A stretch of DNA of 64,000 bases, from assembly GCF_005885675.1 (NCBI RefSeq), contig NZ_VANR01000008.1, positions 62,721-126,720 on the forward strand, given 5' to 3'. This document shows positions 1 through 64,000 of this stretch, piece by piece (the stretch's first letter is position 1; each line of letters begins with the position of its first letter). Source of the stretch: Polaribacter aestuariivivens (lineage in GTDB: Bacteria > Bacteroidota > Bacteroidia > Flavobacteriales > Flavobacteriaceae). The notes beneath the pieces are model-generated. The model was not told where the DNA came from, did no database searches, and saw only the letters and a program-made list of their open reading frames with translations. The translations under genes were made by a program, and so were the position numbers.

Positions 1-566
1 TTTTTTGGAATTAAATTCCAAGTATGAATTCCTAACATAGCTGCTGCACTTGTGTTTTCTTCTGTATCATCAATAAATAAGGTTTCATTTGCTTGTAAAT
101 TATTTTCAGTTAATACAAACTGGTATATATTATTATTGGGTTTTCTAAGATGAATTTCGTGCGATAAATAAAATTTTTCAAAACAAGTTTTAAATTCATT
201 ATACAAATCCATTCCCCAGTTATTTTGTATCCAAGAAATGTGTAAATCATTGGTATTGCTCAATAAAAACAACCTGTGTTTATTTTGTTTTGCTAATTTT
301 TTTATAAATTTTAAACGCTCTATTGGAAAATCTAACAAAATACAATTCCATGCTTTTTTAATTTCGTGAGATGAAACTTGTAATTTTTCCTTAAAATAAT
401 TAATAAAATCTTCTGTAGAAATTAAACCCATTTCGTACTCATTTAAAATTGGAGTAAAAGTGTTATCATTTTGAGAAATACCTAATTTTTGCAACTCATT
501 TGCAAACTTTATTTTATCAAGGTTAATAAAAATATCTCCAAAATCGAAAATGATATTTTTAATCAT
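1..566 (-). CDS. HAD-superfamily phosphatase (partial, runs off window edge)
   Basis: The frame stays open from the ATG at 566 to base 1, giving 188 visible residues; the C-terminus lies outside the window. HAD motifs are visible: motif I near the N-terminus (IIFDFGD, nucleophile Asp), a Ser/Asn motif (LFLLSNTND), a conserved Lys in LRKPN and motif IV LFIDD. The order fits the YihX/sugar-phosphate phosphatase group of soluble cytoplasmic HAD enzymes; the substrate cannot be told. The start codon overlaps the ribD stop by 8 bases, so the gene is probably translationally coupled as the last member of the lipoprotein-ribD-HAD operon. A flavin-pathway role (dephosphorylating the ribityl intermediate after RibD) is attractive but is inference from position only. 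Confidence 0.8.
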   Translation of the reverse strand, partial: MIKNIIFDFGDIFINLDKIKFANELQKLGISQNDNTFTPILNEYEMGLISTEDFINYFKEKLQVSSHEIKKAWNCILLDFPIERLKFIKKLAKQNKHRLFLLSNTNDLHISWIQNNWGMDLYNEFKTCFEKFYLSHEIHLRKPNNNIYQFVLTENNLQANETLFIDDTEENTSAAAMLGIHTWNLIPK

Positions 567-1596
567 TTTTATATTTTTTTAAACTATCGTTTTTAATATT
601 TATTTCAGTAAATGTTCCTTTTAGAACAGGTGCTTTTACTCCTTTTTCAAAGGTTGTGCTACCTACAAAAACATGCGCTTCATCCCATAAATTCTCATTT
701 ATAAAAGTTTGTAAAGTTTTTGTACCTCCTTCTACAATTAAAGATTGAATTTGATGTTTATGCAAAATTGAACAAATTTGTGAGGCTACTTTTTTTGAAA
801 AATCAATACTTTCAAAAATGACATTTTTTATCGGTTTTTGCTTGTTTTCTGAAATTACAATTGTTTGTATACTTCCATCTAAAACATAACTGTTTTCAGC
901 TATTCTTAAATTTTTATCTAAAACAACTCTTATTGGATTTTCTCCAAACCAACTTCTAACATTTAATTTAGGGTTATCTGCAATTACAGTATTTGTACCA
1001 ACCAAAATTGCGTGTTCTTTCGCTCTTAATTTATGAACCAATTGCTGTGAATAGTTATTAGAAATAAAAACAGGTTTTTGTTCGCTTTTAGTTTCTGGTG
1101 CTATAAAGCCATTTGTAGTTTCTGCCCATTTTAAAATAATATAAGGGCGCTTTTTTTCTTGATTTGTAAAAAATCGTTTGTGATGTTCTTTACATTCTTT
1201 TTCTAAAACACCAACTACTACTTCAATATTTGCTTTTTTTAAACGCTCAATTCCTTTTCCTGCAACTAGCTCATTAGAATCTACACAACCAATTACAACT
1301 TTTTTAAAATTATGTTTTACAATTAAATCTGCACAGGGTGGTGTTTTTCCAAAATGTGAGCAAGGTTCTAACGTTACGTAAATAGTTGCTGCACTTAAAA
1401 GCTTTTTATTTTTTACAGATGCTATTGCATTTACCTCTGCATGATTTCCTCCATATTTTGAGGTAAAACCTTCGCCAATTATTTTATTTTCAAAAACAAT
1501 TACAGCTCCTACAGAAGGGTTTGGACGCGCCGTTCCAATACCATTTTTTGCGATTTGCAAGCATCTTTTTATGTAAAACTCGTGATTTGTAATCAT
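559..1596 (-). CDS. ribD: Bifunctional riboflavin biosynthesis protein RibD (deaminase/reductase)
   Basis: RibD carries out two successive riboflavin steps: deamination of diaminohydroxyphosphoribosylaminopyrimidine, then NADPH-dependent reduction of the ribosyl group. The N-terminal deaminase domain has the zinc site HAE (His52, Glu54) and the two-Cys motif PCSHFGKTPPC (Cys79, Cys88). The C-terminal reductase domain shows PYIILKWA, the VGTNTV turn and a glycine-rich LIVEGGTKT segment. Length (345 aa) is normal for the fused enzyme. It sits 24 bases after the lipoprotein gene and overlaps the HAD gene by 8 bases, which suggests one transcript of three genes. The protein is cytoplasmic. Confidence 0.95.
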   Translation of the reverse strand: MITNHEFYIKRCLQIAKNGIGTARPNPSVGAVIVFENKIIGEGFTSKYGGNHAEVNAIASVKNKKLLSAATIYVTLEPCSHFGKTPPCADLIVKHNFKKVVIGCVDSNELVAGKGIERLKKANIEVVVGVLEKECKEHHKRFFTNQEKKRPYIILKWAETTNGFIAPETKSEQKPVFISNNYSQQLVHKLRAKEHAILVGTNTVIADNPKLNVRSWFGENPIRVVLDKNLRIAENSYVLDGSIQTIVISENKQKPIKNVIFESIDFSKKVASQICSILHKHQIQSLIVEGGTKTLQTFINENLWDEAHVFVGSTTFEKGVKAPVLKGTFTEINIKNDSLKKYKND

Positions 1597-1620
1597 TAAT
1601 ATTGAAAAATAAATTTTGTT

Positions 1621-2082
1621 TTAAAACTTAATATCTTGTACTTGATTCACATGATATATTTTAGAAAAACCAAAAACTTCGTATTTTAAATCTCCTTTAA
1701 ATTGCACTTTTACAGATTTATTTAAAACCGAATTTAACAAACCTCCTAAAATTCCGTTTTTATTGTTTTCAAATATTCTTTTTGCTGGAACTACCACTCT
1801 TAAAGGAATCGTAAATTCTTTTTTAGCAGGTACTTTAAATTCTTCTGAAAAAACTTGTGCTATTTCTGCCCCGTTTACAATTACTTTAATTTCATCTGTA
1901 GAAATTTTGCCTCCAACATCATTTGGGTTTTCAAAAAAAGCATCAGCCTTTAAACGAAGTGTATCTCCATTAAAAGATGTTACTTTTACATTATCTACTT
2001 TTATAAAAACAGGTTGCTTGTTCGTAGAACATCCTATAATAAGGAAAAACAGCATCGTAAAATATAGCAGTTTTTTCATCAA
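1621..2082 (-). CDS. LEA type-2-like lipoprotein
   Basis: A 153-residue protein with a lipoprotein signal (two Met, Lys pair, hydrophobic stretch, lipobox LIIGC), so it is probably anchored to a membrane facing the periplasm. The mature part (VDNVKVTSFNGDTLRLKADAFFENPNDVGGK...) has the pattern of the LEA14/WHy beta-sandwich: alternating hydrophobic strands and an N-P-N turn. The biochemical role of this family in Bacteroidota is unknown. It is the first gene of the probable operon with ribD and the HAD gene. An ATG three bases further in could equally be the start. Confidence 0.75.
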   Translation of the reverse strand: MMKKLLYFTMLFFLIIGCSTNKQPVFIKVDNVKVTSFNGDTLRLKADAFFENPNDVGGKISTDEIKVIVNGAEIAQVFSEEFKVPAKKEFTIPLRVVVPAKRIFENNKNGILGGLLNSVLNKSVKVQFKGDLKYEVFGFSKIYHVNQVQDIKF

Positions 2083-2113
2083 AAAAAATTAAATTTTAGG
2101 TAACTTGCTCATG

Positions 2114-2121
2114 CAAAAATA
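2114..2121 (-). promoter_or_regulatory. Candidate -7 promoter box for the lipoprotein-ribD-HAD operon
   Basis: Read on the minus strand this is TATTTTTG, a full match to the Bacteroidota TAnnTTTG element, about 30 bases before the start codon at 2082. No clear TTG is seen at the usual -33 spacing. Confidence 0.5.
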
Positions 2122-2130
2122 CGTTAATAA

Positions 2131-2622
2131 ATGACAAGTGAAGATTTTATCATTAGAGAAATACAACCTGCAGATAACAAAGAATTGGCAGTTGTTGTAA
2201 GAACTGTTATTTTAGAAATGGGCGCACCTAAAGTTGGTACTGCTTACGAAGATAACGCTACAGATCAATTATTTGAAACGTATCAAAAAGAAAAAGCTAT
2301 TTATTTTGTAGTTGAGCACAAGAACAAAATTGTTGGTGGCGCAGGAATTGCGCAATTAGATAATTTTGAAGGCAATACTTGCGAACTTCAAAAAATGTAC
2401 TTTTTACCTATTGCAAGAGGCAGAGGTTTGGGCACAAAGTTAATAACCAAATGTTTGCAAAAAGCAAAGGAATTTGGTTATGACAATTGTTACTTGGAAA
2501 CATTACCATACATGAAAGCTGCTGTAAAACTTTATAAAAAAAATGGTTTTGTATCTTTAGAAAAACCACTGGGAAACACTTGCCATTACTCATGTGATGT
2601 TTGGATGTTGAAAAAAATATAA
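2131..2622 (+). CDS. GNAT-family N-acetyltransferase
   Basis: A 163-residue single-domain GNAT protein. The acetyl-CoA pyrophosphate-binding loop is visible as ARGRGLGTKL near residue 100, preceded by the strand ELQKMYFLP and followed by the C-terminal YLETLPYMKAAVKLYKKNGF segment typical of motif B. The acceptor substrate is not predictable. It is transcribed divergently from the ribD operon and its 3' end overlaps the start of the cardiolipin synthase gene by 22 bases, so the two are probably co-transcribed. Confidence 0.85.
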   Translation: MTSEDFIIREIQPADNKELAVVVRTVILEMGAPKVGTAYEDNATDQLFETYQKEKAIYFVVEHKNKIVGGAGIAQLDNFEGNTCELQKMYFLPIARGRGLGTKLITKCLQKAKEFGYDNCYLETLPYMKAAVKLYKKNGFVSLEKPLGNTCHYSCDVWMLKKI

Positions 2623-4058
2623 AACCTACAAATTTGATATACTATATACTTTTAGGAATTCATTTGTTGTTATTTAGTTGGGCTTTTTACAACATCCTTT
2701 ATTTTGGCGTAAAACCCTCAAAATCTTTAAGTTGGATTTTAATTACATTCTTTTTTCCTTTTTTAGGGATTTTTGCTTTCGTTATTTTTGGTATTAATAG
2801 AAGGCGTTTGAAGTTTTTCGAATTAAAAGAAACCAAAAAGCGTAAAAACTATATAAAGTCATCTTTTACAAACAAAAAGAACCCACATTTAGAAGAATTA
2901 CACTCTGAAAAGGCAAAAAAAATTTCAAGTCTTATTTACAATAACACCAATATTCCTTTAAATATCAATAATAAAGTTACTGTTTTAAAAAATGGAAAAG
3001 AAACTTTTGACGAGTTATACAAAGCCATAGAAAAAGCTGAAAGTTTTATTCACTTACAATATTATATTATTGAAAATGGAGAAATATTTAACAAATTAAA
3101 AAAATTATTACTCAAAAAAAGAAAAGAAAATATCGAAGTAAGAATTTTATACGATGCTATTGGAAGCTATTATTTGAACAAAAAAGACAAGAACGAATTA
3201 AAAGAAGCTGGCTGCAAAATTCATCCAGAAATGGCACTAAAGTTCGGAACATTTTTATTCACTTTAAACTTTAGAAATCATAGAAAAATAGCAGTTATAG
3301 ACAATAAAATAGGTTTTACTGGTGGTGTAAATATTTCAGACGAATACATTACAGAAGATACTGAGTTAGGTATTTGGCAAGATGCACACGTTAAAATTGA
3401 AGGAGATGCTGTTGATAATTTACACAAATCGTTCATAAAAGATTATTTTTATGCAACTGACAAAGATCTAAGCAAAGAAGAAAAGTACACCAAAGCTTTT
3501 AAGGTTGAAGAAAACACCAAATTACAAATAGTTTCTAGTGGTCCAGATTACGAACAATCTGTAGTAATGCAACAATATTTAAGCTTTATTAATTTAGCTG
3601 AAAAGAATATTTGTGTCATGAACCCTTATTTTATACCTACATTTTCAATTTTAGAAGCCTTTAAAGTTGCGGCTTTAAGTGGCATAAAAGTACAACTACT
3701 ACTTCCTAAAAGAGGAGACTCTAAAGTGGCTACATATAGCATGTATTCTTATTTTGTAAGCTTATTAAAAGCTGGAGTAGAAATTTATTTACGTGACGAT
3801 TTTTCACATAGTAAAGTTGTTTATATTGATGATGAAATTGCATCTATTGGCTCCACAAATTTTGATTGTAGAAGCTTTGAACACAATTACGAATTAAACG
3901 CCATTATTTTTGATAAAAAGGCAACTACAGAAATTAAAAATGAGTTTGAAATGCGAATTGAAAAAGCCCATAAAATTGACTTAGAAACATTTTTAAACAG
4001 ATCTAATAAACAAAAAACATTAGAACGTTTGTGTCGATTTTTTAGCCCATTATTATAA
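2601..4058 (+). CDS. cls: Cardiolipin synthase (phospholipase D family)
   Basis: It condenses phosphatidyl groups to make cardiolipin at the inner membrane. The protein begins with two membrane helices (PLDc_N-type, about residues 12-32 and 43-63) followed by a basic linker. It then has two PLD catalytic domains, each with an HKD motif: HRKIAVID in the first and HSKVVYID in the second. Length (485 aa) is standard. The frame has no ATG before the first catalytic domain. The earliest usable codon is TTG at 2601, just after an in-frame TGA and inside the GNAT gene; another TTG follows at 2634. prmC starts 5 bases after its stop. Confidence 0.9.
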   Translation: MDVEKNIKPTNLIYYILLGIHLLLFSWAFYNILYFGVKPSKSLSWILITFFFPFLGIFAFVIFGINRRRLKFFELKETKKRKNYIKSSFTNKKNPHLEELHSEKAKKISSLIYNNTNIPLNINNKVTVLKNGKETFDELYKAIEKAESFIHLQYYIIENGEIFNKLKKLLLKKRKENIEVRILYDAIGSYYLNKKDKNELKEAGCKIHPEMALKFGTFLFTLNFRNHRKIAVIDNKIGFTGGVNISDEYITEDTELGIWQDAHVKIEGDAVDNLHKSFIKDYFYATDKDLSKEEKYTKAFKVEENTKLQIVSSGPDYEQSVVMQQYLSFINLAEKNICVMNPYFIPTFSILEAFKVAALSGIKVQLLLPKRGDSKVATYSMYSYFVSLLKAGVEIYLRDDFSHSKVVYIDDEIASIGSTNFDCRSFEHNYELNAIIFDKKATTEIKNEFEMRIEKAHKIDLETFLNRSNKQKTLERLCRFFSPLL

Positions 4059-4063
4059 CTTTT

Positions 4064-4939
4064 ATGACGTTAAAAGAATACAAAAATTATTTTTCTACTA
4101 AACTTTCTGAAATATATCCACAAACAGAAATTGACTCTTTTTTTAATATTATTATAGAAGAAAAATTAAACCTTCAAAGAATAGATACTGTTTTAAAACC
4201 AAACTTTGTAATAAATAATAATATTGAAACGGACTTAAAAAGCATTACAAAAAGACTGCAAAAGGAAGAACCAATTCAATATATATTAGAAAAAACAACG
4301 TTTTATGGCTATCCTTTTTTGGTAAATAAAAATACCTTAATTCCAAGACCAGAAACAGAAGAACTGGTTGAGTGGGTTTTAAAAGAAATAGAAGAAAAAA
4401 GAAAAAAAAACAAACTCGAAAACATATCTATTTTAGATATTGGCACAGGAACAGGTTGCATACCAATTTCATTAGCCAAAAACCTTCAAAAGGTAACCAT
4501 TTCTGCAATTGACATTTCTTCAGAAGCTTTAAAAATTGCTAAAAAAAATGCAGTTTTAAATAATGTTGACATAAATTATATAGAATTAAATATTTTAAAA
4601 GCAGAAAAATTATCTGAATCATATGATATTATCATATCAAATCCACCTTATGTTAGGCAACTTGAAAAAAAAGAAATACACAATAACGTTTTAAAGAATG
4701 AGCCACATTTAGCGCTATTTGTATCAAATGAAAATCCGCTAATTTTTTATAAAAAAATTGCAGATTTAGCAAAAAATCATCTTAATAAAAACGGATTATT
4801 ATTTTTTGAAATCAACCAATATTTAGGAAAAGAAACAGCTGAAATGCTTAAGAAAAAAGGGTTTTCAAACATCGAATTAAAAAAAGATTTATTTGAGAAC
4901 GACAGAATGATAAAATGTAGTTTTAAAAACACTTTATAA
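4064..4939 (+). CDS. prmC: Release factor glutamine methyltransferase
   Basis: PrmC methylates the glutamine of the GGQ motif in peptide release factors, using SAM. The 291-residue protein has the N-terminal helical domain, then a Rossmann methyltransferase domain with motif I LDIGTGTGC and the catalytic NPPY tetrad at about residues 193-196, the hallmark of N5-glutamine methyltransferases. Its start follows the cls stop by 5 bases, so it is probably the third gene of the GNAT-cls-prmC transcript. The protein is more lysine/asparagine-rich than average, as expected in this A+T-rich genome. Confidence 0.93.
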   Translation: MTLKEYKNYFSTKLSEIYPQTEIDSFFNIIIEEKLNLQRIDTVLKPNFVINNNIETDLKSITKRLQKEEPIQYILEKTTFYGYPFLVNKNTLIPRPETEELVEWVLKEIEEKRKKNKLENISILDIGTGTGCIPISLAKNLQKVTISAIDISSEALKIAKKNAVLNNVDINYIELNILKAEKLSESYDIIISNPPYVRQLEKKEIHNNVLKNEPHLALFVSNENPLIFYKKIADLAKNHLNKNGLLFFEINQYLGKETAEMLKKKGFSNIELKKDLFENDRMIKCSFKNTL

Positions 4940-5060
4940 TACACTCATTAAAAAGAATAATATGCTATCAAATAAACATCGTATTCTTTCATTACCATAT
5001 ACTAAAAAAACATCTAAACTTTCATTAACACTCAATCTTTAATTTAATTACTTTTACAAA

Positions 5061-6617
5061 ATGATTAAAGAAATTCAGCTTCGTGTAAACTTAATAGAAG
5101 AACGTAAAGAAAATATTTTGCTTTACAAAGCCTCTAAACAACTAGAAGTTGATAAAAAAGAAATTACTGCAGTTAAAGTATTACGAAAATCCATTGACGC
5201 TCGTAAAAAAGAAACTATTTTTAATTACAAAGTAGCAGTATACATCAATGAAGCACTTCCAAAAGAGCCTGATTATATTTTTGAATACAAAGATGTTTCC
5301 AAAGCAAAAGAAATTCATATTATCGGTTTTGGTCCTGCAGGAATGTATGCAGCTTTACGTTGTATAGAATTGGGGTACAAACCTGTAGTTTTAGAGCGTG
5401 GAAAAAATGTACAAGACAGACGCAGAGACTTAAAAGCCATCAATCAAGATCATTTTGTAAATGAAGATTCTAATTACTGTTTTGGAGAAGGTGGTGCAGG
5501 AACCTATTCAGATGGAAAATTATACACCAGAAGCTTAAAACGTGGAGATGTTCGTAGAATTTTCGAAAATTTGGTTTTTCATGGAGCAACAGAGCAAATT
5601 TTGGTAGATGCTCATCCTCATATTGGAACCAATAAATTACCAAAAATCATTCAAAATATTCGTGAAAACATTTTAAAATTTGGTGGCGAAATTCATTTCG
5701 AAACCAAAGTGACCGATTTTGTTATTAAAAACAATAAACTACAAGCAATTCAACTTCAAAACGGTCAAGAAATGACTGTGAATGCAGTTATTTTAGCAAC
5801 TGGTCATTCTGCAAGGGACATTTACGAATTGTTGCATAAAAAACAAATTAGCATAAAAGCAAAGTCTTTTGCAATGGGCGTTCGTGTAGAACATCCACAA
5901 GAAATTATCGACCAAATTCAGTATAATTGTTCAGGCAAAAGAGACGAATTATTACCAGCTGCAGCATACAGTTTGGTAAATCAAGTAAATAACAGAGGAG
6001 TATATTCTTTTTGCATGTGTCCTGGAGGTTTTATTGTACCAGCAGCAACTGCTAATGGTGAAGTAGTTGTAAATGGAATGTCGCCTTCAAGAAGAAACAA
6101 CAAATATGCAAATTCAGGTATTGTTGTAGAGTTAGATATCAATCAAGATTTTAAAAAATACGAGAAATTCGGCGAATTAAAAGGCTTAGAATTTCAAAAA
6201 GATTTAGAAAAAATTGCATTTTTTGCTGGAGGAAGAACACAAACAGCACCAGCACAAAGGTTGGTAGATTTTGTAGACGGAACACTTTCATCAGATTTGA
6301 ATGATACTTCCTATCAACCAGGTTTAAAATCGGCTCCACTACACTCTCTTTTACCGAGAATTATTGGAAGTAGATTGCGAAAAGGCTTTCCTGAATTTGG
6401 CAAAAAAATGCACGGTTATTTTACAAACGAAGCTAATATTGTTGGTGTAGAATCTAGAACATCGTCACCAGTAAATATTCCAAGAAAAGAAAATTTAGAG
6501 CATACAGAAATCGAAGGATTGTTTCCATGTGGTGAAGGTGGTGGTTACGCTGGCGGAATTGTTTCTGCTGCTATGGATGGAGAACGTTGCGCTGAAGCAG
6601 CCATTTCAAAATTATAG
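5061..6617 (+). CDS. FAD-dependent oxidoreductase (COG2509-like)
   Basis: A 518-residue protein with an N-terminal ~90-residue extension, then a dinucleotide-binding fold starting IIGFGPAGMYAA with the acidic strand end VVLERG. The segment FGEGGAGTYSDGKL and the C-terminal GLFPCGEGGGYAGGI are typical of the uncharacterised FAD-dependent dehydrogenase family COG2509. The family has no agreed substrate. No membrane segment or signal peptide is visible, so it is cytoplasmic. It is preceded by 121 bases without a gene and probably has its own promoter; TACTTTTA at 5049-5056 is a near match to the -7 box very close to the ATG. Confidence 0.8.
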   Translation: MIKEIQLRVNLIEERKENILLYKASKQLEVDKKEITAVKVLRKSIDARKKETIFNYKVAVYINEALPKEPDYIFEYKDVSKAKEIHIIGFGPAGMYAALRCIELGYKPVVLERGKNVQDRRRDLKAINQDHFVNEDSNYCFGEGGAGTYSDGKLYTRSLKRGDVRRIFENLVFHGATEQILVDAHPHIGTNKLPKIIQNIRENILKFGGEIHFETKVTDFVIKNNKLQAIQLQNGQEMTVNAVILATGHSARDIYELLHKKQISIKAKSFAMGVRVEHPQEIIDQIQYNCSGKRDELLPAAAYSLVNQVNNRGVYSFCMCPGGFIVPAATANGEVVVNGMSPSRRNNKYANSGIVVELDINQDFKKYEKFGELKGLEFQKDLEKIAFFAGGRTQTAPAQRLVDFVDGTLSSDLNDTSYQPGLKSAPLHSLLPRIIGSRLRKGFPEFGKKMHGYFTNEANIVGVESRTSSPVNIPRKENLEHTEIEGLFPCGEGGGYAGGIVSAAMDGERCAEAAISKL

Positions 6618-6678
6618 TAGAATTACTGTGCTAATTCATTAACTATCTATAACTTTACATCCACTTAAAGTATTTTTA

Positions 6679-7116
6679 ATGAAATTAACTATTGGTCGAT
6701 CAGATAAGGCAGATTTTCCTGAATTATCTCTTTCTGAAATTGATGTAAAAATAGATTCTGGTGCATACACCTCTTCTATACACTGCTCTGACATTAAGGA
6801 AATTGCTGTGAATGGAGAACCTTTTATTCAGTTTACATTATTAGATCCAGAGCATCCTTTTTATAATAATAAGGAGTTTACATTTAAAAACTATGCTTCA
6901 AAAATTGTAAAAAGCTCAAATGGTATTGCCGAAAAACGTTTTATGATTCATACAGAAATTGTAATTTTTAATAAAACGTTTCCTATTTATTTGACTTTAA
7001 GCGAGCGAAAAGACATGAAATTCCCTGTTTTGTTAGGGAGAAAATTTTTGAATAAAAAATTTGTGATAGATACTGTAAAGAAAAATTTATCCCATAAATT
7101 AAAAAATAAAAACTAA
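6679..7116 (+). CDS. Retropepsin-like aspartic protease / RimK-associated zinc-protease family
   Basis: A 145-residue protein of the family often labelled ATP-dependent zinc protease (PF05618), structurally retropepsin-like. The active-site motif is IDSGAYTSS with Asp26, and the second strand pair ends in [10 protein letters not shown]. The gene is the first of a tight triad: its TAA shares one base with the rimK ATG, and rimK overlaps the AstE-like gene. The co-occurrence of this family with RimK and an AstE-like deacylase suggests a peptide tagging/untagging pathway; the actual substrate is unknown. Confidence 0.75.
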
Positions 7117-7991
7117 TGAGAATTGTAATTTTATCTAGAAATCCAAAACTATATTCAACAAGAAGGTTGGTGGAAGCTGCACAAAAGAGGAAACATGAAG
7201 TAATAGTCGTGGATCATTTAAAATGCAATATCGAAATTGAAAAAAGATCTCCAAAAATATTTTATAAAGGAGAATATTTAGAAAATGTAGACGCTATTAT
7301 TCCAAGAATTGGTGCTTCTGTAACATTCTATGGAACCGCAGTAATTCGTCAATTCGAAATGATGAAGGTTTTTACAGCAGTTTCTTCACAAGCATTAACT
7401 AGGTCGAGAGATAAATTAAGTAGTTTACAAATTTTAGCCAGAGCTGGTGTAGGTTTGCCAAAAACGGTTTTTACAAATTACACAAAAGATGTAGAACACG
7501 TTATAGATTCTGTTGGCGGTACTCCATTAGTTTTAAAGTTATTAGAAGGTACCCAAGGTTTAGGAGTTGTTTTAGCAGAAACCCAAAACGCAGCCACTTC
7601 TGTTTTAGAAGCTTTTAATGGATTAGGAGCAAGAGTAATTGCACAAGAATTTATTAAAGAAGCTGGTGGAGCAGATATTAGAGCATTTGTAGTAGACGGA
7701 AAAGTAATTGGCGCTATGAAACGTCAAGGAAAAGAAGGTGAATTTCGTTCTAATTTACATAGAGGTGGAAACGCAAATATTATTGAATTAACTGATGAAG
7801 AGGAAAGAACTGCGCTGAAGGCTACAAAAGCAATGGGTTTAGGTGTAGCTGGTGTTGATATGCTACAATCATCTAAAGGACCTTTGGTTTTAGAGGTAAA
7901 TTCTTCTCCTGGTTTAGAAGGAATTGAAGTTGCCACTGGAAAAAATATCGCAAAAGAAATTATCCGTTATTTAGAATTACATGTCGAGTAA
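7116..7991 (+). CDS. rimK: RimK-family ATP-grasp amino-acid ligase
   Basis: RimK enzymes add glutamate residues to a C-terminus (ribosomal protein S6 in E. coli) or make poly-glutamate. The 291-residue protein has the ATP-grasp features in order: the [16 protein letters not shown] glycine loop, [27 protein letters not shown] and the metal-binding end [13 protein letters not shown]. Length matches E. coli RimK (about 300 aa). It is coupled by one base to the protease gene before it and overlaps the next gene by 11 bases. Whether S6 or another peptide is the substrate here cannot be read from sequence. Confidence 0.88.
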
Positions 7992-8928
7992 ACCTTTTAT
8001 TCTTTTAGGAAAAACAATTCCAGAAGGAAAACGAACTGTATTAGACTTAGAAGTTGCCAAATTACACACAAGAACTACTGTAAAAGTTCCTGTGATTGTA
8101 GAGCGTTCCTCAAATCCTGGTCCTGTAGTTTTATTATTAGCAGGTATTCATGGTGATGAAACAAATGGAGTTGGTATTATAAGAGAAATTATAAATTTAG
8201 AATTAAACAAACCTAAAAACGGAACCATTATTTGTATTCCTGTTTTTAATATTTTTGGCTACTTAATCCAAACGAGAGAATTTCCTGACGGACGTGATTT
8301 GAATAGAATGTTTCCAGGAACTTTAAATGGTTCTTTAGCAAGCCAATTTGCATACCAATTTTCCGAAAAAATAGCTCCAATTGTAGATTATGTAATTGAT
8401 TTTCATACGGGTGGTGGCGAACGTGATAACATTGCACAAATAAGATGCAATAAAAATGATGAAAAAGGCTTAGAACTTGCAAAAGTTTTTAACCCTCCAA
8501 TAATTGTATATTCCAATAATATTGTAAAATCTCTAAGAGAAACTTTACATAAAATGGGTAAAACTGTGCTACTTTTTGAAGGCGGAAAATCAAAAGAATT
8601 AAATCCAACAATTATAAACGAAGGTGTTAACGGTACAAAAAATGTACTAATTCACTTAGGCTTAATTGAAGGTAATATTACAGTAAGAGAAACACCAATT
8701 TTTGTAAAAAAAGCAAAATGGTTAAGGGCACAACATTCTGGAATGTTTAAAATTAGGGTTGCAAACGGAAGTTTCGTAAAGAAAAGAGAGGTTTTAGGCG
8801 TTATACAAGATCCTTTTGGCGACTTTAAAAAGAAAATTTATGCGCCTTTTGATTGTCATATATTTTGCATCAATAAAACGCCAATCGTAAACAAAGGTGA
8901 TGCTTTGTTTCATATTAGTTTAGAATAA
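7981..8928 (+). CDS. Succinylglutamate desuccinylase/aspartoacylase-family metallohydrolase
   Basis: A 315-residue member of the AstE/ASPA zinc carboxypeptidase-fold family. Zinc ligands are visible: His57 and Glu60 in AGIHGDE and His142 in DFHTGGG; the family-typical [10 protein letters not shown] lies between them. The C-terminal part (about residues 240-315) is beta-rich, with barrel-like strands as in this family. No signal peptide. It is the last gene of the protease-RimK-hydrolase triad, overlapping rimK by 11 bases, so it probably acts on the product or substrate of the ligase. Orthology to true AstE is unlikely because no arginine catabolism genes are nearby. Confidence 0.82.
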
Positions 8929-8943
8929 TAAAAGTTATTTGTA

Positions 8944-10368
8944 ATGAAAATAAAATTGACACTTATTGTTTTATTAATACTTTCAATTGAAGGTTTTTCT
9001 CAAAAAAATAATTTCGATTATTTAAAAAATTCTAATCCCAATCAAAAAAACGAATTATCCCTTCATTTCAGAAATGCGATTCCTTTTAGGTTATTAAAAA
9101 ATATTAAATATCCTAGAGCAACGTATACACTAAATGTATTTTTTTATGTAAATAAATTAGGGGAAGCTTATGATATAAGTACAAGTTTTAAAGTAAATAA
9201 AGAACTTGGCGATACAATTAAAAAAGCGCTTTTAGATTTTCCTTTAGAAAAGTTAAATCTCGGAGAATTAGACAGTAAAAAGAGATATTCTTTTCAAATT
9301 ATTGCAAGCACAGTTGATTTTGAAAATATTATTTACTGTAGTTCAATTGTAATTTCTGAAACACTCCCCGTATGTAAAGCTTGCGAAGATTTAGAGTACT
9401 ACCAAGACATTAAAAGCTGTATAAATTTAGAAATTAATAATTATTTTAATCAAAATATAGATTCTTCTGAAGTTAAAATAGTAAAAAAGGAAACAAAAAG
9501 TTTAAAGGCAAAATTAAAAATCAATAAAAAAGGTAAGTTAATTCTTTTAAAAGGTAAGAATTCAGAGTTATTTTTAGAAGCTACGAGTAGTTTTCCTCTT
9601 TTTGATAGTCCTGCCAAAATAAATGGAAAACCAATTGTATATAATTATACTTTTTATCCATCCACTAGTAAAAAAAATATTTTTTTAAATACTGATGTTA
9701 ATTCTGATTTTAAAACAAATCCAACAAATAAATTTACAAAATTTATAACAGAAAAATTAGATTCAAAATATATAAAAAACTCTGGACTGAACAGAATTAA
9801 TAAGAACATATATTTAAATTTTGAAATTAATAAAATTGGAGAACCATTTAATATTAAAACTAATGCTCGTTCTTATAGTTTAGAAAAAAAAATCATTGAA
9901 ATTTTTAAAGAATACCTAAATACAGAATTTAAAATCGAAGAGATAAACACTTTAGCTAATTATTTTACAACTATTTTGTCCTATAAAAATGGTAAAACCA
10001 TAGTAGAAACTTTCAATAAATTTGGCAAAGAAACTACCCCTATATTTCCAGGGTGTGGACAATCTAAAAGTATTTCAGATGCAAAAAAATGTTTTAGTAG
10101 GGGTGTACAACGTCATTTTACAAGGAATTTTGATTCAAAATTACCCAAAAGACTTCGTTTATCTCCTGGTAGAAAAAGAATTTTCATAAGTTTTAAAGTT
10201 AATAAAGCAGGAGAAATAGAAGACATAAAAGCTAAAGCTTCTCATCCAGAAATTGTAGATGAAGTAATAAAAGTAATAAAAAGATTACCCAAAGTAAAAC
10301 CTGGTTTACAAAAGAACAAGCCTGTTAGTGTAAAATACTCCATGCCTTTTATAATAATAGTGCAATAA
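8944..10368 (+). CDS. Secreted protein with TonB C-terminal-like repeats
   Basis: The first 19 residues form a signal peptide ending IEGFSQ. The rest holds three divergent modules resembling the TonB C-terminal domain of Bacteroidota transducers: strands of the form FYVNKLGEAYDI, FEINKIGEPFNI and FKVNKAGEIEDI. Modules two and three are preceded by Cys motifs (PVCKACEDLEYYQDIKSC and FPGCGQSKSISDAKKC). The last module, with LPKVKPGLQKNKPVSVKYSMPF, is the closest to canonical TonB_C. There is no cytoplasmic/TM anchor as in true TonB, so it is probably a free periplasmic or outer-membrane-associated protein. It lies 15 bases after the AstE-like gene. Function unknown. Confidence 0.6.
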   Translation: MKIKLTLIVLLILSIEGFSQKNNFDYLKNSNPNQKNELSLHFRNAIPFRLLKNIKYPRATYTLNVFFYVNKLGEAYDISTSFKVNKELGDTIKKALLDFPLEKLNLGELDSKKRYSFQIIASTVDFENIIYCSSIVISETLPVCKACEDLEYYQDIKSCINLEINNYFNQNIDSSEVKIVKKETKSLKAKLKINKKGKLILLKGKNSELFLEATSSFPLFDSPAKINGKPIVYNYTFYPSTSKKNIFLNTDVNSDFKTNPTNKFTKFITEKLDSKYIKNSGLNRINKNIYLNFEINKIGEPFNIKTNARSYSLEKKIIEIFKEYLNTEFKIEEINTLANYFTTILSYKNGKTIVETFNKFGKETTPIFPGCGQSKSISDAKKCFSRGVQRHFTRNFDSKLPKRLRLSPGRKRIFISFKVNKAGEIEDIKAKASHPEIVDEVIKVIKRLPKVKPGLQKNKPVSVKYSMPFIIIVQ

Positions 10369-10392
10369 AAATACTATTTTTAATCAAAAACA

Positions 10393-10400
10393 TACATTTG
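10393..10400 (+). promoter_or_regulatory. Candidate -7 box immediately before trmD
   Basis: TACATTTG is a full TAnnTTTG match only 4 bases before the trmD ATG, so transcription would begin at or next to the start codon and give a leaderless message. No TTG is seen at -33 spacing, so support is moderate. Confidence 0.4.
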
Positions 10401-10404
10401 CAAA

Positions 10405-11082
10405 ATGCGAATAGATATCATTTCAGTAGCGCCAGATTTATTAGAAAGTCCGTTTAATCATTCTATTGTAAAACGAGCTAAAGAAAAAGGTTTAGCAGAA
10501 ATTATAATTCATGATTTACGTGAATACGGTTTGGGAAACTACAAACAAATTGATGATACACAATTTGGTGGTGGTGCAGGTATGGTTTTAATGATTGAAC
10601 CCATAGCAAATTGTATTAAAAAATTACAATCAGAAAGAGTTTATGACGAAATTATTTACATGACTCCAGATGCAAAAACATTAAATCAATCAACTGCAAA
10701 CACCCTTTCTTTAAAAGAAAATATTCTTATTTTAACAGGTCATTACAAAGGTGTGGATCAAAGAATTAGAGATATATTTATTACCAAGGAAATTTCCATT
10801 GGCGATTATGTTTTAACAGGTGGCGAATTAGCAGCAGCTGTTTTGGTAGATGCTATTGTACGATTAATTCCTGGTGTTATTGGCGATGAACAATCTGCGC
10901 TAACAGATTCTTTTCAAGACAATTTATTATCACCACCAGTTTATACAAGACCTTCCGATTTTGAAGGCAACAAAGTTCCAGATATTCTATTATCAGGAAA
11001 TTTTCCTAAAATTGATGAATGGAGAAGTGAAAAAGCATACGAAAGAACAAAAATTATAAGACCAGATTTATTAGATGAGTAG
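10405..11082 (+). CDS. trmD: tRNA (guanine-N1)-methyltransferase
   Basis: TrmD methylates G37 of tRNAs reading CNN codons, preventing +1 frameshifts. The 225-residue protein shows the trefoil-knot SAM-binding signatures [14 protein letters not shown] and [14 protein letters not shown], plus the [12 protein letters not shown] segment near residue 52. Length is typical. It overlaps the glycosyltransferase gene by 8 bases, and rplS follows that gene, keeping the trmD-rplS neighbourhood seen in many bacteria but with a glycosyltransferase inserted between them. Confidence 0.96.
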
Positions 11083-12562
11083 TGTTGAAAAAATAACATC
11101 TTATTTTAAAAAAAACAAAGCAATTAGTTGGGTTTTAGCCTTTCAATTATTTAGGTTCATTCTTTTACCATTTATGGGCTTAATGCCACAAGATGCTTAT
11201 TATCATTTATACGGTCAAAATTTATCACTTTCTTATTTTGATCATCCAGGAATGATTGGTTACATTTTAAGAATATTTACAGATACTTTTGGGCAAACTG
11301 TTTTTGTAGTAAAATTTGCTGATTTTGTAATTACTTCTGCCACAATACTTAGTTTTTACAAACTTGCAAGTTATTTTTTATCAAAAACAAAACAACAAAA
11401 AGCTTTGTTGTTATTTGCATCCACCATTTTTGTTTCCATACTTTCTTTTAATTCAACACCAGATGTACCTTTATTGTTATTCTGGACATTGAGTTTAGTT
11501 TGCTTATACAAAGCAATTTTCGAAGAAAAAAAATGGTATTGGGTTTTAGGTGGAGTTGCTATGGGACTAGCTTTTAACAGCAAGTACACAGCTATTTTAT
11601 TACAATTTGGTTTATTGGCTTTTTTAATATTTTCAAATAAGTATAGGAAATTATTACTTTCTCCTTGGGTTTGGATATCTATTATCATTTCTGCTGCAGT
11701 TACATTTCCTGTTTGGTATTGGAATTATCAAAATGAATTTGCGTCGTTTGCTTTTCAATCTTCTGCAAGAACAAGCTCAATTAGTAAGTTCGAAATCTCG
11801 CCTAAAAATTTCTTTGGTGCAATTGGTCATCAACTATTTTTATTATTGCCTATTTTATTTTTAGTGATTATCACATTCACTTATAAATATATCAAAAGAG
11901 CCTTGTTAAAGTTTAAAATTCCGCAAGCAAAAACCTTATTTTTATTAGCTTTTTTTGTTCCCACTTTTGTTGGCTTTTTTGCCCTCACTCCTATTTACTG
12001 GGTAAAATTAAATTGGATGATGCCTTCTTACATCACTGGAATTATAATTGCAGGAATGTTTATCAATAAGAAATTATTAAAATTACAACTGATATTTTCC
12101 ATTGTATTTCACGTACTGTTTAGTTTACAAATTCTTTTCTACTTAGTTCCAATTAAAAGTGATGATACTTGGGTGGGCTGGAAAGAATTGGCCATAGAAA
12201 CTGAAGATTTACAAGAAAAATACCCAAATACATTTGTTTTTTCTGACGATAACTATAAAACAGCTGCCTGCTTAAACTTTTTTATGGATGATAAAGTGTA
12301 CGCACAAAATATTATAGGCTTGCCAGCTTTACATTTTGATTATTTGGGTGACGATTTATATACTTTAAAAGGAAAAAATGCCCTTTTTATAGATTCAGAC
12401 AAGCGTTTTAAAAATAAAAATAAGTTAGGTGAAATAAATCCGCTATTAACAAAGTACTTTAAAAATGTAACTGAATTAGAGCCAATTATCATAAAAGTAA
12501 ATGGAAAAGAACAAAGAAAATTCTGGATTTTCTATTGTACTGACTATCAACCTAAAAAATAA
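11075..12562 (+). CDS. Membrane glycosyltransferase, GT39/ArnT-like (PMT_2 family)
   Basis: A 495-residue polytopic membrane protein with about ten hydrophobic helices. The family signature is the luminal/periplasmic loop with acidic catalytic residue near the N-terminus ([23 protein letters not shown]), as in dolichyl- or undecaprenyl-phosphate-sugar transferases. The C-terminal ~120 residues form a soluble domain. It probably transfers a sugar from a lipid carrier to a lipid or protein at the outer face of the inner membrane; donor and acceptor are unknown. It overlaps trmD by 8 bases and ends 112 bases before rplS. Confidence 0.8.
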
Positions 12563-12596
12563 TTTTCTTTTAGTTTTATCAATTAAAAAAAAGTAC

Positions 12597-12604
12597 TACT
12601 TTTG
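12597..12604 (+). promoter_or_regulatory. Candidate rplS promoter (-7 box) with ~65-nt leader
   Basis: TACTTTTG is a full match to TAnnTTTG, followed by GCAACCGC, a start-site context common before flavobacterial ribosomal genes. Transcription starting near 12611 would leave a leader of about 65 bases before the ATG at 12675, long enough for autogenous control, though I see no strong hairpin in it. Confidence 0.55.
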
Positions 12605-12674
12605 CAACCGCTAAATTAACCTCTGACGAAGAAATCGTGAATGTTGTTTTACAAAACTAATTAAATTAAAAGAT

Positions 12675-13025
12675 ATGGAATCTTTAATAAAGTTTGTTCA
12701 AGACGAATTTGTAACAAAAAAAGAATTTGCAGAATTTGCAGCAGGTGATACAATTACTGTGTATTACGAAATTAAGGAAGGCGAAAAAGTAAGAACTCAG
12801 TTTTTTAGAGGAGTTGTTATTCAAAGAAGAGGAACTGGTCTTTCAGAAACTTTTACAATCAGAAAAATGTCTGGTACTGTAGGTGTAGAAAGAATTTTTC
12901 CTGTAAACTTACCTTCTATTCAAAAAATTGAAGTAAACAAAAAAGGTAAAGTACGTAGAGCACGTATCTTTTACTTTAGAGGTCTTACTGGTAAAAAAGC
13001 TAGAATTACCGAAAAAAGAAGATAA
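12675..13025 (+). CDS. rplS: 50S ribosomal protein L19
   Basis: L19 sits at the 30S-50S interface of the ribosome. The 116-residue protein is a full match to the family pattern: an N-terminal helix, FAAGDTITVYYEIKEG, the FRGVVIQRRGTGLSETFTIRK core and the basic C-terminal tail GKVRRARIFYFRGLTGKKARI. It has its own upstream promoter box and is followed by a strong intrinsic terminator, so it can be made as a single-gene transcript. Confidence 0.97.
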   Translation: MESLIKFVQDEFVTKKEFAEFAAGDTITVYYEIKEGEKVRTQFFRGVVIQRRGTGLSETFTIRKMSGTVGVERIFPVNLPSIQKIEVNKKGKVRRARIFYFRGLTGKKARITEKRR

Positions 13026-13047
13026 TCTTTTTTCAAATAAAAGTAAT

Positions 13048-13082
13048 AAAAAGCGTTGTGATTCTCACAACGCTTTTTTTAG
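13048..13082 (+). terminator. Intrinsic terminator of rplS
   Basis: A 14-bp perfect stem (AAAAAGCGTTGTGA paired with its complement at 13065-13078, loop TTC) followed by a T run, 22 bases after the rplS stop. Confidence 0.93.
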
Positions 13083-13493
13083 TTAACAAATGTTCATAAC
13101 CATAGTTAATATCATGTTGATTATTAAATAGTTAAAAAACATGTAAGTTTCCTGAAAAAGAATATATTTACTGTATAATTTACAAGTTAAACTTATTAGT
13201 CTTTATAAACTAAAAAGAAATTAGAGGTAAATTTATAAAGTAACGTTCTTTATTATATTGTTTCATTTTCTGTTAAAAAGATGTACAACCTTAAAAAAGT
13301 TTTCTTTTTAAAAACTAAAATGGTAACAATAAAAACATCAAAAAAATTTAATAAAGCTGTATGCTATTATTAAACTTAGATGTTTTAAAACTGAAATAGC
13401 AGATGGTAATTTCTTGCTAAAAGAAATATAAAACATTTGTTTTATTTAATTTTTGTTCAAAAACAAAAATTAGTACACAAAACTATTTCAAAG
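13083..13493. other. Gene-poor spacer between rplS and icd
   Basis: A+T-rich spacer with no convincing gene. The only short frame worth noting is 13281-13373 (30 codons, Lys-rich, starting MYNLKK), without promoter box or family resemblance. Small inverted repeats occur (for example ATTTCTTGCTAAAAGAAAT near 13410). Because the spacer ends in a terminator-like hairpin at 13494, it could hold a small RNA, but there is no direct evidence for one. Confidence 0.35.
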
Positions 13494-13536
13494 AAGCCAT
13501 ATCAAAACAATCTATTTGTTTGGTATGGCTTTTATT
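13494..13536 (+). terminator. Terminator-like hairpin in the rplS-icd spacer
   Basis: Arms at 13494-13510 and 13515-13531 (AAGCCATATCAAAACAA against TTTGTTTGGTATGGCTT) pair with few mismatches around loop TCTA and are followed by TTTATTTTTA. No gene lies just upstream on the plus strand, so what it terminates is unclear. Confidence 0.6.
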
Positions 13537-13633
13537 TTTAACTTCTACGAAATCGATTTCAAAAATTATCAAAAATGCAATAAAACCTATTAATTAATAG
13601 CATTTTACCATTAAAAAAACCAACTAAAATTCT

Positions 13634-15940
<2,307 letters not shown>

Positions 15941-15962
15941 ACTTTATAAAGATATTAACATT

Positions 15963-15992
15963 AAGAGTGCTTTTTAAGCACTCTTTTTTTTT
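15963..15992 (+). terminator. Intrinsic terminator of icd
   Basis: Ten-bp stem AAGAGTGCTT/AAGCACTCTT with loop TTT and a following T run, 22 bases after the icd stop. Confidence 0.92.
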
Positions 15993-16023
15993 AGATTTGT
16001 TTTTTTCAACCTAATCACTTCGT

Positions 16024-17271
16024 ATGTCAAAAAAACGTATTGCAATTATCGCTGTAGCTTCAGTTATAATTATTTATTTAGCTTACAACTACTTTTCACC
16101 AACTTCAGAAGATTCTTTATACCTAACAGCAAAAGTACAAAAAGGCAATTTTGTTAGTGAAGTAATAACCTCTGGTGAAGCACAATCTACAAGTTCAAAA
16201 GAAATTAAAGGTCCAGATAACCTTCGTAAATTCAGATTAAGAGATATTAAAATACAAGATTTAGTTCCAGAAGGTACTTTGGTTAAAAAAGGAGATTATG
16301 TAGGTAGATTAGATCCTACAGATGTTAACGAGCAAATTATTGACGCTAAATTAAAACTAGAAGCAGCACAATCAAAATACACGCAACAACAATTAGACAC
16401 TACATTAACTTTAAAGCAAGAAAGAAATGCTATAAAAGATTTAAGGTTTAGTATGGAGCAAACTAGCTTAGAGTTAAAACAATCTATATACGAACCACCA
16501 GCAACCATTAAATCGTTAGAAATTAAGTTAGAAAAATCTGAAAGAGATTTAAGTGAAAAACTAGAAAACTACAATATTAAAAAGCGTCAAGCAAATGCTA
16601 AAATGATTGAAGTTGGAACAGAAGTATCAAAAATAAGAAATGAATTAAATGATTTAACAGCTTTATTAAATTCCTTCACAATTTATTCAGATTCTAATGG
16701 TATGGTAACGTATGCAAGAAATTGGGATGGAAGTAAGAAAAAAGTAGGATCAACTATAAGTCCTTGGGAACCATCAATTGCAAGTTTGCCAGATTTAACA
16801 AAAATGGAATCAAAAACGTATGCAAACGAAGTAGATATTAGAAAAATAAAAAAAGGATTGCCTGTAAGAGTTGGTTTTGATGCGTTTCCTGATGTAGAAT
16901 TAGATGGTATTGTAACAGATGTTGCAAATGTAGGTGAGAAAAAAAGAGGATCAGACATTAAGGTTTTTCAAGTATTAATTCAACTTACAGAAAATGATGA
17001 AAATGTAAGACCAGGAATGACAACCTCTAATAGAATTTTAACCTTCGAAGAAAAAGAAACTTTAAGCATTCCATTAGAAGCTGTTTTCTCTAAAGACTCA
17101 TTAACATATGTGTACACAAAAACAGGCTTTTCTGTAGCTAAAAAAGAAGTAAAAATTGGCGAATCTAATAATGTTTCTGTTATTGTTACTGATGGCTTAA
17201 CTGAAAACGATGTAGTTTACTTAAACAAACCAGAAGGCTATGAAACAGCCAAAATAGCAAAATTAAACTAG
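16024..17271 (+). CDS. Periplasmic adaptor (HlyD/MacA-type membrane fusion protein)
   Basis: A 415-residue membrane fusion protein: an N-terminal anchor helix (about residues 5-22), a lipoyl-like half domain (GNFVSEVITSGEA), a coiled-coil hairpin (about 105-225), the second lipoyl half, and beta-barrel plus membrane-proximal domains. In tripartite exporters it bridges an inner-membrane transporter with TolC. The gene is 7 bases before the permease gene, and the TolC-like gene follows, so the three form one operon 31 bases after the icd terminator. Substrate unknown. Confidence 0.88.
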   Translation: MSKKRIAIIAVASVIIIYLAYNYFSPTSEDSLYLTAKVQKGNFVSEVITSGEAQSTSSKEIKGPDNLRKFRLRDIKIQDLVPEGTLVKKGDYVGRLDPTDVNEQIIDAKLKLEAAQSKYTQQQLDTTLTLKQERNAIKDLRFSMEQTSLELKQSIYEPPATIKSLEIKLEKSERDLSEKLENYNIKKRQANAKMIEVGTEVSKIRNELNDLTALLNSFTIYSDSNGMVTYARNWDGSKKKVGSTISPWEPSIASLPDLTKMESKTYANEVDIRKIKKGLPVRVGFDAFPDVELDGIVTDVANVGEKKRGSDIKVFQVLIQLTENDENVRPGMTTSNRILTFEEKETLSIPLEAVFSKDSLTYVYTKTGFSVAKKEVKIGESNNVSVIVTDGLTENDVVYLNKPEGYETAKIAKLN

Positions 17272-17278
17272 TTTTTTT

Positions 17279-18652
17279 ATGTTCAACAAAATATACATAG
17301 AAAAACTAAAATCTAATTTTAGTGAGGCTGTTCGCGTTATTTCTTCAAATAAAATAAGAACTTTATTAACTTCCTTAGGAATAATTTTTGGAGTTGCTGC
17401 TGTAATTACCATGCTTGCCATTGGTAATGGTGCTGAAAAAGAAATTTTAGCCCAATTAGAATTAGTTGGTGTAAACAATATTGTAATTACCCCAATACCT
17501 GATGAAAAAGACGACAATTCTTCTGATGAAGAGTCTGAAGATGGTACAACAGAATCTAGACGTTTCTCAAAAGGTTTAGATATGTTAGACGCAAATAACA
17601 TTGCTAAAAACATACCTTCTGTAAAAAGAGTTAGTCCAGAAATTATTTTAGAAACTTATGTAATTAAAAAAGGGCGACAAAACTCCGTAAAATTAATTGG
17701 TGTTTCAGACGAATATTTTGAAACCTCTAACATTGCTATTGAAAGTGGAAGAAACTTTTCTAGAGCACAGTCTGAAGGAGCTTTACCTGTTTGTATTATT
17801 GGAAAAAAAATAGAAAAAAAATTATTTACTGGAGAAAGCGCTGTTGGTAAAAACATCAAAGTAAAAGATGTTTGGCTAGAAGTTATTGGAGTAATTGAAG
17901 AAAAATTTATTTCTGATACCGCACAAGAAAACTTAGGAATTAGAGATATGAATCAAGATATTTATATTCCTATAAAAACATTTTTGGTACGCTATAAAGA
18001 CCGTAAAATTATTTCAGACAAATCTATGGATACTGGAGGTGGGGTAGTATTTTTTAGTGGCCAACAACAAGGACCTAAAAAAAGAATACCAAGAGGTAAT
18101 TACCATCAAATAGATAAATTAGTGGTTCAGGTAAATAACTCTGCCGAATTAAATGCAACTGCAGATGTTTTAAGTAGGATGTTAAAAAGAAGTCATAACG
18201 ATATGTTAGATTTTGAAATATCTATTCCTATTCAATTATTAAAACAACAACAAAAAACAAAACAAATTTTTAATATCGTTTTAAGTATTATTGCTGGTAT
18301 TTCTCTATTAATTGGTGGTATTGGTATAATGAATATTATGTTGGCATCTGTGTTAGAAAGAACCAAAGAAATTGGTATTATTAGAGCAATTGGTGCAACT
18401 CAAGAAGATGTAATTCTTCAGTTTTTAACAGAATCTGTTTTAGTTAGTATTGGTGGTGGAATTATTGGAATTGCGCTGGGTATTTTATCCTCCTATATTT
18501 TAGAAATTACTACCGGAATTGAAACCATATTATCATTAAGTTCTATATTATTATCCTTTTTTGTTGCCACATTAATTGGATTAATATTTGGAATTGCACC
18601 TGCAAAATCTGCTGCAAATAAAAGCCCAATTGAGGCAATTAGACACGAATAA
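17279..18652 (+). CDS. MacB/FtsX-type ABC transporter permease (no ATPase domain)
   Basis: A 457-residue permease with one N-terminal membrane helix following ISSNKIRTLLTSLGIIFGVAAVITM, a large periplasmic MacB_PCD domain (about residues 45-310) and three C-terminal helices. The FtsX signature NIMLASVLERTKEIGIIRAIGA lies between helices two and three. E. coli MacB carries an ABC ATPase domain on the same chain; here the chain lacks it and no ATPase gene is adjacent. The complex must therefore borrow a LolD-like ATPase encoded elsewhere. It likely works with the adjacent adaptor and TolC-like protein in mechanotransmission export. Confidence 0.88.
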   Translation: MFNKIYIEKLKSNFSEAVRVISSNKIRTLLTSLGIIFGVAAVITMLAIGNGAEKEILAQLELVGVNNIVITPIPDEKDDNSSDEESEDGTTESRRFSKGLDMLDANNIAKNIPSVKRVSPEIILETYVIKKGRQNSVKLIGVSDEYFETSNIAIESGRNFSRAQSEGALPVCIIGKKIEKKLFTGESAVGKNIKVKDVWLEVIGVIEEKFISDTAQENLGIRDMNQDIYIPIKTFLVRYKDRKIISDKSMDTGGGVVFFSGQQQGPKKRIPRGNYHQIDKLVVQVNNSAELNATADVLSRMLKRSHNDMLDFEISIPIQLLKQQQKTKQIFNIVLSIIAGISLLIGGIGIMNIMLASVLERTKEIGIIRAIGATQEDVILQFLTESVLVSIGGGIIGIALGILSSYILEITTGIETILSLSSILLSFFVATLIGLIFGIAPAKSAANKSPIEAIRHE

Positions 18653-18656
18653 AATT

Positions 18657-20117
18657 ATGAAAAATATTATATTATTTCTTTGTATTCTTATATCTGGAAT
18701 TACAGTTGGGCAAGAAAAATTTATCACTTTAGAAGAAGCTATTGAAATTGCGAAAAAAAAATCACCCGATTACAAAACTTTATTAAACCAAAATCAATCT
18801 AGCTATTGGAGGTTTAGAAGGTACAAAGCAAGTTTTTTACCTCAACTTAGATTAGATGCAACTTTACCAAGATATTCTAACTCTGTAAACAGACTTACAA
18901 ATGATAATGGACAAGATATTTTCGTTCGTTCCAATCAATCTAGAGTTGATGGAGAACTTTCTTTAAATCAAAATGTATCATTTACTGGTGGTACTTTATC
19001 CTTTAGCTCACAACTAGAACGTGTAGATATTTTTGGCGATAATGGCGCAACAAGATTTGCTGTTATTCCATTTTCTATTAACTACAGGCAAAACTCTTTA
19101 CTTTTTAATGAATTTAAATGGGACAGAAAAATTGAGCCATTAGTTTACGAAGAAGCAAAAAGACAATTTATAGAAAGTATGGAACAAATATCTTTAAACA
19201 CAGCAAGAAGATATTTTTCACTTTTAAAAGCACAAATGCAATCAAAAATTGCTTTAACAAACTTATCAAATCAAGATACCTTATTTCAAATTTCAAAAGG
19301 TAGATTTAAAATGGGTAAAATTGCAGAAAACGATTTGTTACAAATGGAACTATCTGTATTAAATTCTCAAAATACAGTTACCACAAATGAAATCGATTTA
19401 AAAAGAAGCTCTCAAAACCTTGCAAGATATTTAGAGTTAGATACAGAAAACTTAGTGCTAAATATTCCAAAAGAACTTACCACATTTACTGTTACCGTAG
19501 AAAAAGCATTGGAAGAAGCAAAATCTAACAGAAAAGCGGTTATAGAGTTTCGTAGAAAACGTTTAGAAGCAGAAAAAAGAGTGGCAGAAGTTAGAGGAAA
19601 CAACCGCTTACAATTAAGTTTAAACGCAAACTTTGGTATTTCACAACAAGGAGATGTTTTTGACGATCTTTTTCAAAACTATAACCAGCAACAAAATGTA
19701 ACAGTTTCTTTAGGAATACCAATATTAGATTGGGGTGTTTCTAAATCTAGAAGAAAATTGGCAGAAGCAGATAAAGACTTAATATTTAACAATGTAGATC
19801 AAGATGAGCTAGAGTTTGAACAAGAAATTTACTTACACACTTTAAATTGGCAAAACCAACGTAATTTTTTAAAAACTGCTAAAAAAGCTCAAGAAATAGC
19901 TACAAAAAGATTTGAAATCACAAAAAAACGATTTGTTTTAGGTAAAATTACAATTACAGATTTAAACTTAGCATTAACTGAAAAAGACAGATCTGTATTA
20001 CAATATTTGAATTCTTTAGAAAAATTTTGGGTAGATTATTATACCTTAAGAAGATTAACTTTGTATGATTTTATCAAAAACAAAAAAATTGAAGTAGAAG
20101 ATATCACTTACGATTAA
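18657..20117 (+). CDS. TolC-family outer membrane efflux protein
   Basis: TolC proteins form the outer-membrane and periplasmic exit duct. The 486-residue protein starts at the ATG 4 bases after the permease stop and has a signal peptide ending ITVGQ. The long alpha-helical hairpins carry two OEP repeats: ITLEEAIEIAKKKSPDY-type start (residues about 22-38) and SLGIPILDWGVSKSRRKLAEADKDL in the second half. An upstream in-frame codon inside the permease gene was rejected because it would bury the signal peptide. It is the third gene of the export operon. Confidence 0.9.
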   Translation: MKNIILFLCILISGITVGQEKFITLEEAIEIAKKKSPDYKTLLNQNQSSYWRFRRYKASFLPQLRLDATLPRYSNSVNRLTNDNGQDIFVRSNQSRVDGELSLNQNVSFTGGTLSFSSQLERVDIFGDNGATRFAVIPFSINYRQNSLLFNEFKWDRKIEPLVYEEAKRQFIESMEQISLNTARRYFSLLKAQMQSKIALTNLSNQDTLFQISKGRFKMGKIAENDLLQMELSVLNSQNTVTTNEIDLKRSSQNLARYLELDTENLVLNIPKELTTFTVTVEKALEEAKSNRKAVIEFRRKRLEAEKRVAEVRGNNRLQLSLNANFGISQQGDVFDDLFQNYNQQQNVTVSLGIPILDWGVSKSRRKLAEADKDLIFNNVDQDELEFEQEIYLHTLNWQNQRNFLKTAKKAQEIATKRFEITKKRFVLGKITITDLNLALTEKDRSVLQYLNSLEKFWVDYYTLRRLTLYDFIKNKKIEVEDITYD

Positions 20118-20165
20118 TTATAAATACAAACTTCTTTTTAACGTTTATTTATCATTTTTCTATCG

Positions 20166-20173
20166 TACTTTTG
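20166..20173 (+). promoter_or_regulatory. Candidate -7 promoter box for the TonB receptor
   Basis: TACTTTTG is a full TAnnTTTG match 33 bases before the receptor ATG; the expected TTG at -33 is replaced by TTTA. Confidence 0.5.
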
Positions 20174-20206
20174 TTGAAATTATTCCAAAAATAATTAGAC
20201 AAAAAA

Positions 20207-22585
20207 ATGCTACATTTCAAAAAAATATTCTTCATATTTTTTCTTTGTTCTTTCAGTTTACTCAGTCAAGAAAAAATAACATTAAGTGGTACAGTTTACG
20301 ATAACATTAATAACGAAACACTAATTGGAGTATCCATTTATTTTCCTGAATTAAACGCTGGTACAACTACGAACGAATACGGTTTTTATTCTATTACCAT
20401 ACCAAAAGGTAACTACAAAATCCAAATTAGTTATTTAGGCTACACAACCATACAGGAAACAATAAACTTAGTAGAAAAAACAACTAAAAATTTCAATTTA
20501 ATTGAAGAAACAGAAAGTTTAAATGAAATTATTATAGAAAGTAATATCGAAAAACTAAACATTCGCACACCACAAATGAGTGTGAATAAACTTACTGCTG
20601 CAACTATAAAACAAATTCCTGTTGTTTTAGGTGAAGCAGATATTATTAAATCGCTTATTCTTTTACCAGGAGTTACAAGTGCTGGAGAAGGCGCTTCTGG
20701 ATTTAACGTTAGAGGTGGTGCAGCAGATCAAAACTTAATTTTATTAGACGAAGCAATCGTTTTTAATTCTTCTCATTTATTTGGATTTTTCTCAGTTTTT
20801 AATCCAGACGTAATTAAAGATGTACAACTTTACAAAGGCGGTATTCCTGCAAAATACGGTGGCAGATTGTCATCCGTTTTAGATATTTATCAAAAAGAAG
20901 GGAACAGTAAAAGTTTCAATGCTACTGGAGGAATAGGCTTGGTTTCTAGCAGACTATTATTAGAAGGTCCTTTAGAAAAAGAAAAAAGTTCATTTTTAAT
21001 TGGAGGAAGAGCATCATATGCACATTTATTTTTACCACTGTTTGATAATGACAACAAAGCATACTTTTACGATTTAAACAGTAAAGTAAATTATCGTTTC
21101 AATGATAAAAACAACGTATTTCTTTCTACTTATTTCGGTAAAGATGTTTTTGGAATTAACGATAGCTTTGTAAACTCTTATGGAAATACAGTAGTAAATT
21201 TACGTTGGAATCATCTTTTTTCCGACAAATTATTTTCCAATCTTTCTTTAATTTATTCCGATTATTTCTATGGCCTAATCTTAGATTTTGTTGGTTTCGA
21301 ATGGGATTCAGGAATTACCAACTTCAATTTTAAATACGATTTTAAACATTATTTAAATGAAAAATTAAAATTAAGCTATGGAGTAAACAATATTTACATA
21401 AAGTTTAACCCGGGAGAAATTATTCCGAATAGAGATGATTCTGGAATTGTTGCCGAAAAATTAATTGATAAATATGCAAATGAATTTGCAGCGTATGTAG
21501 AAGCTGAGCATAAAATTAGCGACAAACTTACTTTACAATACGGAGTTCGTTTTAGCAACTTTCTAAGATTAGGGCAAGATGAATTAAACACCTATCAAAA
21601 TGATCAAGCTGTTATTTATAATGATGAATTTAAAAAATATGAATCTGCAACACCAACAGGTACAGAAAGTTTTAAAAGAAGTGATGTAATTTCTAGCTTT
21701 AGCAATTTTGAGCCTCGTTTTTCAATGTCTTACATATTAGATGATAACACATCTATAAAAGCAAGTTATAATAGAATGGCACAATATCTACACTTGCTTT
21801 CAAACACAGCCTCTCCTACTCCATTAGATGTTTGGACGCCAAGTGGAAAATATGTACAACCACAGTTATTAGATCAGTTTGCTGTTGGATATTTTAAATC
21901 AATTAAAGAAGGTGATTATTCTTTGGAAACTGAAGCGTTTTACAAAGACATAAAAAATAGAATAGATTATATAAATGGAGCCAATTTAATTGCAAATAAC
22001 GAAATAGAAACTGTTATTTTAAACGGAAAAGCAAGGGCCTATGGTTTAGAAGTTTTATTCAAAAAAAACGAAGGAAATTTTAAAGGATGGCTTGCATATA
22101 CATTGTCAAGATCAGAACAATTAACAGCCGGAAGAAATGCAAATGAACCTGGTATAAATCAAGGAAATTGGTACAGCACACCTTTTGATAAAACACACGA
22201 TTTTTCTATAAATGCGAGTTACGAATTAAACGAAAAATGGACGTTTAACAGCAATTTCGTATTTCAAACTGGGCAACCAACCAATTATCCTGTTGGGCAA
22301 TATGAAGTACAAGGTTTAAATGTGCCTATTTACGATGATAATCGTAGAAATGCAGACAGACTTCCTGCATATCATAGGTTAGATATTTCTGCAACGTTAA
22401 CTCCAGAAAAAAATAAAAACAGAAAATGGCAAGGAGAATGGGTTTTCGGAATCTACAATTTATATGGAAGACAAAATGCAGCTTCTTTGGCATTTAGGCA
22501 AAATAATGAAACCTTTAGAAATGAAGCTATACAGACATCCATTTTTGGCATTGTACCTTCTGTAACTTATAATTTTAAATTTTAA
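20207..22585 (+). CDS. TonB-dependent outer membrane receptor with CarboxypepD_reg-like domain
   Basis: A 792-residue outer-membrane protein. The signal peptide ends near LLSQ. Residues 24-105 form the carboxypeptidase-regulatory-like beta-sandwich (LSGTVYDNINNETLIGVSI, TTNEYGFYSITIPKGNY). The plug domain follows (LPGVTSAGEGASGFNVRGG, NLILLDEAIVFNSSHLFGFFSVFNPDVIKDVQLYKG), then a 22-strand barrel ending in phenylalanine. This receptor/DUF4249 pairing is frequent in Flavobacteriia and its substrate is not known; no SusD-like protein or glycan enzymes are adjacent. The DUF4249 lipoprotein gene is 29 bases downstream. Confidence 0.92.
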   Translation: MLHFKKIFFIFFLCSFSLLSQEKITLSGTVYDNINNETLIGVSIYFPELNAGTTTNEYGFYSITIPKGNYKIQISYLGYTTIQETINLVEKTTKNFNLIEETESLNEIIIESNIEKLNIRTPQMSVNKLTAATIKQIPVVLGEADIIKSLILLPGVTSAGEGASGFNVRGGAADQNLILLDEAIVFNSSHLFGFFSVFNPDVIKDVQLYKGGIPAKYGGRLSSVLDIYQKEGNSKSFNATGGIGLVSSRLLLEGPLEKEKSSFLIGGRASYAHLFLPLFDNDNKAYFYDLNSKVNYRFNDKNNVFLSTYFGKDVFGINDSFVNSYGNTVVNLRWNHLFSDKLFSNLSLIYSDYFYGLILDFVGFEWDSGITNFNFKYDFKHYLNEKLKLSYGVNNIYIKFNPGEIIPNRDDSGIVAEKLIDKYANEFAAYVEAEHKISDKLTLQYGVRFSNFLRLGQDELNTYQNDQAVIYNDEFKKYESATPTGTESFKRSDVISSFSNFEPRFSMSYILDDNTSIKASYNRMAQYLHLLSNTASPTPLDVWTPSGKYVQPQLLDQFAVGYFKSIKEGDYSLETEAFYKDIKNRIDYINGANLIANNEIETVILNGKARAYGLEVLFKKNEGNFKGWLAYTLSRSEQLTAGRNANEPGINQGNWYSTPFDKTHDFSINASYELNEKWTFNSNFVFQTGQPTNYPVGQYEVQGLNVPIYDDNRRNADRLPAYHRLDISATLTPEKNKNRKWQGEWVFGIYNLYGRQNAASLAFRQNNETFRNEAIQTSIFGIVPSVTYNFKF

Positions 22586-22614
22586 ACCTCACTAAGGTTT
22601 TAAGTATAACTCTT

Positions 22615-23448
22615 ATGAAAAATATAAAAATAATTTTCGTTTTCTTAACACTTCTTTTCGCTAGTTGCGAAAAAGTAGTAGATATAGATGTTCCAACAAT
22701 TCCGCCAAAACTAATTATAGATGCTTCTTTTGAAGTATTTTTTGACGAAAATCCAGTAACTGCAAATAATGTTGTAAAATTAAAATTATCTGCTGATTAT
22801 TTTGATGAAACAATTCCTGTTGTTACAAATGCTACAGTATTTCTAACAAATTTAAGTGATAACACAGTTATTAATTTTACTGATGTAAACTTAGATGGTA
22901 ATTACGAACCAACTTCAAGTTTTATTCCTGAAGATAATATCACCTATGAATTAACAGTAATTCATGATAATCAGACTTATAAAGGAAAAGCTACGAAAGT
23001 AAAATCTACACCATTAACAAGTGTAGTTCAAGGCGATAAAACCTTATTTTCTGGAGAAGAAACAGAACTAAAAGTAGATTTTACAGATGATGGAACTGTA
23101 GAAAACCATTATCTTTTCGATTTTACTCAAAACATTTATTTAGCGTTAGAAGATCGTTATTTTAATGGCTCTGATTATAATTTCTCTTACTTTTATCAAG
23201 AAGATGAAATAGAACTACCCACAAATGTAACCATAAAAATGACGGGGATTTCTAAAGAGTATTATACTTATTTCCGAGTTTTAATAGATCAAAGTGGGCA
23301 AAATGCTGGAGGTCCATTTCAATCTGTACCCTCTTCACTTTTGGGTAATATGATAAATACAACCAATGAAGAAAATTTCCCTTTAGGATATTTTCATATT
23401 GGAGAATCAGATACTTTTTCTTTAGACTTAGTTGAAAAAAACAACTAG
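22615..23448 (+). CDS. DUF4249-family lipoprotein
   Basis: A 277-residue lipoprotein with signal MKNIKIIFVFLTLLFASC (lipobox FASC) followed by an acidic linker. The mature part begins VVDIDVPTIPPKLIIDASF, the typical DUF4249 opening, and continues as Ig-like beta strands (NATVFLTNLSDN, YELTVIHDNQTYKGKA). This family is nearly always encoded next to a TonB receptor like the one just upstream and probably acts as its surface partner. The promoter of murQ overlaps its last codons. Confidence 0.85.
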   Translation: MKNIKIIFVFLTLLFASCEKVVDIDVPTIPPKLIIDASFEVFFDENPVTANNVVKLKLSADYFDETIPVVTNATVFLTNLSDNTVINFTDVNLDGNYEPTSSFIPEDNITYELTVIHDNQTYKGKATKVKSTPLTSVVQGDKTLFSGEETELKVDFTDDGTVENHYLFDFTQNIYLALEDRYFNGSDYNFSYFYQEDEIELPTNVTIKMTGISKEYYTYFRVLIDQSGQNAGGPFQSVPSSLLGNMINTTNEENFPLGYFHIGESDTFSLDLVEKNN

Positions 23449-23463
23449 AAAATAGTATTTTTG
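23432..23463 (+). promoter_or_regulatory. murQ promoter, apparently leaderless
   Basis: TTG at 23432-23434 and TATTTTTG at 23456-23463 are separated by 21 bases, a full Bacteroidota -33/-7 promoter. The murQ ATG is only 4 bases further on (23468), so the message would start at or beside the start codon. The promoter overlaps the stop of the DUF4249 gene. Confidence 0.65.
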
Positions 23464-23467
23464 ATGT

Positions 23468-24280
23468 ATGACATTCATAAAAACTACAGAACAAGATTCA
23501 AAATACAATCATTTAGAAAAAATGACGGTAAAAGAAATTTTGTTCCACATAAACAATGAAGATAAAACAGTTCCTTTAGCTGTTGAAAAAGCATTGCCAC
23601 AAATAGAAAAACTAACTACTCAAATTGTTCAAAAACTAAAAAATGGTGGAAGACTTTTTTATATAGGTGCTGGAACTTCTGGTAGATTGGGTATTTTAGA
23701 TGCTTCTGAATGTCCACCAACTTTTGGTGTTCCTCATGAATTGGTTGTTGGTTTAATTGCTGGTGGAGATATTGCCATTAGAAAAGCTGTAGAAAATGCT
23801 GAAGATTCTAAAAACCAAGGTTGGTTAGATTTGCAAACACATAATGTTTCAGAAAAAGATGTTGTGGTTGGTATTGCAGCTTCTGGAACAACACCTTACG
23901 TTATTGCAGCCTTAGAAAAGTGCAACGAAAATAACATCATTACAGGTTGTATAACCTGCAATAAAAACAGCCCTTTATCTGTAGTTTCTCAATTTCCTAT
24001 TGAAGTAGTTGTAGGATCTGAATTTGTAACAGGAAGTTCAAGAATGAAGGCAGGAACTGCTCAAAAATTAGTTTTAAACATGCTTTCTACTACAACCATG
24101 ATTCAACTTGGAAAAGTAAAAGGTAATAAAATGGTAGACATGCAATTGTCTAACAACAAATTGGTAGAAAGAGGTGAAAAAATGTTAGTTAAAGAGCTAA
24201 ATATAGACCAAGCTACTGCTGCTACACTTTTAAAAAAGTATGGAAACGTAAGAAACTCTATTATAAATTACAAAAAATGA
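23468..24280 (+). CDS. murQ: N-acetylmuramic acid 6-phosphate etherase
   Basis: MurQ cleaves the lactyl ether of MurNAc-6-phosphate to give GlcNAc-6-phosphate and lactate in peptidoglycan recycling. The 270-residue protein carries the SIS sugar-isomerase fold with the family signature GAGTSGRLGILDASECPPTFG near residues 65-85 and SRMKAGTAQKLVLNMLST in the C-terminal half. The start at 23468 fits the family N-terminus (TEQDSKYNHLEKMTVKEIL). It overlaps the next small membrane-protein gene by 4 bases (ATGA), so both are on one transcript. Confidence 0.95.
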   Translation: MTFIKTTEQDSKYNHLEKMTVKEILFHINNEDKTVPLAVEKALPQIEKLTTQIVQKLKNGGRLFYIGAGTSGRLGILDASECPPTFGVPHELVVGLIAGGDIAIRKAVENAEDSKNQGWLDLQTHNVSEKDVVVGIAASGTTPYVIAALEKCNENNIITGCITCNKNSPLSVVSQFPIEVVVGSEFVTGSSRMKAGTAQKLVLNMLSTTTMIQLGKVKGNKMVDMQLSNNKLVERGEKMLVKELNIDQATAATLLKKYGNVRNSIINYKK

Positions 24281-24531
24281 GTACAAATGTAAATTTATTA
24301 GGTAAAGGTTTAAAATATTTAGCTATTTTAATATTTTTATTTATTGCTTCTCCAATAACTTTAACCATGGGTTTTAAAGCATTAAATAAGTTTGAAAATA
24401 CTGACAATGCATATATTTCTTATGTCCTAATTTCTGTTGCAGTTTGCTTAATTATTTTTACGATTTACTTTGCTTTTAAAACATTTAAAATACTTTTAGC
24501 TGCTTTGTTTGACAATTCATCAACAAAATAA
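24277..24531 (+). CDS. Small two-helix membrane protein (DUF6095-like)
   Basis: An 84-residue protein with two hydrophobic helices (about residues 12-34 and 47-70) joined by a polar loop (LNKFENTDN). It resembles the DUF6095 family often found beside murQ in Flavobacteriia; the family name is from memory. Function unknown. It overlaps murQ by 4 bases and ends 2 bases before the next gene, so the three genes form an operon. Confidence 0.7.
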   Translation: MSTNVNLLGKGLKYLAILIFLFIASPITLTMGFKALNKFENTDNAYISYVLISVAVCLIIFTIYFAFKTFKILLAALFDNSSTK

Positions 24532-24533
24532 AA

Positions 24534-25526
24534 ATGCCAACTTCAAACGGAATAATTATCATTTTATCTTATCCAGATACCGTTGTAAGACCTGCTTATT
24601 GGGAAAAATTGAGTGCTTTTTGGCCAAAAATTGGTATTGGTGGCAAACACGCAGTACAAGCTGGTCATGCAGCATTATTGTTACTTAAAAAAAATGATGC
24701 TGTTATTAATTATTTTGATTTTGGAAGATACATTACCTCTTACGGAAATGGACGAGTTCGTTCAAAAGAAACAGATCCAGAATTAGCCATTTCTATTGCT
24801 GCCAAATTTGAAAAAAATCAATTAAAAAATCTTTCAGAAATTTTATTGTGGATAGAAAATCATCCAGAAAAAACTCATGGAGATGGCAGGTTGGTTGCAA
24901 GTATAAATGAAGAAATTAATTTTGAAAAAGCAGCGCTATTCATACACCAATTAATTGAAAAAAAGGAAATTCCTTATGGAGCTTTTTTAAAAAATGGGAG
25001 TAACTGCGCACGTTTTGTAACAGATACAATTATTGCATCTTCTGAAAATAAAAAAATCAAAAACGCCTTAAAAACCTCTAATTTATTTACTCCAAGTCCT
25101 ATTGGAAACGTAATAAAAGGCAATTCTACAGATAAAATATATGAAGTTTTTAAACAAAAAATAAAACAATACAAAAACAGGTCTGTAATCAAAGAATATA
25201 GAGCGTCTTTTTTAAACAAGTTTGAAGGTTCACCTGATTTAAAAGGAACAGAAATGCCTAACATAGAGGTTTTTCAACCAAAAAACGGAACGTGGTTAGG
25301 AGGTATAGGAAGTGGTGCTTGGTTTAAAATTGAAAGAAAAATTTCTGACAAAAAATATAAAATTGCAAGATATACCTCAGATGGTATAAAAGACTTTGAA
25401 AATGATTTTTTAATTGATAATGAAGCTTTTAATCATGAAAAAGAACATCAATTTATACACCCCACAAATTGTATTGAAATTTACATTCAGCAAAATAATA
25501 TCATTTATTCTTCAAAAGTTAATTAG
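24534..25526 (+). CDS. Putative permuted papain-fold hydrolase (DUF6695-like)
   Basis: A 330-residue protein with no signal peptide. His45 lies in AVQAGHAALLLL and Cys158 in NGSNCARFVTDTI, with FDFGRY in between. A His-first, Cys-later order is that of circularly permuted NlpC/P60 (LRAT/YiiX-like) enzymes, so a thiol hydrolase acting on peptides or lipids is plausible. The C-terminal ~80 residues form a small beta domain with a glycine-rich start (GTWLGGIGSGAWFKI). Its position behind murQ hints at cell-wall peptide handling. Family name DUF6695 is from memory; activity is inference. Confidence 0.6.
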   Translation: MPTSNGIIIILSYPDTVVRPAYWEKLSAFWPKIGIGGKHAVQAGHAALLLLKKNDAVINYFDFGRYITSYGNGRVRSKETDPELAISIAAKFEKNQLKNLSEILLWIENHPEKTHGDGRLVASINEEINFEKAALFIHQLIEKKEIPYGAFLKNGSNCARFVTDTIIASSENKKIKNALKTSNLFTPSPIGNVIKGNSTDKIYEVFKQKIKQYKNRSVIKEYRASFLNKFEGSPDLKGTEMPNIEVFQPKNGTWLGGIGSGAWFKIERKISDKKYKIARYTSDGIKDFENDFLIDNEAFNHEKEHQFIHPTNCIEIYIQQNNIIYSSKVN

Positions 25527-25683
25527 TTTTTATTCATAAAAAACTTTTAAGAAGTTCTTTTTAACTAAAAGATTACACTACTAAAAAAACTTTAACTCAA
25601 ATAATTTTATTCTTAGTGCAATTGCATGATAATCTATTAAATATCAATTTAAAAGAATAAATTTGTGTAACCAAAAAAAGACT

Positions 25684-28593
25684 ATGAAAAAAACTACTTT
25701 ACTATACAGCATTTGCCTACTACTTTTCACAACAACAATTACTGCCCAAAAAAAATCAAACAACAGTATAAAAGAGCTTATAGAATCTTATAAAAAAGAT
25801 ATTAGAGGTCCTTATTATAGAATTAAATGGTTTTGTAAAGATGGCTCTGTAAGAGATGCCAAAGATCCTTGTCCAGATTCTATTGGAGGTGGAATTCAGC
25901 ATGCAAGTTTTAAACAATCTGCCTTAGATTTAAGAAAAACAAATCATTTATTTTTTGGTGAAATATTGGCAAGTGTAAACACAACCGATTTTTTAGATGA
26001 AAAAAATAATTATAGCAGATTAAAACAATATCAAATCGGACAATATTTAGCAAGTGTAGATGATGGATGGGTTTTAAGAAAAGGACAATTTTATAGAGGT
26101 GCTATACAATCTGAAGACGAAGAAACTTGGGGTAAAAACTTTTTTGAAACTGTTTTAAAAGACGATAGCTTTTTAAATAAAAATTATTATTTAATAAGAC
26201 AAGCTTTAAAAGATATTCCTCATAATGGCGATTCTAACATAGCACAATCAATGCGAATTGAATCTAAAATTTTAGCAGAGGAAATTCCTGATTTTATGGA
26301 TATTAGAATTAAAATTCATGGTAATCCACAAAAATCTGATATTTATTTGGTGCAAAACTATGTGAAGAAGAATGCCTCTAACATATCAACAAAACAAAAG
26401 AAAGCGTTTGACAAACTTATAGCTACTATGAATGAGTTTTATGCTCCTTTAAATTATAATACAATTGCGAAAGAACTAAGTAAAATAAAAAAAGAAAATA
26501 CTGTTTTTGATTTTGTAAAGAGTTTTATAGAAGAAGACAAAACCAATTTTACAGCAAAAGAATACGTTTTAAAAATTACTGATGTTTTAGATTTATTAAG
26601 ATACAATATTGCACTTTTTGAAAGTAGTAAAGACCGCTTGAAGCTTTTAGACTTAACAAATCAATTAGAAAAAATTTTATTAATAGAAACTCAAAATTGG
26701 AACCCAGAAACATTAGAAGAAACCATTTTAAAAACACAAACATTAACTTGCGCATCTTATGCAACAGGTCTTGTAGAGGCTTGGGAGTTTGATATTATAA
26801 AGCCAACATTTTCTTACACCTTAAAAAATGACGAAACTACTTTAGGCGAATTGAACAGTTTGGTGGCAAACGCAAGAAGAATTGTAGAGTGGAGCACATC
26901 TTTAGTAAAAGCAAATTATGAAGAAAATGTAAATGAATACGCTGCATTTGAATCTTTAGCATATGGTTTTATTGATGACAGAATTCGAAACTCTATTACT
27001 CTAAATTTAGGAGAAACTGTAAGCAAACTAAACAATTTTGCTGCTAAAGTTTCCGAAGTAAATAATAACGTAATGAGTATTAGTAACCAAGGTGCAATTA
27101 GAGGATTAAATCCTGGATATGCATTTGGTAAACTAATTGTAGTTTCAGGAAACCCAGATGATGTGGAAGTAAATACCAACAATATTTATATTTTTCAAAA
27201 ACCACCTTCAGATTTAAAACCTGTTGCTGGAATTATGACTGTTTCTGAAGGGAATTTAGTTTCTCACGTACAATTATTAGCTCGAAATTTAGGAATTCCA
27301 AACGCAGCTTTGTCTAGTGAAAACTTAAACTCGTTAGAAGAATTTAACAATCAAAATGTTTTTTATGCAGTTTCAAATAAGGGAAATGTTATTTTAAAGT
27401 TAGAAAACGACATGACAAATGAAGAACGTGAACTGTTTGATAAAAAAGAAAGAACAAATAACATGATTACAGTTCCAACTGATAAACTAAAGTTAGATGT
27501 TTCTAAAATCATAAATATGAGAGATGTAAAAGCAACAGACTCTGGTATTTTATGTGGTCCAAAAGCGGCAAATTTAGGAGAGTTAAAAAATCTTTTTCCA
27601 AGCAAAGTTGTAGAAGGTATCATTATTCCTTTCGGAATTTTTAAAACGCATATGAATAAAGAAATGCCTGGTAAAAACATGAGTTATTGGGAGTTTTTAA
27701 ATGCAACTTTCGAAAAATCCAAAGAACTAAAAAATGAAAATACTTCAAGTGACGAAATAGAAACATTTTTAATTTCTTCATTAAAAGAATTACATACAGC
27801 TATTTTAAACATCAATTTAGATGATAGTTTCACAAGCGATTTAAAAGAAAGTTTTAAAAATGTATTAGGTGATGAAATTGGTAATGTACCTGTTTTTTTA
27901 AGAAGTGACACCAATATGGAAGATTTGAAAGAATTTACTGGAGCTGGTTTAAACTTAACACTTTTTAATATTTTAGAAGAAGAAAAAATTACTCAAGGAA
28001 TCAAGCAAGTTTGGGCTTCTGCATATACCGAAAGAAGTTTTAAATGGCGTCAAAAATATTTATTAAATCCAGAAAACGTATATCCTTCAATTTTAATCAT
28101 ACCAAGTGTAGATGTAGATTATTCTGGTGTGATGATTACAAAAGGAATTAATGAAGGTTCTGAAAACGATTTAACAGTTGCCTTTAGTAGAGGTGCTGGA
28201 GGTGCTGTAGATGGACAATCTGCAGAAACAAGATTAATAACTGCTGAGGGAAGTTTCTTGCTAAGTCCTGCAAGGCAACCAGATTATATTCGCTTACCTG
28301 CAACTGGAAGTACAAAAAAATATTACACAACTTTTAACAGGCCTATTTTAAATAATAAAAATATAAACGATATTAGAGAATTAGCTTCAGAAATCAGAGA
28401 AAAAATTGGAGGTACATCTACTGAAGAACCACATGCTTATGACGTAGAATTTGGTTTTAAAGATGATAAATTATGGCTTTTTCAAATAAGACCTTTTGTA
28501 GAAAACAAACAAGCAAAAAGCTCTGATTATTTGAACTCAATTGCACCAAACGTAGATATTAATACAACCATTAAACTAACTGAAAAAATATAA
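25684..28593 (+). CDS. Exported PEP-synthase-like dikinase, glucan-water-dikinase domain order
   Basis: A 969-residue protein. I start it at 25684 because MKKTTLLYSICLLLFTTTITAQ is a good signal peptide; an upstream TTG adds seven odd residues. Residues 25-480 are an unrecognised mostly helical region. A swivelling phosphohistidine domain follows, with VSEGNLVSHVQLLARNLGIP and active-site His528. Then comes a complete PPDK_N-type ATP-grasp domain (about 615-935): CGPKAANLGEL, VFLRSDTNMED, FSRGAGGAVDGQSAET and the metal/ATP end LFQIRPF. There is no PEP-binding TIM barrel. The His domain before the nucleotide domain is the order of plant glucan water dikinases, not of PEP synthase. All key residues seem intact although the protein is predicted to leave the cytoplasm. 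The serine hydrolase gene follows 2 bases later. Confidence 0.75.
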   Translation: MKKTTLLYSICLLLFTTTITAQKKSNNSIKELIESYKKDIRGPYYRIKWFCKDGSVRDAKDPCPDSIGGGIQHASFKQSALDLRKTNHLFFGEILASVNTTDFLDEKNNYSRLKQYQIGQYLASVDDGWVLRKGQFYRGAIQSEDEETWGKNFFETVLKDDSFLNKNYYLIRQALKDIPHNGDSNIAQSMRIESKILAEEIPDFMDIRIKIHGNPQKSDIYLVQNYVKKNASNISTKQKKAFDKLIATMNEFYAPLNYNTIAKELSKIKKENTVFDFVKSFIEEDKTNFTAKEYVLKITDVLDLLRYNIALFESSKDRLKLLDLTNQLEKILLIETQNWNPETLEETILKTQTLTCASYATGLVEAWEFDIIKPTFSYTLKNDETTLGELNSLVANARRIVEWSTSLVKANYEENVNEYAAFESLAYGFIDDRIRNSITLNLGETVSKLNNFAAKVSEVNNNVMSISNQGAIRGLNPGYAFGKLIVVSGNPDDVEVNTNNIYIFQKPPSDLKPVAGIMTVSEGNLVSHVQLLARNLGIPNAALSSENLNSLEEFNNQNVFYAVSNKGNVILKLENDMTNEERELFDKKERTNNMITVPTDKLKLDVSKIINMRDVKATDSGILCGPKAANLGELKNLFPSKVVEGIIIPFGIFKTHMNKEMPGKNMSYWEFLNATFEKSKELKNENTSSDEIETFLISSLKELHTAILNINLDDSFTSDLKESFKNVLGDEIGNVPVFLRSDTNMEDLKEFTGAGLNLTLFNILEEEKITQGIKQVWASAYTERSFKWRQKYLLNPENVYPSILIIPSVDVDYSGVMITKGINEGSENDLTVAFSRGAGGAVDGQSAETRLITAEGSFLLSPARQPDYIRLPATGSTKKYYTTFNRPILNNKNINDIRELASEIREKIGGTSTEEPHAYDVEFGFKDDKLWLFQIRPFVENKQAKSSDYLNSIAPNVDINTTIKLTEKI

Positions 28594-28595
28594 CT

Positions 28596-29909
28596 ATGAA
28601 AATAAAATATATAATTTTAACCATTTTAGTAGTAGCCTCATTAGGTTTTATAAAATACCCAATAGATGGTTACGAAACTACTGGAATCAAGCGTTTGTAT
28701 CAACTTAGAAAAATGCAATTAGATAGTGTAAAATACACTAGAATACCTGCAGGAGCTTACAAAAAATTAGCTGATATAAAATTAAATCTTTTAGAAAGAA
28801 GTGATGACAGTGTTCAAGATTTATTAATAACTGATAAAGATTTTGAAAAAAAATTAAAAAGAATTATTCCTTCAGGTGCTTATTCTTTAGCAGCTATGGA
28901 TATGACAAATCCTAATAAGTTAAGATACGCAGAACATAGAGAAAATGTTGGTTATCAACCAGGAAGTGTAGGTAAAATTGCAGTGCTTTTAGCTGTTTTT
29001 GATCAATTAGAAAAACTTTGTCCAGATTCTTGGGAAGATAGAGCTGGTTATTTAAAAAATATTAAAGTAACTTCTAGATATTGGGGTACAGGTGATCACC
29101 ACACCATACCTGTTTATGATATCGAAAAAGATAAACTAACCAAAAGAAGAGTAATTGCTAGCGATGAGTTTTCATTATATGAATGGCTAGATCATATGGT
29201 TTCTGTTAGTAATAATGGTGCAGCAAGTGTAATGTATAGAGAAGCAATGTTAATGGCAGCTTTCGGACAAGATTATTTCTTTTTAGATGCAGAAAAAGCT
29301 GAAAAGTATTTTAAAGAAACTTCAAGAGACTCTTTAACAAACCTTGCAAACACTGTAGTTAATGAACCTCTAAGGAAATTAGGAATCGAAGAAAATGAGT
29401 GGAAATTAGGTGGTATGTTTACAAGAGGTCCTGAAAAGTATGTAGGCAGAAAAGGAGGAAGTATTGGAACTCCAAAAGGTTTAATGAAGTTTTTGGTTAA
29501 ATTAGAACAAGGGAATGTAGTAGACAAAGAGTCTAGTTTAGAAATGAAAAGATTGCTTTATTTAACAGACAGAAGAATTAGATATGCAAAATCTCCAAGA
29601 CTGGATAGTGCAGCTGTATATTTTAAATCTGGTAGTTATTACAAATGCGACAGAGTTAAAAATCCAGATTGTGCAAGTTATGCTGGTAACGTTTTTAACT
29701 TTATGAATTCTGTTATTATTGTAGAGCACCCAAATGGATTGAAATATATTGTTTGTTTAATGTCTAACGTTTTAAATAAAAATTCTGCTGGTGCACATAT
29801 GTATTTGGCTAGTAAAATTGATGATATTATTGATGAAGCTAATGTTTCTAAAAAACCTATCATTAAAGAAGAAGAATATAAAGCTGACAAGGATGAAAGT
29901 GACAATTAA
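28596..29909 (+). CDS. Exported serine hydrolase, class A beta-lactamase fold
   Basis: A 437-residue protein with an N-terminal signal/anchor helix (about residues 4-20). The three active-site elements of class A beta-lactamases are in order: Ser124-V-G-Lys127 in PGSVGK, Ser205-N-N in VSVSNNGA, and Lys344-S-G-S in YFKSGS. The chain is about 150 residues longer than a lactamase, with an insert around residues 225-290. A carboxypeptidase, esterase or transpeptidase-like role is as likely as antibiotic resistance. It is translationally adjacent to the dikinase (2-base gap) and its stop overlaps the convergent transporter gene by 4 bases. Confidence 0.78.
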   Translation: MKIKYIILTILVVASLGFIKYPIDGYETTGIKRLYQLRKMQLDSVKYTRIPAGAYKKLADIKLNLLERSDDSVQDLLITDKDFEKKLKRIIPSGAYSLAAMDMTNPNKLRYAEHRENVGYQPGSVGKIAVLLAVFDQLEKLCPDSWEDRAGYLKNIKVTSRYWGTGDHHTIPVYDIEKDKLTKRRVIASDEFSLYEWLDHMVSVSNNGAASVMYREAMLMAAFGQDYFFLDAEKAEKYFKETSRDSLTNLANTVVNEPLRKLGIEENEWKLGGMFTRGPEKYVGRKGGSIGTPKGLMKFLVKLEQGNVVDKESSLEMKRLLYLTDRRIRYAKSPRLDSAAVYFKSGSYYKCDRVKNPDCASYAGNVFNFMNSVIIVEHPNGLKYIVCLMSNVLNKNSAGAHMYLASKIDDIIDEANVSKKPIIKEEEYKADKDESDN

Positions 29910-32734
29910 TTCTTAGAAAAACCCATAAAATTATTATAAGTATCGCTGGCAAGTTTTTTTACCTTTTTGCTGCGATACTTTTTTATTGGTAATAAAACAG
30001 GAATGTAATTTTTATTTTTTGAAGCTGCAATCAACTCAACAATTAAAAAACGTAGGTGACTGCCTCCCATTCTCATTATTTTTTCTAAATACTTTTTCTC
30101 TGTTAGCAAACTCAATTCTATTATAGGTGAATTGTAATGCTTATCGTCAACTACATAATACTCTACAATTGGTAATACTTTTGTTTTTACCTCTGCTTGT
30201 AACAAGTTATCTAAAAATTCTAAAGAATTAATTTTAGCTTCTTTAATTTCACTTTTTATGCCCACAAAAGTCATGTTAATATCTTCTTCATTATAAAGCA
30301 TACTTAAAAGTTTAAATAAGCTTTCTAATGTGTTTTCTAACTCATGTTCTAATGCAGTTATTAAATTTTTTCTGGCTTCATAAATTTGTTGCTCTGCAGA
30401 AGATTTTTCATCAACTAACTCCTCATTAATAACATGTTGTATAGAGGTTATAATTTCTAAAATATTACGATAATAATTAGACTCTCTAACAATTTGATTT
30501 TTTATTAATTTTCTGGTAATTAACAAATTAGAACTTTTCTTTTTTAATTTTGCTAAGGAGTTTGATGCTGCTAAACGCGTAACACTGTTTTTATTTTTTA
30601 ATAAACGAATTAAAATTTTAACGGCATTTTCGTTATTAAAAGATTCTATAATTTTAGGAACATATTTTTTAATATTTCCTTTAATGTCATCTTCTTTATC
30701 AAGTTTTAAAATACTATCAATAATTTTTGGCCCATAGCTTTTTAAAGCCTTTATGGCTCTTTTTCTATGTTTTTTCTTAGCAGTTAAATTTAATAAATCT
30801 TCAATAAAAAGTTCATCAGATGTAATACCTGCAGCAATTGTAGCAAATTTTACTATATAGCTTTTTCTGTTAGATAAGTTTTCCTGAATGTAATGATAAT
30901 GGGTTACCATTCTCGCATTTGCAATGCTTATTAACAAGCCCGCAATTACTTCTTTTCTTACGGTATTTTCTTCTGCCTTAAACAGATGAATTTTATTGTT
31001 TAACCTATCTTTTAAATTATACTTTAATCCTAAAATTGAGTTTCTGGAATTTTGTTTAGCCAAAGCCATTAAAGCTCCGTTTGCAATATATTCGTTTTCG
31101 TGATCTAAATATTTTACAAAAAAGGAATCTTCATTTATGTGAGAGTTTTCTAAAATATACTCTAAGGCAACATATACTAACGTATCATCTTTCTCATAAA
31201 CTAAAGGTTTAATGTTGTTTAAAATTGAAGTATCTTCAATATTGTGTAAAAAATCAATAGCTTGTATTTTTACTTTATTAGATGGGTGTTTTAAAAGTTT
31301 TATGACTGATTTTTGAAATATTTTTGAATTAAAATCATTTAACCTTGAAATTACTTCTAAAATAGATTCTTCTTTGCCACTTTCTAAAATTCTTTTTATG
31401 TGTGTTATAGAATTTTCTTTATTCGCTTTTTTATCGTCATTTTCAGACAATAACGTTTTTTGGATATTTTTTTTAAAAGAATTGAAATAAGCTTCTCGCA
31501 AACGATAAATGAGTACAATCCAAATAAAAACGAAAAGTAAAATAATTACAGTAATGTAAGTGGTTTCTAAATCTAATCGTTTTATTAAAAATATTAATAA
31601 AAAACCTGCAATACCTGTAGCTATACTATCTACAGCAACATCTATATAAGATTTTGCTTGATTTTTTATCAGAATTGGAATAGGCATAATAGACAATTCT
31701 ACAGATGCTTTATTTATAGATTGTTTAAAACTACCATCTATACCTTTAATTAATACTAAAACCCATAATTCAGGAAAAGTTAAAAATAATAAACTACCTA
31801 AACCAATAGCTAAAGGTAAAATTAACAATGTTGATGATACACCTAATTTTGTAAGAATTTTATTTGTTAAAAACAATTGAATTGTTAAAGCTACAACGTT
31901 AAATGTCGAAAACCAAAATCCAAAAAAGGCAGCTAAATCATCAGAGTTAGGAATGGCTTTGTGAGCAAAGTCGCTAAATTGAAAATCTACTAATTTGGCA
32001 ACAATAACTCCAATTCCTGTAATAAATGCAATGTACGTAAGGTGTTTTGAATTTGCTATTAATTTTATAGACGAGCTTTCTAAAGTATCTTGTTTTGCAA
32101 TTACTTGCTTTCTTTTAAAAGTGTTTAAATATTTAATTCTTAATTCATATACTTTTTTTATGATAGGAATACAACCTAATAAAAGTATTGCTGCAATAAA
32201 AATTGCAGCTTCAGTACCAAAATTAGATGCAATAATACTTGTTAAATAACCTCCAAAAATACCACCTGCTATGGCTCCTGCTCCTATAAATCCAAAAATT
32301 CTTTTGGCTTCTCTTGCGTTAAAAACCATGTTGGCGAAAATCCAAAATTGTGAAGTAGCAATGACAGCAAATAATGAAATAAAAACATAATAAAAGTACA
32401 GTAGCCAATTACTAGTTAAAGAAAATTTTAAAATAATACTTAACCCTAAAAAAGCCAAACTAAATATTACCAGAGAAATAATTGCTACTTTAACTAGCGA
32501 CAATTTTCTAATAGCTCTGTTATAAAAATAAGATGTAGATACCGCAACAAATGCAACTAACAAGTAGCCAAAAGGTAAGTTATCTGCCCCTAATTTAGAT
32601 ACAAATAATGCGTTTACAGTTGGTTTTACTATTAATAAAACTGTAATTACAATAAAAATGTATAGTTGCATTAAAAAAGAGATGTATATTTCACCATCTC
32701 TTAATCCGAATGTTTTACTTAGTATCTTTTTCAC
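29906..32734 (-). CDS. Npt/TLC-like nucleotide transporter fused to HEAT repeats
   Basis: A 942-residue protein starting with GTG (MKKILSKTFGLRDGE). Residues 1-430 contain about 12 membrane helices and resemble the Npt1/Npt2 (ADP,ATP carrier, TLC) group of the MFS-like superfamily: an Arg/Lys-bearing first helix region, the AREAKRIFGFIGAGAIAGGIFGG segment and KGIDGSFKQSINKASVEL in the second half. Residues 440-940 are helical pairs of HEAT type (for example NSVTRLAASNSLAKL, ENEYIANGALMALAKQ). The transported molecule is not certain. A second serine hydrolase gene lies 23 bases upstream on the same strand, and the 3' end overlaps the convergent hydrolase gene by 4 bases. Confidence 0.65.
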   Translation of the reverse strand: MKKILSKTFGLRDGEIYISFLMQLYIFIVITVLLIVKPTVNALFVSKLGADNLPFGYLLVAFVAVSTSYFYNRAIRKLSLVKVAIISLVIFSLAFLGLSIILKFSLTSNWLLYFYYVFISLFAVIATSQFWIFANMVFNAREAKRIFGFIGAGAIAGGIFGGYLTSIIASNFGTEAAIFIAAILLLGCIPIIKKVYELRIKYLNTFKRKQVIAKQDTLESSSIKLIANSKHLTYIAFITGIGVIVAKLVDFQFSDFAHKAIPNSDDLAAFFGFWFSTFNVVALTIQLFLTNKILTKLGVSSTLLILPLAIGLGSLLFLTFPELWVLVLIKGIDGSFKQSINKASVELSIMPIPILIKNQAKSYIDVAVDSIATGIAGFLLIFLIKRLDLETTYITVIILLFVFIWIVLIYRLREAYFNSFKKNIQKTLLSENDDKKANKENSITHIKRILESGKEESILEVISRLNDFNSKIFQKSVIKLLKHPSNKVKIQAIDFLHNIEDTSILNNIKPLVYEKDDTLVYVALEYILENSHINEDSFFVKYLDHENEYIANGALMALAKQNSRNSILGLKYNLKDRLNNKIHLFKAEENTVRKEVIAGLLISIANARMVTHYHYIQENLSNRKSYIVKFATIAAGITSDELFIEDLLNLTAKKKHRKRAIKALKSYGPKIIDSILKLDKEDDIKGNIKKYVPKIIESFNNENAVKILIRLLKNKNSVTRLAASNSLAKLKKKSSNLLITRKLIKNQIVRESNYYRNILEIITSIQHVINEELVDEKSSAEQQIYEARKNLITALEHELENTLESLFKLLSMLYNEEDINMTFVGIKSEIKEAKINSLEFLDNLLQAEVKTKVLPIVEYYVVDDKHYNSPIIELSLLTEKKYLEKIMRMGGSHLRFLIVELIAASKNKNYIPVLLPIKKYRSKKVKKLASDTYNNFMGFSKN

Positions 32735-32757
32735 TTTTTATAGTTCAATTTTTAGCA

Positions 32758-33717
32758 CTATAAAGAACGTGATTTATTTAATACTTTTTCTAATGGTCTT
32801 ACTAAATTTCTAATTATTTGTTCACCATAATCATTGTCAACTAAAGCCACAATAATATATTTTCTTTCTGGACCCCAAACCAATGCAGAATCTGAATGGT
32901 AATTTCTCCAAGAACCCGATTTTCTGTACACATCTGCTTTAGGTGCTACAATATCTAGTGTGTTCACAAATTTGTGATGTAAAGCTGGATCTTTCATAAT
33001 TTCTAACATTTCAGTAGATTTTTCTGTAGAAATTAAATTCCCCATTGCTAATTGATAGTAAAAATTACAAACTTGTCTTGTTGTAGCTGCATGACTTAAG
33101 CCTTTTATAGGGTCTGGATTTCTTTTTCCAGCAGCTGCATATCTTTTTCCAACCCATAAACCTCCACCAACTTTTTCGTCATAAAGTTTAATTGTTGGTG
33201 CTCTTAAAACCTCTTCAATTTTTTTATATCCTAGCCTATCAATCATTCTAGTAGATGCTCTATTGTTAGATTTACTAATCATTAATCGTAAATCTTCTCT
33301 TATTTCTTCAGAATCTTTTAGTTCTCCTTTATCTAACGCATCCATTGCTGCCAATAAAATTGCTATTTTTGGTAAACTTGCAGCGTACATCATAAAGTTA
33401 TCATTCAAACCTGCATATTTAAATTTTGTAGAATCACTTAAATCTACAATTCCAATGGACATTTGTTTCCCTTTTATTAGTCGTCTCCAAGTTTTATTTT
33501 TATAAATTTCTTTTTCTAAAATTTTTTGAAGTTCTGAGCTTTCAATTTCTGCAATAGGTGTAATATCTCTATATAAATTGATTGGCAACTCACTATTGTA
33601 GTTTTTACCATAACTCTTTTTTTCTATAATAGAGTTTTGAGATTGCCCTGTAAAAGACAACATAATTAATAAAATGGTACATATAAATTTATTGTTTGTT
33701 GTAAACATTATAATCAT
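32758..33717 (-). CDS. Second exported class A beta-lactamase-fold serine hydrolase
   Basis: About 319 residues from the ATG at 33717. Starts at 33708 or further upstream (33729, 33762) are possible. I chose it because MIIMFTTNNKFICTILLIML followed by SFTGQSQ makes a signal peptide. Active-site elements: SLPK (about residues 114-117) in MYAASLPKIAILLAAMD, SNN in ISKSNNRAS, and KSGS in VYRKSGSWRNY. The length is close to true class A enzymes, and WVGKRYAAAGKRNPDP is a family-like omega-region insert lacking the classical ExxLN. It is probably the first gene of a two-gene transcript with the Npt-like transporter. Confidence 0.78.
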   Translation of the reverse strand: MIIMFTTNNKFICTILLIMLSFTGQSQNSIIEKKSYGKNYNSELPINLYRDITPIAEIESSELQKILEKEIYKNKTWRRLIKGKQMSIGIVDLSDSTKFKYAGLNDNFMMYAASLPKIAILLAAMDALDKGELKDSEEIREDLRLMISKSNNRASTRMIDRLGYKKIEEVLRAPTIKLYDEKVGGGLWVGKRYAAAGKRNPDPIKGLSHAATTRQVCNFYYQLAMGNLISTEKSTEMLEIMKDPALHHKFVNTLDIVAPKADVYRKSGSWRNYHSDSALVWGPERKYIIVALVDNDYGEQIIRNLVRPLEKVLNKSRSL

Positions 33718-33740
33718 TTTTAAATTCATAATATAATACA

Positions 33741-33748
33741 CAAAATTA
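33741..33748 (-). promoter_or_regulatory. Candidate -7 box for the hydrolase-transporter pair
   Basis: TAATTTTG on the minus strand is a full TAnnTTTG match about 24 bases before the chosen start; no TTG at -33 spacing. Confidence 0.4.
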
Positions 33749-33793
33749 ACACCAAAACACAACTGTAGAGTGTTAATATTTTACAAAAATATT

Positions 33794-34285
33794 TTAAATA
33801 CTTACTCTTTTAGGAGTTGTTGGGTTAAAGCCAAAGTTAGATTCTGGTAATTCAATTTGTAAATTGTAAATTAAATACCCTACAGTTGCGTAATGATGTG
33901 TAATGTGGCTTTGTGCTTGCATTAAAATTGCTGCCAAAGATTTTTTTACAGTTACATTACCCAAACCTAAATCGTCTGTTACTAAAAGTTGTTTATTTAA
34001 ATCTGCATCTTTTAAACTTTTTAGTTTTGAAATTGTCGTTTGAAAATACTCAACCCCCACATTTGTGTGTTTTTCTGCAAGTTCGTTTCTATCTCTTTTT
34101 GTTAAATTTACTTCTCCAGTTTCTAAACCTTTAAATATGCAAGAAAACATATCTAGTGCATGACGCATATGACATCCAATACTTGAGTAGTAAGGTGCTA
34201 TTGAGTTATTACTGTATTGTTCGTCTGTAAGTGTGTTTAATAATTTAATTCCTTTTTGTAAATTTTGCTCTATAGCTTCAATCAT
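33794..34285 (-). CDS. DinB-family (YfiT-like) protein
   Basis: A 163-residue four-helix bundle protein. The start at 34285 (MIEAIEQNLQKG) is preferred over 34318, which adds a non-conserved tail. Metal-binding histidines of the DinB/YfiT fold are visible: SSIGCHMRHALDMF after helix two and QSHITHHYATVGYL in the last helix. Such proteins are thiol- or metal-dependent transferases or hydrolases; the substrate is unknown. It stands alone on the minus strand, divergent from the sigma-54-like promoter at 34433. Confidence 0.8.
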   Translation of the reverse strand: MIEAIEQNLQKGIKLLNTLTDEQYSNNSIAPYYSSIGCHMRHALDMFSCIFKGLETGEVNLTKRDRNELAEKHTNVGVEYFQTTISKLKSLKDADLNKQLLVTDDLGLGNVTVKKSLAAILMQAQSHITHHYATVGYLIYNLQIELPESNFGFNPTTPKRVSI

Positions 34286-34432
34286 ATAGTAATTTTTAAT
34301 TTTGGTCGTGAAAACCACTTTAAATTTACAGGTTCTTTATCAATATAAAAAATTTTTAATTTACTGATAATAAACAAATTAAATAAATTATTTATATCAA
34401 AAACCCAAATTCATTATTAAAAATATTTTTTT

Positions 34433-34448
34433 TTGGCACGTTCTTTGA
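34433..34448 (+). promoter_or_regulatory. Sigma-54 (RpoN)-like -24/-12 promoter
   Basis: TTGGCACG followed by TTCT and TTGA gives the -24 GG and a -12 element with the right 10-base step (TGGCAC-N5-TTG, A replacing the usual C after G). It lies 69 bases before the ATG of the next gene; no TAnnTTTG box is seen there. Confidence 0.6.
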
Positions 34449-34516
34449 AAACCTATTAATCAAATACGGAAGCCGAAAAGTATTTAGAGTAGGCAAAACC
34501 CTTTAAATCATATATT

Positions 34517-35467
34517 ATGAAAAAAGGTATACTTATATTATTAGGAATGTTCATGATGGTTTCTACTGTTGAAGCCAAAAATGGCAACTCACTACCAAAC
34601 AGCTATTGGATTAATTATGATTATAATAATTCTGTAAATTTTACAGAGCGTGGAATTGAATTTTTTGTTTTTTTAAATGGAGAGTTTGACTTTAACACAC
34701 ACTATTATGACGATTTTTATGGAAATAGAATAAGAACAAGTGGTGTTCGAATTGATAGAGATTTCAGGGGAAGAATTAGACGTGTTGGAAATGTATTTAT
34801 CAATTATGATATTAGAGGAAATGTAACAAGAGTTGGAAATGTTTTTTTAAGATATTACAGAGATCGTTTGATCAGAGTTGGAAATCTAAGAATAGATTAT
34901 GATAGACGTGGTTATCCAAACTTTTATGGTTTTGTAAAAAACAATTACTATAACTATAATGGGGTAAATATTAATTTAAATTTAGGTATTATTTATAACT
35001 ACGATGATGCTTTCTTTTATAGAAATGATTTTGGTAGAAACTATACGAAATTTAGAGAAGATAGTAGGTATTTTTACTACAAAGCAAACAGAAATGCAAA
35101 AGTTGGTAAAAGAAATAAAATTTTAAAAAGAAGAAAACCAGCTATAAGTAATAGAAATAATAGTACTTATGATAGAAGTGAAAATTTCTCTTACAGAAGA
35201 ACAGATTCTCGTAAAAGTCCTGTTACAACTTCTAGAAGACAAACTACAGTAAATTCAAATAGATATGTAACACCAAATACTAGAAATAGTTCTAATTCCA
35301 CTACAAGAGGTAGTACAAATACAACTAGAAGAAGTTCAAGCTCTATTAGTGATAAAAGAACTAGCATTATTAAAGAAAAAGTAAAAAAACCAAATAGAGT
35401 TGTGAGAAAAACTAATGAGAAAAAAAGAGATAACAACTCTAAAAAAACAAGAAGAAGAAAAAATTAA
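34517..35467 (+). CDS. Secreted Tyr/Arg/Asn-rich repeat protein, function unknown
   Basis: A 316-residue protein with a signal peptide (MKKGILILLGMFMMVSTVEA). The middle (about residues 65-140) has three short repeats of the form R-V/I-G-N-V-F-I-N-Y-D-x-R-G, ending YDRRGYPNFYG. The C-terminal 120 residues are a very basic Ser/Arg/Thr/Asn low-complexity tail with a Lys/Arg-rich end. Such composition suggests binding to polyanions such as surface polysaccharide or nucleic acid. It stands behind the sigma-54-like promoter and ends before a bidirectional terminator. No enzyme motif is visible. Confidence 0.65.
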   Translation: MKKGILILLGMFMMVSTVEAKNGNSLPNSYWINYDYNNSVNFTERGIEFFVFLNGEFDFNTHYYDDFYGNRIRTSGVRIDRDFRGRIRRVGNVFINYDIRGNVTRVGNVFLRYYRDRLIRVGNLRIDYDRRGYPNFYGFVKNNYYNYNGVNINLNLGIIYNYDDAFFYRNDFGRNYTKFREDSRYFYYKANRNAKVGKRNKILKRRKPAISNRNNSTYDRSENFSYRRTDSRKSPVTTSRRQTTVNSNRYVTPNTRNSSNSTTRGSTNTTRRSSSSISDKRTSIIKEKVKKPNRVVRKTNEKKRDNNSKKTRRRKN

Positions 35468-35584
35468 AACAGGTATTTATACCTATAAGTAATAAAAGAT
35501 AATGTAATAAATTTGTTATAGTACTTTTTTCGAATTAAGTGCTCATTAAACATTTCTTTTATTGCGAAAGAAAAAGTAGAAGTT

Positions 35585-35619
35585 AAAAGCCCCATTTCTA
35601 AATGAAATGGGGCTTTTTA
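35585..35619. terminator. Bidirectional terminator between convergent genes
   Basis: Perfect 14-bp stem AAAAGCCCCATTTC/GAAATGGGGCTTTT with loop TAAAT and T runs on both strands. It serves the repeat-protein gene (plus) and the subtilisin gene (minus, stop at 35638). Confidence 0.93.
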
Positions 35620-35637
35620 ATATTATTTAAAAAATAA

Positions 35638-36873
35638 TTAATTATGTGAAGCTATTGGATCTGAATTTCCATCTGGATCGTTATTAACTGTACCACTAGA
35701 AACAACGTTTCCTAACAGTAACAACCCACATACATGTGGTGATGCCATAGAAGTTCCACTAATTGTATTATAACCTCCACTTTTCCAAGTAGATTTTACA
35801 GCTACACCTGGAGCAGCGTAATCTACAGGTGTTCCATAATTAGAAAAAGATGCCCAGTTATCATTAATATCCATTGCAGATACAGTATAAACATTTGGAT
35901 GATTAACTCTTGCTGGAGAATAAAATTCAGCATCGTCACTAGAATTACCAGCAGCAATTGCTAACTTGATACCTAATCCTGCCACATTTAATACTGCATT
36001 ATCTATAGCAGAATCTGTATATCTAGATCTTGGACCTAAACTCATATTAACAGCATCTCCAGCAGCAGCATTTGCAGCTACATAATCTAAAGCCTGAACA
36101 GTCCATGAAAAACTTCCACTACCTCTACTATCTAAAACTTTTAAAGCTACAATGTTTGCTCCTGGTGCAACACCAATAACCCCTAAAGAATTATCTAAAG
36201 CAGCAACAGTTCCAGCAACATGAGTTCCATGACCATTTCCATCATCTGCAGATTTTGAATCTTTTCCTGAAGCAACAAAAGTTCTACTTCTAGCAACATC
36301 TACATTGATATCTTCGTGATCTAAATCTACACCTGAATCTATTATCCAAGCAGTTAAACCAGAGCCATCTATAGCTCCACCAACTCTTGTAATACCCCAA
36401 GGAGTTTCTTGTGCTGAACTACCTCCACCATCATTACCACCTTTTGGACCTTTTCCTGATGGTGGTGCCAAAGTAATTAAATAATCTTCTTCGATAGATT
36501 TTACTCTTGAATCACGTCTTAGTTTTTCTAGTTGAGAATCTGAAAGTTCTGCAACAAAACCTTCTAATGCATAACCAAATGTTGCTTTAAGTTTAGTTTG
36601 TTCAATATTTAATTTTTGGAATTTTTGAGAAAATTCGCTTTTCATTTGTTTCATTGAAGTTTCATAAGCTAGTTTAGAACCTTTAAATTTAGGTTTTTCT
36701 AAAGTACCTTCTACTAAGGTTACGATATATTGCCCTTTGATTGGTTCAAAACTATCTTTTAAAACATTTCCTTGTGATAAATTTAAATCTGAATCAGATT
36801 CATTGGAGGAACAGCTAAACATTACAATACTAATAGTAAAAATAGCTAAGTACTTGAAAGAATTAAATTTCAT
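35638..36873 (-). CDS. Subtilisin-like (S8) serine protease, lipoprotein
   Basis: A 411-residue secreted protease. The signal ends in lipobox VMFSC with Cys21, so the enzyme is probably lipid-anchored. Residues about 47-133 form an I9-type propeptide (GQYIVTLVEG...VKSIEEDYLI), followed by a Gly-rich linker with a G/P run. The catalytic domain has Asp179 (IIDSGVDLDHE), His215 (DGNGHGTHVAGT), the oxyanion Asn310 (IAAGNSSDD) and Ser375 (SGTSMASPH). It is proteinase-K-like and ends soon after the catalytic Ser, with no type IX secretion C-terminal domain. Confidence 0.93.
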   Translation of the reverse strand: MKFNSFKYLAIFTISIVMFSCSSNESDSDLNLSQGNVLKDSFEPIKGQYIVTLVEGTLEKPKFKGSKLAYETSMKQMKSEFSQKFQKLNIEQTKLKATFGYALEGFVAELSDSQLEKLRRDSRVKSIEEDYLITLAPPSGKGPKGGNDGGGSSAQETPWGITRVGGAIDGSGLTAWIIDSGVDLDHEDINVDVARSRTFVASGKDSKSADDGNGHGTHVAGTVAALDNSLGVIGVAPGANIVALKVLDSRGSGSFSWTVQALDYVAANAAAGDAVNMSLGPRSRYTDSAIDNAVLNVAGLGIKLAIAAGNSSDDAEFYSPARVNHPNVYTVSAMDINDNWASFSNYGTPVDYAAPGVAVKSTWKSGGYNTISGTSMASPHVCGLLLLGNVVSSGTVNNDPDGNSDPIASHN

Positions 36874-36943
36874 TTTTTAATTGATTTTAGTTAATTTAAT
36901 ATTTGTTTTTATAAAAACTTAGGCAATATATATAAATTTTTAA

Positions 36944-36951
36944 CAAAAATA
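36944..36951 (-). promoter_or_regulatory. Candidate -7 promoter box for the S8 protease
   Basis: TATTTTTG on the minus strand is a full TAnnTTTG match about 70 bases before the protease ATG, leaving a leader of about 65 bases. Confidence 0.45.
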
Positions 36952-37036
36952 AAATTAAATAATGAATAAATTATGAAAAATTATGATACTACATTAAGTA
37001 TTGAAAAGAGTTATTATTATAACTATAATAATTATT

Positions 37037-37288
37037 TCAACTCTCCAATTTAATTGATAATTTGTGATTTTTTTTCTTCTCAATCTTACAAAAGGTTCTT
37101 CCTACATTTTCAGCTTTTTTCTTAGTAATTTTTTTAATTTTTGATTTGCATATTTTTAAACCTCTACAGTTCTTTTTTAAATGATAGGTTTTACTTGATT
37201 TAGTCATACAAATGAAAACATCTGTTTTCTTAGTTTGGAAGGCTGTGGTTATAAAAATTATTGATAAAGCTATGAGTAGATTTTTCAT
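37037..37288 (-). CDS. Small exported Cys/Lys-rich protein
   Basis: An 83-residue protein with a signal peptide (MKNLLIALSIIFITTAFQ). The mature part has the pattern YHLKKNCRGLKICKSKI...AENVGRTFCKIE. This H-x(4)-C ... C pattern is close to that in the first half of the protein at 41576 (YHLSSCRMV...LTPCKIC) and could bind metal. It is the last gene of a tight minus-strand operon (8-base gap to the vWA lipoprotein). Function unknown. Confidence 0.65.
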   Translation of the reverse strand: MKNLLIALSIIFITTAFQTKKTDVFICMTKSSKTYHLKKNCRGLKICKSKIKKITKKKAENVGRTFCKIEKKKNHKLSIKLES

Positions 37289-37296
37289 TGAATAAC

Positions 37297-38190
37297 TTAT
37301 TTGCTTTCAAAGATAAACTTTCTTATTATTTTTTCTGTATTTGATGGCAAATCTGTATTTTTTGTATCAAATTTCTTTACATTCATTTCTTTGAACCATT
37401 TTTCAAAATAGCTATGAATAATCTCTTCGTCATTTAAATTTCCTTCATAAGGATTTATACCTAAAACTAAAATCTCTAAATTACTTAAATCTTTAACATT
37501 AGAAATATACCCAAAATCTTTTATAGGTATATCTACATTTGAAATTCTATTATTCTTGATGAAATTATGAGTTAAATAACTGCTTCTATTTCCATTTCTT
37601 TTCTTCGAGTTTTTATGATACATATAACCATCTGTTAAAATAATTAGTATATTTCTATATCCATCTTCAACACAATAATCTTCTACTTTATTTTTAAAAA
37701 AACGCCAAATATCAGAACCAATATAACTATTATCTTTAATTGCTGACTCGTAAATAGATTCTGTTATTTTTTCATATTTTTTAGAAGTTTGTAAAATTGA
37801 GTTTCTTTTTGCATTGCTTCTGGTAAAATTAATTTTTAAATCTTTAATTTTCTTATTAAGCTCTTTTTCTTCTGGCTCTGGATCAATAAAAAGTTGAATT
37901 TTATCATTTATTCTTCTTGTTTTCTTATTCCTTACATGAATTTCAAAAGTTTGTGCTATGGATTTAATATATCCAATATCTCTTTTGTAAATATCCATAG
38001 TATTATTTGGGTGTAATTTGGGGTTTATTCTATCAGATAAATCTAAAAGAATACTAATATTTAAATTAGATTTTTTTCCTAATAATTTTACTGTTTCATA
38101 TTCAGACTGTTCAAGAACTTCATCTTTAATCTTATCTTTTTTACAAGAAATTCCTAATATGAGAAAAAGTACTAAAATTATATTTTTCAT
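37297..38190 (-). CDS. vWA-like lipoprotein
   Basis: A 297-residue lipoprotein (signal MKNIILVLFLILGISC, lipobox GISC). After a short linker the sequence reads SILLDLSDRI, a divergent MIDAS-like DxSD motif at the first strand of a von Willebrand A-type fold. RNILIILTDGYMY matches the later strand with its Asp-Gly. The region between contains charged helices and a loop rich in Lys/Asn. It would therefore be an extracytoplasmic protein-binding module. It follows the coiled-coil membrane protein gene by 6 bases, which suggests partnership. Not enough is visible to name a family. Confidence 0.6.
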   Translation of the reverse strand: MKNIILVLFLILGISCKKDKIKDEVLEQSEYETVKLLGKKSNLNISILLDLSDRINPKLHPNNTMDIYKRDIGYIKSIAQTFEIHVRNKKTRRINDKIQLFIDPEPEEKELNKKIKDLKINFTRSNAKRNSILQTSKKYEKITESIYESAIKDNSYIGSDIWRFFKNKVEDYCVEDGYRNILIILTDGYMYHKNSKKRNGNRSSYLTHNFIKNNRISNVDIPIKDFGYISNVKDLSNLEILVLGINPYEGNLNDEEIIHSYFEKWFKEMNVKKFDTKNTDLPSNTEKIIRKFIFESK

Positions 38191-38196
38191 AACAAA

Positions 38197-39456
38197 TTAG
38201 TTTATTAACTTATATAAAATTCCTTCAGAATTATTATCATCTATTGAATGATCTGCTAAATGTTGCTTTTCAACTTCTACACATTTTGCTAAGACGTCAT
38301 CAGCTCTTTTTAGTGGTAAATGGTCTGTTATGGAAGAATACCAACCTTTAACGTACTCTGCGTGATAGGTTAAGTACTGTTTATCAGAAAAAATAAAGCC
38401 ATCTATGGTTCTTTGTAAGTCACTTATTTTTCCTTCTAGCCCAGAAATTTCTTCTTTTATTGGGTTTAATTTAGATGTAAGCTCATCTATATTTAATTCT
38501 GAATTTTTTATGTCTTCTTTCCTTGTTCTTATAAAACTCTTTATTTTATCTAAATTATCGTATTCTTTCATAATAAAATCGAATACTAAGCCCCAGATAA
38601 TATAAACTACAAAACCTGCAAAGATAATTCCCCAAAATTCTACACTACTAAAAGCTATGCTTAAATCAAACTCTGGAGAATCTGGTGTTTTTTCTATATT
38701 ATAGATTTTCATTTCGATTTGATAAGCTAAAATGGCATCAAAAACAAAAGTGACTAAAAATAGCATCCCAATTTTTAAGATAGAAGTCCAACTTTTATGC
38801 TTTTGAAACATATGCACTAAATAACCTAGCCCCATAAATGCAAAAGGAATTGTAGCCACAAAAACTGCCTCCAACCATCCATCTCCTATTGCTTTTGTTA
38901 GCGCTTTTCCATCAAAAATTGCTGCTGAAAGTTCATCAGATTCAAAGTTTTTAAAAAATGCTGAATAAGATGCTGAAATATAAAAAACTAATAAATAAAA
39001 AGTAATTGGTATTAACACAATTAGTCCTAAATAAAACTGAGCTTTTGGTTTCTTATCAATATCTAAACCAAATTTTTCTGGTATATTTTTTACCTCAACA
39101 ATATCATTTCTATACTCTATGATTTTTTTCTCTTCATTATGAATAGATTCTTCTATTATAGATGTTACAGTATTCCTTTTTTTAAGCTCTATTTCTACTT
39201 TTCCTTTTTCTTCTTTATATGGTTTCTTTAATTCGTTTTGCAGGTTTATGTTATCTCTACATTTTCCTTTATAATCCATATAAACATCGTTCAAACAAGC
39301 CTTGTAAACAACTGGATTTCCACTTGAAGCCTTAGAAGAGCCATAACCACTTTCGAAAAAAGTGAATTTTTCTTTCTTAAAATCTTCCTCTTTTTTATCT
39401 ATATGCTCTACAGGGACTTCTTTTTTTAAGGCAAAAATATTTTTTAAAGAATTCAT
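38197..39456 (-). CDS. Four-helix membrane protein with flanking coiled coils, unknown
   Basis: A 419-residue protein without signal peptide. A polar ~135-residue N-terminal region contains charged coiled coil (residues about 90-125). Four membrane helices follow at about 142-165, 195-215, 225-245 and 270-295, and a second coiled coil at about 305-355 (IDELTSKLNPIKEEISGLEGKI). The C-terminal ~60 residues are soluble. I do not recognise a family. Its start overlaps the TerB-like gene by 4 bases (ATGA) and the vWA lipoprotein gene follows by 6 bases. The three probably act as a trans-envelope unit (cytoplasmic TerB-like, membrane protein, outer lipoprotein); this is inference. Confidence 0.6.
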   Translation of the reverse strand: MNSLKNIFALKKEVPVEHIDKKEEDFKKEKFTFFESGYGSSKASSGNPVVYKACLNDVYMDYKGKCRDNINLQNELKKPYKEEKGKVEIELKKRNTVTSIIEESIHNEEKKIIEYRNDIVEVKNIPEKFGLDIDKKPKAQFYLGLIVLIPITFYLLVFYISASYSAFFKNFESDELSAAIFDGKALTKAIGDGWLEAVFVATIPFAFMGLGYLVHMFQKHKSWTSILKIGMLFLVTFVFDAILAYQIEMKIYNIEKTPDSPEFDLSIAFSSVEFWGIIFAGFVVYIIWGLVFDFIMKEYDNLDKIKSFIRTRKEDIKNSELNIDELTSKLNPIKEEISGLEGKISDLQRTIDGFIFSDKQYLTYHAEYVKGWYSSITDHLPLKRADDVLAKCVEVEKQHLADHSIDDNNSEGILYKLIN

Positions 39457-39854
39457 AATTGATTAATTTGTTTGATTAAATCTACTTTAGATATTTTCTC
39501 TTTTGCTTTTTCTAAAAGAAAATTAGCTAATTCAACAATGTTTTCTTTTAGAAAACCAAATTTTAAGCAATACTTTTTTAAAGTATTTATCTCGTCTTCT
39601 GTAACAATATTGTCTGCCCAAATCATAATTGCCAAATCGTACAAGTATTCAATTTTTTCTTCAAATTTTTCTGGAATTGAGGTATTATGGGAAGGCTGTA
39701 GTAATATTTTTTCTAACTCTTCTTTGGAAACACCTCTTTCTTCTGCAAATTTATAAAGCATTTGTAATTCAAGAGTATCGAAATTATCATCAGAAAATGC
39801 CATTTGGTATAATCTTAAAAAATGGCTTTTTAATTCAATTGTTATTTCTTTCAT
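39453..39854 (-). CDS. TerB-like (tellurite-resistance-type) helical protein
   Basis: A 133-residue cytoplasmic all-helical protein. Two related halves are visible: FLRLYQMAFSDDNFDTLELQMLYKFAEERGVSKEELEKIL and YLYDLAIMIWADNIVTEDEINTLKKYCLKFGFLKE. Each has an aromatic-Asp-Asp/Asn acidic turn and a following E-x-x-x-L helix, the pattern of the TerB/DjlA-N fold, which can bind metal. TerB domains occur with vWA and membrane proteins in phage- or stress-response systems, and a vWA protein is indeed in this operon. It overlaps the membrane-protein gene by 4 bases. Confidence 0.65.
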   Translation of the reverse strand: MKEITIELKSHFLRLYQMAFSDDNFDTLELQMLYKFAEERGVSKEELEKILLQPSHNTSIPEKFEEKIEYLYDLAIMIWADNIVTEDEINTLKKYCLKFGFLKENIVELANFLLEKAKEKISKVDLIKQINQL

Positions 39855-39857
39855 AAC

Positions 39858-40172
39858 TTAATCTGGTAGGTTTTCACAAGGAATATTGTCATCGTCAATA
39901 TCTAAATTTCGATAACAGTTTGGGTTGCTATTAAAAAAAGTTTGTGCTTCAGATTGTGTTTTAAAATCTGAACACTTTTTCTTCTCACAACTACTTTCTG
40001 TTTCCTCACAAGAGGTAAATAAAATTGTTGTAACAAAAAATATACATACAGTTAAAAAGCAACCTAAATTATTTTGTTTTTTAGGTTTATTAGATTTTTT
40101 ATTTTTTTTAGAAACAAAATGACCTTGTACATATGTTCCATCTTTTTTATGATAACCTCTTCTGTAACTCAT
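39858..40172 (-). CDS. Excalibur-domain membrane-anchored protein
   Basis: A 104-residue protein with a basic cytoplasmic N-terminus (about 35 residues), one membrane helix (LGCFLTVCIFFVTTILF, possibly with a lipobox-like TSC after it) and an external C-terminal domain. That domain reads CSDFKTQSEAQTFFNSN...NLDIDDDNIPCENLP, which is the Excalibur calcium-binding motif (D-x-D-x-D ... C-E). Its N-terminus YRRGYHKKDGTYVQGHFVS is another small conserved motif. It is 3 bases before the TerB-like gene and 1 base after the DUF4236 gene. Role unknown. Confidence 0.7.
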   Translation of the reverse strand: MSYRRGYHKKDGTYVQGHFVSKKNKKSNKPKKQNNLGCFLTVCIFFVTTILFTSCEETESSCEKKKCSDFKTQSEAQTFFNSNPNCYRNLDIDDDNIPCENLPD

Positions 40173-40173
40173 A

Positions 40174-40422
40174 TTATTTTTTAATTAGAAATACTGTAAA
40201 AAAGGTAGCTAAAAGCATCAAAAAAAAGCCTAAACAACCACTTTTAGAGGATTTGGAAAACGTCTTTCTATAAGTCAAACCAGGAATTCCTGTTCTTACT
40301 GAAAACCCTTTTGAACCAATTGTTCCTTTTTTAGTTCTATAACTAGAAGAAATACCTGATTTGCTGACATTCAACCCTAAACCTTTGCCTAGTTTTATTC
40401 TTTTTTGATATCTGAAGCCCAT
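40174..40422 (-). CDS. DUF4236-family small protein
   Basis: An 82-residue protein. The N-terminal 55 residues match the DUF4236 pattern (MGFRYQKRIKLGKGLGLNVSKSG, then SKGFSVRTGIPGLTYR), a short beta-rich module of unknown role. It is followed by a C-terminal membrane helix (LGFFLMLLATFFTVFLIK). Gaps are 12 bases to the 50-residue protein gene upstream and 1 base to the Excalibur gene downstream, consistent with one operon. Confidence 0.75.
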   Translation of the reverse strand: MGFRYQKRIKLGKGLGLNVSKSGISSSYRTKKGTIGSKGFSVRTGIPGLTYRKTFSKSSKSGCLGFFLMLLATFFTVFLIKK

Positions 40423-40434
40423 TAATCTACCTTA

Positions 40435-40587
40435 CTAATTCTTACACCCATCTTTATTACAAGAAATTGATTTATAAGTATCTTTCCAATGCGAAGGCTT
40501 TTCAGTTGTATCTATTCCACAACCAGTATTTCCTCCTTTAAATCCTTTGTGCACTTTTCCATTGTGTTCTGTGTGTTCTACTGCCAT
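40435..40587 (-). CDS. 50-residue Cys/His-rich microprotein
   Basis: A complete short frame from ATG at 40587 to TAG: starts MAVEHTEHNGKVHKGFKGG and ends CNKDGCKN. It has three Cys and five His, suggesting metal binding, and no signal or membrane helix. It is the first gene of the seven-gene minus-strand operon (12-base gap to the DUF4236 gene) and lies just after a terminator at 40617-40657, so a promoter should lie within about 30 bases. I know no family for it; coding status rests on position, start/stop and biased composition. Confidence 0.5.
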   Translation of the reverse strand: MAVEHTEHNGKVHKGFKGGNTGCGIDTTEKPSHWKDTYKSISCNKDGCKN

Positions 40588-40616
40588 AATTTTTATTTTA
40601 ATTTTTTTATTTCTTT

Positions 40617-40657
40617 CATAAAAAACAAAACCTTTCGAGTGTTAGTAAGGTTTTGTT
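40617..40657 (-). terminator. Terminator of the CPxSG microprotein gene
   Basis: Minus-strand hairpin AACAAAACCTT/AAGGTTTTGTT (arms 40647-40657 and 40624-40634, 12-base loop) followed by TTTT, 12 bases after the stop at 40670. Its sequence resembles the hairpins at 40885 and 42078. Confidence 0.8.
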
Positions 40658-40669
40658 CAATACTATCCC

Positions 40670-40840
40670 CTATGCGTATTGAGTTAACTTCCACGTAACC
40701 GCTTTTCCTCCATATGGAGGCATTCTATTTCCTTCAGATATAGGAGCTGTAGTTGTAGGTGTTCCTACTACTTTCCACACACCTGATTCAGGACAATTTT
40801 GACCTGTAGTTGCTGTTGTTCCAATTGGCTTTTTTGACAT
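40670..40840 (-). CDS. 56-residue CPxSGxW microprotein
   Basis: A complete short frame from ATG at 40840 to TAG at 40670, with its own -7 box and terminator. The protein contains TTGQNCPESGVWKVVG, then a Thr-rich spacer, then GNRMPPYGGKAVTWKL. The G-Q-x-C-P-x-S-G-x-W ... P-P ... W-x-L pattern is one I associate with short modules near type VI secretion and related contractile systems, but no such genes are seen here. No signal peptide. It is a separate transcription unit upstream of the seven-gene operon. Confidence 0.6.
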   Translation of the reverse strand: MSKKPIGTTATTGQNCPESGVWKVVGTPTTTAPISEGNRMPPYGGKAVTWKLTQYA

Positions 40841-40869
40841 CTATTTATATTTTTTAAATTAATAATACT

Positions 40870-40877
40870 CAAAAATA
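40870..40877 (-). promoter_or_regulatory. Candidate -7 box for the CPxSG microprotein
   Basis: TATTTTTG on the minus strand, a full TAnnTTTG match about 30 bases before the ATG at 40840 and just downstream of the hairpin at 40885. Confidence 0.5.
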
Positions 40878-40884
40878 AACTACC

Positions 40885-40916
40885 TAAAAAACAAAACCTT
40901 ACGGAAATCCGTAAGG
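40885..40916 (-). terminator. Strong terminator with no evident upstream gene
   Basis: Perfect 8-bp stem CCTTACGG/CCGTAAGG (loop ATTT) followed on the minus strand by TTTTGTTTTTT. No minus-strand gene lies upstream; only a -7 box at 40936 does. It could end a very short RNA or act as an attenuator. Confidence 0.75.
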
Positions 40917-40935
40917 CATAAAATAAAATTATCTT

Positions 40936-40943
40936 CAAAATTA
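40936..40943 (-). promoter_or_regulatory. Orphan -7 box upstream of the 40885 terminator
   Basis: TAATTTTG on the minus strand matches TAnnTTTG; a transcript from here would reach the terminator after only about 45 bases. Confidence 0.3.
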
Positions 40944-41081
40944 CAAGTTCTAATAAAACAGTGTATTTACTTAATTATTAATACTTAAATAATAAATTGA
41001 GTATTTCTACTCTAAAATAAGTTAACCAACTTGTATAATTTTATATAAATTTTTTAACAAAAAACTAAACACATTAATATT

Positions 41082-41495
41082 ATGAAATCAAATCAATTTA
41101 GTTTGGTATTAAGCCAAACGTTAAAAGGAAAAACTGTTTTAGAAAAACCATCTTGCAGATTTAGTGTAAACTGGGATTTTGAAAAAAATATGGGACTTGC
41201 AACGCTACACTCTATAAATGGGAGTGAAGTAAATATTACTTTACATCCTTTAGGTATCTCAGGTTCATTAGACTTTATGTCTGATATAAAACCTACTAGT
41301 TTTAGTGTAAATGCGAATAATGATAATAGTGTAGCTCTTGTTGAAGTTATTATATATAGAGTTATTTTAGATTTAGATGAAAAAGGAGAAAATCCATCTG
41401 TAGCAATTATGTTTGGAAAAAATGGCGAAAACATTCAAACTTCACAAAATTTTAGTGAAAATAGTGTTGCGAAAGAACTACCATCTGTAAAATAA
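41082..41495 (+). CDS. Small protein of unknown function
   Basis: A 137-residue protein without signal peptide, membrane helix or recognised motif. Predicted beta-rich from alternating hydrophobics (FSLVLSQTLKGKTVL, EVNITLHPLGISGSLDF, ALVEVIIYRVILDLDEKG), with a polar disordered tail. It is the only plus-strand gene in a 9-kb stretch of minus-strand genes and has its own terminator. It stands divergent from the 56-residue microprotein gene with about 240 A+T-rich bases between. An effector- or cassette-type accessory gene is possible; nothing supports a specific role. Confidence 0.6.
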   Translation: MKSNQFSLVLSQTLKGKTVLEKPSCRFSVNWDFEKNMGLATLHSINGSEVNITLHPLGISGSLDFMSDIKPTSFSVNANNDNSVALVEVIIYRVILDLDEKGENPSVAIMFGKNGENIQTSQNFSENSVAKELPSVK

Positions 41496-41514
41496 TTAAC
41501 TTTATTATTATTAG

Positions 41515-41559
41515 AATGTGTTGATATTTCTAAAACAGAAGTATTAACACATTTTTTTT
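41515..41559 (+). terminator. Terminator of the 41082 gene
   Basis: Twelve-bp stem AATGTGTTGATA/TATTAACACATT (one G-T pair), 15-base loop, followed by a T run. Confidence 0.8.
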
Positions 41560-41575
41560 ACAAACTATTTTGAAG

Positions 41576-42055
41576 TTATTTATGTTGATAACAATAACCT
41601 CCACCTTTTACTTTACGTTTGCAGGCTTTACCAGACTTTGTTTTTGCACCACAAAGTAAGGTTTTAGATTTTGAAGAAGCTGGCTTTTTATGAGCCCCTT
41701 TTTTATCTTGTTTTGTATGCTGATAGCAATATCCATTCGCAATTTTTGTACGATGTTTACATCTTGTTCCTTTTTTTGTGATTCCTTTACATCTAACTGA
41801 TGTAGATTTTCCAACTGCTTTGTTAGTGAAATTATACGTATTTACTAAATCTTTTACTTTTGGCGGTTTGCAGATTTTACAAGGAGTTAATCGATGTTTA
41901 GAAATATCTGCTTTACCTAACATTTTTTTTGAAACATTTTCTACCATTCTACAAGAAGATAAATGGTACTTTTTTCCTGAAGGTGTTTTGTAAACGTTTT
42001 GAGAAATCGATTTATAACTTAAAAGAATAAAAAAGAGTAAAATGTAATTTTTCAT
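41576..42055 (-). CDS. Exported Cys-rich protein with two CxH modules (DUF5763-like)
   Basis: A 159-residue protein with a signal peptide ending YKSISQ. The first mature part has YKTPSGKKYHLSSCRMVENV...TPCKICKPP. Two repeats follow: RCKGITKKGTRCKHRTKIANGYCYQH and CGAKTKSGKACKRKVKGGGYCYQH, each with a C-x(9-10)-C-...-C-x-x-H arrangement that would bind zinc or iron. The repeat resembles the DUF5763 module (name from memory). A single-gene unit between a convergent plus-strand gene and the terminator at 42078. Role unknown. Confidence 0.65.
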   Translation of the reverse strand: MKNYILLFFILLSYKSISQNVYKTPSGKKYHLSSCRMVENVSKKMLGKADISKHRLTPCKICKPPKVKDLVNTYNFTNKAVGKSTSVRCKGITKKGTRCKHRTKIANGYCYQHTKQDKKGAHKKPASSKSKTLLCGAKTKSGKACKRKVKGGGYCYQHK

Positions 42056-42077
42056 AACCGATTCTAAAATACTATTT

Positions 42078-42113
42078 TTAAGAACAAAACCTTACGAATT
42101 TTCGTAAGGTTTT
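42078..42113 (-). terminator. Terminator of the PH-domain gene
   Basis: Perfect 13-bp stem AAAACCTTACGAA/TTCGTAAGGTTTT with a 2-base loop, followed on the minus strand by GTTCTTAAA; nearly the same stem sequence as the hairpin at 40885. Confidence 0.85.
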
Positions 42114-42142
42114 ATAAAACTACTTTCTCTTTTTATATTATT

Positions 42143-42520
42143 TTACAAAATTTTAGAAGCTAAATATTTTTGAACTTCATAAATATTTATACTCTTATTA
42201 AACTTTTTACTAACAGAAGGTATATTCTCACTTGATATCCATATTTTTAATTCTGCATCCAAATCAAAAGTTCCAGATGTTTCTAAAGAAAATCTTGAAA
42301 TACTCTTATATGGTAAAGATTTATATTCTATTTTACTACCTGTTAATCCTTGTATATCTACAAGAATTAAACGTTTGTTAGTAAACATAAATATATCTCT
42401 AAAAAGCTTAAAACCTAATTCAATATCCTCTCCTTCAATTAATAATATTTTATATTTTTCTGTTAACTTTTCATTAGAGACTTCACTTGCATTTCCTAAT
42501 AATTGATTAAATAATCCCAT
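42143..42520 (-). CDS. Bacterial PH-domain protein
   Basis: A 125-residue cytoplasmic protein with the bacterial pleckstrin-homology (bPH_1) pattern: KLTEKYKILLIEGEDIELGFKLFRDIFMFTNKRLILVDIQGLTG, then SKIEYKSLPYKSISRFSLETSG and a C-terminal helix. The FTNKRL.LVD segment is the most diagnostic. Such domains are small adaptor modules of mostly unknown function. It follows the lipoprotein gene at 42535 by 14 bases and is followed by a terminator, so the two likely share a transcript. Confidence 0.8.
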   Translation of the reverse strand: MGLFNQLLGNASEVSNEKLTEKYKILLIEGEDIELGFKLFRDIFMFTNKRLILVDIQGLTGSKIEYKSLPYKSISRFSLETSGTFDLDAELKIWISSENIPSVSKKFNKSINIYEVQKYLASKIL

Positions 42521-42534
42521 ATTTTTAACTAAAA

Positions 42535-43200
42535 TTATTCTAAAGTAGTTCCATCTTCAAAAATTATCTTTTCTGGATTCCATTTGACTTTCATATCTTT
42601 CAAGTCCTTATTTTTTAAAGCTTTGTCACTATCTTTAAATTGATTATAATCAGTTTGAGCATTATAATTAACTGTAGAATTAGCTTTAATAGATTCATCA
42701 TAAACTAAATTTAGTGTTTTAATTTCTTGATCAAAAAGATTCATAAAAGTTATACTCCCTTTTACAGCTCGTATATTTTTCACTGATTTATTTTTAATTA
42801 CAAATTTGTAAGTTATGTAATCTTCATAATTGTATTTAGTAAACCCCTTTTCAAAACAAGAAACTATTATACTTTCAGATAAAAGCCTTGTTCTCTCATC
42901 TTGTTCTTTTCTCGCCTTTTCTGCTAATCTTTTTAGTTCCTCTTGTCTTTTTTCTTCTTCGACCTTCCACTTTTCTCCTTGTTCTAATATTTCTCTGTAT
43001 GTCATGTTTTCAATCTTATTATCTTGAAGTTTTAATCTTAACATACTTCCAGCTAACAAATAAAATTGTGTTGAGTCTATTTTTGATTGAATTTTCATTA
43101 AATCCTCCTTTGATGTATTTTCATTAAACTTCTTGTCTAAAGGAGAGGAGCAAGAAATAATAAATATTAGTACTATTAAAAAAGTAATCTTCTTCATCAT
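42535..43200 (-). CDS. Lipoprotein with charged coiled coil, unknown
   Basis: A 221-residue lipoprotein: I start it at 43200 (MMKKITFLIVLIFIISC, lipobox IISC), because a start at 43224 would put eight polar residues in front of the signal. Residues about 75-110 form a Glu/Lys/Arg-rich coiled coil (KVEEEKRQEELKRLAEKARKEQDER). The C-terminal half is beta-rich (YITYKFVIKNKSVKNIRAVKGSITFMNLFDQEI), like an FxLYD/LEA-type sandwich describing a small conserved extracytoplasmic module. It precedes the PH-domain gene by 14 bases. Function unknown. Confidence 0.6.
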   Translation of the reverse strand: MMKKITFLIVLIFIISCSSPLDKKFNENTSKEDLMKIQSKIDSTQFYLLAGSMLRLKLQDNKIENMTYREILEQGEKWKVEEEKRQEELKRLAEKARKEQDERTRLLSESIIVSCFEKGFTKYNYEDYITYKFVIKNKSVKNIRAVKGSITFMNLFDQEIKTLNLVYDESIKANSTVNYNAQTDYNQFKDSDKALKNKDLKDMKVKWNPEKIIFEDGTTLE

Positions 43201-43240
43201 TTGTATTTTTATATTATTGCTCAAAACTAAAACTATAAAA

Positions 43241-43269
43241 CAAAAAAAGACTACGGGTTTCCGTAGTCT
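43241..43269 (-). terminator. Terminator of the histidine kinase/response regulator operon
   Basis: Nine-bp stem AGACTACGG/CCGTAGTCT with a 4-base loop, followed on the minus strand by a TTTTTTT run, 25 bases after the response-regulator stop. Confidence 0.88.
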
Positions 43270-43294
43270 AAATAATTTGTAGAAATATTAATTT

Positions 43295-43963
43295 TTAAAC
43301 TAACCCAAAATCTTTAGCAATAGCCACTAAATGAGTTGGATTTTTTGCGTTGAAATGTTCCTTTAAAAATTTTAATCTTTTTTCTATAGAACTTTTACTT
43401 GATGGTTTTATTTGCTTCTTTACAAATAATTCTGGTAAGTTGTCTTGCAAAATTCCTTTAGAAAGATGCTCTATAATATGAATATCATATTCAGTAATTT
43501 CAATGGCTTTTTTAGGGTGAATGGCTTCTCTTAAATCTTCAGAAATGTAGAAACTTTTAGATTTATAAATTTGCAGAATCGCTTTCTCCAATTCTTTTTG
43601 TCCGTTTCTGTTTTTCCAAACATAAGCATCAATTTTTAAATTGTTATATAAATGCTGAATGCGAAATGGCTTGTCTTCCACAGAAAAAACAATTATTTTT
43701 AAAGTAGGAAATTCTTTTCTTACATTTTCTATTAAAGCTTCACCAGACGTAATATCTTGTTTGTGGTGATCTTCTACAAATGATAAGTCAGTTATTAATA
43801 AATCAAACGGATTTCCTTCTAGTTTTGCTTTTTTTAGTTTTAAAAAAGCTTCATCACAATAAGGAATATGGGAAATTTCAGGAATCTGCATTTTTTCTAA
43901 GGTAGCTTTTAGCCCGCTATTTATAATATCAAAATCTTCTGCAATTAACACTTTTTGAAACAT
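43295..43963 (-). CDS. Response regulator, NarL/LuxR-like
   Basis: A 222-residue regulator. The receiver domain has the acidic pair Glu9-Asp10 (IAEDFDI), the phospho-acceptor Asp59 in DLLITDLSF, and a Ser/Lys pair (FSVEDK, VWKNRNG). The C-terminal ~65 residues (ITEYDIHIIEHLSKGILQDNLPELF...SSKSSIEKRLKFLKEHFNAKN) are a divergent LuxR-type helix-turn-helix. It lies 2 bases after the histidine kinase gene, so the kinase is its partner. Target genes are unknown; the exported-protein genes around it are candidates. Confidence 0.88.
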   Translation of the reverse strand: MFQKVLIAEDFDIINSGLKATLEKMQIPEISHIPYCDEAFLKLKKAKLEGNPFDLLITDLSFVEDHHKQDITSGEALIENVRKEFPTLKIIVFSVEDKPFRIQHLYNNLKIDAYVWKNRNGQKELEKAILQIYKSKSFYISEDLREAIHPKKAIEITEYDIHIIEHLSKGILQDNLPELFVKKQIKPSSKSSIEKRLKFLKEHFNAKNPTHLVAIAKDFGLV

Positions 43964-43965
43964 AC

Positions 43966-45882
43966 TTATTTTTTAAAACGAATGGTTGCTTTAAAACCTT
44001 TGTTGGCTTGTGCATCAAAATTAAGAGTTCCTTGAATGGAATTAATACGGATTTCCATATTTTTGAGTCCATTTTTAATAACAACCATATTTTCTCTAAA
44101 CCCAACTCCATTATCTTTATAAATCATTTCTAATTTGTTGCCTACTTTTTTGCAAGAAATAATTACCAATGTTGCTTTACTATGTTTTTTCATATTTACA
44201 AACAACTCATTAAAAACTCGATAAATAACCACTTGTTTTTCTTTAGATAAAGAGCTTAATTGTAAAGATGACAAACCTTTAAAACTAATTTTACATGCAT
44301 TAGAATTGTAGCTTGCCACCAATTCTCTAAAATAATTTTCGAAATCTGCACCTGTTTCTATGGAATCGTTTTCATGTGAAATTGCTCTAGTTTGTAAATA
44401 TAATTTATCTAAATCTTGTACAATTTCTTCGGTTTCAAATTTAGGATTCAGCACTTTTGTAATTGCATTATAAATTCCATTGCCTAATTCGTCATGCAAT
44501 CTTTTTGCAATTTTTGTTTCTGTTTTGTATTTCTCTTGTAAAATTCTTTTTTTGTTTTGTTGCTTTCTTCTGTATCCTAAAAACACTAAGCCAGCGATTA
44601 ACAATATTGCAAAAAATATTATGTTTTTCTTTTGATTTTTCTCCTGTTCTGCAATTAATTGATTTTGTGTTGCTAGAGCTTCGAATTTTAATTTTTGCTT
44701 TTCTTCTTCCTCATAATCGTATTTAATTTTAGCAAATTTGTATTGTCTTTGGGTATTTTCTTTTTGCAAACTATCTCTTAAATGAATACTTTCTTGATAA
44801 TATTTTATTGATTTTTGAGGAGTTTGAATATTTGCTAATTTATCTAAGGCTTCTATTTGATCTTGAGTACTTTTTTCTTTCTTTGAAACTTTAAGCATCT
44901 TTCCTAAATAAAAGGTCGCTTTAATTTTATCTTTTTCAAAAAAATAATCTGCCAAATGGCTATAACTTGCAATAAGTCCATGAATATCATTTTCTTCCTC
45001 TCTTATAGATTTGGCAAATTGTAAATCTTTCTCGACATTTATATTTACATTTTGCAACCAATTTATATGAGCGAGATTGTCTATAATTCTTGCTTTTGTT
45101 TTTTTATCAGAAATAGAATCCTCTAATAAGTTTTTTAAAATAAGAATGGATTTGGTATAATTTTTTAATTCTTTATAAACGTTTGCAATATTATTTTTAT
45201 ATATATTTTTTGAACTATTTCTTTTAGATATATCAATTGCTTTTTGATAATAATAGATAGCGTCTTTATATAAAAATTGTTCTTTTGAGTTTATAGCCAA
45301 ACAATTATAAACAGAAGCAGTAGTTCTACTTCTTTTTCCATTTATATATTTTAGAGATTCAACTGCTGTTGAATCGCTTAAAATATAATTTCCGAAATTA
45401 GATTCTATAATTGCTATGTTTGATAAACATCTGCCTATCTGAACACTGTCGTTTAAAAATAAATAAGACTCTTTCGATTTATTAAAATAGTAATAAGCAC
45501 TATCTGATTGATTTTTTTTGTTATAATAACCACCTAATTTATAGTAAACTTTGGCTTTTAAAATATTTTTATTCAGTTTTAAATTAAGCATCCTTTTTGA
45601 GGATAAAATTGAACTATCAACATTATTTAATTTGCTATACAAGAAACTAATATTATTTAATACTAAATACTTTAAGGAGTCTTTTAAATCTTTAGATTTT
45701 AAAATATTTTTAGATAAATTTAATCTCTCTCTAAGATTTAATTTTTTACTAATTGATTTCTTATAAGAGACTTTTAAATCATTTTTAATTTTTAAAGAAC
45801 TAGGTATTTCTTTGATTTGTTCTTCACAATTCAACAAAAAAAATAAAATAAAAAAGAGGAATGCAACTTTTACTTGTTTCAT
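43966..45882 (-). CDS. TPR-containing sensor histidine kinase (HisKA_3 type)
   Basis: A 638-residue sensor. The N-terminus is a signal with lipobox-like LLNC. Residues about 30-390 are TPR-type helical repeats predicted to be periplasmic, followed by a coiled coil, one membrane helix (about 419-437) and the cytoplasmic kinase. The kinase has phospho-acceptor His463 in KRLHDELGN and an HATPase domain with the N-box-like ELFVNMKKHSKA and G1 YKDNGVGF. This TPR-HisKA_3 design is typical of Bacteroidota sensors paired with NarL regulators, like the gene 2 bases downstream. Sensed signal unknown. Confidence 0.88.
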   Translation of the reverse strand: MKQVKVAFLFFILFFLLNCEEQIKEIPSSLKIKNDLKVSYKKSISKKLNLRERLNLSKNILKSKDLKDSLKYLVLNNISFLYSKLNNVDSSILSSKRMLNLKLNKNILKAKVYYKLGGYYNKKNQSDSAYYYFNKSKESYLFLNDSVQIGRCLSNIAIIESNFGNYILSDSTAVESLKYINGKRSRTTASVYNCLAINSKEQFLYKDAIYYYQKAIDISKRNSSKNIYKNNIANVYKELKNYTKSILILKNLLEDSISDKKTKARIIDNLAHINWLQNVNINVEKDLQFAKSIREEENDIHGLIASYSHLADYFFEKDKIKATFYLGKMLKVSKKEKSTQDQIEALDKLANIQTPQKSIKYYQESIHLRDSLQKENTQRQYKFAKIKYDYEEEEKQKLKFEALATQNQLIAEQEKNQKKNIIFFAILLIAGLVFLGYRRKQQNKKRILQEKYKTETKIAKRLHDELGNGIYNAITKVLNPKFETEEIVQDLDKLYLQTRAISHENDSIETGADFENYFRELVASYNSNACKISFKGLSSLQLSSLSKEKQVVIYRVFNELFVNMKKHSKATLVIISCKKVGNKLEMIYKDNGVGFRENMVVIKNGLKNMEIRINSIQGTLNFDAQANKGFKATIRFKK

Positions 45883-45911
45883 TCCTCTAAATTAATATAA
45901 ATATTTAAATA

Positions 45912-46073
45912 TTAACCTCCATTTGCTGGATCTTCCTCTTCATCCGGGTCTTGTCCATCTTCTCCACCAGTAGCTAAAATTTCCATTTTTGTAGTTTCAT
46001 CTTCTAAATCTGTACAAGATGTAAAAACTCCGTTTGCAAGTAATATTGCGAATACTAAAAACACTTTTTTCAT
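45912..46073 (-). CDS. 53-residue acidic lipoprotein-like microprotein
   Basis: A complete short frame from ATG at 46073 to TAA. Signal MKKVFLVFAILLANGVFTSC with a lipobox FTSC, then about 33 residues rich in Asp, Glu and Gly (ATGGEDGQDPDEEEDP). It lies 29 bases upstream of the histidine kinase gene on the same strand, so it is probably the first gene of the two-component operon and may be a cell-envelope ligand or leader for it. No family is known to me. Confidence 0.6.
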   Translation of the reverse strand: MKKVFLVFAILLANGVFTSCTDLEDETTKMEILATGGEDGQDPDEEEDPANGG

Positions 46074-46101
46074 GATTTGTTCTTTTAAAAATTAGACAAA
46101 A

Positions 46102-46150
46102 GTGTTGCTGTCCGAATTTTAGAATTCAGCTTTTTTGTTGCCAGCAACAC
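46102..46150. promoter_or_regulatory. Inverted repeat, possible operator for the kinase operon
   Basis: GTGTTGCTG (46102-46110) and CAGCAACAC (46142-46150) are perfect 9-base inverted arms. The right arm also forms a local palindrome TGTTGCCAGCAACA. The left arm overlaps the likely -7 region of the minus-strand operon. Confidence 0.45.
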
Positions 46151-46160
46151 ATTAAAATTT

Positions 46161-46182
46161 AAAAGAGTCGCGCGCCTCTTTT
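46161..46182. terminator. Hairpin with unusual GC-rich loop
   Basis: AAAAGAG (46161-46167) pairs with CTCTTTT (46176-46182) around loop TCGCGCGC, a rare G+C run in this genome. The short stem and lack of a nearby gene end make terminator function uncertain. Confidence 0.25.
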
Positions 46183-46378
46183 GCGGGAAGTTGTAAAATG
46201 AAATAGCTTTTTTAAATTGTTTTCCCACTTAAAATAAAGCCACTATTTAATTCTTGTTTTTAGAAGTAATTCTCTTTTCTTTTTTACAGAGAATTAATTC
46301 TACTGCAAATATCCAATGAGAACGAATGTTTCGATTAGAAAATGATTGGAAAAGAAATGGAAATGATTTTCTAAACAG

Positions 46379-46413
46379 TTTGGAAAATTTTTTCCAAATT
46401 ATTTCTAACTTTG
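46379..46413 (+). promoter_or_regulatory. Promoter with overlapping 20-bp perfect palindrome
   Basis: TTTGGAAAA-TT-TTTTCCAAA (46379-46398) is a perfect palindrome. It contains a TTG that can serve as -33, and TAACTTTG at 46406-46413 is a full -7 box 23 bases on. The half-site TTTGGAAAA recurs at 46410. The arrangement looks like a repressor operator over the -33 element of the gene at 46433. Confidence 0.6.
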
Positions 46414-46432
46414 GAAAACCAACAAAATAGCT

Positions 46433-47209
46433 ATGTTAAGAAAATTATTTACTGATTTATTTGAAAAATTAAAAACAGAAAAAGAAAATGATAGTATAAA
46501 AAAATATGGCTGTTTTAATTTTTTTATTGATAAAATTTTGGAGGAAAAATATCATAAGATAAATATTGTTTCCACAAAAACTCTTGCAAATTACTATAAT
46601 AAATATGTAGAAAACAGAAAAAATAAAGCTGGAGAACCCAACAACGAATTAAAAAATTTAATTGCTAAATATTTGGGTTTTGAAGATTATTCTGATTTCG
46701 AGGTTTCTTATAAAGAAATACAAATACCTCCTAATACTAACGCTACTTTAGAACCATTTACAAAAGAAGGTCTTGATACAAATAATGAAAACCCTCCAAA
46801 ACCTAAACCTAAATCATTCATCGAAAAATATAAAAAACAGCTAGTAGGTATTTCAATTTTAGCTTTTTTTACATCATCATATTTCATTTATAATAACACT
46901 TTAAAAAATTGTATTATTTGGCAAGAAAATCATTTTGAAACCTCTTCTTGTGATGATAAGTATGCTGTTGATAATACAATTTATAAAATTAATATTAACG
47001 AATTTAGAAAAGTAGAAGTGAACAGTGAAACTCAATTTTTTAAAAATGGAGATCCACTAATTTGGTATGGAAAATCTAAAACTGGAAAATTAGAATATTT
47101 TAATCACAGAGGAATTCATCCTGAAACTTTAAAAGAATTGAATCCAATTACAGAATATATCATAAATAAATATGTTTTTAATGAGGAAGAAAAAACGATT
47201 CAAAACTAA
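46433..47209 (+). CDS. Single-helix membrane protein, unknown
   Basis: A 258-residue protein. The cytoplasmic N-terminal ~90 residues are helical and end in the motif LKNLIAKYLGFEDYSDFEV, which I have seen at the N-terminus of other Bacteroidota signalling-type membrane proteins. A Pro/Lys-rich linker, one membrane helix (about residues 137-155) and an external ~100-residue domain with two Cys (NNTLKNCIIW, TSSCDDKYAVDN) follow. It is a single-gene unit behind a palindrome-bearing promoter and before a terminator. Function unknown. Confidence 0.65.
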   Translation: MLRKLFTDLFEKLKTEKENDSIKKYGCFNFFIDKILEEKYHKINIVSTKTLANYYNKYVENRKNKAGEPNNELKNLIAKYLGFEDYSDFEVSYKEIQIPPNTNATLEPFTKEGLDTNNENPPKPKPKSFIEKYKKQLVGISILAFFTSSYFIYNNTLKNCIIWQENHFETSSCDDKYAVDNTIYKININEFRKVEVNSETQFFKNGDPLIWYGKSKTGKLEYFNHRGIHPETLKELNPITEYIINKYVFNEEEKTIQN

Positions 47210-47210
47210 A

Positions 47211-47238
47211 AAAGCAACTAAATTTCTTTAGTTGCTTT
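47211..47238. terminator. Terminator between 46433 gene and ettA
   Basis: Perfect 12-bp stem AAAGCAACTAAA/TTTAGTTGCTTT with loop TTTC. Flanking A and T runs let it serve both the plus-strand gene and ettA on the minus strand. Confidence 0.88.
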
Positions 47239-47261
47239 CATTTTTTATTATAAATTGATAC

Positions 47262-48953
47262 TTATCGAATCAACTTTTTATATTTAATACGTTTTGGCAT
47301 TAAATCTCCACCCAAACGTTTCTTTTTGTTTTCTTCATAATCTGAGAAAGAACCTTCAAAGAAATATACTTGAGAGTCTCCTTCAAAAGCTAAAATGTGT
47401 GTACAAATTCTGTCTAAAAACCATCTATCGTGACTAATAACTACTGCACAACCTGCAAAATTTTCTAAACCTTCTTCTAAAGCTCTTAAAGTATTTACAT
47501 CTAAATCGTTTGTTGGCTCATCTAATAAAAGAACGTTTCCTTCTTCTTTCAAGGTCATTGCTAAATGTAAACGGTTTCTTTCTCCACCAGAAAGTGTTTC
47601 CACTTTCTTATTTTGCTCACTTCCAGAAAAATTGAATCTACTTAAATAAGCTCTAGAGTTTACTTGCTTACCTCCCATCATAACCAAATCTTGACCGTCA
47701 GAAAAGTTTTCCCAAATTGTTTTGTTTGGATCTATATCTGAATGGGCTTGATCTACATAAGCAATTTTTGCTGTATCACCTACTTTAAATTCACCTGCAT
47801 CAGGAGTTTCTTCTCCCATAATCATTCTAAAAATGGTAGTTTTACCAGCACCATTTGGCCCGATAATTCCAACAATTCCTGCTTGTGGTAAATTAAATTC
47901 TAAATTTTCATATAATAACTTATCTCCATATGCTTTAGAAACTCCTGAAGCTTGAATAACATTAGTTCCTAAACGTGGTCCATTAGGAATGTAAATTTCT
48001 AACTTTTCATCAACCTGTTTTTGGTCTTGACTCATTAATTTGTCGTAGTTTTTCAAACGTGCTTTTTGCTTTGTTTGACGCCCTTTTGCACCTTGACGAA
48101 CCCACTCTAACTCTCGTTCTAATGTTTTTTGACGCTTAGAAGCTGTTTTGCTTTCTTGCGCCATTCTTTGCGATTTCTGGTCTAACCAAGAAGAGTAATT
48201 TCCTTTCCAAGGAATTCCTTCTCCTCTATCTAATTCAAGAATCCATCCAGCAACATTGTCTAAGAAATATCTATCGTGTGTGACTGCAATTACAGTTCCT
48301 TTATATTGCGCTAAATGATGCTCTAACCAATGTACAGATTCTGCATCTAAATGGTTTGTTGGCTCATCTAACAATAAAATTTCTGGTTCTTGTAAAAGCA
48401 ATCTACATAAGGCAACTCTCCTTTTTTCACCTCCAGAAAGAACTCCAATTTTTTTGTCAGAATCTGGTGTTCTTAACGCATCCATTGCAATTTCTAACTT
48501 GGTATCTAATTCCCACGCATTTGCAGCATCAATTTTATCTTGTAGTTCTGCTTGTTGCGCCATTAGTTTTTCCATCTTATCTGCATCTGAATACACTTCT
48601 TCCAAACCAAACATATCGTTTATTTTGTTGTATTCGTCTAAAATAGCTACAGTTTCTGCTACACCTTCTTTAACCACTTCTAAAACTGTTTTTTCTGGAT
48701 CTAATTGAGGTTCTTGCTCTAAATACCCTACTTTATAACCTGGAGAAAAAGTAACATCGCCTTGAAAGTTTTTTTCAACACCTGCAATAATTTTTAGTAA
48801 AGTTGATTTTCCTGAACCATTCAAACCCAAAATACCAATTTTAGCTCCATAAAAGAAGCTTAAATAAATATCTTTTAACACTTGTTTTCCTGTAGATTGA
48901 TAGGTTTTTGAAACCTTATTCATGGAAAAAATTACTTTTTTATCATCACTCAT
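47262..48953 (-). CDS. ettA: ABC-F translation factor EttA
   Basis: EttA binds the ribosomal E site and gates entry into elongation according to ATP/ADP ratio. The 563-residue protein has two ABC domains with Walker A GLNGSGKST and GPNGAGKTT, signatures LSGGEKRRVALC and LSGGERNRLHLA, and Walker B LLLDEPTNHLD and LLLDEPTNDLD. The arm and linker regions of the EttA branch (residues about 95-125 and 245-300, with QESKTASKRQKTLERELEW) are present. There are no membrane helices. It is separated by 39 bases from the small membrane protein gene upstream. Confidence 0.95.
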   Translation of the reverse strand: MSDDKKVIFSMNKVSKTYQSTGKQVLKDIYLSFFYGAKIGILGLNGSGKSTLLKIIAGVEKNFQGDVTFSPGYKVGYLEQEPQLDPEKTVLEVVKEGVAETVAILDEYNKINDMFGLEEVYSDADKMEKLMAQQAELQDKIDAANAWELDTKLEIAMDALRTPDSDKKIGVLSGGEKRRVALCRLLLQEPEILLLDEPTNHLDAESVHWLEHHLAQYKGTVIAVTHDRYFLDNVAGWILELDRGEGIPWKGNYSSWLDQKSQRMAQESKTASKRQKTLERELEWVRQGAKGRQTKQKARLKNYDKLMSQDQKQVDEKLEIYIPNGPRLGTNVIQASGVSKAYGDKLLYENLEFNLPQAGIVGIIGPNGAGKTTIFRMIMGEETPDAGEFKVGDTAKIAYVDQAHSDIDPNKTIWENFSDGQDLVMMGGKQVNSRAYLSRFNFSGSEQNKKVETLSGGERNRLHLAMTLKEEGNVLLLDEPTNDLDVNTLRALEEGLENFAGCAVVISHDRWFLDRICTHILAFEGDSQVYFFEGSFSDYEENKKKRLGGDLMPKRIKYKKLIR

Positions 48954-48992
48954 TTTTTAAAATACTTTTAAATTATTAATTATAATTTTTTA

Positions 48993-49175
48993 TTACACTC
49001 TACCCTTTAAGGCGTTAAACACCCAGGCAATTGCAAAGAAACCAAAACCTACAGCTGCAAAACCCCAGCCAGCAACATCATCGTACCTAAATGCGCCTAA
49101 AGCTATTAAACCCAATCCTACTAAAATCATAATAAAAGTTGCCCACGCAAGCACTGTATTTTTGTTCATTCCCAT
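48993..49175 (-). CDS. CAL67264-family mini membrane protein
   Basis: A 60-residue protein with two membrane helices (about residues 8-27 and 34-55) and the loop AFRYDDVAGWGFAAVGFGFF. It matches what I remember of the short CAL67264 family restricted to Flavobacteriia, whose function is unknown. Start at 49175; a second ATG at 49169 is possible. It lies upstream of ettA on the same strand and may share its transcript. Confidence 0.72.
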   Translation of the reverse strand: MGMNKNTVLAWATFIMILVGLGLIALGAFRYDDVAGWGFAAVGFGFFAIAWVFNALKGRV

Positions 49176-49584
49176 AATTTATTACTGTTAGTTCGTTTTT
49201 AGTTAATTTACAAATATCGCTAAATTATTTTGTTTGTTCAAGTCGGTTTTTAGTAAAAAGTATTATTTCAAAACATATTAGTAAATGTAACTGCCTTTAC
49301 AATATGAAACAGCTAACCATTATTTATATTTTTATGGGTATCTGCAATTTTTTTGAATGCTGATAATATATCCAAATACTTTTTCCAAAGACTCTTTTGT
49401 ATTTTATAAAAGCAGGAATTGTGTATAATTTACCACTCGTATACCTTTTAAATTGGTTGAAAGATTAATTTTTATTGAAGGAAAACTCAAAAATAAAAAA
49501 GGAAACTACTGAAGTTGTAAATACTATTAAAAACCCAATTAATAAAATGGTTAGAAGCTATATTTAAAATTAAAACTAAATATA
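49176..49584. other. Decayed intergenic stretch
   Basis: No intact gene. A short plus-strand frame 49304-49363 encodes MKQLTIIYIFMGICNFFEC, which looks like the start of an exported protein but stops at once. Stops then occur in all plus frames until the recognisable fragment at 49585. The stretch is best read as the eroded 5' part of that pseudogene. Confidence 0.4.
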
Positions 49585-49692
49585 TATCACTATAAATTTA
49601 TTGTAGATGGCAGTTGGGAATTAGATCCAAATAACTCTATTAAAGAGTATGATGGAAATGGCCATATAAACTCCGTAATAATGGTAAAATAA
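49585..49692 (+). pseudogene. Remnant of a glycogen-binding (CBM48/AMPK-type) domain protein
   Basis: The plus-strand frame ending at 49692 encodes YHYKFIVDGSWELDPNN, SIKEYDGNGHINSVIMVK and stop. This is the C-terminal half of an AMPK/isoamylase-type glycogen-binding domain, whose pattern YKFIVDG-x-W-x-x-DP-N...DGxGN-x-NSV is clear. The frame is closed by a stop at 49552, and no start or catalytic domain is present. The remains of the gene seem to have been lost by several mutations or a deletion. Confidence 0.6.
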
Positions 49693-49708
49693 TAATATTT
49701 TTTATCTA

Positions 49709-50251
49709 TTAAAACCTTCTTCCACCTCCTAAGCCTCTTCTGTTGATGTTTGAAGGCTCTCTTGCGCTATTTGTTTTTGATGTTTCTGGTAATAACTTTC
49801 TTTTTTGTGCTTTTTGATATTTTATCCACTTTTTATATTGTCTTCTAGACAAAATTTCTTCGAAATCACTATTCAACACTTTTTCTAGTTTACCTATACT
49901 ATCTCTAATTGGTAAAATAGTTGTTTCAATTTGAGTTCTTACTTTATTTCTTAAATCTGCATTAGTGTACAATTGTTTACCTAATGAATTTACAGTTACC
50001 TCTAAATCTTGTAATTTTTGAAAGTTTAAAAAAGATATATTTTTTATTTTGTCATTATAGCTTCTTAAAGATTTAAATACTTTAGCTTTTAAAACATCAT
50101 CTTTAACTTTTATTTTTTCTGGAACTTCAAAATAATTATAATAAAAAATGTTTGCTGCGTTTTTAGCATCGTATTTTGCCATTTCTGGAGCCTCTTGAGC
50201 TACAGAACTGAACCCTAAAAATAACACTATAAGTATTAATATGTTTTTCAT
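49709..50251 (-). CDS. Exported helical protein of unknown function
   Basis: A 180-residue protein. I start it at 50251 (MKNILILIVLFLGFSSVAQ, a clean signal peptide) instead of 50272. The mature part is helical with Lys/Glu-rich segments (LRNKVRTQIETTILPIRDSIGKLEKVLNSDFEEILSRRQYKKWIKYQKAQKRK), reminiscent of Spy/CpxP-like periplasmic proteins. It ends in an Arg/Gly tail (RRGLGGGRRF). It lies 35 bases downstream of fadH on the same strand. Homology to Spy is only a resemblance. Confidence 0.6.
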   Translation of the reverse strand: MKNILILIVLFLGFSSVAQEAPEMAKYDAKNAANIFYYNYFEVPEKIKVKDDVLKAKVFKSLRSYNDKIKNISFLNFQKLQDLEVTVNSLGKQLYTNADLRNKVRTQIETTILPIRDSIGKLEKVLNSDFEEILSRRQYKKWIKYQKAQKRKLLPETSKTNSAREPSNINRRGLGGGRRF

Positions 50252-50286
50252 TTTATAAATTTTATAATGCAAAAATAGGAAAACCT

Positions 50287-53155
<2,869 letters not shown>

Positions 53156-53180
53156 AATTTTTATTTTTAAGATTTGTCTC

Positions 53181-53225
53181 CTTGAGCGCAGTCGAAAGGT
53201 TAATTAGTTCTCGACTGCGCTCGAA
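53181..53225. repeat. Palindromic dispersed repeat (GAGCGCAGTCGA family)
   Basis: Arms CTTGAGCGCAGTCGA (53181-53195) and TCGACTGCGCTCGAA (53211-53225) pair over 14 of 15 positions with a 15-base loop. The core CGAGCGCAGTCGA is a sequence that I remember as dispersed in many copies in Flavobacteriia intergenic regions. It is far richer in G+C than its surroundings and lies between the two pirin genes. Confidence 0.7.
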
Positions 53226-53257
53226 CTGACAACTTTATAAAATTTTAAACTTAAATT

Positions 53258-54127
53258 CTAATATAAATGCCCCATTTTTCCTTGCTGAAAATCGCGCATT
53301 GCTTCTAAAATTTCTGTCTGTGTGTTCATTACATAAGGTCCGTATTGTGTCACTTTTTCTTTAATTGGAGCTCCTGAAAGTATTAATAAACTACTTTGCT
53401 TTTTTGCTTCAAATTCAATAAAGTTTCCATCTTGGTTGAATGTAATCATTTGGTTTTCTCCTTTTTTTAAAACTTCAGTATTATTAACCATAATTTCTCC
53501 TTCCAATAGGTAAATTAAAGATTGATGATTCTCTGGAAGTTCAATTTCCATATGTCCGTTTTCTTGCGCAATTGCAGTAAAAACATTTACTTCAGTTTGT
53601 GTTTTAATCAACCCATTTTCACCAAATTGAGTTCCTGCAACGATATTCAACTGCACTTTTTTGTCTTCAGAAAATACCTTCGGAATTTGTTCGTCTTCTA
53701 AATGTTGATAATTTGGTGGAATCATTTTGTCTTTTGCTGGTAAATTCAACCATAATTGAATTCCCTCTAACTCACCACCTTTTTTAACAAACTCTTTTGT
53801 GGGTGCTTCTGCGTGAATAATTCCACGTCCAGCAGTTGTCCACTGAACTCCACCTGCTTTTACCACCATTTCATTTCCCAAAGAATCTCTGTGCAATTGT
53901 TCGCCTTTAAAAAGCAACGTAATTGGCTCAAAACCTCTGTGAGGATGTGGGCCTAAATCAAACGGATTGTTAAATTCTGAAATAGCATAAGGTCCATAAT
54001 GATGCAATAATAAAAACGGATCTACATTTTCAATTCCTTGTGTTGGCAATGGTTGACGTAACTTTATTGGCCCCATATTTACTAATGGACTTGCAACTTT
54101 ATGCTGAACTGTTTTTTGTGTTTTCAT
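53258..54127 (-). CDS. Pirin-family protein (long type)
   Basis: A 289-residue bicupin with the pirin signature: NVDPFLLLHHYGP, then FDLGPHPHRGFEPITLLFKGEQLHRDSLGN with the His-x-His and His of the metal site, and GRGIIHAEAP. The C-terminal cupin lacks metal ligands, as usual. It is preceded by a 20-bp palindrome at 54200 that matches one near the DoxX promoter, suggesting control by the adjacent MarR protein. Confidence 0.92.
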   Translation of the reverse strand: MKTQKTVQHKVASPLVNMGPIKLRQPLPTQGIENVDPFLLLHHYGPYAISEFNNPFDLGPHPHRGFEPITLLFKGEQLHRDSLGNEMVVKAGGVQWTTAGRGIIHAEAPTKEFVKKGGELEGIQLWLNLPAKDKMIPPNYQHLEDEQIPKVFSEDKKVQLNIVAGTQFGENGLIKTQTEVNVFTAIAQENGHMEIELPENHQSLIYLLEGEIMVNNTEVLKKGENQMITFNQDGNFIEFEAKKQSSLLILSGAPIKEKVTQYGPYVMNTQTEILEAMRDFQQGKMGHLY

Positions 54128-54199
54128 AATGTTATTATTTCTTCTCGATACAATTCCAATAAAAAATTGGGATTACTGAAATTTGTAGCGAGATTTTAT

Positions 54200-54219
54200 T
54201 TATTTTCCGAGGAAAATAA
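54200..54219. promoter_or_regulatory. 20-bp palindrome, candidate MarR operator (pirin promoter)
   Basis: TTATTTTCC-GA-GGAAAATAA is a perfect inverted repeat between the marR stop and the pirin ATG. The site at 56457 shares 17 of its 18 arm bases. Confidence 0.6.
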
Positions 54220-54234
54220 TTTTATAAATTTTTT

Positions 54235-54672
54235 CTAACGTATTTTGTCTAACAAATCACTTAACAAAGAAGCTTCTTTCTCAGTTAAATTATCTAAAAA
54301 AGAAAGGTTTTTATTGATATCTATGGTAGAAAGTAATTTTAGCCCTTCTTCTGTAATTTGAACATACACAACCCTTCTGTCATGTTCGCAACGAATTCTT
54401 TCTATTAAATTTTTGTCACACAATTTATCCATTAAACGTGTTGCATTTGGTGCACGTTCAATCATTCTATCTTTTATAACCTGAACCTTGATTTCTTTTT
54501 TTGCTCCTCTTAAAATTCGTAAAATATTAAACTGTTGTGGTGAAATTCCATAAGGTTTAAAAAAGTCGTTTTCTTTACTATTGAGCCAGTTTGCTGTATA
54601 TTTTATATTGATTAACGCTTTTATCTTCTCATTTTTAAAATTCGATTGTATGTCTTTAGAAATGTCTCCCAT
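54235..54672 (-). CDS. MarR-family transcriptional regulator
   Basis: A 145-residue winged-helix regulator. The pattern is MarR-like: N-terminal dimer helix, YGISPQQFNILRILRG, the recognition helix RAPNATRLMDKLCDKNLIERIRCEHDRRVVYVQITEEG (wing with D-R-R) and a C-terminal dimer helix. No obvious redox Cys pair (one Cys in LCDK, one in RCEHD). It lies in the middle of the redox gene cluster. A tandem 7-base repeat ends 2 bases before its ATG. It is the likely binder of the paired palindromes at 54200 and 56457. Confidence 0.88.
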   Translation of the reverse strand: MGDISKDIQSNFKNEKIKALINIKYTANWLNSKENDFFKPYGISPQQFNILRILRGAKKEIKVQVIKDRMIERAPNATRLMDKLCDKNLIERIRCEHDRRVVYVQITEEGLKLLSTIDINKNLSFLDNLTEKEASLLSDLLDKIR

Positions 54673-54673
54673 A

Positions 54674-54714
54674 TATTCAGTATTCAGTATTCAGTATTCA
54701 GTATTCAGTATTCA
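54674..54714. repeat. Tandem 7-base repeat (TATTCAG)n before marR
   Basis: Five full copies and a partial sixth of TATTCAG, beginning one base upstream of the marR start codon. No ribosome-binding site lies between the repeat and the ATG. Confidence 0.9.
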
Positions 54715-54792
54715 AAACTAAAAAACTTTGCATTTCTGAAACTTTGCAAAACAGAAAATTTTGAATTTTAGACGTTGAACTTTGAACTAATT

Positions 54793-55041
54793 TTACGCTC
54801 TTAATTTTAAATCTTGCATAATTTTATTAAACTCTTCTGTTGTAGGTGTTAAATACACAGTATCATCTACAAATAACGTTGGAAATTTTGCAACTCCATT
54901 ATACAGCTCTTTACTATGTTCTCTAGCTTCTACATCTTTAGAAATATCTTTATAAACATATGGGACTTCTGTAGAATTTAAGAAATTCTTAAAAGCTACT
55001 GTGTATGCATGTCCTTGTTTTCCGTATAAGATTATTTTCAT
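54793..55041 (-). CDS. Glutaredoxin-fold protein lacking the active-site cysteines
   Basis: An 82-residue protein with the glutaredoxin pattern: beta strand MKIILYGKQGH, helix AYTVAFKNFLNS, strand YVYKDI, the cis-proline loop AKFPTLFVDD and a final helix. The CxxC position reads G-H-A-Y, and no Cys occurs anywhere in the chain, so it cannot do thiol-disulfide exchange. It follows the FMN reductase gene by 3 bases and probably forms an operon with it. A binding or scaffold role is inferred. Confidence 0.75.
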   Translation of the reverse strand: MKIILYGKQGHAYTVAFKNFLNSTEVPYVYKDISKDVEAREHSKELYNGVAKFPTLFVDDTVYLTPTTEEFNKIMQDLKLRA

Positions 55042-55044
55042 AAT

Positions 55045-55581
55045 TTAATTATTTAGTAAATTTTCGAACTGTTCTATTTTTTGAGTTAACAAGGTTAAAT
55101 ACTCTTCATTTACAATTTTACCTTCTTTAAAATTATCTGAAAAATTTGGTAATGAGAAAGTTAGCAATTCTTTTGCTGCATGTCTTGGAAAACGTTGTTC
55201 TGCTGCTGCTAAAACAAACTTACCTCCCATACCTCCTGGAGATGTTGCCATTAATAAAACTGGCTTTTCTCTAAATATTTTATTGTTTATTCTCGAACAC
55301 CAATCAAATATATTTTTAAATGCTGCTGCATAAGAACCATTGTGTTCTGCTAATGACAAAATGAATCCATCGTAATTATCGAACATTTCAGATAATTTAG
55401 TCATATCATTTGGAAAACCATTTTCATTTTCTTCGTCTTCGCTATAAATTGGTGCAGAAAAGTCTCTCAAATCAATAATATCAAAAGTTGCTTCGTTTAA
55501 ACTTTCTGCAGTAAATGTTGCTAATTTTTTATTTATTGATGTTGAACTTGTGCTTCCTGCAAATGCTAATATCTTTTTCAT
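55045..55581 (-). CDS. NADPH-dependent FMN reductase
   Basis: A 178-residue flavodoxin-fold reductase. The N-terminal phosphate loop AGSTSSTSINKKLA binds FMN, LSLAEHNGSYAAAFKNIFDW is the typical second flavin contact (here LAEHNGSY instead of the usual PEYNGS), and SPGGMGG lies in the third loop. Such enzymes reduce quinones, azo or metal compounds. It is 3 bases before the glutaredoxin-like gene; a repeat-filled gap separates it from osmC upstream. Confidence 0.87.
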   Translation of the reverse strand: MKKILAFAGSTSSTSINKKLATFTAESLNEATFDIIDLRDFSAPIYSEDEENENGFPNDMTKLSEMFDNYDGFILSLAEHNGSYAAAFKNIFDWCSRINNKIFREKPVLLMATSPGGMGGKFVLAAAEQRFPRHAAKELLTFSLPNFSDNFKEGKIVNEEYLTLLTQKIEQFENLLNN

Positions 55582-55590
55582 ATATTAAAA

Positions 55591-55671
55591 ATGTTTAATT
55601 GTGTAATTGTTTAATTATCTCTTTTGAACTGAAACTGCCACTAAAAACTGTGACTGCCTACTAAACTACTG
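55591..55671. repeat. Low-complexity ACT/CTG-rich repeat tract
   Basis: GTTTAATTGTGTAATTGTTTAATT is followed by degenerate units ACTGAAACTGCCACT, AAAACTGTGACTGCCTACT and AACTACTGAATACT. The tract fills the gap between the FMN reductase and OsmC genes and runs over the OsmC stop codon. It resembles the heptamer tract at 54674. Confidence 0.5.
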
Positions 55672-56061
55672 AATACTACTAACTATTTCAGTTTCTCCTT
55701 TTACCATTTTAGCTACTGGACATTTGCCAGCAATTTCTAACAATTTCGTTTTTTGTTTTTCGTCAATTTCTTTTGAAAATGAAATTTCTTCTTTTAAATA
55801 AGAACCATTTTCATTTTTAACTTGCGAAACGTTTACAGTTATTTCGCCAACATCCCAACCTTTTCTTTCGGCATACATTCTTAAAGTGATAGCAACACAA
55901 CCTCCAATTGCTGTAAGTAAATACTCTACTGGTGTTGGTCCATTATCATCTCCACCGAAATTTACTGGCTCATCTATAACTGCAAAATGATTTCTCATTT
56001 TTGCTTCTGCTAAATAGTTTTTAGTTGTTAAAACTACTTTTGATGTGGTATTATTTGCCAT
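55666..56061 (-). CDS. OsmC/Ohr-family peroxiredoxin-like protein
   Basis: A 131-residue OsmC-type protein that reduces organic hydroperoxides with two Cys. The first conserved Cys is in LLTAIGGCVAITLRMYAERKGW and the second in EIAGKCPVAKMV; GPTPVEYLL precedes the first. The start overlaps the doxX end by 11 bases, so the two are coupled. The C-terminal residues are encoded by the repeat tract that follows, which suggests that the original end was altered. Confidence 0.9.
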   Translation of the reverse strand: MANNTTSKVVLTTKNYLAEAKMRNHFAVIDEPVNFGGDDNGPTPVEYLLTAIGGCVAITLRMYAERKGWDVGEITVNVSQVKNENGSYLKEEISFSKEIDEKQKTKLLEIAGKCPVAKMVKGETEIVSSIQ

Positions 56062-56413
56062 TATTTACTTTTTTACTAAATATGTATGAAACAAATAGTA
56101 ATACAATTGCTAATAATGCTCCCATATGTTCTCCATCACTAATCATGTAATGAGCGAAAAATGCCAACACAAAATTGAAAAAGAAACCTGCATATGCCCA
56201 TTCTTTTAATGATTTGTTTGACACAAACCAAATGGTAATTAATCCTAAAATTTTAGCAATAGCCAATGGATAAATTATATAGGTTGGATATCCAAAACTT
56301 GCAAACGCTGCTTGAATTTCTGCATTGTTAAAAAAATACATGCTTACTGAAAAAAGCATTAATAGAGTTAATAATCCTGTTGAGATATAGTAAATAATTT
56401 TGTTTGTTTTCAT
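56051..56413 (-). CDS. DoxX-like membrane protein
   Basis: A 120-residue protein with four membrane helices (about residues 9-28, 45-63, 72-90, 96-113), typical of the DoxX-like family. Known members act with oxidoreductases in thiol or sulfur oxidation stress, but activity in Bacteroidota is not established. It is the first gene of the DoxX-OsmC pair (11-base overlap) with a well-formed promoter (56437) and an overlapping palindrome (56457). Confidence 0.82.
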   Translation of the reverse strand: MKTNKIIYYISTGLLTLLMLFSVSMYFFNNAEIQAAFASFGYPTYIIYPLAIAKILGLITIWFVSNKSLKEWAYAGFFFNFVLAFFAHYMISDGEHMGALLAIVLLFVSYIFSKKVNNGK

Positions 56414-56436
56414 TTTGGGTGATTTTAAATTCTAAA

Positions 56437-56444
56437 CAAAGTTA
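56437..56444 (-). promoter_or_regulatory. doxX-osmC promoter -7 box
   Basis: TAACTTTG on the minus strand is a full TAnnTTTG match 24 bases before the ATG; a TTG 20 bases upstream, inside the palindrome at 56457, completes the -33 element. Confidence 0.65.
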
Positions 56445-56456
56445 CAACAAATAATT

Positions 56457-56476
56457 TTATTTACCAAGGAAAATAA
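56457..56476. promoter_or_regulatory. 20-bp palindrome over the doxX -33 element, candidate MarR operator
   Basis: TTATTTACC-AA-GGAAAATAA is an inverted repeat with one mismatch. It is nearly identical to the perfect palindrome at 54200 before the pirin gene. It covers the -33 TTG, so a bound repressor would block RNA polymerase. Confidence 0.65.
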
Positions 56477-56631
56477 ATCCGTGGAAATATATTTAATTTA
56501 ATTTTTATTAAAAAGGGTGTTTACCTGTTGATTTCTTGTTAAAATGCTTAAATTAGCTAACTAAGTTTATTAAACATTAAAACATTGCGTAACGTGATGA
56601 CGTTGCAAACTATTTAGGAAAAATGCTCTGA

Positions 56632-57156
56632 ATGAAAAAAATTATTTTAGAATATAGATTTACTAATCATCAAAAGATTACGTTTCTCCTATATCTTGGA
56701 GCACCTTTCTTAATTAAAATTTTCTTTTTGTTAAGAAACAATATGCATTTGAATATGAAAGATTATTTAATTCTTTTGCTTTGTGTTATTTGTTATGCTT
56801 TTTTAATATCAATTGCATTTTTGAAAAGGGGGTTTCTGAAAAAAAACTCAAATCTTTATAAAGGTTCATTCTTTTTAGGAAAATTATTTTTCAAAACGCG
56901 AATTGACATTTCTGAAAAATCTAGAATAGTAGTGTTGAAATTTAGGAAATCTCAAAAATTTGCTTGGTTTAGTGATGCGAAACCAGACTTAGCATTTGAG
57001 TATAACAGTTTTGAAATTAACCTCTTGAATGCAAGACATACAAAACGAAAACCAATACTAGATCTGAAAAAGAAAGAAAACGTTGAACCAATAACTAAAT
57101 TTTTAACGTCTAATTTTGGATTGAAATTTGAAAAATATAATCCGAATTTTAAATAA
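56632..57156 (+). CDS. Two-helix membrane protein, unknown
   Basis: A 174-residue protein with two hydrophobic helices (about residues 18-38 and 44-64) followed by a soluble C-terminal domain with PH-like strand alternation (SRIVVLKFRKSQKFAWF, AFEYNSFEINLLNARH). It is the only plus-strand gene between about 47.2 kb and the window end. Flanks are not like those of the neighbours (GTTGGCAACA-type and hairpin sequences downstream), so it may be an inserted cassette. Function unknown. Confidence 0.6.
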   Translation: MKKIILEYRFTNHQKITFLLYLGAPFLIKIFFLLRNNMHLNMKDYLILLLCVICYAFLISIAFLKRGFLKKNSNLYKGSFFLGKLFFKTRIDISEKSRIVVLKFRKSQKFAWFSDAKPDLAFEYNSFEINLLNARHTKRKPILDLKKKENVEPITKFLTSNFGLKFEKYNPNFK

Positions 57157-57407
57157 AAACAGTTGGCAACACCGTATAAACTTTATTGCTTGTTTTAGCT
57201 CACTCGGGAAATTCCTTCGGAATTTTGCCGTTCGTGTTTTAATTAGTAAATTCTCCTAAAATCACACAACTTTCCATACACAAACTGTTAGCTAAACACA
57301 AAAATCTATCTCAGCTCTAAAAATTTGTAAACAAGTTTAGTCCAGATTGAATCTTTCAATTGTGTTCAAGATGACAAATTAAGATGCTTCATAAACTCGC
57401 AATGAAA
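57157..57407. other. Non-coding flank with hairpin, cassette-like
   Basis: No gene. It holds AACAGTTGGCAACACCG at 57158, a small hairpin AAATTCC-TTC-GGAATTT at 57209-57225 and AACTGTTAGCTAAACA near 57283, where AACAGTT and AACTGTT are complementary. I recall similar sequence following unrelated single genes in other Flavobacteriia, which suggests a mobile or recombining flank. Confidence 0.35.
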
Positions 57408-59099
57408 CTACTGATTGATACGAATAGAATCTATCTGTTTTTGCAAACGTTGAATTTCTTTTAAATTCTTTTCCTTTTTAGAAATCAATTGAATGGAATC
57501 TAAAATTGCCTGATTTTTTTCTAAAACTGTTAGCTCTTTTTCGAAGTAAATGTTTTCTCCTTCACTAGTTCTCCAAGCTTCATTTAACTGCTTATAAACC
57601 TCTTCGTTCCAAGTACTTGGTTTTTTTGCGTTTATCCAAACAACATCTCTATATTCGCTATCTACCAAAGCTAAATCTGGTGTTGCAGAACCATCAAACT
57701 GATTTGGGTTGTTGGTACTAATTGTAGATATTGTACCTAAAAAGAACATGCGCTTTCTACCTGCAATATTTTTAATATAAGGTCTAAATTCTACAGGAGA
57801 ATTTGCATTCCAATCATACTCTTTTTTTGATTCTTTTACCTTTAAGGGCATTGCAGAAACACCTGCATAACCTTGTTTTTTTGAAGCATGATCGTAATAA
57901 TAAAACTTATTTGTACCATCTGCTGGAATGAAAACACTAAAACTTAAACTGGTTCTTTCTTCTCCAACAGGCTCTAAACCAAACCAATGATATAAACCGT
58001 TAAATGCACCAACATTTGTATCTGAAAAGTCGAAATCGGTTACGTATGGTTGTTCATTTTGGTCTTTTGGTGCAACTGGAATTTTTACTGCACTTTTCAT
58101 GTTCCAAGGTAATGGATCTGAAAAACCTGCCAAAAACTTTAAAGATTCTGCTTGTAATCGAGAAACTTTTTCTGACAATGTATTTTGTTTTGTAAGGTAT
58201 TTGTAATTTTTCATTTCTTCTGGAGAAATATACGTTCCTTTTCCAATGGTAATTCGCTCTAAATAGTCTTTCAAAGAATGTTCGCCATTATCAACAACCA
58301 TAACTCCACCAAAAGTTGGATATGGAAAAAAGAAGCCTTTCCATTTTATTAAACTTACTACTTGTACCCAAGCACCTTGATCGTTTTTCATATAAAACGT
58401 GTCACTTGGTTCGTAATTAAATAACATCCAAGGGTTAAATCTTTGCACCACTGCATTGTATGTATTTCTACTAAATTTTAAAGATTCGCCTATGGAAAAC
58501 GTAACCGGAATTCTATTTTCACTCGAAAATCTTGGAAAAGGTGTGGTACTTGATACTGAAAAAACCTCTTCTGTATTGTCTTTTAAACCTTGCCAATAAT
58601 ATTTTTCTGTAGGCTGAATTGCCATTGTCCATTGATTTGAATCATCCACTCTTACCAAGTGTGGTAATGAAACATCTTTGGTTTCTCCAACAGATTCATT
58701 TGCCATTGAAAAAATGTTTCTTAAGGGTTGAATTCTTTCGTTTTGCGTTAGAGGAAGTTCTACAATTTCAATTCTATTCAAATTGTTAAACACATTATAA
58801 GTTTGCATATAATTGTACATTTTCGATTGAAAACCCACGTAATAAATAGCTCCAAAAAAAAGTGCTAATAGAAACAAAATACCTATTCTGCTTCCTGTAC
58901 TTGGAGTTTTTCGAAATTTTCTCAATCCAAAATACAATACTGTAAAACATAAAAGAATTATAAACATAAACTTTCTAAAAAACAACAATGCTGGTTGATA
59001 ATCGTCTCTTAAAAAGAATAATAACGCAATAATAATGATAGAGAATATGATGACTCTCTTTTTTTGTTTTGATCCTTTATTCCAATATTTTTTTATCAT
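57408..59099 (-). CDS. Large membrane-anchored protein, unknown
   Basis: A 563-residue protein with three membrane helices in the first ~105 residues (about 16-30, 38-58, 70-92). A long extracytoplasmic domain rich in beta strands and aromatic residues follows (HLVRVDDSNQWTMAIQPTEKYYW, WVQVVSLIKWKGFFFPYPTFGG), and a C-terminal coiled coil (LDSIQLISKKEKNLKEIQRLQKQID). No catalytic motif is recognised. Its stop is followed by the cassette-like spacer, and its start is followed by the tandem 49-base repeats. Confidence 0.65.
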   Translation of the reverse strand: MIKKYWNKGSKQKKRVIIFSIIIIALLFFLRDDYQPALLFFRKFMFIILLCFTVLYFGLRKFRKTPSTGSRIGILFLLALFFGAIYYVGFQSKMYNYMQTYNVFNNLNRIEIVELPLTQNERIQPLRNIFSMANESVGETKDVSLPHLVRVDDSNQWTMAIQPTEKYYWQGLKDNTEEVFSVSSTTPFPRFSSENRIPVTFSIGESLKFSRNTYNAVVQRFNPWMLFNYEPSDTFYMKNDQGAWVQVVSLIKWKGFFFPYPTFGGVMVVDNGEHSLKDYLERITIGKGTYISPEEMKNYKYLTKQNTLSEKVSRLQAESLKFLAGFSDPLPWNMKSAVKIPVAPKDQNEQPYVTDFDFSDTNVGAFNGLYHWFGLEPVGEERTSLSFSVFIPADGTNKFYYYDHASKKQGYAGVSAMPLKVKESKKEYDWNANSPVEFRPYIKNIAGRKRMFFLGTISTISTNNPNQFDGSATPDLALVDSEYRDVVWINAKKPSTWNEEVYKQLNEAWRTSEGENIYFEKELTVLEKNQAILDSIQLISKKEKNLKEIQRLQKQIDSIRINQ

Positions 59100-59106
59100 A
59101 ATTATG

Positions 59107-59204
59107 AGTTTGAAGTATGAAGTTGGAAGCCTGAAGTTTCTTACTCATACTTTATAGTTTGAAGTTGGGAGTGGGAAGCTGGGAGTTTCTCACTCATACT
59201 TTAT
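59107..59204. repeat. Imperfect tandem duplication of a 49-base purine-rich unit
   Basis: 59107-59155 and 59156-59204 are two 49-base copies, both starting AGTTTGAAGT and ending ACTCATACTTTAT. Internal GAAGTTGGAAGC-type words make the plus strand purine-rich. Copy one forms an inverted repeat with 59356-59377. Confidence 0.85.
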
Positions 59205-59334
59205 CTTTTAAAATTGAGAGTTTAAAAATTTTTACTCTTAACTTCTATTCTTATTTGATTTATAGTTTGATGATATTTTTCTTAATGACTTATATTATTA
59301 TTTTTATTTCAATTTAATTCATACTTACATATTA

Positions 59335-59387
59335 TAACTTCTTTTTCTACTCCAACTTCCAACTTCGAGCTTCAAACTTCCAACTAC
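59335..59387. repeat. Pyrimidine-rich counterpart tract ending at a stop codon
   Basis: CTTCCAACTTCGAGCTTCAAAC (59356-59377) matches the complement of 59108-59129 at 19 of 22 positions. The tract ends exactly one base before the stop codon of the gene at 59388. Confidence 0.8.
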
Positions 59388-59909
59388 TTAAAGCAGTCCT
59401 TTATCTTTTAAACGCTCTCTTGCACTCTTCTCCTCTACTTTTGGTTTTTCAATTTCCTCTTGTACTTTTTTAATAGCTATTGGTTCTTCACCTTTTATAT
59501 CTTCAATAAAATCTTTTCCTTTTTCTAAAACATCATTAAATTTTTCTTCTAGAGAATCTGAATGTTCATCTATAATTGCTGACGATTTAAAAATAAATCC
59601 TGCTATATAGGTACCAATTAAAGTTCCGAAAATCATCGAAGCAAATAAAGAAATTGTTGCCAAATCTATAGGAATTAAAAAACGTGTGATTAAAATTCCA
59701 ATCAAGAAAAATGAAGTAATAAAAACTAGCCTTAAAAGAAAGTTTTGCTCATAAACAAACCCCTTTTTTTCTATAGATTTCATTTGTAATTCTTTAGAAT
59801 TCAATAATTTATTAAAAAAACGATACACTCTATTGGTTTGTGATTCTCTCCAATAAATAATAATGCCTAATAATATTGATGCTATAAAAGTAATAAGTTC
59901 TAATGTCAT
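59388..59909 (-). CDS. Small membrane protein with charged C-terminus, unknown
   Basis: A 173-residue protein with one N-terminal helix (about residues 5-20), two more in the middle (about 58-75 and 82-107), and a charged Glu/Lys-rich C-terminal tail likely in the cytoplasm (EEPIAIKKVQEEIEKPKVEEKSARERLKDKG). It is bracketed by repeat tracts on both sides, so its own promoter and terminator are not recognisable. No family known to me. Confidence 0.6.
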   Translation of the reverse strand: MTLELITFIASILLGIIIYWRESQTNRVYRFFNKLLNSKELQMKSIEKKGFVYEQNFLLRLVFITSFFLIGILITRFLIPIDLATISLFASMIFGTLIGTYIAGFIFKSSAIIDEHSDSLEEKFNDVLEKGKDFIEDIKGEEPIAIKKVQEEIEKPKVEEKSARERLKDKGLL

Positions 59910-59934
59910 GGTTTTGAAGTTTGGAGATGTTTTA

Positions 59935-60081
59935 AGTTTGATGTTGGGAGCTTGAAGCTGGAAGTTTCTTACTCTTATGTTATTTTATACTATCTTATTT
60001 TTTAATTGTTTGAAGTTGGTTTGAGTTTGAAGTTGGGAGTTTCTTACTCTTACTTCAAACTCCCATCTTCCATCTTCCAAC
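59935..60081. repeat. Purine-rich units and opposing pyrimidine-rich units
   Basis: Two purine-rich units (59935-59977 and about 60015-60051, both ending GTTTCTTACTCTTA) are followed at once by the pyrimidine-rich TTCAAACTCCCATCTTCCATCTTCCAAC (60053-60080). Same word family as 59107 and 60471. The tract stops 4 bases before the four-helix-bundle stop codon. Confidence 0.75.
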
Positions 60082-60084
60082 TTA

Positions 60085-60438
60085 TTATTTTATTTTTTTT
60101 CTAAATGCTATTATCATATTCATTAAGTTGAAACATTTTTTGTACTGATTATTAAATTTTATTTCTGATATGTAATTTCTTCTTTTTGCTTTGTGTAAAC
60201 ACGTTACAACTTCTGCTAAAGAACGAATTGAATACCCTAAAAACTTTCTATATTCTGGACCTGACTGTAAAATTGAGCCTTCTGAAATATTTAAAGCAAC
60301 AGAATCTGATGCTCTTCTTAACTGTGATGATAAATTATAAATTTCTTCTCTTGGAAAACTATTAGCTAATAAATTCATATCCTCGCCTAAATCCATAGAA
60401 TTTTGCCAAATAATAAGATTTTCAAATTTAAAACTCAT
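60085..60438 (-). CDS. Four-helix-bundle protein (S23/IVP family)
   Basis: A 117-residue all-helical protein of the family TIGR02436, known from intervening sequences of 23S rRNA genes and from free-standing copies in Bacteroidota. Diagnostic pattern: FENLIIWQNSMDLGEDM at the N-terminus, YNLSSQLRRASDSVALNISEG in the middle, and FLGYSIRSLAEVVTCLHKAKRR. Some families bind nucleic acid, but function is not known. Both sides are filled with members of the same repeat family, which suggests that gene and repeats move or evolve together. Confidence 0.88.
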   Translation of the reverse strand: MSFKFENLIIWQNSMDLGEDMNLLANSFPREEIYNLSSQLRRASDSVALNISEGSILQSGPEYRKFLGYSIRSLAEVVTCLHKAKRRNYISEIKFNNQYKKCFNLMNMIIAFRKKIK

Positions 60439-60470
60439 TCGTTTTCTTTTTATAAAAATACAAAAATCAA

Positions 60471-60574
60471 TTTCTATCTCCTACTCTAACTTCCATCTTC
60501 ATGCTTCTAACTTCACGCTTCAAACTCCCAACTTCACACATCATTCTTCCAACTTCGTGCTTCAAACTTCCAGC
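60471..60574. repeat. Pyrimidine-rich repeat tract abutting a stop codon
   Basis: About 100 bases of CTTCCAACTTC / CTTCAAACTCC / CTTCTAACTTCACG-type words, ending directly at the stop codon of the gene at 60575. It is the third locus of this repeat family within 1.5 kb. Confidence 0.8.
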
Positions 60575-61810
60575 CTAATAACCATTTATTATTGTTTCCA
60601 CAACCCAATCTTGAACAGACTCATTTAAATTTTTAAAACGTTCATAAAATTGTTCTTTGTCATACCAATATAAAAATAAAACATCTTTTGGTGCAATGTT
60701 TACCAATAAATACCATATTAAATCTTGATTTGCCGCTTTTAAAGATGAATGTGGTTTGTTTAAAGCTACAAATAGTTCGTCATCTAAAATATCTTTTGCT
60801 TTTATTGTTTTTGAAATCTCTTTCTTTTGCAAAAAGAGTTCTAAACCCATTACTCTTTTTCGTTCTTGTATGTCTATTTTATTTAAATAACTCTTAAATA
60901 AAATAGGGTCTTGTAAAATATCTTTTATTGGATGGTTTGTTTCTTTTAAAAAAGATGAAAAAATGTATTTTTTAATTCTGTCATATCTTTTTCCTGTAAC
61001 TTCTTCATTCAAATCAAACTCAATTATATCATAACTTAACAACCTATCTATTAACTCTTTGTGAGATATATGATACATTAACACGTCGTAAGTTGTGTCG
61101 TTTATAGCTTCTTTGTAGGTTTCTTCTTTTTCGAAAATTAAAATAGGTTTTACAAAGTCTCTCAACACAAAAATTCCACCAAATGCTTTTGTGTAAAAAG
61201 AATCTGATGCAAAAACAATTGATTCTAAATCTAACGTTCTTTCTCTTAAATCGCCATATTTTTTAGCAGATGCCAACAACTGTTGATGAATATTTTCATC
61301 AATAAAATTAGTATCTTTTTTAAAAGTTTCAATCATTTTTAATTGTTCCGCTTTTGCAACATCTAAATTATTGATTAGATGAAATTTAATGTTGATTTCT
61401 TTGTATTTTAAAACATCTAAAGGCTCGTAAAACGTGTCTATTTTTTGGTCGAAATCTATACAAATTGCGGAATCTCTTGTAATATTATTTATTTTATCTC
61501 CGTGTTTTCTAAAAACAGTTTTCATTAATTCTTTATCAAAAGAATGAAACGGATTGTACACAGGTAAGCCTTTTTGTTTTGGTGAAATAATAATGGCATG
61601 TGTATTTGCTTCGCCATTATTTAAGTAAAAATTTTCATTTTTCTCTTCTGCAATTTCTGGACTCCAACCAGCTCCATCAATTGAAAAATTGGTGAGTTTT
61701 GTTTCTGAAAAACCTAATTTCAATAAACATTTATTGTAACGTTCTACTAATTTTCCGCTAATGGGAATTAGTTCGTTTCTATATAAATTGGCTTTTTTTA
61801 GTTTTTGCAT
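60575..61810 (-). CDS. DUF6638-like protein, unknown
   Basis: A 411-residue soluble protein with no signal, helix or recognised catalytic motif. N-terminal segment KKANLYRNELIPISGKLVERYNKCLLKLGF and later IDGAGWSPEIAEE are, as far as I remember, the pattern of a family (DUF6638) found in Bacteroidota beside an AAA ATPase and a Nudix gene, as here. The order is ATPase, Nudix, this gene, all minus strand, with a 40-base gap. Its conserved company suggests a shared process, perhaps quality control or nucleotide housekeeping, but no function can be stated. Confidence 0.6.
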   Translation of the reverse strand: MQKLKKANLYRNELIPISGKLVERYNKCLLKLGFSETKLTNFSIDGAGWSPEIAEEKNENFYLNNGEANTHAIIISPKQKGLPVYNPFHSFDKELMKTVFRKHGDKINNITRDSAICIDFDQKIDTFYEPLDVLKYKEINIKFHLINNLDVAKAEQLKMIETFKKDTNFIDENIHQQLLASAKKYGDLRERTLDLESIVFASDSFYTKAFGGIFVLRDFVKPILIFEKEETYKEAINDTTYDVLMYHISHKELIDRLLSYDIIEFDLNEEVTGKRYDRIKKYIFSSFLKETNHPIKDILQDPILFKSYLNKIDIQERKRVMGLELFLQKKEISKTIKAKDILDDELFVALNKPHSSLKAANQDLIWYLLVNIAPKDVLFLYWYDKEQFYERFKNLNESVQDWVVETIINGY

Positions 61811-61850
61811 ATTCCTATTCTAAATTCTTTCTGAAGAAAAAGAACTTTTC

Positions 61851-62444
61851 TTACTCGATTAATTTTTTAACTTTCAAATGATACAACAACATAATGGTTC
61901 TTGCATCTATAATTTCTTGGTTTTCTATCATTTTTAAAGCATCATCAAAAGACATTTCTAAAACCGTAATTTCTTCACTTTCTTCTGCTAAACCTCCTCC
62001 ACTTTCAACTTTATCTTCATCTGTATATTTTGCAACATATAAATGAACTTGTTCTCTCATTAATCCTGGCGATAAAAAAACAGTACTTACTTTTTCGATT
62101 TCAGAAATATTGTAACCAATTTCTTCTTTTGTTTCTCTAATTACACTTGTTTCTGGCGATTCATTTTTATCAATTGAACCTCCAACAACTTCTATCGAAA
62201 ATCCGTTTTTAACACCTGCAACATACATAGGTATTCTAAATTGTTTTGATAAAACTACTTTTTGGGTTATCGGATTGTATAACAAAACTGCTACTCCATC
62301 TGCTTTTCCGTAAACTTCGTGGGTTAAACGCTCTGTTTTTCCGTTTTTAAAAGTAAAATCGAAACTGACTTGCTCTAACTTTGCCCAAATATTGGAAAGA
62401 ACTTTTGAGGTTACGTTTTTAACTTTTTTATCTGTCACCTCCAA
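61851..62444 (-). CDS. Nudix hydrolase, NudK-like
   Basis: A 197-residue Nudix enzyme; the box GGSIDKNESPETSVIRETKEEIG (residues 88-110) has the full G-x5-E-x7-R-E-x2-E-E pattern. The N-terminal strand ADGVAVLLYNP and the C-terminal layout resemble GDP-mannose pyrophosphatase NudK and ADP-ribose pyrophosphatases. No ATG opens the frame: TTG at 62444 or GTG at 62438 must start it, both inside the ATPase gene (17- or 11-base overlap), so translation is probably coupled to that gene. Confidence 0.85.
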   Translation of the reverse strand: MEVTDKKVKNVTSKVLSNIWAKLEQVSFDFTFKNGKTERLTHEVYGKADGVAVLLYNPITQKVVLSKQFRIPMYVAGVKNGFSIEVVGGSIDKNESPETSVIRETKEEIGYNISEIEKVSTVFLSPGLMREQVHLYVAKYTDEDKVESGGGLAEESEEITVLEMSFDDALKMIENQEIIDARTIMLLYHLKVKKLIE

Positions 62445-63981
62445 ATGTTTTTCTCGCTTCCAAATCGATATTTAATTGATTTACTCTTGCATCTACTTTT
62501 CTCTTGAAATCTGTATCTGCAATCGTAGCAACATTGTCTAAATACCTTACTACTTCTTGTCTTCTAATTTCTGAAAAATTCAACCCTTTCATATTGGCTT
62601 TCATCAATTCTTGCAACATATGAAACTTTGTTTCGTAATCTTTCTTGAAATACGTTTCTGGGTTTTCGAACCAATCTTGTTCTAAATCAAAATCTGTTAG
62701 TCTTAAAGATATCGCAGATTGAATATTACGCACATCTCTTGATGAGAAAAATGGAAATATTTGCTGAATTTCTTTATACAAACTCGCAAAAAATAAATGC
62801 TGATTTGTTTTATGCAGTTTTTCTGCTTTATCATAAGCTTGCAAAACTCTTTCTTCAGAAGGTTTTTCTACCGAATTTAAAATATCTCCCATGCTTTTTG
62901 CTAAACCTTGGTCTTTCAAAAATTGATAATTTTCTGGATTTTGCATGTTCACAAAATCGGGCATGGTTTTATCAAGTTTCTTCCACCAAATATAATCTTG
63001 GTCTAAAAAGTCGTGTTCAGTTCTTGCTCCATCAATTTTAAATCGTCCTTGTACACGAGAAATTACAGCTTTGTCTAACATTTCTGGTAAATTGGTAAAA
63101 AGTCCGATAGAAGAATTTCCATAATTTACAGCATAAGCGCCTTCTGTATAACGTAAGAATACGCCAATAACTTCTTTAACTCCGGCTGAAACTCCTTGTG
63201 CAGTTCTTTCTTGTAAATTATTTTCTGCATCGTCAATTGGCGCAAAAATTAATTTTGTTGGGTCTTGCATTGGCTTCATCCATTCCACCATTTTTTCTGC
63301 AGAACCTCCTTGAAAAGTACTAATTAAAGTATCTGGCATTGGATGAAACAAAAAAGGAATATCTAAATTGTCTGAATGTTCTTTTAAGCGAGTTGCAATC
63401 GCAGCAATTAGCATACTTTTTCCTGTTCCTGGAATTCCATATCCCATAAAAACTGGCATAAAACCTCCCAATTCTTGAAACGGATTTTTCTTTGCATCAA
63501 AATCGTAGCTCAACATTCTTTCTGTTAATCTACGTGCGAAATGTTTTGCATCTTTATTTCCAACAATTTGCTCGAACTGAATTTTATTAAACTCAACACT
63601 TTTTGCGGTTCCTGCAAAAACATTTTCCCAACCAGAAACTGCGAAATCGCTGTTTTCTAATTTATACGTTCTATCTACAATCGTTTCTGTATATTCTAAC
63701 GTACTTTTTCTAAGCTGTATTTCATCAATAAAAGCTGCAAAATACACCACTGTAAAATCGATTACATCTTTGTCTGTTTTTACAATATCTGGATGTCCTA
63801 AATATTTATCAAAATAAAATAATGCACAGGCAATTCCTTTTAATGGTGATGTAAAAGATACTTCTGGAATTCCTGCAAACTTTTGCTTCATTACAGATAA
63901 ATCGTCTGAACAATGTGGTTTTAAATCGTGTAAAATTTTATAAGCGGTTGCAAATAATTGAAATGCAGTTGCGGTTTGCAT
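62428..63981 (-). CDS. AAA+ ATPase, uncharacterised Bacteroidota type
   Basis: A 517-residue cytoplasmic protein. An N-terminal helical domain of ~165 residues is followed by an AAA+ core: Walker A GIPGTGKS (182-189), Walker B LIFAPIDDAE (244-253) and a sensor-1-like strand SSIGLFTNLPEMLD with Asn. The extended sequence around the core (GGSAEKMVEWMKPMQDP) is family-specific. The C-terminal ~150 residues are helical. It is the first gene of the ATPase-Nudix-DUF6638 set and overlaps the Nudix gene. Its promoter is at or beyond the window edge. Confidence 0.85.
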   Translation of the reverse strand: MQTATAFQLFATAYKILHDLKPHCSDDLSVMKQKFAGIPEVSFTSPLKGIACALFYFDKYLGHPDIVKTDKDVIDFTVVYFAAFIDEIQLRKSTLEYTETIVDRTYKLENSDFAVSGWENVFAGTAKSVEFNKIQFEQIVGNKDAKHFARRLTERMLSYDFDAKKNPFQELGGFMPVFMGYGIPGTGKSMLIAAIATRLKEHSDNLDIPFLFHPMPDTLISTFQGGSAEKMVEWMKPMQDPTKLIFAPIDDAENNLQERTAQGVSAGVKEVIGVFLRYTEGAYAVNYGNSSIGLFTNLPEMLDKAVISRVQGRFKIDGARTEHDFLDQDYIWWKKLDKTMPDFVNMQNPENYQFLKDQGLAKSMGDILNSVEKPSEERVLQAYDKAEKLHKTNQHLFFASLYKEIQQIFPFFSSRDVRNIQSAISLRLTDFDLEQDWFENPETYFKKDYETKFHMLQELMKANMKGLNFSEIRRQEVVRYLDNVATIADTDFKRKVDARVNQLNIDLEARKTFGGDR

Positions 63982-64000
63982 TTTACTTTCAAATTCTCTT

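Follow-up and report, generated by a model that had tools for sequence, protein, structure and literature searches.

A four-gene cluster of Polaribacter aestuariivivens and other Bacteroidota encoding a predicted exported dikinase, two SxxK serine hydrolases and an NTT-HEAT transporter

Two convergent gene pairs and their products

The window, the whole 64,000-nucleotide stretch of contig NZ_VANR01000008.1 that we analysed (P. aestuariivivens, assembly GCF_005885675.1), holds two convergent gene pairs at 25684-33717, DIK-SH1 and NTT-HEAT/SH2 (Table 1). The open reading frames were confirmed in the four-gene layout and at the positions given by a first-pass annotation of this DNA, and the profiles PF01326, PF03219 and PF13354 each score above the Pfam cut-off in the expected proteins. 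SH1 starts 2 bp behind the end of DIK, and the end of NTT-HEAT overlaps the end of SH1 by 4 bp. A sigma-70 promoter scan returned a number of sites not above that obtained with shuffles. The stretch TAAATTTG, located 18 bp upstream of the DIK start, is a candidate promoter element that presumably fits the Bacteroidota -7 element.

Table 1. Coordinates of the genes and features at the locus (positions within the window)
Feature	Position	Strand	Basis
Whole module	25527..33793		interval between TseH-like and DinB-like genes
DIK, predicted exported dikinase, 969 aa	25684..28593	+	ORF, Pfam, alignments, structure model
DIK putative signal peptide, MKKTTLLYSICLLLFTTTITA with cleavage before Q	25684..25746	+	cleavage site by eye
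DIK cysteine pair C51 + C63	25834..25872	+	invariant in alignments
DIK putative catalytic histidine H528, in SEGNLVSHVQLLARNLGIPNA	27265..27267	+	aligned with PEP synthase His domain
DIK ATP-grasp domain	27496..28509	+	structure comparison
SH1, SxxK serine hydrolase, N-terminal membrane anchor	28596..29909	+	Pfam, alignment
NTT-HEAT transporter, 942 aa, GTG start	29906..32734	-	ORF, Pfam, structure model
NTT (MFS-type) membrane domain, residues 1-425	31460..32734	-	structure comparison
NTT-HEAT C-terminal HEAT-repeat domain, residues about 440-937	29924..31417	-	Pfam, structure model
SH2, secreted SxxK serine hydrolase	32758..33717	-	Pfam, alignment

DIK displays a putative signal peptide (about 1-21), a helical domain (about 24-470), a phosphohistidine domain (about 471-600) and an ATP-grasp domain (about 605-942), the protein scoring 96.5 bits against PF01326 (cut-off 27). 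The phosphohistidine profile PF00391, proposed as a further check, gave no Pfam match in the DIK of the window and stayed sub-threshold in the three relatives that show one, while residues 474-552 do align to the His domain of PEP synthase. Judged by its sequence, DIK is a permuted dikinase in which the phosphohistidine domain precedes the ATP-grasp domain. Residues H528, K627, R740, E922, Q934 and R936 are invariant in 50/50 aligned dikinases, as the claim of an intact ATP-grasp site would have it, and they fall at what we take to be the ATP-contact positions of the superfamily. C51 and C63 are cysteines in 50/50 sequences of alignment A6 and 15/15 of alignment A5, and a disulfide between them is possible. 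In the structure model, residues 605-940 match rifampin phosphotransferase (5hv1; Z 20.8, 310 aligned, 3.5 Å) and PEP synthase (2ols; Z 20.5, 299 aligned, 3.6 Å), and pLDDT is below 50 in three stretches around H528 (509-515, 519-527 and 534-538). A resemblance of the helical stretch 255-340 to helical bundles (Z about 9) was set aside, being below the guide value of the tool for such bundles.

The export of DIK is strongly predicted from its N terminus. A strongly hydrophobic N terminus was found in 91/99 dikinase ORFs, with a lipobox-like pattern in 3, and a laxer setting detected a hydrophobic N terminus in 99/99; both calls come from hydrophobicity scripts rather than from a trained predictor. 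Thus, where a cytoplasmic dikinase had been named as the outcome that would speak against the first-pass proposal, a signal-peptide-like N terminus was instead observed throughout the family by these scripts. Dikinases carrying a T9SS sorting domain occur in two other families of the order, so that secreted dikinases exist beyond the four-gene cluster.

DIK shares the ATP-grasp fold and the His-domain sequence around H528 with PEP synthase, PPDK and rifampin phosphotransferase. However, the order in PEP synthase and PPDK is ATP-grasp, His domain and C-terminal TIM barrel, whereas DIK is reversed and ends after the ATP-grasp domain; neither a TIM barrel (by Pfam) nor a rifampin domain was found in it, and compared with the superfamily it adds a signal peptide and a helical N-terminal domain. 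The plant glucan, water dikinases (GWD, PWD) are built of substrate domains followed by a phosphohistidine domain and a C-terminal ATP domain, and DIK has the matching order, His domain then C-terminal ATP domain. A carbohydrate-binding module gave no Pfam match in DIK at E 0.1, a level at which a divergent module is possible. DIK differs from GWD by its signal peptide, and the accessible portion of the GWD literature offers no high-resolution structure for comparison; the catalytic histidine is essential in GWD (PMC12892837).

SH1 and SH2 reach 40.7 and 72.0 bits, respectively, against PF13354 (cut-off 22) and share the SxxK, SxN and K-S-G motifs of class A beta-lactamases (S124-K127, S205-N207 and K344-S345-G346 in SH1; S114-K117, S150-N152 and K266-S267-G268 in SH2), which are invariant in 25/25 sequences of each family. 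They are nevertheless far below the class A cut-offs, SH2 scoring 21.3 bits against the NCBIfam threshold of 200 and SH1 giving no match, and they form two paralogous families (probability 97.5) tied to DIK. Position 180 of SH2, a candidate counterpart of the class A omega-loop E166, is D in 24/25 sequences and E in 1/25, and C351 and C359 of SH1 are invariant. A profile search for solved relatives of SH1 or SH2 retrieved none at the cut-offs used. Both hydrolases had been annotated as exported; this holds for SH2, which is secreted, whereas SH1 is more likely membrane-tethered than released since, by eye, it has a hydrophobic N-terminal anchor lacking a clear cleavage site.

The transporter scores 46.2 bits against PF03219 (cut-off 21), with MFS_1 and HEAT_2 also above the Pfam cut-off, but is far below that of the stricter NCBIfam model TIGR00769 for NTT proteins (25.9 vs 387). 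Its structure model aligns with ATP-bound plastid AtNTT1 (9j3l; Z 40.7, 411 aligned, 2.4 Å) and Chlamydia NTT1 (9j3n; Z 36.2, 415 aligned, 3.1 Å); three NTT entries reach Z 40.8, 40.7 and 36.2, while other MFS folds stay at or below 30.2. On these profile and model comparisons the protein is an NTT both by profile and by fold, instead of lying outside the nucleotide carriers, and its HEAT domain should face the cytoplasm, provided that the topology is that of MFS proteins. We take K155, E245, E385 and K527 of AtNTT1 to be essential. The equivalents of E245 and K527 are not kept in the NTT-HEAT alignments, where they are S120 and T373; E385 corresponds to an invariant D250, a conservative change, and K155, in a region outside the alignments, probably has its counterpart in Y57 by count. 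The NTT domain has a charged set of its own, invariant in 45/45 sequences (K37, R141, E142, K144, R145, K247, D250, K330, K337, K342, E346, K361 and D369). NTT-HEAT fusions are described as widespread, monophyletic and of a function not known in 2017 (Major et al. 2017, PMC5381601), and the present protein likewise combines PF03219 and an NTT fold with C-terminal HEAT repeats; the accessible text of that paper mentions no secreted-dikinase context, whereas here the transporter is encoded with such an enzyme. Sister NTT-HEATs in genomes devoid of DIK adjoin genes for an exported phosphoesterase and an Omp85 protein, a parallel to the DIK module.

Conservation, dispersal and empty sites

Our survey was carried out within Bacteroidota, and a scan of genome contigs for DIK yielded 482 relatives, the best 80 of which were examined. 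The full four-gene order is found in 80/99 loci, among which at least four genomes occur twice (L017/L052, L021/L056, L039/L087 and L040/L088). When 89 loci are grouped into 49 genus-level units, using labels assigned in this analysis from record titles and family codes, SH1 lies with DIK in 48, NTT in 43 and SH2 in 41, and no other neighbour occurs in more than 12/49; the neighbourhood is thus conserved in related genomes. Plasmid carriage of the module was rejected: tblastn against a plasmid collection matched 24 records, none spanning 80% of DIK, and the 15 listed of these 24 match the ATP-grasp part only, at 22-25% identity.

Among 392 Bacteroidota genomes, DIK, SH1 and SH2 are each present in 14, the identical genomes (13/178 genera), and none of the three occurs without the other two. 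NTT-HEAT scores above 700 bits in 12/392 genomes, all within these 14, the next best score being 525 bits. The two other carriers are G238, with DIK, SH1 and SH2 but, instead of NTT-HEAT, only a weak NTT-like ORF of 441 aa (71 bits), and G254, with a sister-type NTT-HEAT only, which indicates that the close transporter is not indispensable. The genomes of the phylum sample are related, so the 14/392 are not 14 independent events, and the clearest independent contrasts are the genera that mix carriers and non-carriers (g1, g107 and g127). In the same-genus set, which includes some incomplete assemblies, all four genes are present in 7/36 genomes while the other 29 have no orthologue of any.

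The association is also observed where the genes are dispersed. One of the 14 carriers, G233, keeps all four in four separate places, and seven further genomes (six Leeuwenhoekiella and one Maribacter MAG) have DIK-SH1 and SH2-NTT as separate pairs, SH2 standing beside NTT-HEAT outside the fetched DIK-SH1 locus. As all four are kept though dispersed, mere linkage does not account for their joint presence. In genome-wide searches, covering the loci with incomplete sets except L093, L113 and L129 (short contigs), 11/11 further DIK genomes have a close NTT-HEAT, which in G456 is in two pieces on two contigs; the SH2 copy of G455 has one internal stop.

Conversely, in three non-carrier congeners (L149, L150 and L151) the flanks TBDT-CB-murQ-TseH-DinB-RW are kept with exactly the four genes missing, the TseH and DinB alignments ending 188, 41 and 36 bp apart, respectively, whereas same-genus carriers hold the four genes between TseH and DinB. 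murQ flanks the module in 7/7 same-genus carriers and the TseH-like gene in 5/7. Neither was found at 13 further loci examined and both are left behind at the empty sites, for which reason we do not count them in the module; peptidoglycan recycling via murQ and this neighbouring NlpC/P60-like gene was rejected, as both remain at the three empty sites. Altogether, co-conservation of the four families, the support called for by the first-pass annotation, is nearly complete in the phylum sample, and from co-occurrence and empty sites the four genes are associated far more than by chance. Their joint function is well supported by the genomes.

A possible phosphotransfer role and its alternatives

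Our tentative reading, to which we give a little less than an even chance, is that the four genes together make up a single phosphotransfer module of the envelope, with the transporter exchanging ATP and DIK phosphorylating an envelope substrate. DIK would be secreted into the periplasm, where H528 would take the beta-phosphate of ATP and pass it to an envelope substrate bound by the helical N-terminal domain, with release of AMP and phosphate. NTT-HEAT, in the inner membrane with its HEAT domain in the cytoplasm, would move cytosolic ATP out against spent periplasmic nucleotide in, while anchored SH1 and released SH2 would be acyl-serine hydrolases or transferases with a role in preparing or processing the substrate of DIK. 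We infer ATP as the transported substrate and the direction of transport, as well as the chemistry of DIK and the order of steps. In animals, ATP is brought into the Golgi for secretory-pathway kinases, a likeness in transporter-fed phosphorylation outside the cytosol between unrelated proteins, which makes it an analogy only. Counted against the envelope module are the replaced E245 and K527 equivalents, the low TIGR00769 score, G238 and G254, the low pLDDT around H528, and a signal-peptide call made by hydrophobicity script; nor does the presence of two SxxK hydrolases in itself indicate that the product is phosphorylated. The original proposal is partly supported: the link between the genes stands strongly, whereas the suggested supply of nucleotide by the transporter is weakened by the replaced NTT1 residues and by the 2/14 carriers lacking a close NTT-HEAT.

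That four unrelated genes were kept side by side by chance would fit their adjacency in most loci, but is highly improbable, since the genes are retained jointly after dispersal and are missing together as one exact block. The resemblance of the ATP-grasp domain to rifampin phosphotransferase, tied with that to PEP synthase, and the membership of SH1 and SH2 in PF13354 led us to consider antibiotic resistance, in which an enzyme akin to rifampin phosphotransferase and two hydrolases akin to beta-lactamases would, together with an MFS pump, inactivate or expel antibiotics in the envelope. We consider this very unlikely and rejected it, because the curated scores are far below their cut-offs (50.4 bits vs 999 for the NCBIfam rifamycin phosphotransferase, in addition to the class A score of SH2), the domain order of DIK is wrong, and the transporter model is 10 Z units nearer plastid NTT1 than drug-type MFS proteins. 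Anti-phage defence was likewise discarded, PADLOC returning only HEAT-ARM_XIII at 21 bits, i.e. the HEAT repeats themselves.

Two other readings dispense with the transporter as an ATP supplier. DIK could modify a polymer of the wall or surface using another phosphate donor, with NTT-HEAT serving in signalling or other transport; the strictest trio is indeed DIK, SH1 and SH2 (14, 14, 14), and G238 does without NTT-HEAT, yet the ATP-grasp residues are invariant and a close NTT-HEAT accompanies DIK in 12/14 phylum carriers and 11/11 further genomes, which makes this quite unlikely. Alternatively, SH1 and SH2 would cut an external compound, DIK would trap the product by phosphorylating it with outside ATP, and NTT-HEAT would import this phosphorylated product. 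Such scavenging is unlikely, if less so than the use of another donor. A distinct charged set without counterparts of E245 and K527 is in keeping with another phosphorylated substrate, and many carriers among the best 80 of 482 relatives belong to genera whose habitat we take to be marine, where scavenging of P or C would pay; however, the module has no other recurrent neighbour, the commonest being present in 12/49 units, and extracellular free ATP is scarce, so that DIK would still be without a donor.

A term search of open-access papers, a scope that leaves out most subscription papers, found no description of the four-gene system; it is this system that we rate as new, its parts belonging to known superfamilies. 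To our knowledge, ATP is held to be absent from the periplasm, and envelope chemistry is accordingly held to be driven by other means. A co-kept set comprising a secreted ATP-consuming enzyme and a nucleotide-type carrier challenges the idea of an ATP-free periplasm directly and in a testable way, and it gives NTT-HEAT proteins a partner enzyme and hence a first assay. These bacteria may perform ATP-driven chemistry outside the cytoplasm. We regard as possible, though with more doubt than the envelope module itself, a periplasm with its own ATP supply, in which NTT-HEAT would export ATP and return AMP or ADP while the secreted dikinase and the two acyl hydrolases would modify the envelope covalently. 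If true, NTT-HEATs at large, the sister group included, would be nucleotide suppliers for envelope chemistry.

Layout and conservation of the four-gene module

The first-pass annotation had placed a dikinase (DIK), two serine hydrolases (SH1 and SH2) and an NTT-type transporter with HEAT repeats (NTT-HEAT) in the window, and open reading frames (ORFs) were found at all four positions, with family profiles above the Pfam cut-off in each case (Table). DIK and SH1 are separated by 2 bp and SH2 and the transporter by 23 bp, while SH1 and the transporter meet tail to tail with a 4 bp overlap; the natural reading is that of two convergent two-gene operons, as predicted from the sequence. At window 25658-25665, 18 bp 5' of the DIK start, TAAATTTG fits TAnnTTTG, which we take to be the Bacteroidota -7 promoter element. 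A separate run of four consecutive minus-strand ORFs lies at window 37297-40172, where two ORFs with lipoprotein-like starts flank a membrane protein of coiled-coil look and a 133-aa ORF with a TerB-type likeness by eye.

Table. Module genes, module flank and related loci
Feature	Location	Strand	Annotation
DIK	window 25684-28593	+	ORF; PF01326 (Pfam, above cut-off)
SH1	window 28596-29909	+	ORF; PF13354 (Pfam, above cut-off)
NTT-HEAT	window 29906-32734	-	ORF; PF03219 + HEAT_2 (Pfam, above cut-off)
SH2	window 32758-33717	-	ORF; PF13354 (Pfam, above cut-off)
murQ (MurNAc-6-phosphate etherase) and TseH/NlpC-P60-like gene with DUF6695 domain	window 23468-25526		module flank
Sister NTT-HEAT	L132:3852-10721 (with neighbours)		in run with exported calcineurin-like phosphoesterase and Omp85 protein (Pfam)
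Sister NTT-HEAT	L140:6545-14989 (with neighbours)		adjoins one 1266-aa ORF with phosphoesterase and Omp85 domains (Pfam)
Dikinase	L022:7301-11242	-	His-then-ATP order; type IX secretion sorting domain by Pfam
Dikinase	L023:5628-9599	+	His-then-ATP order; type IX secretion sorting domain by alignment
Dikinase	L024:9008-11521	+	His-then-ATP order; type IX secretion sorting domain by Pfam

In a set of 59 relatives (48/59 at least 90% complete), all four genes are present and contiguous in 7 of the 36 same-genus genomes, that of the window included, and no orthologue of any of them was found in the remaining 29 same-genus and 23 same-order genomes. Leftover dikinase matches in seven non-carriers (E 6e-13 to 4e-4) are partial and lie in other ORFs, and one non-carrier has a distant NTT match of 36 bits. 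Across the phylum, in 392 evenly drawn Bacteroidota genomes from 178 genera, DIK, SH1 and SH2 each occur in the same 14 genomes (13 genera, six families). Some NTT-HEAT or NTT match was obtained in 29 genomes; the 12 with an NTT-HEAT above 700 bits all belong to the 14 DIK carriers, and the next score, 525 bits, belongs to a sister group, found in DIK-less genomes and in genome G254. The co-conservation that the first-pass annotation had named as supporting evidence is nearly complete, and gene neighbourhoods agree: in 49 genus-level units DIK has SH1 as a neighbour in 48, the transporter in 43 and SH2 in 41, the next commonest gene reaching 12.

The exact order DIK>SH1>NTT<SH2< is found at 80 of the 99 loci. 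The others carry a second SH2 (1), a flipped transporter (1), DIK-SH1 alone (9), no SH2 (5), no transporter (2) or only DIK (1). Following up ten loci without a nearby SH2 genome-wide, together with two complete loci as controls, recovered SH2 in 12/12 genomes and the transporter in the 11/11 searched, one copy (G456) being in two pieces. In six Leeuwenhoekiella and one Maribacter with DIK-SH1 alone, SH2 adjoins NTT-HEAT outside the fetched locus; in G233, whose locus holds DIK alone, SH1, NTT-HEAT and SH2 lie at three other places. Altogether, the four genes almost certainly form one functional module. Psychroserpens burtonensis has a tandem pair of SH2 copies (L067), and Tenacibaculum adriaticum (G454) has two NTT-HEATs, one adjoining SH2 on another contig.

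Loci around a DinB-like gene were fetched from eight non-carrier congeners. Three (L149, L150 and L151) display the complete flank TBDT-CB-murQ-TseH followed directly by DinB-RW, murQ and the TseH/NlpC-P60-like gene still being in place, with TseH to DinB gaps of 188, 41 and 36 bp, respectively, between aligned ends; therefore exactly the four genes are absent. In the other five the flanks are incomplete or rearranged. Around 9670-9859 of L149 a 17-bp stretch is identical to the SH2 start region, a possible deletion scar that hints at loss there.

Properties of the four proteins

DIK is the sole PF01326 (PPDK_N) match in the window's genome, so that this whole-genome search turned up neither an ordinary PEP synthase nor an ordinary PPDK; in contrast, congener G016 has a PPDK_N match in an 802-aa ORF. 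Relatives across the phylum align over nearly full length with 39-84% identity. A predicted signal peptide is followed by a helical domain of about 450 residues, a phosphohistidine domain and the ATP-grasp, so that the ATP domain stands at the end, whereas it is at the front in PEP synthase; plant glucan, water dikinases share the His-then-ATP order. H528, K627, R740, E922, Q934 and R936 are invariant in 50/50 aligned dikinases. The predicted model has a mean pLDDT of 82.4, falling around H528, and over the ATP domain it scores Z 20.8 against rifampin phosphotransferase (5hv1) and Z 20.5 against PEP synthase (2ols). A strong hydrophobic N-terminus was scored in 91/99 DIK ORFs, and in 99/99 with a second, laxer script, which also placed a small-residue-Q pair, the usual signal-peptide junction in Bacteroidota, in reach in 99/99, some perhaps by chance. 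DIK is thus very probably exported. Invariant cysteine pairs in DIK (C51 and C63) and SH1 (C351 and C359), as putative disulfides, fit an oxidising compartment.

SH1 and SH2 are paralogous families (hhalign probability 97.5) in which SxxK, SxN and K-S-G are invariant in 25/25 aligned sequences each. Plain pattern searches over all loci gave SxxK 98/98, VSNN 91/98 and K(S/T)G(S/T) 96/98 for SH1, and S(L/M)PK 84/85, S(N/Q)N 72/85 and (K/R)(S/T)G(S/T) 85/85 for SH2. Their scores are far from those of true class A beta-lactamases, and a profile search found no solved-structure relative of either.

A profile of 45 transporter relatives matches plastid ADP,ATP carrier 1 (AtNTT1) among PDB sequences (E 6e-12). 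The transporter model (mean pLDDT 82.5, pTM 0.64) gives Z 40.8 and 40.7 against AtNTT1 (ADP/Pi-bound and ATP-bound) and 36.2 against Chlamydia NTT1, versus 30.2 for the best non-NTT transporter; it is thus an NTT by predicted fold. Presumably E245, E385, K527 and K155 are essential in AtNTT1, the first three being chain positions E161, E301 and K443 (a single offset of 84 fits). E385 corresponds to D250, which is invariant, while E245 and K527 are replaced by S120 and T373, and K155 probably falls near Y57. The membrane domain of this family has an invariant set of charged residues of its own. NTT-HEAT fusions are described in PMC5381601 as a widespread family without assigned function.

Parallels and a proposed role in the envelope

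Nine loci from eight genomes were viewed for sister NTT-HEATs (439-525 bits). Besides the L132 and L140 arrangements (Table), similar-looking genes adjoin the transporter by eye in L133, L137, L138 and L139; Pfam gave no match for the ORFs tested from L137 and L139, nor for one ORF of L132. The phosphoesterase/Omp85 arrangement is absent directly beside the transporter in L134, L135 and L136. An S-x-PY-type lipoprotein also occurs in these surroundings, some with a second NTT without HEAT repeats. The L022, L023 and L024 dikinases, from two other families of the order, retain the catalytic His and, judging by their sorting domains, are likely secreted beyond the outer membrane. Dikinases predicted to be secreted thus recur outside the module, as do NTT-HEATs encoded next to genes for envelope phosphate chemistry.

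Narrow term searches of the open-access literature found no description of an exported dikinase or of the four-gene set. The domain superfamilies are already known; as far as we can see, what is new is the combination of the four genes, along with the secreted dikinase family of permuted domain order and its tie to NTT-HEAT.

Each of the four products can be assigned to the envelope, either from its N-terminus or from its fold. A dikinase consumes ATP and gives off AMP, and the best-known NTT members are nucleotide exchangers. The cytosol would be the obvious source of ATP for DIK, and in the simplest account NTT-HEAT would supply it and take the spent nucleotide back, a step that we hold tentatively, at less than even chances. 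DIK would then phosphorylate an envelope substrate; SH1 and SH2, as acyl-serine enzymes, suggest an ester- or amide-bonded polymer or lipid, or a wall peptide. That the whole constitutes an envelope phosphotransfer system, with an NTT-HEAT-fed DIK and its hydrolases, is slightly less than an even bet. We rate the system as categorically new, with a mechanism that we infer.
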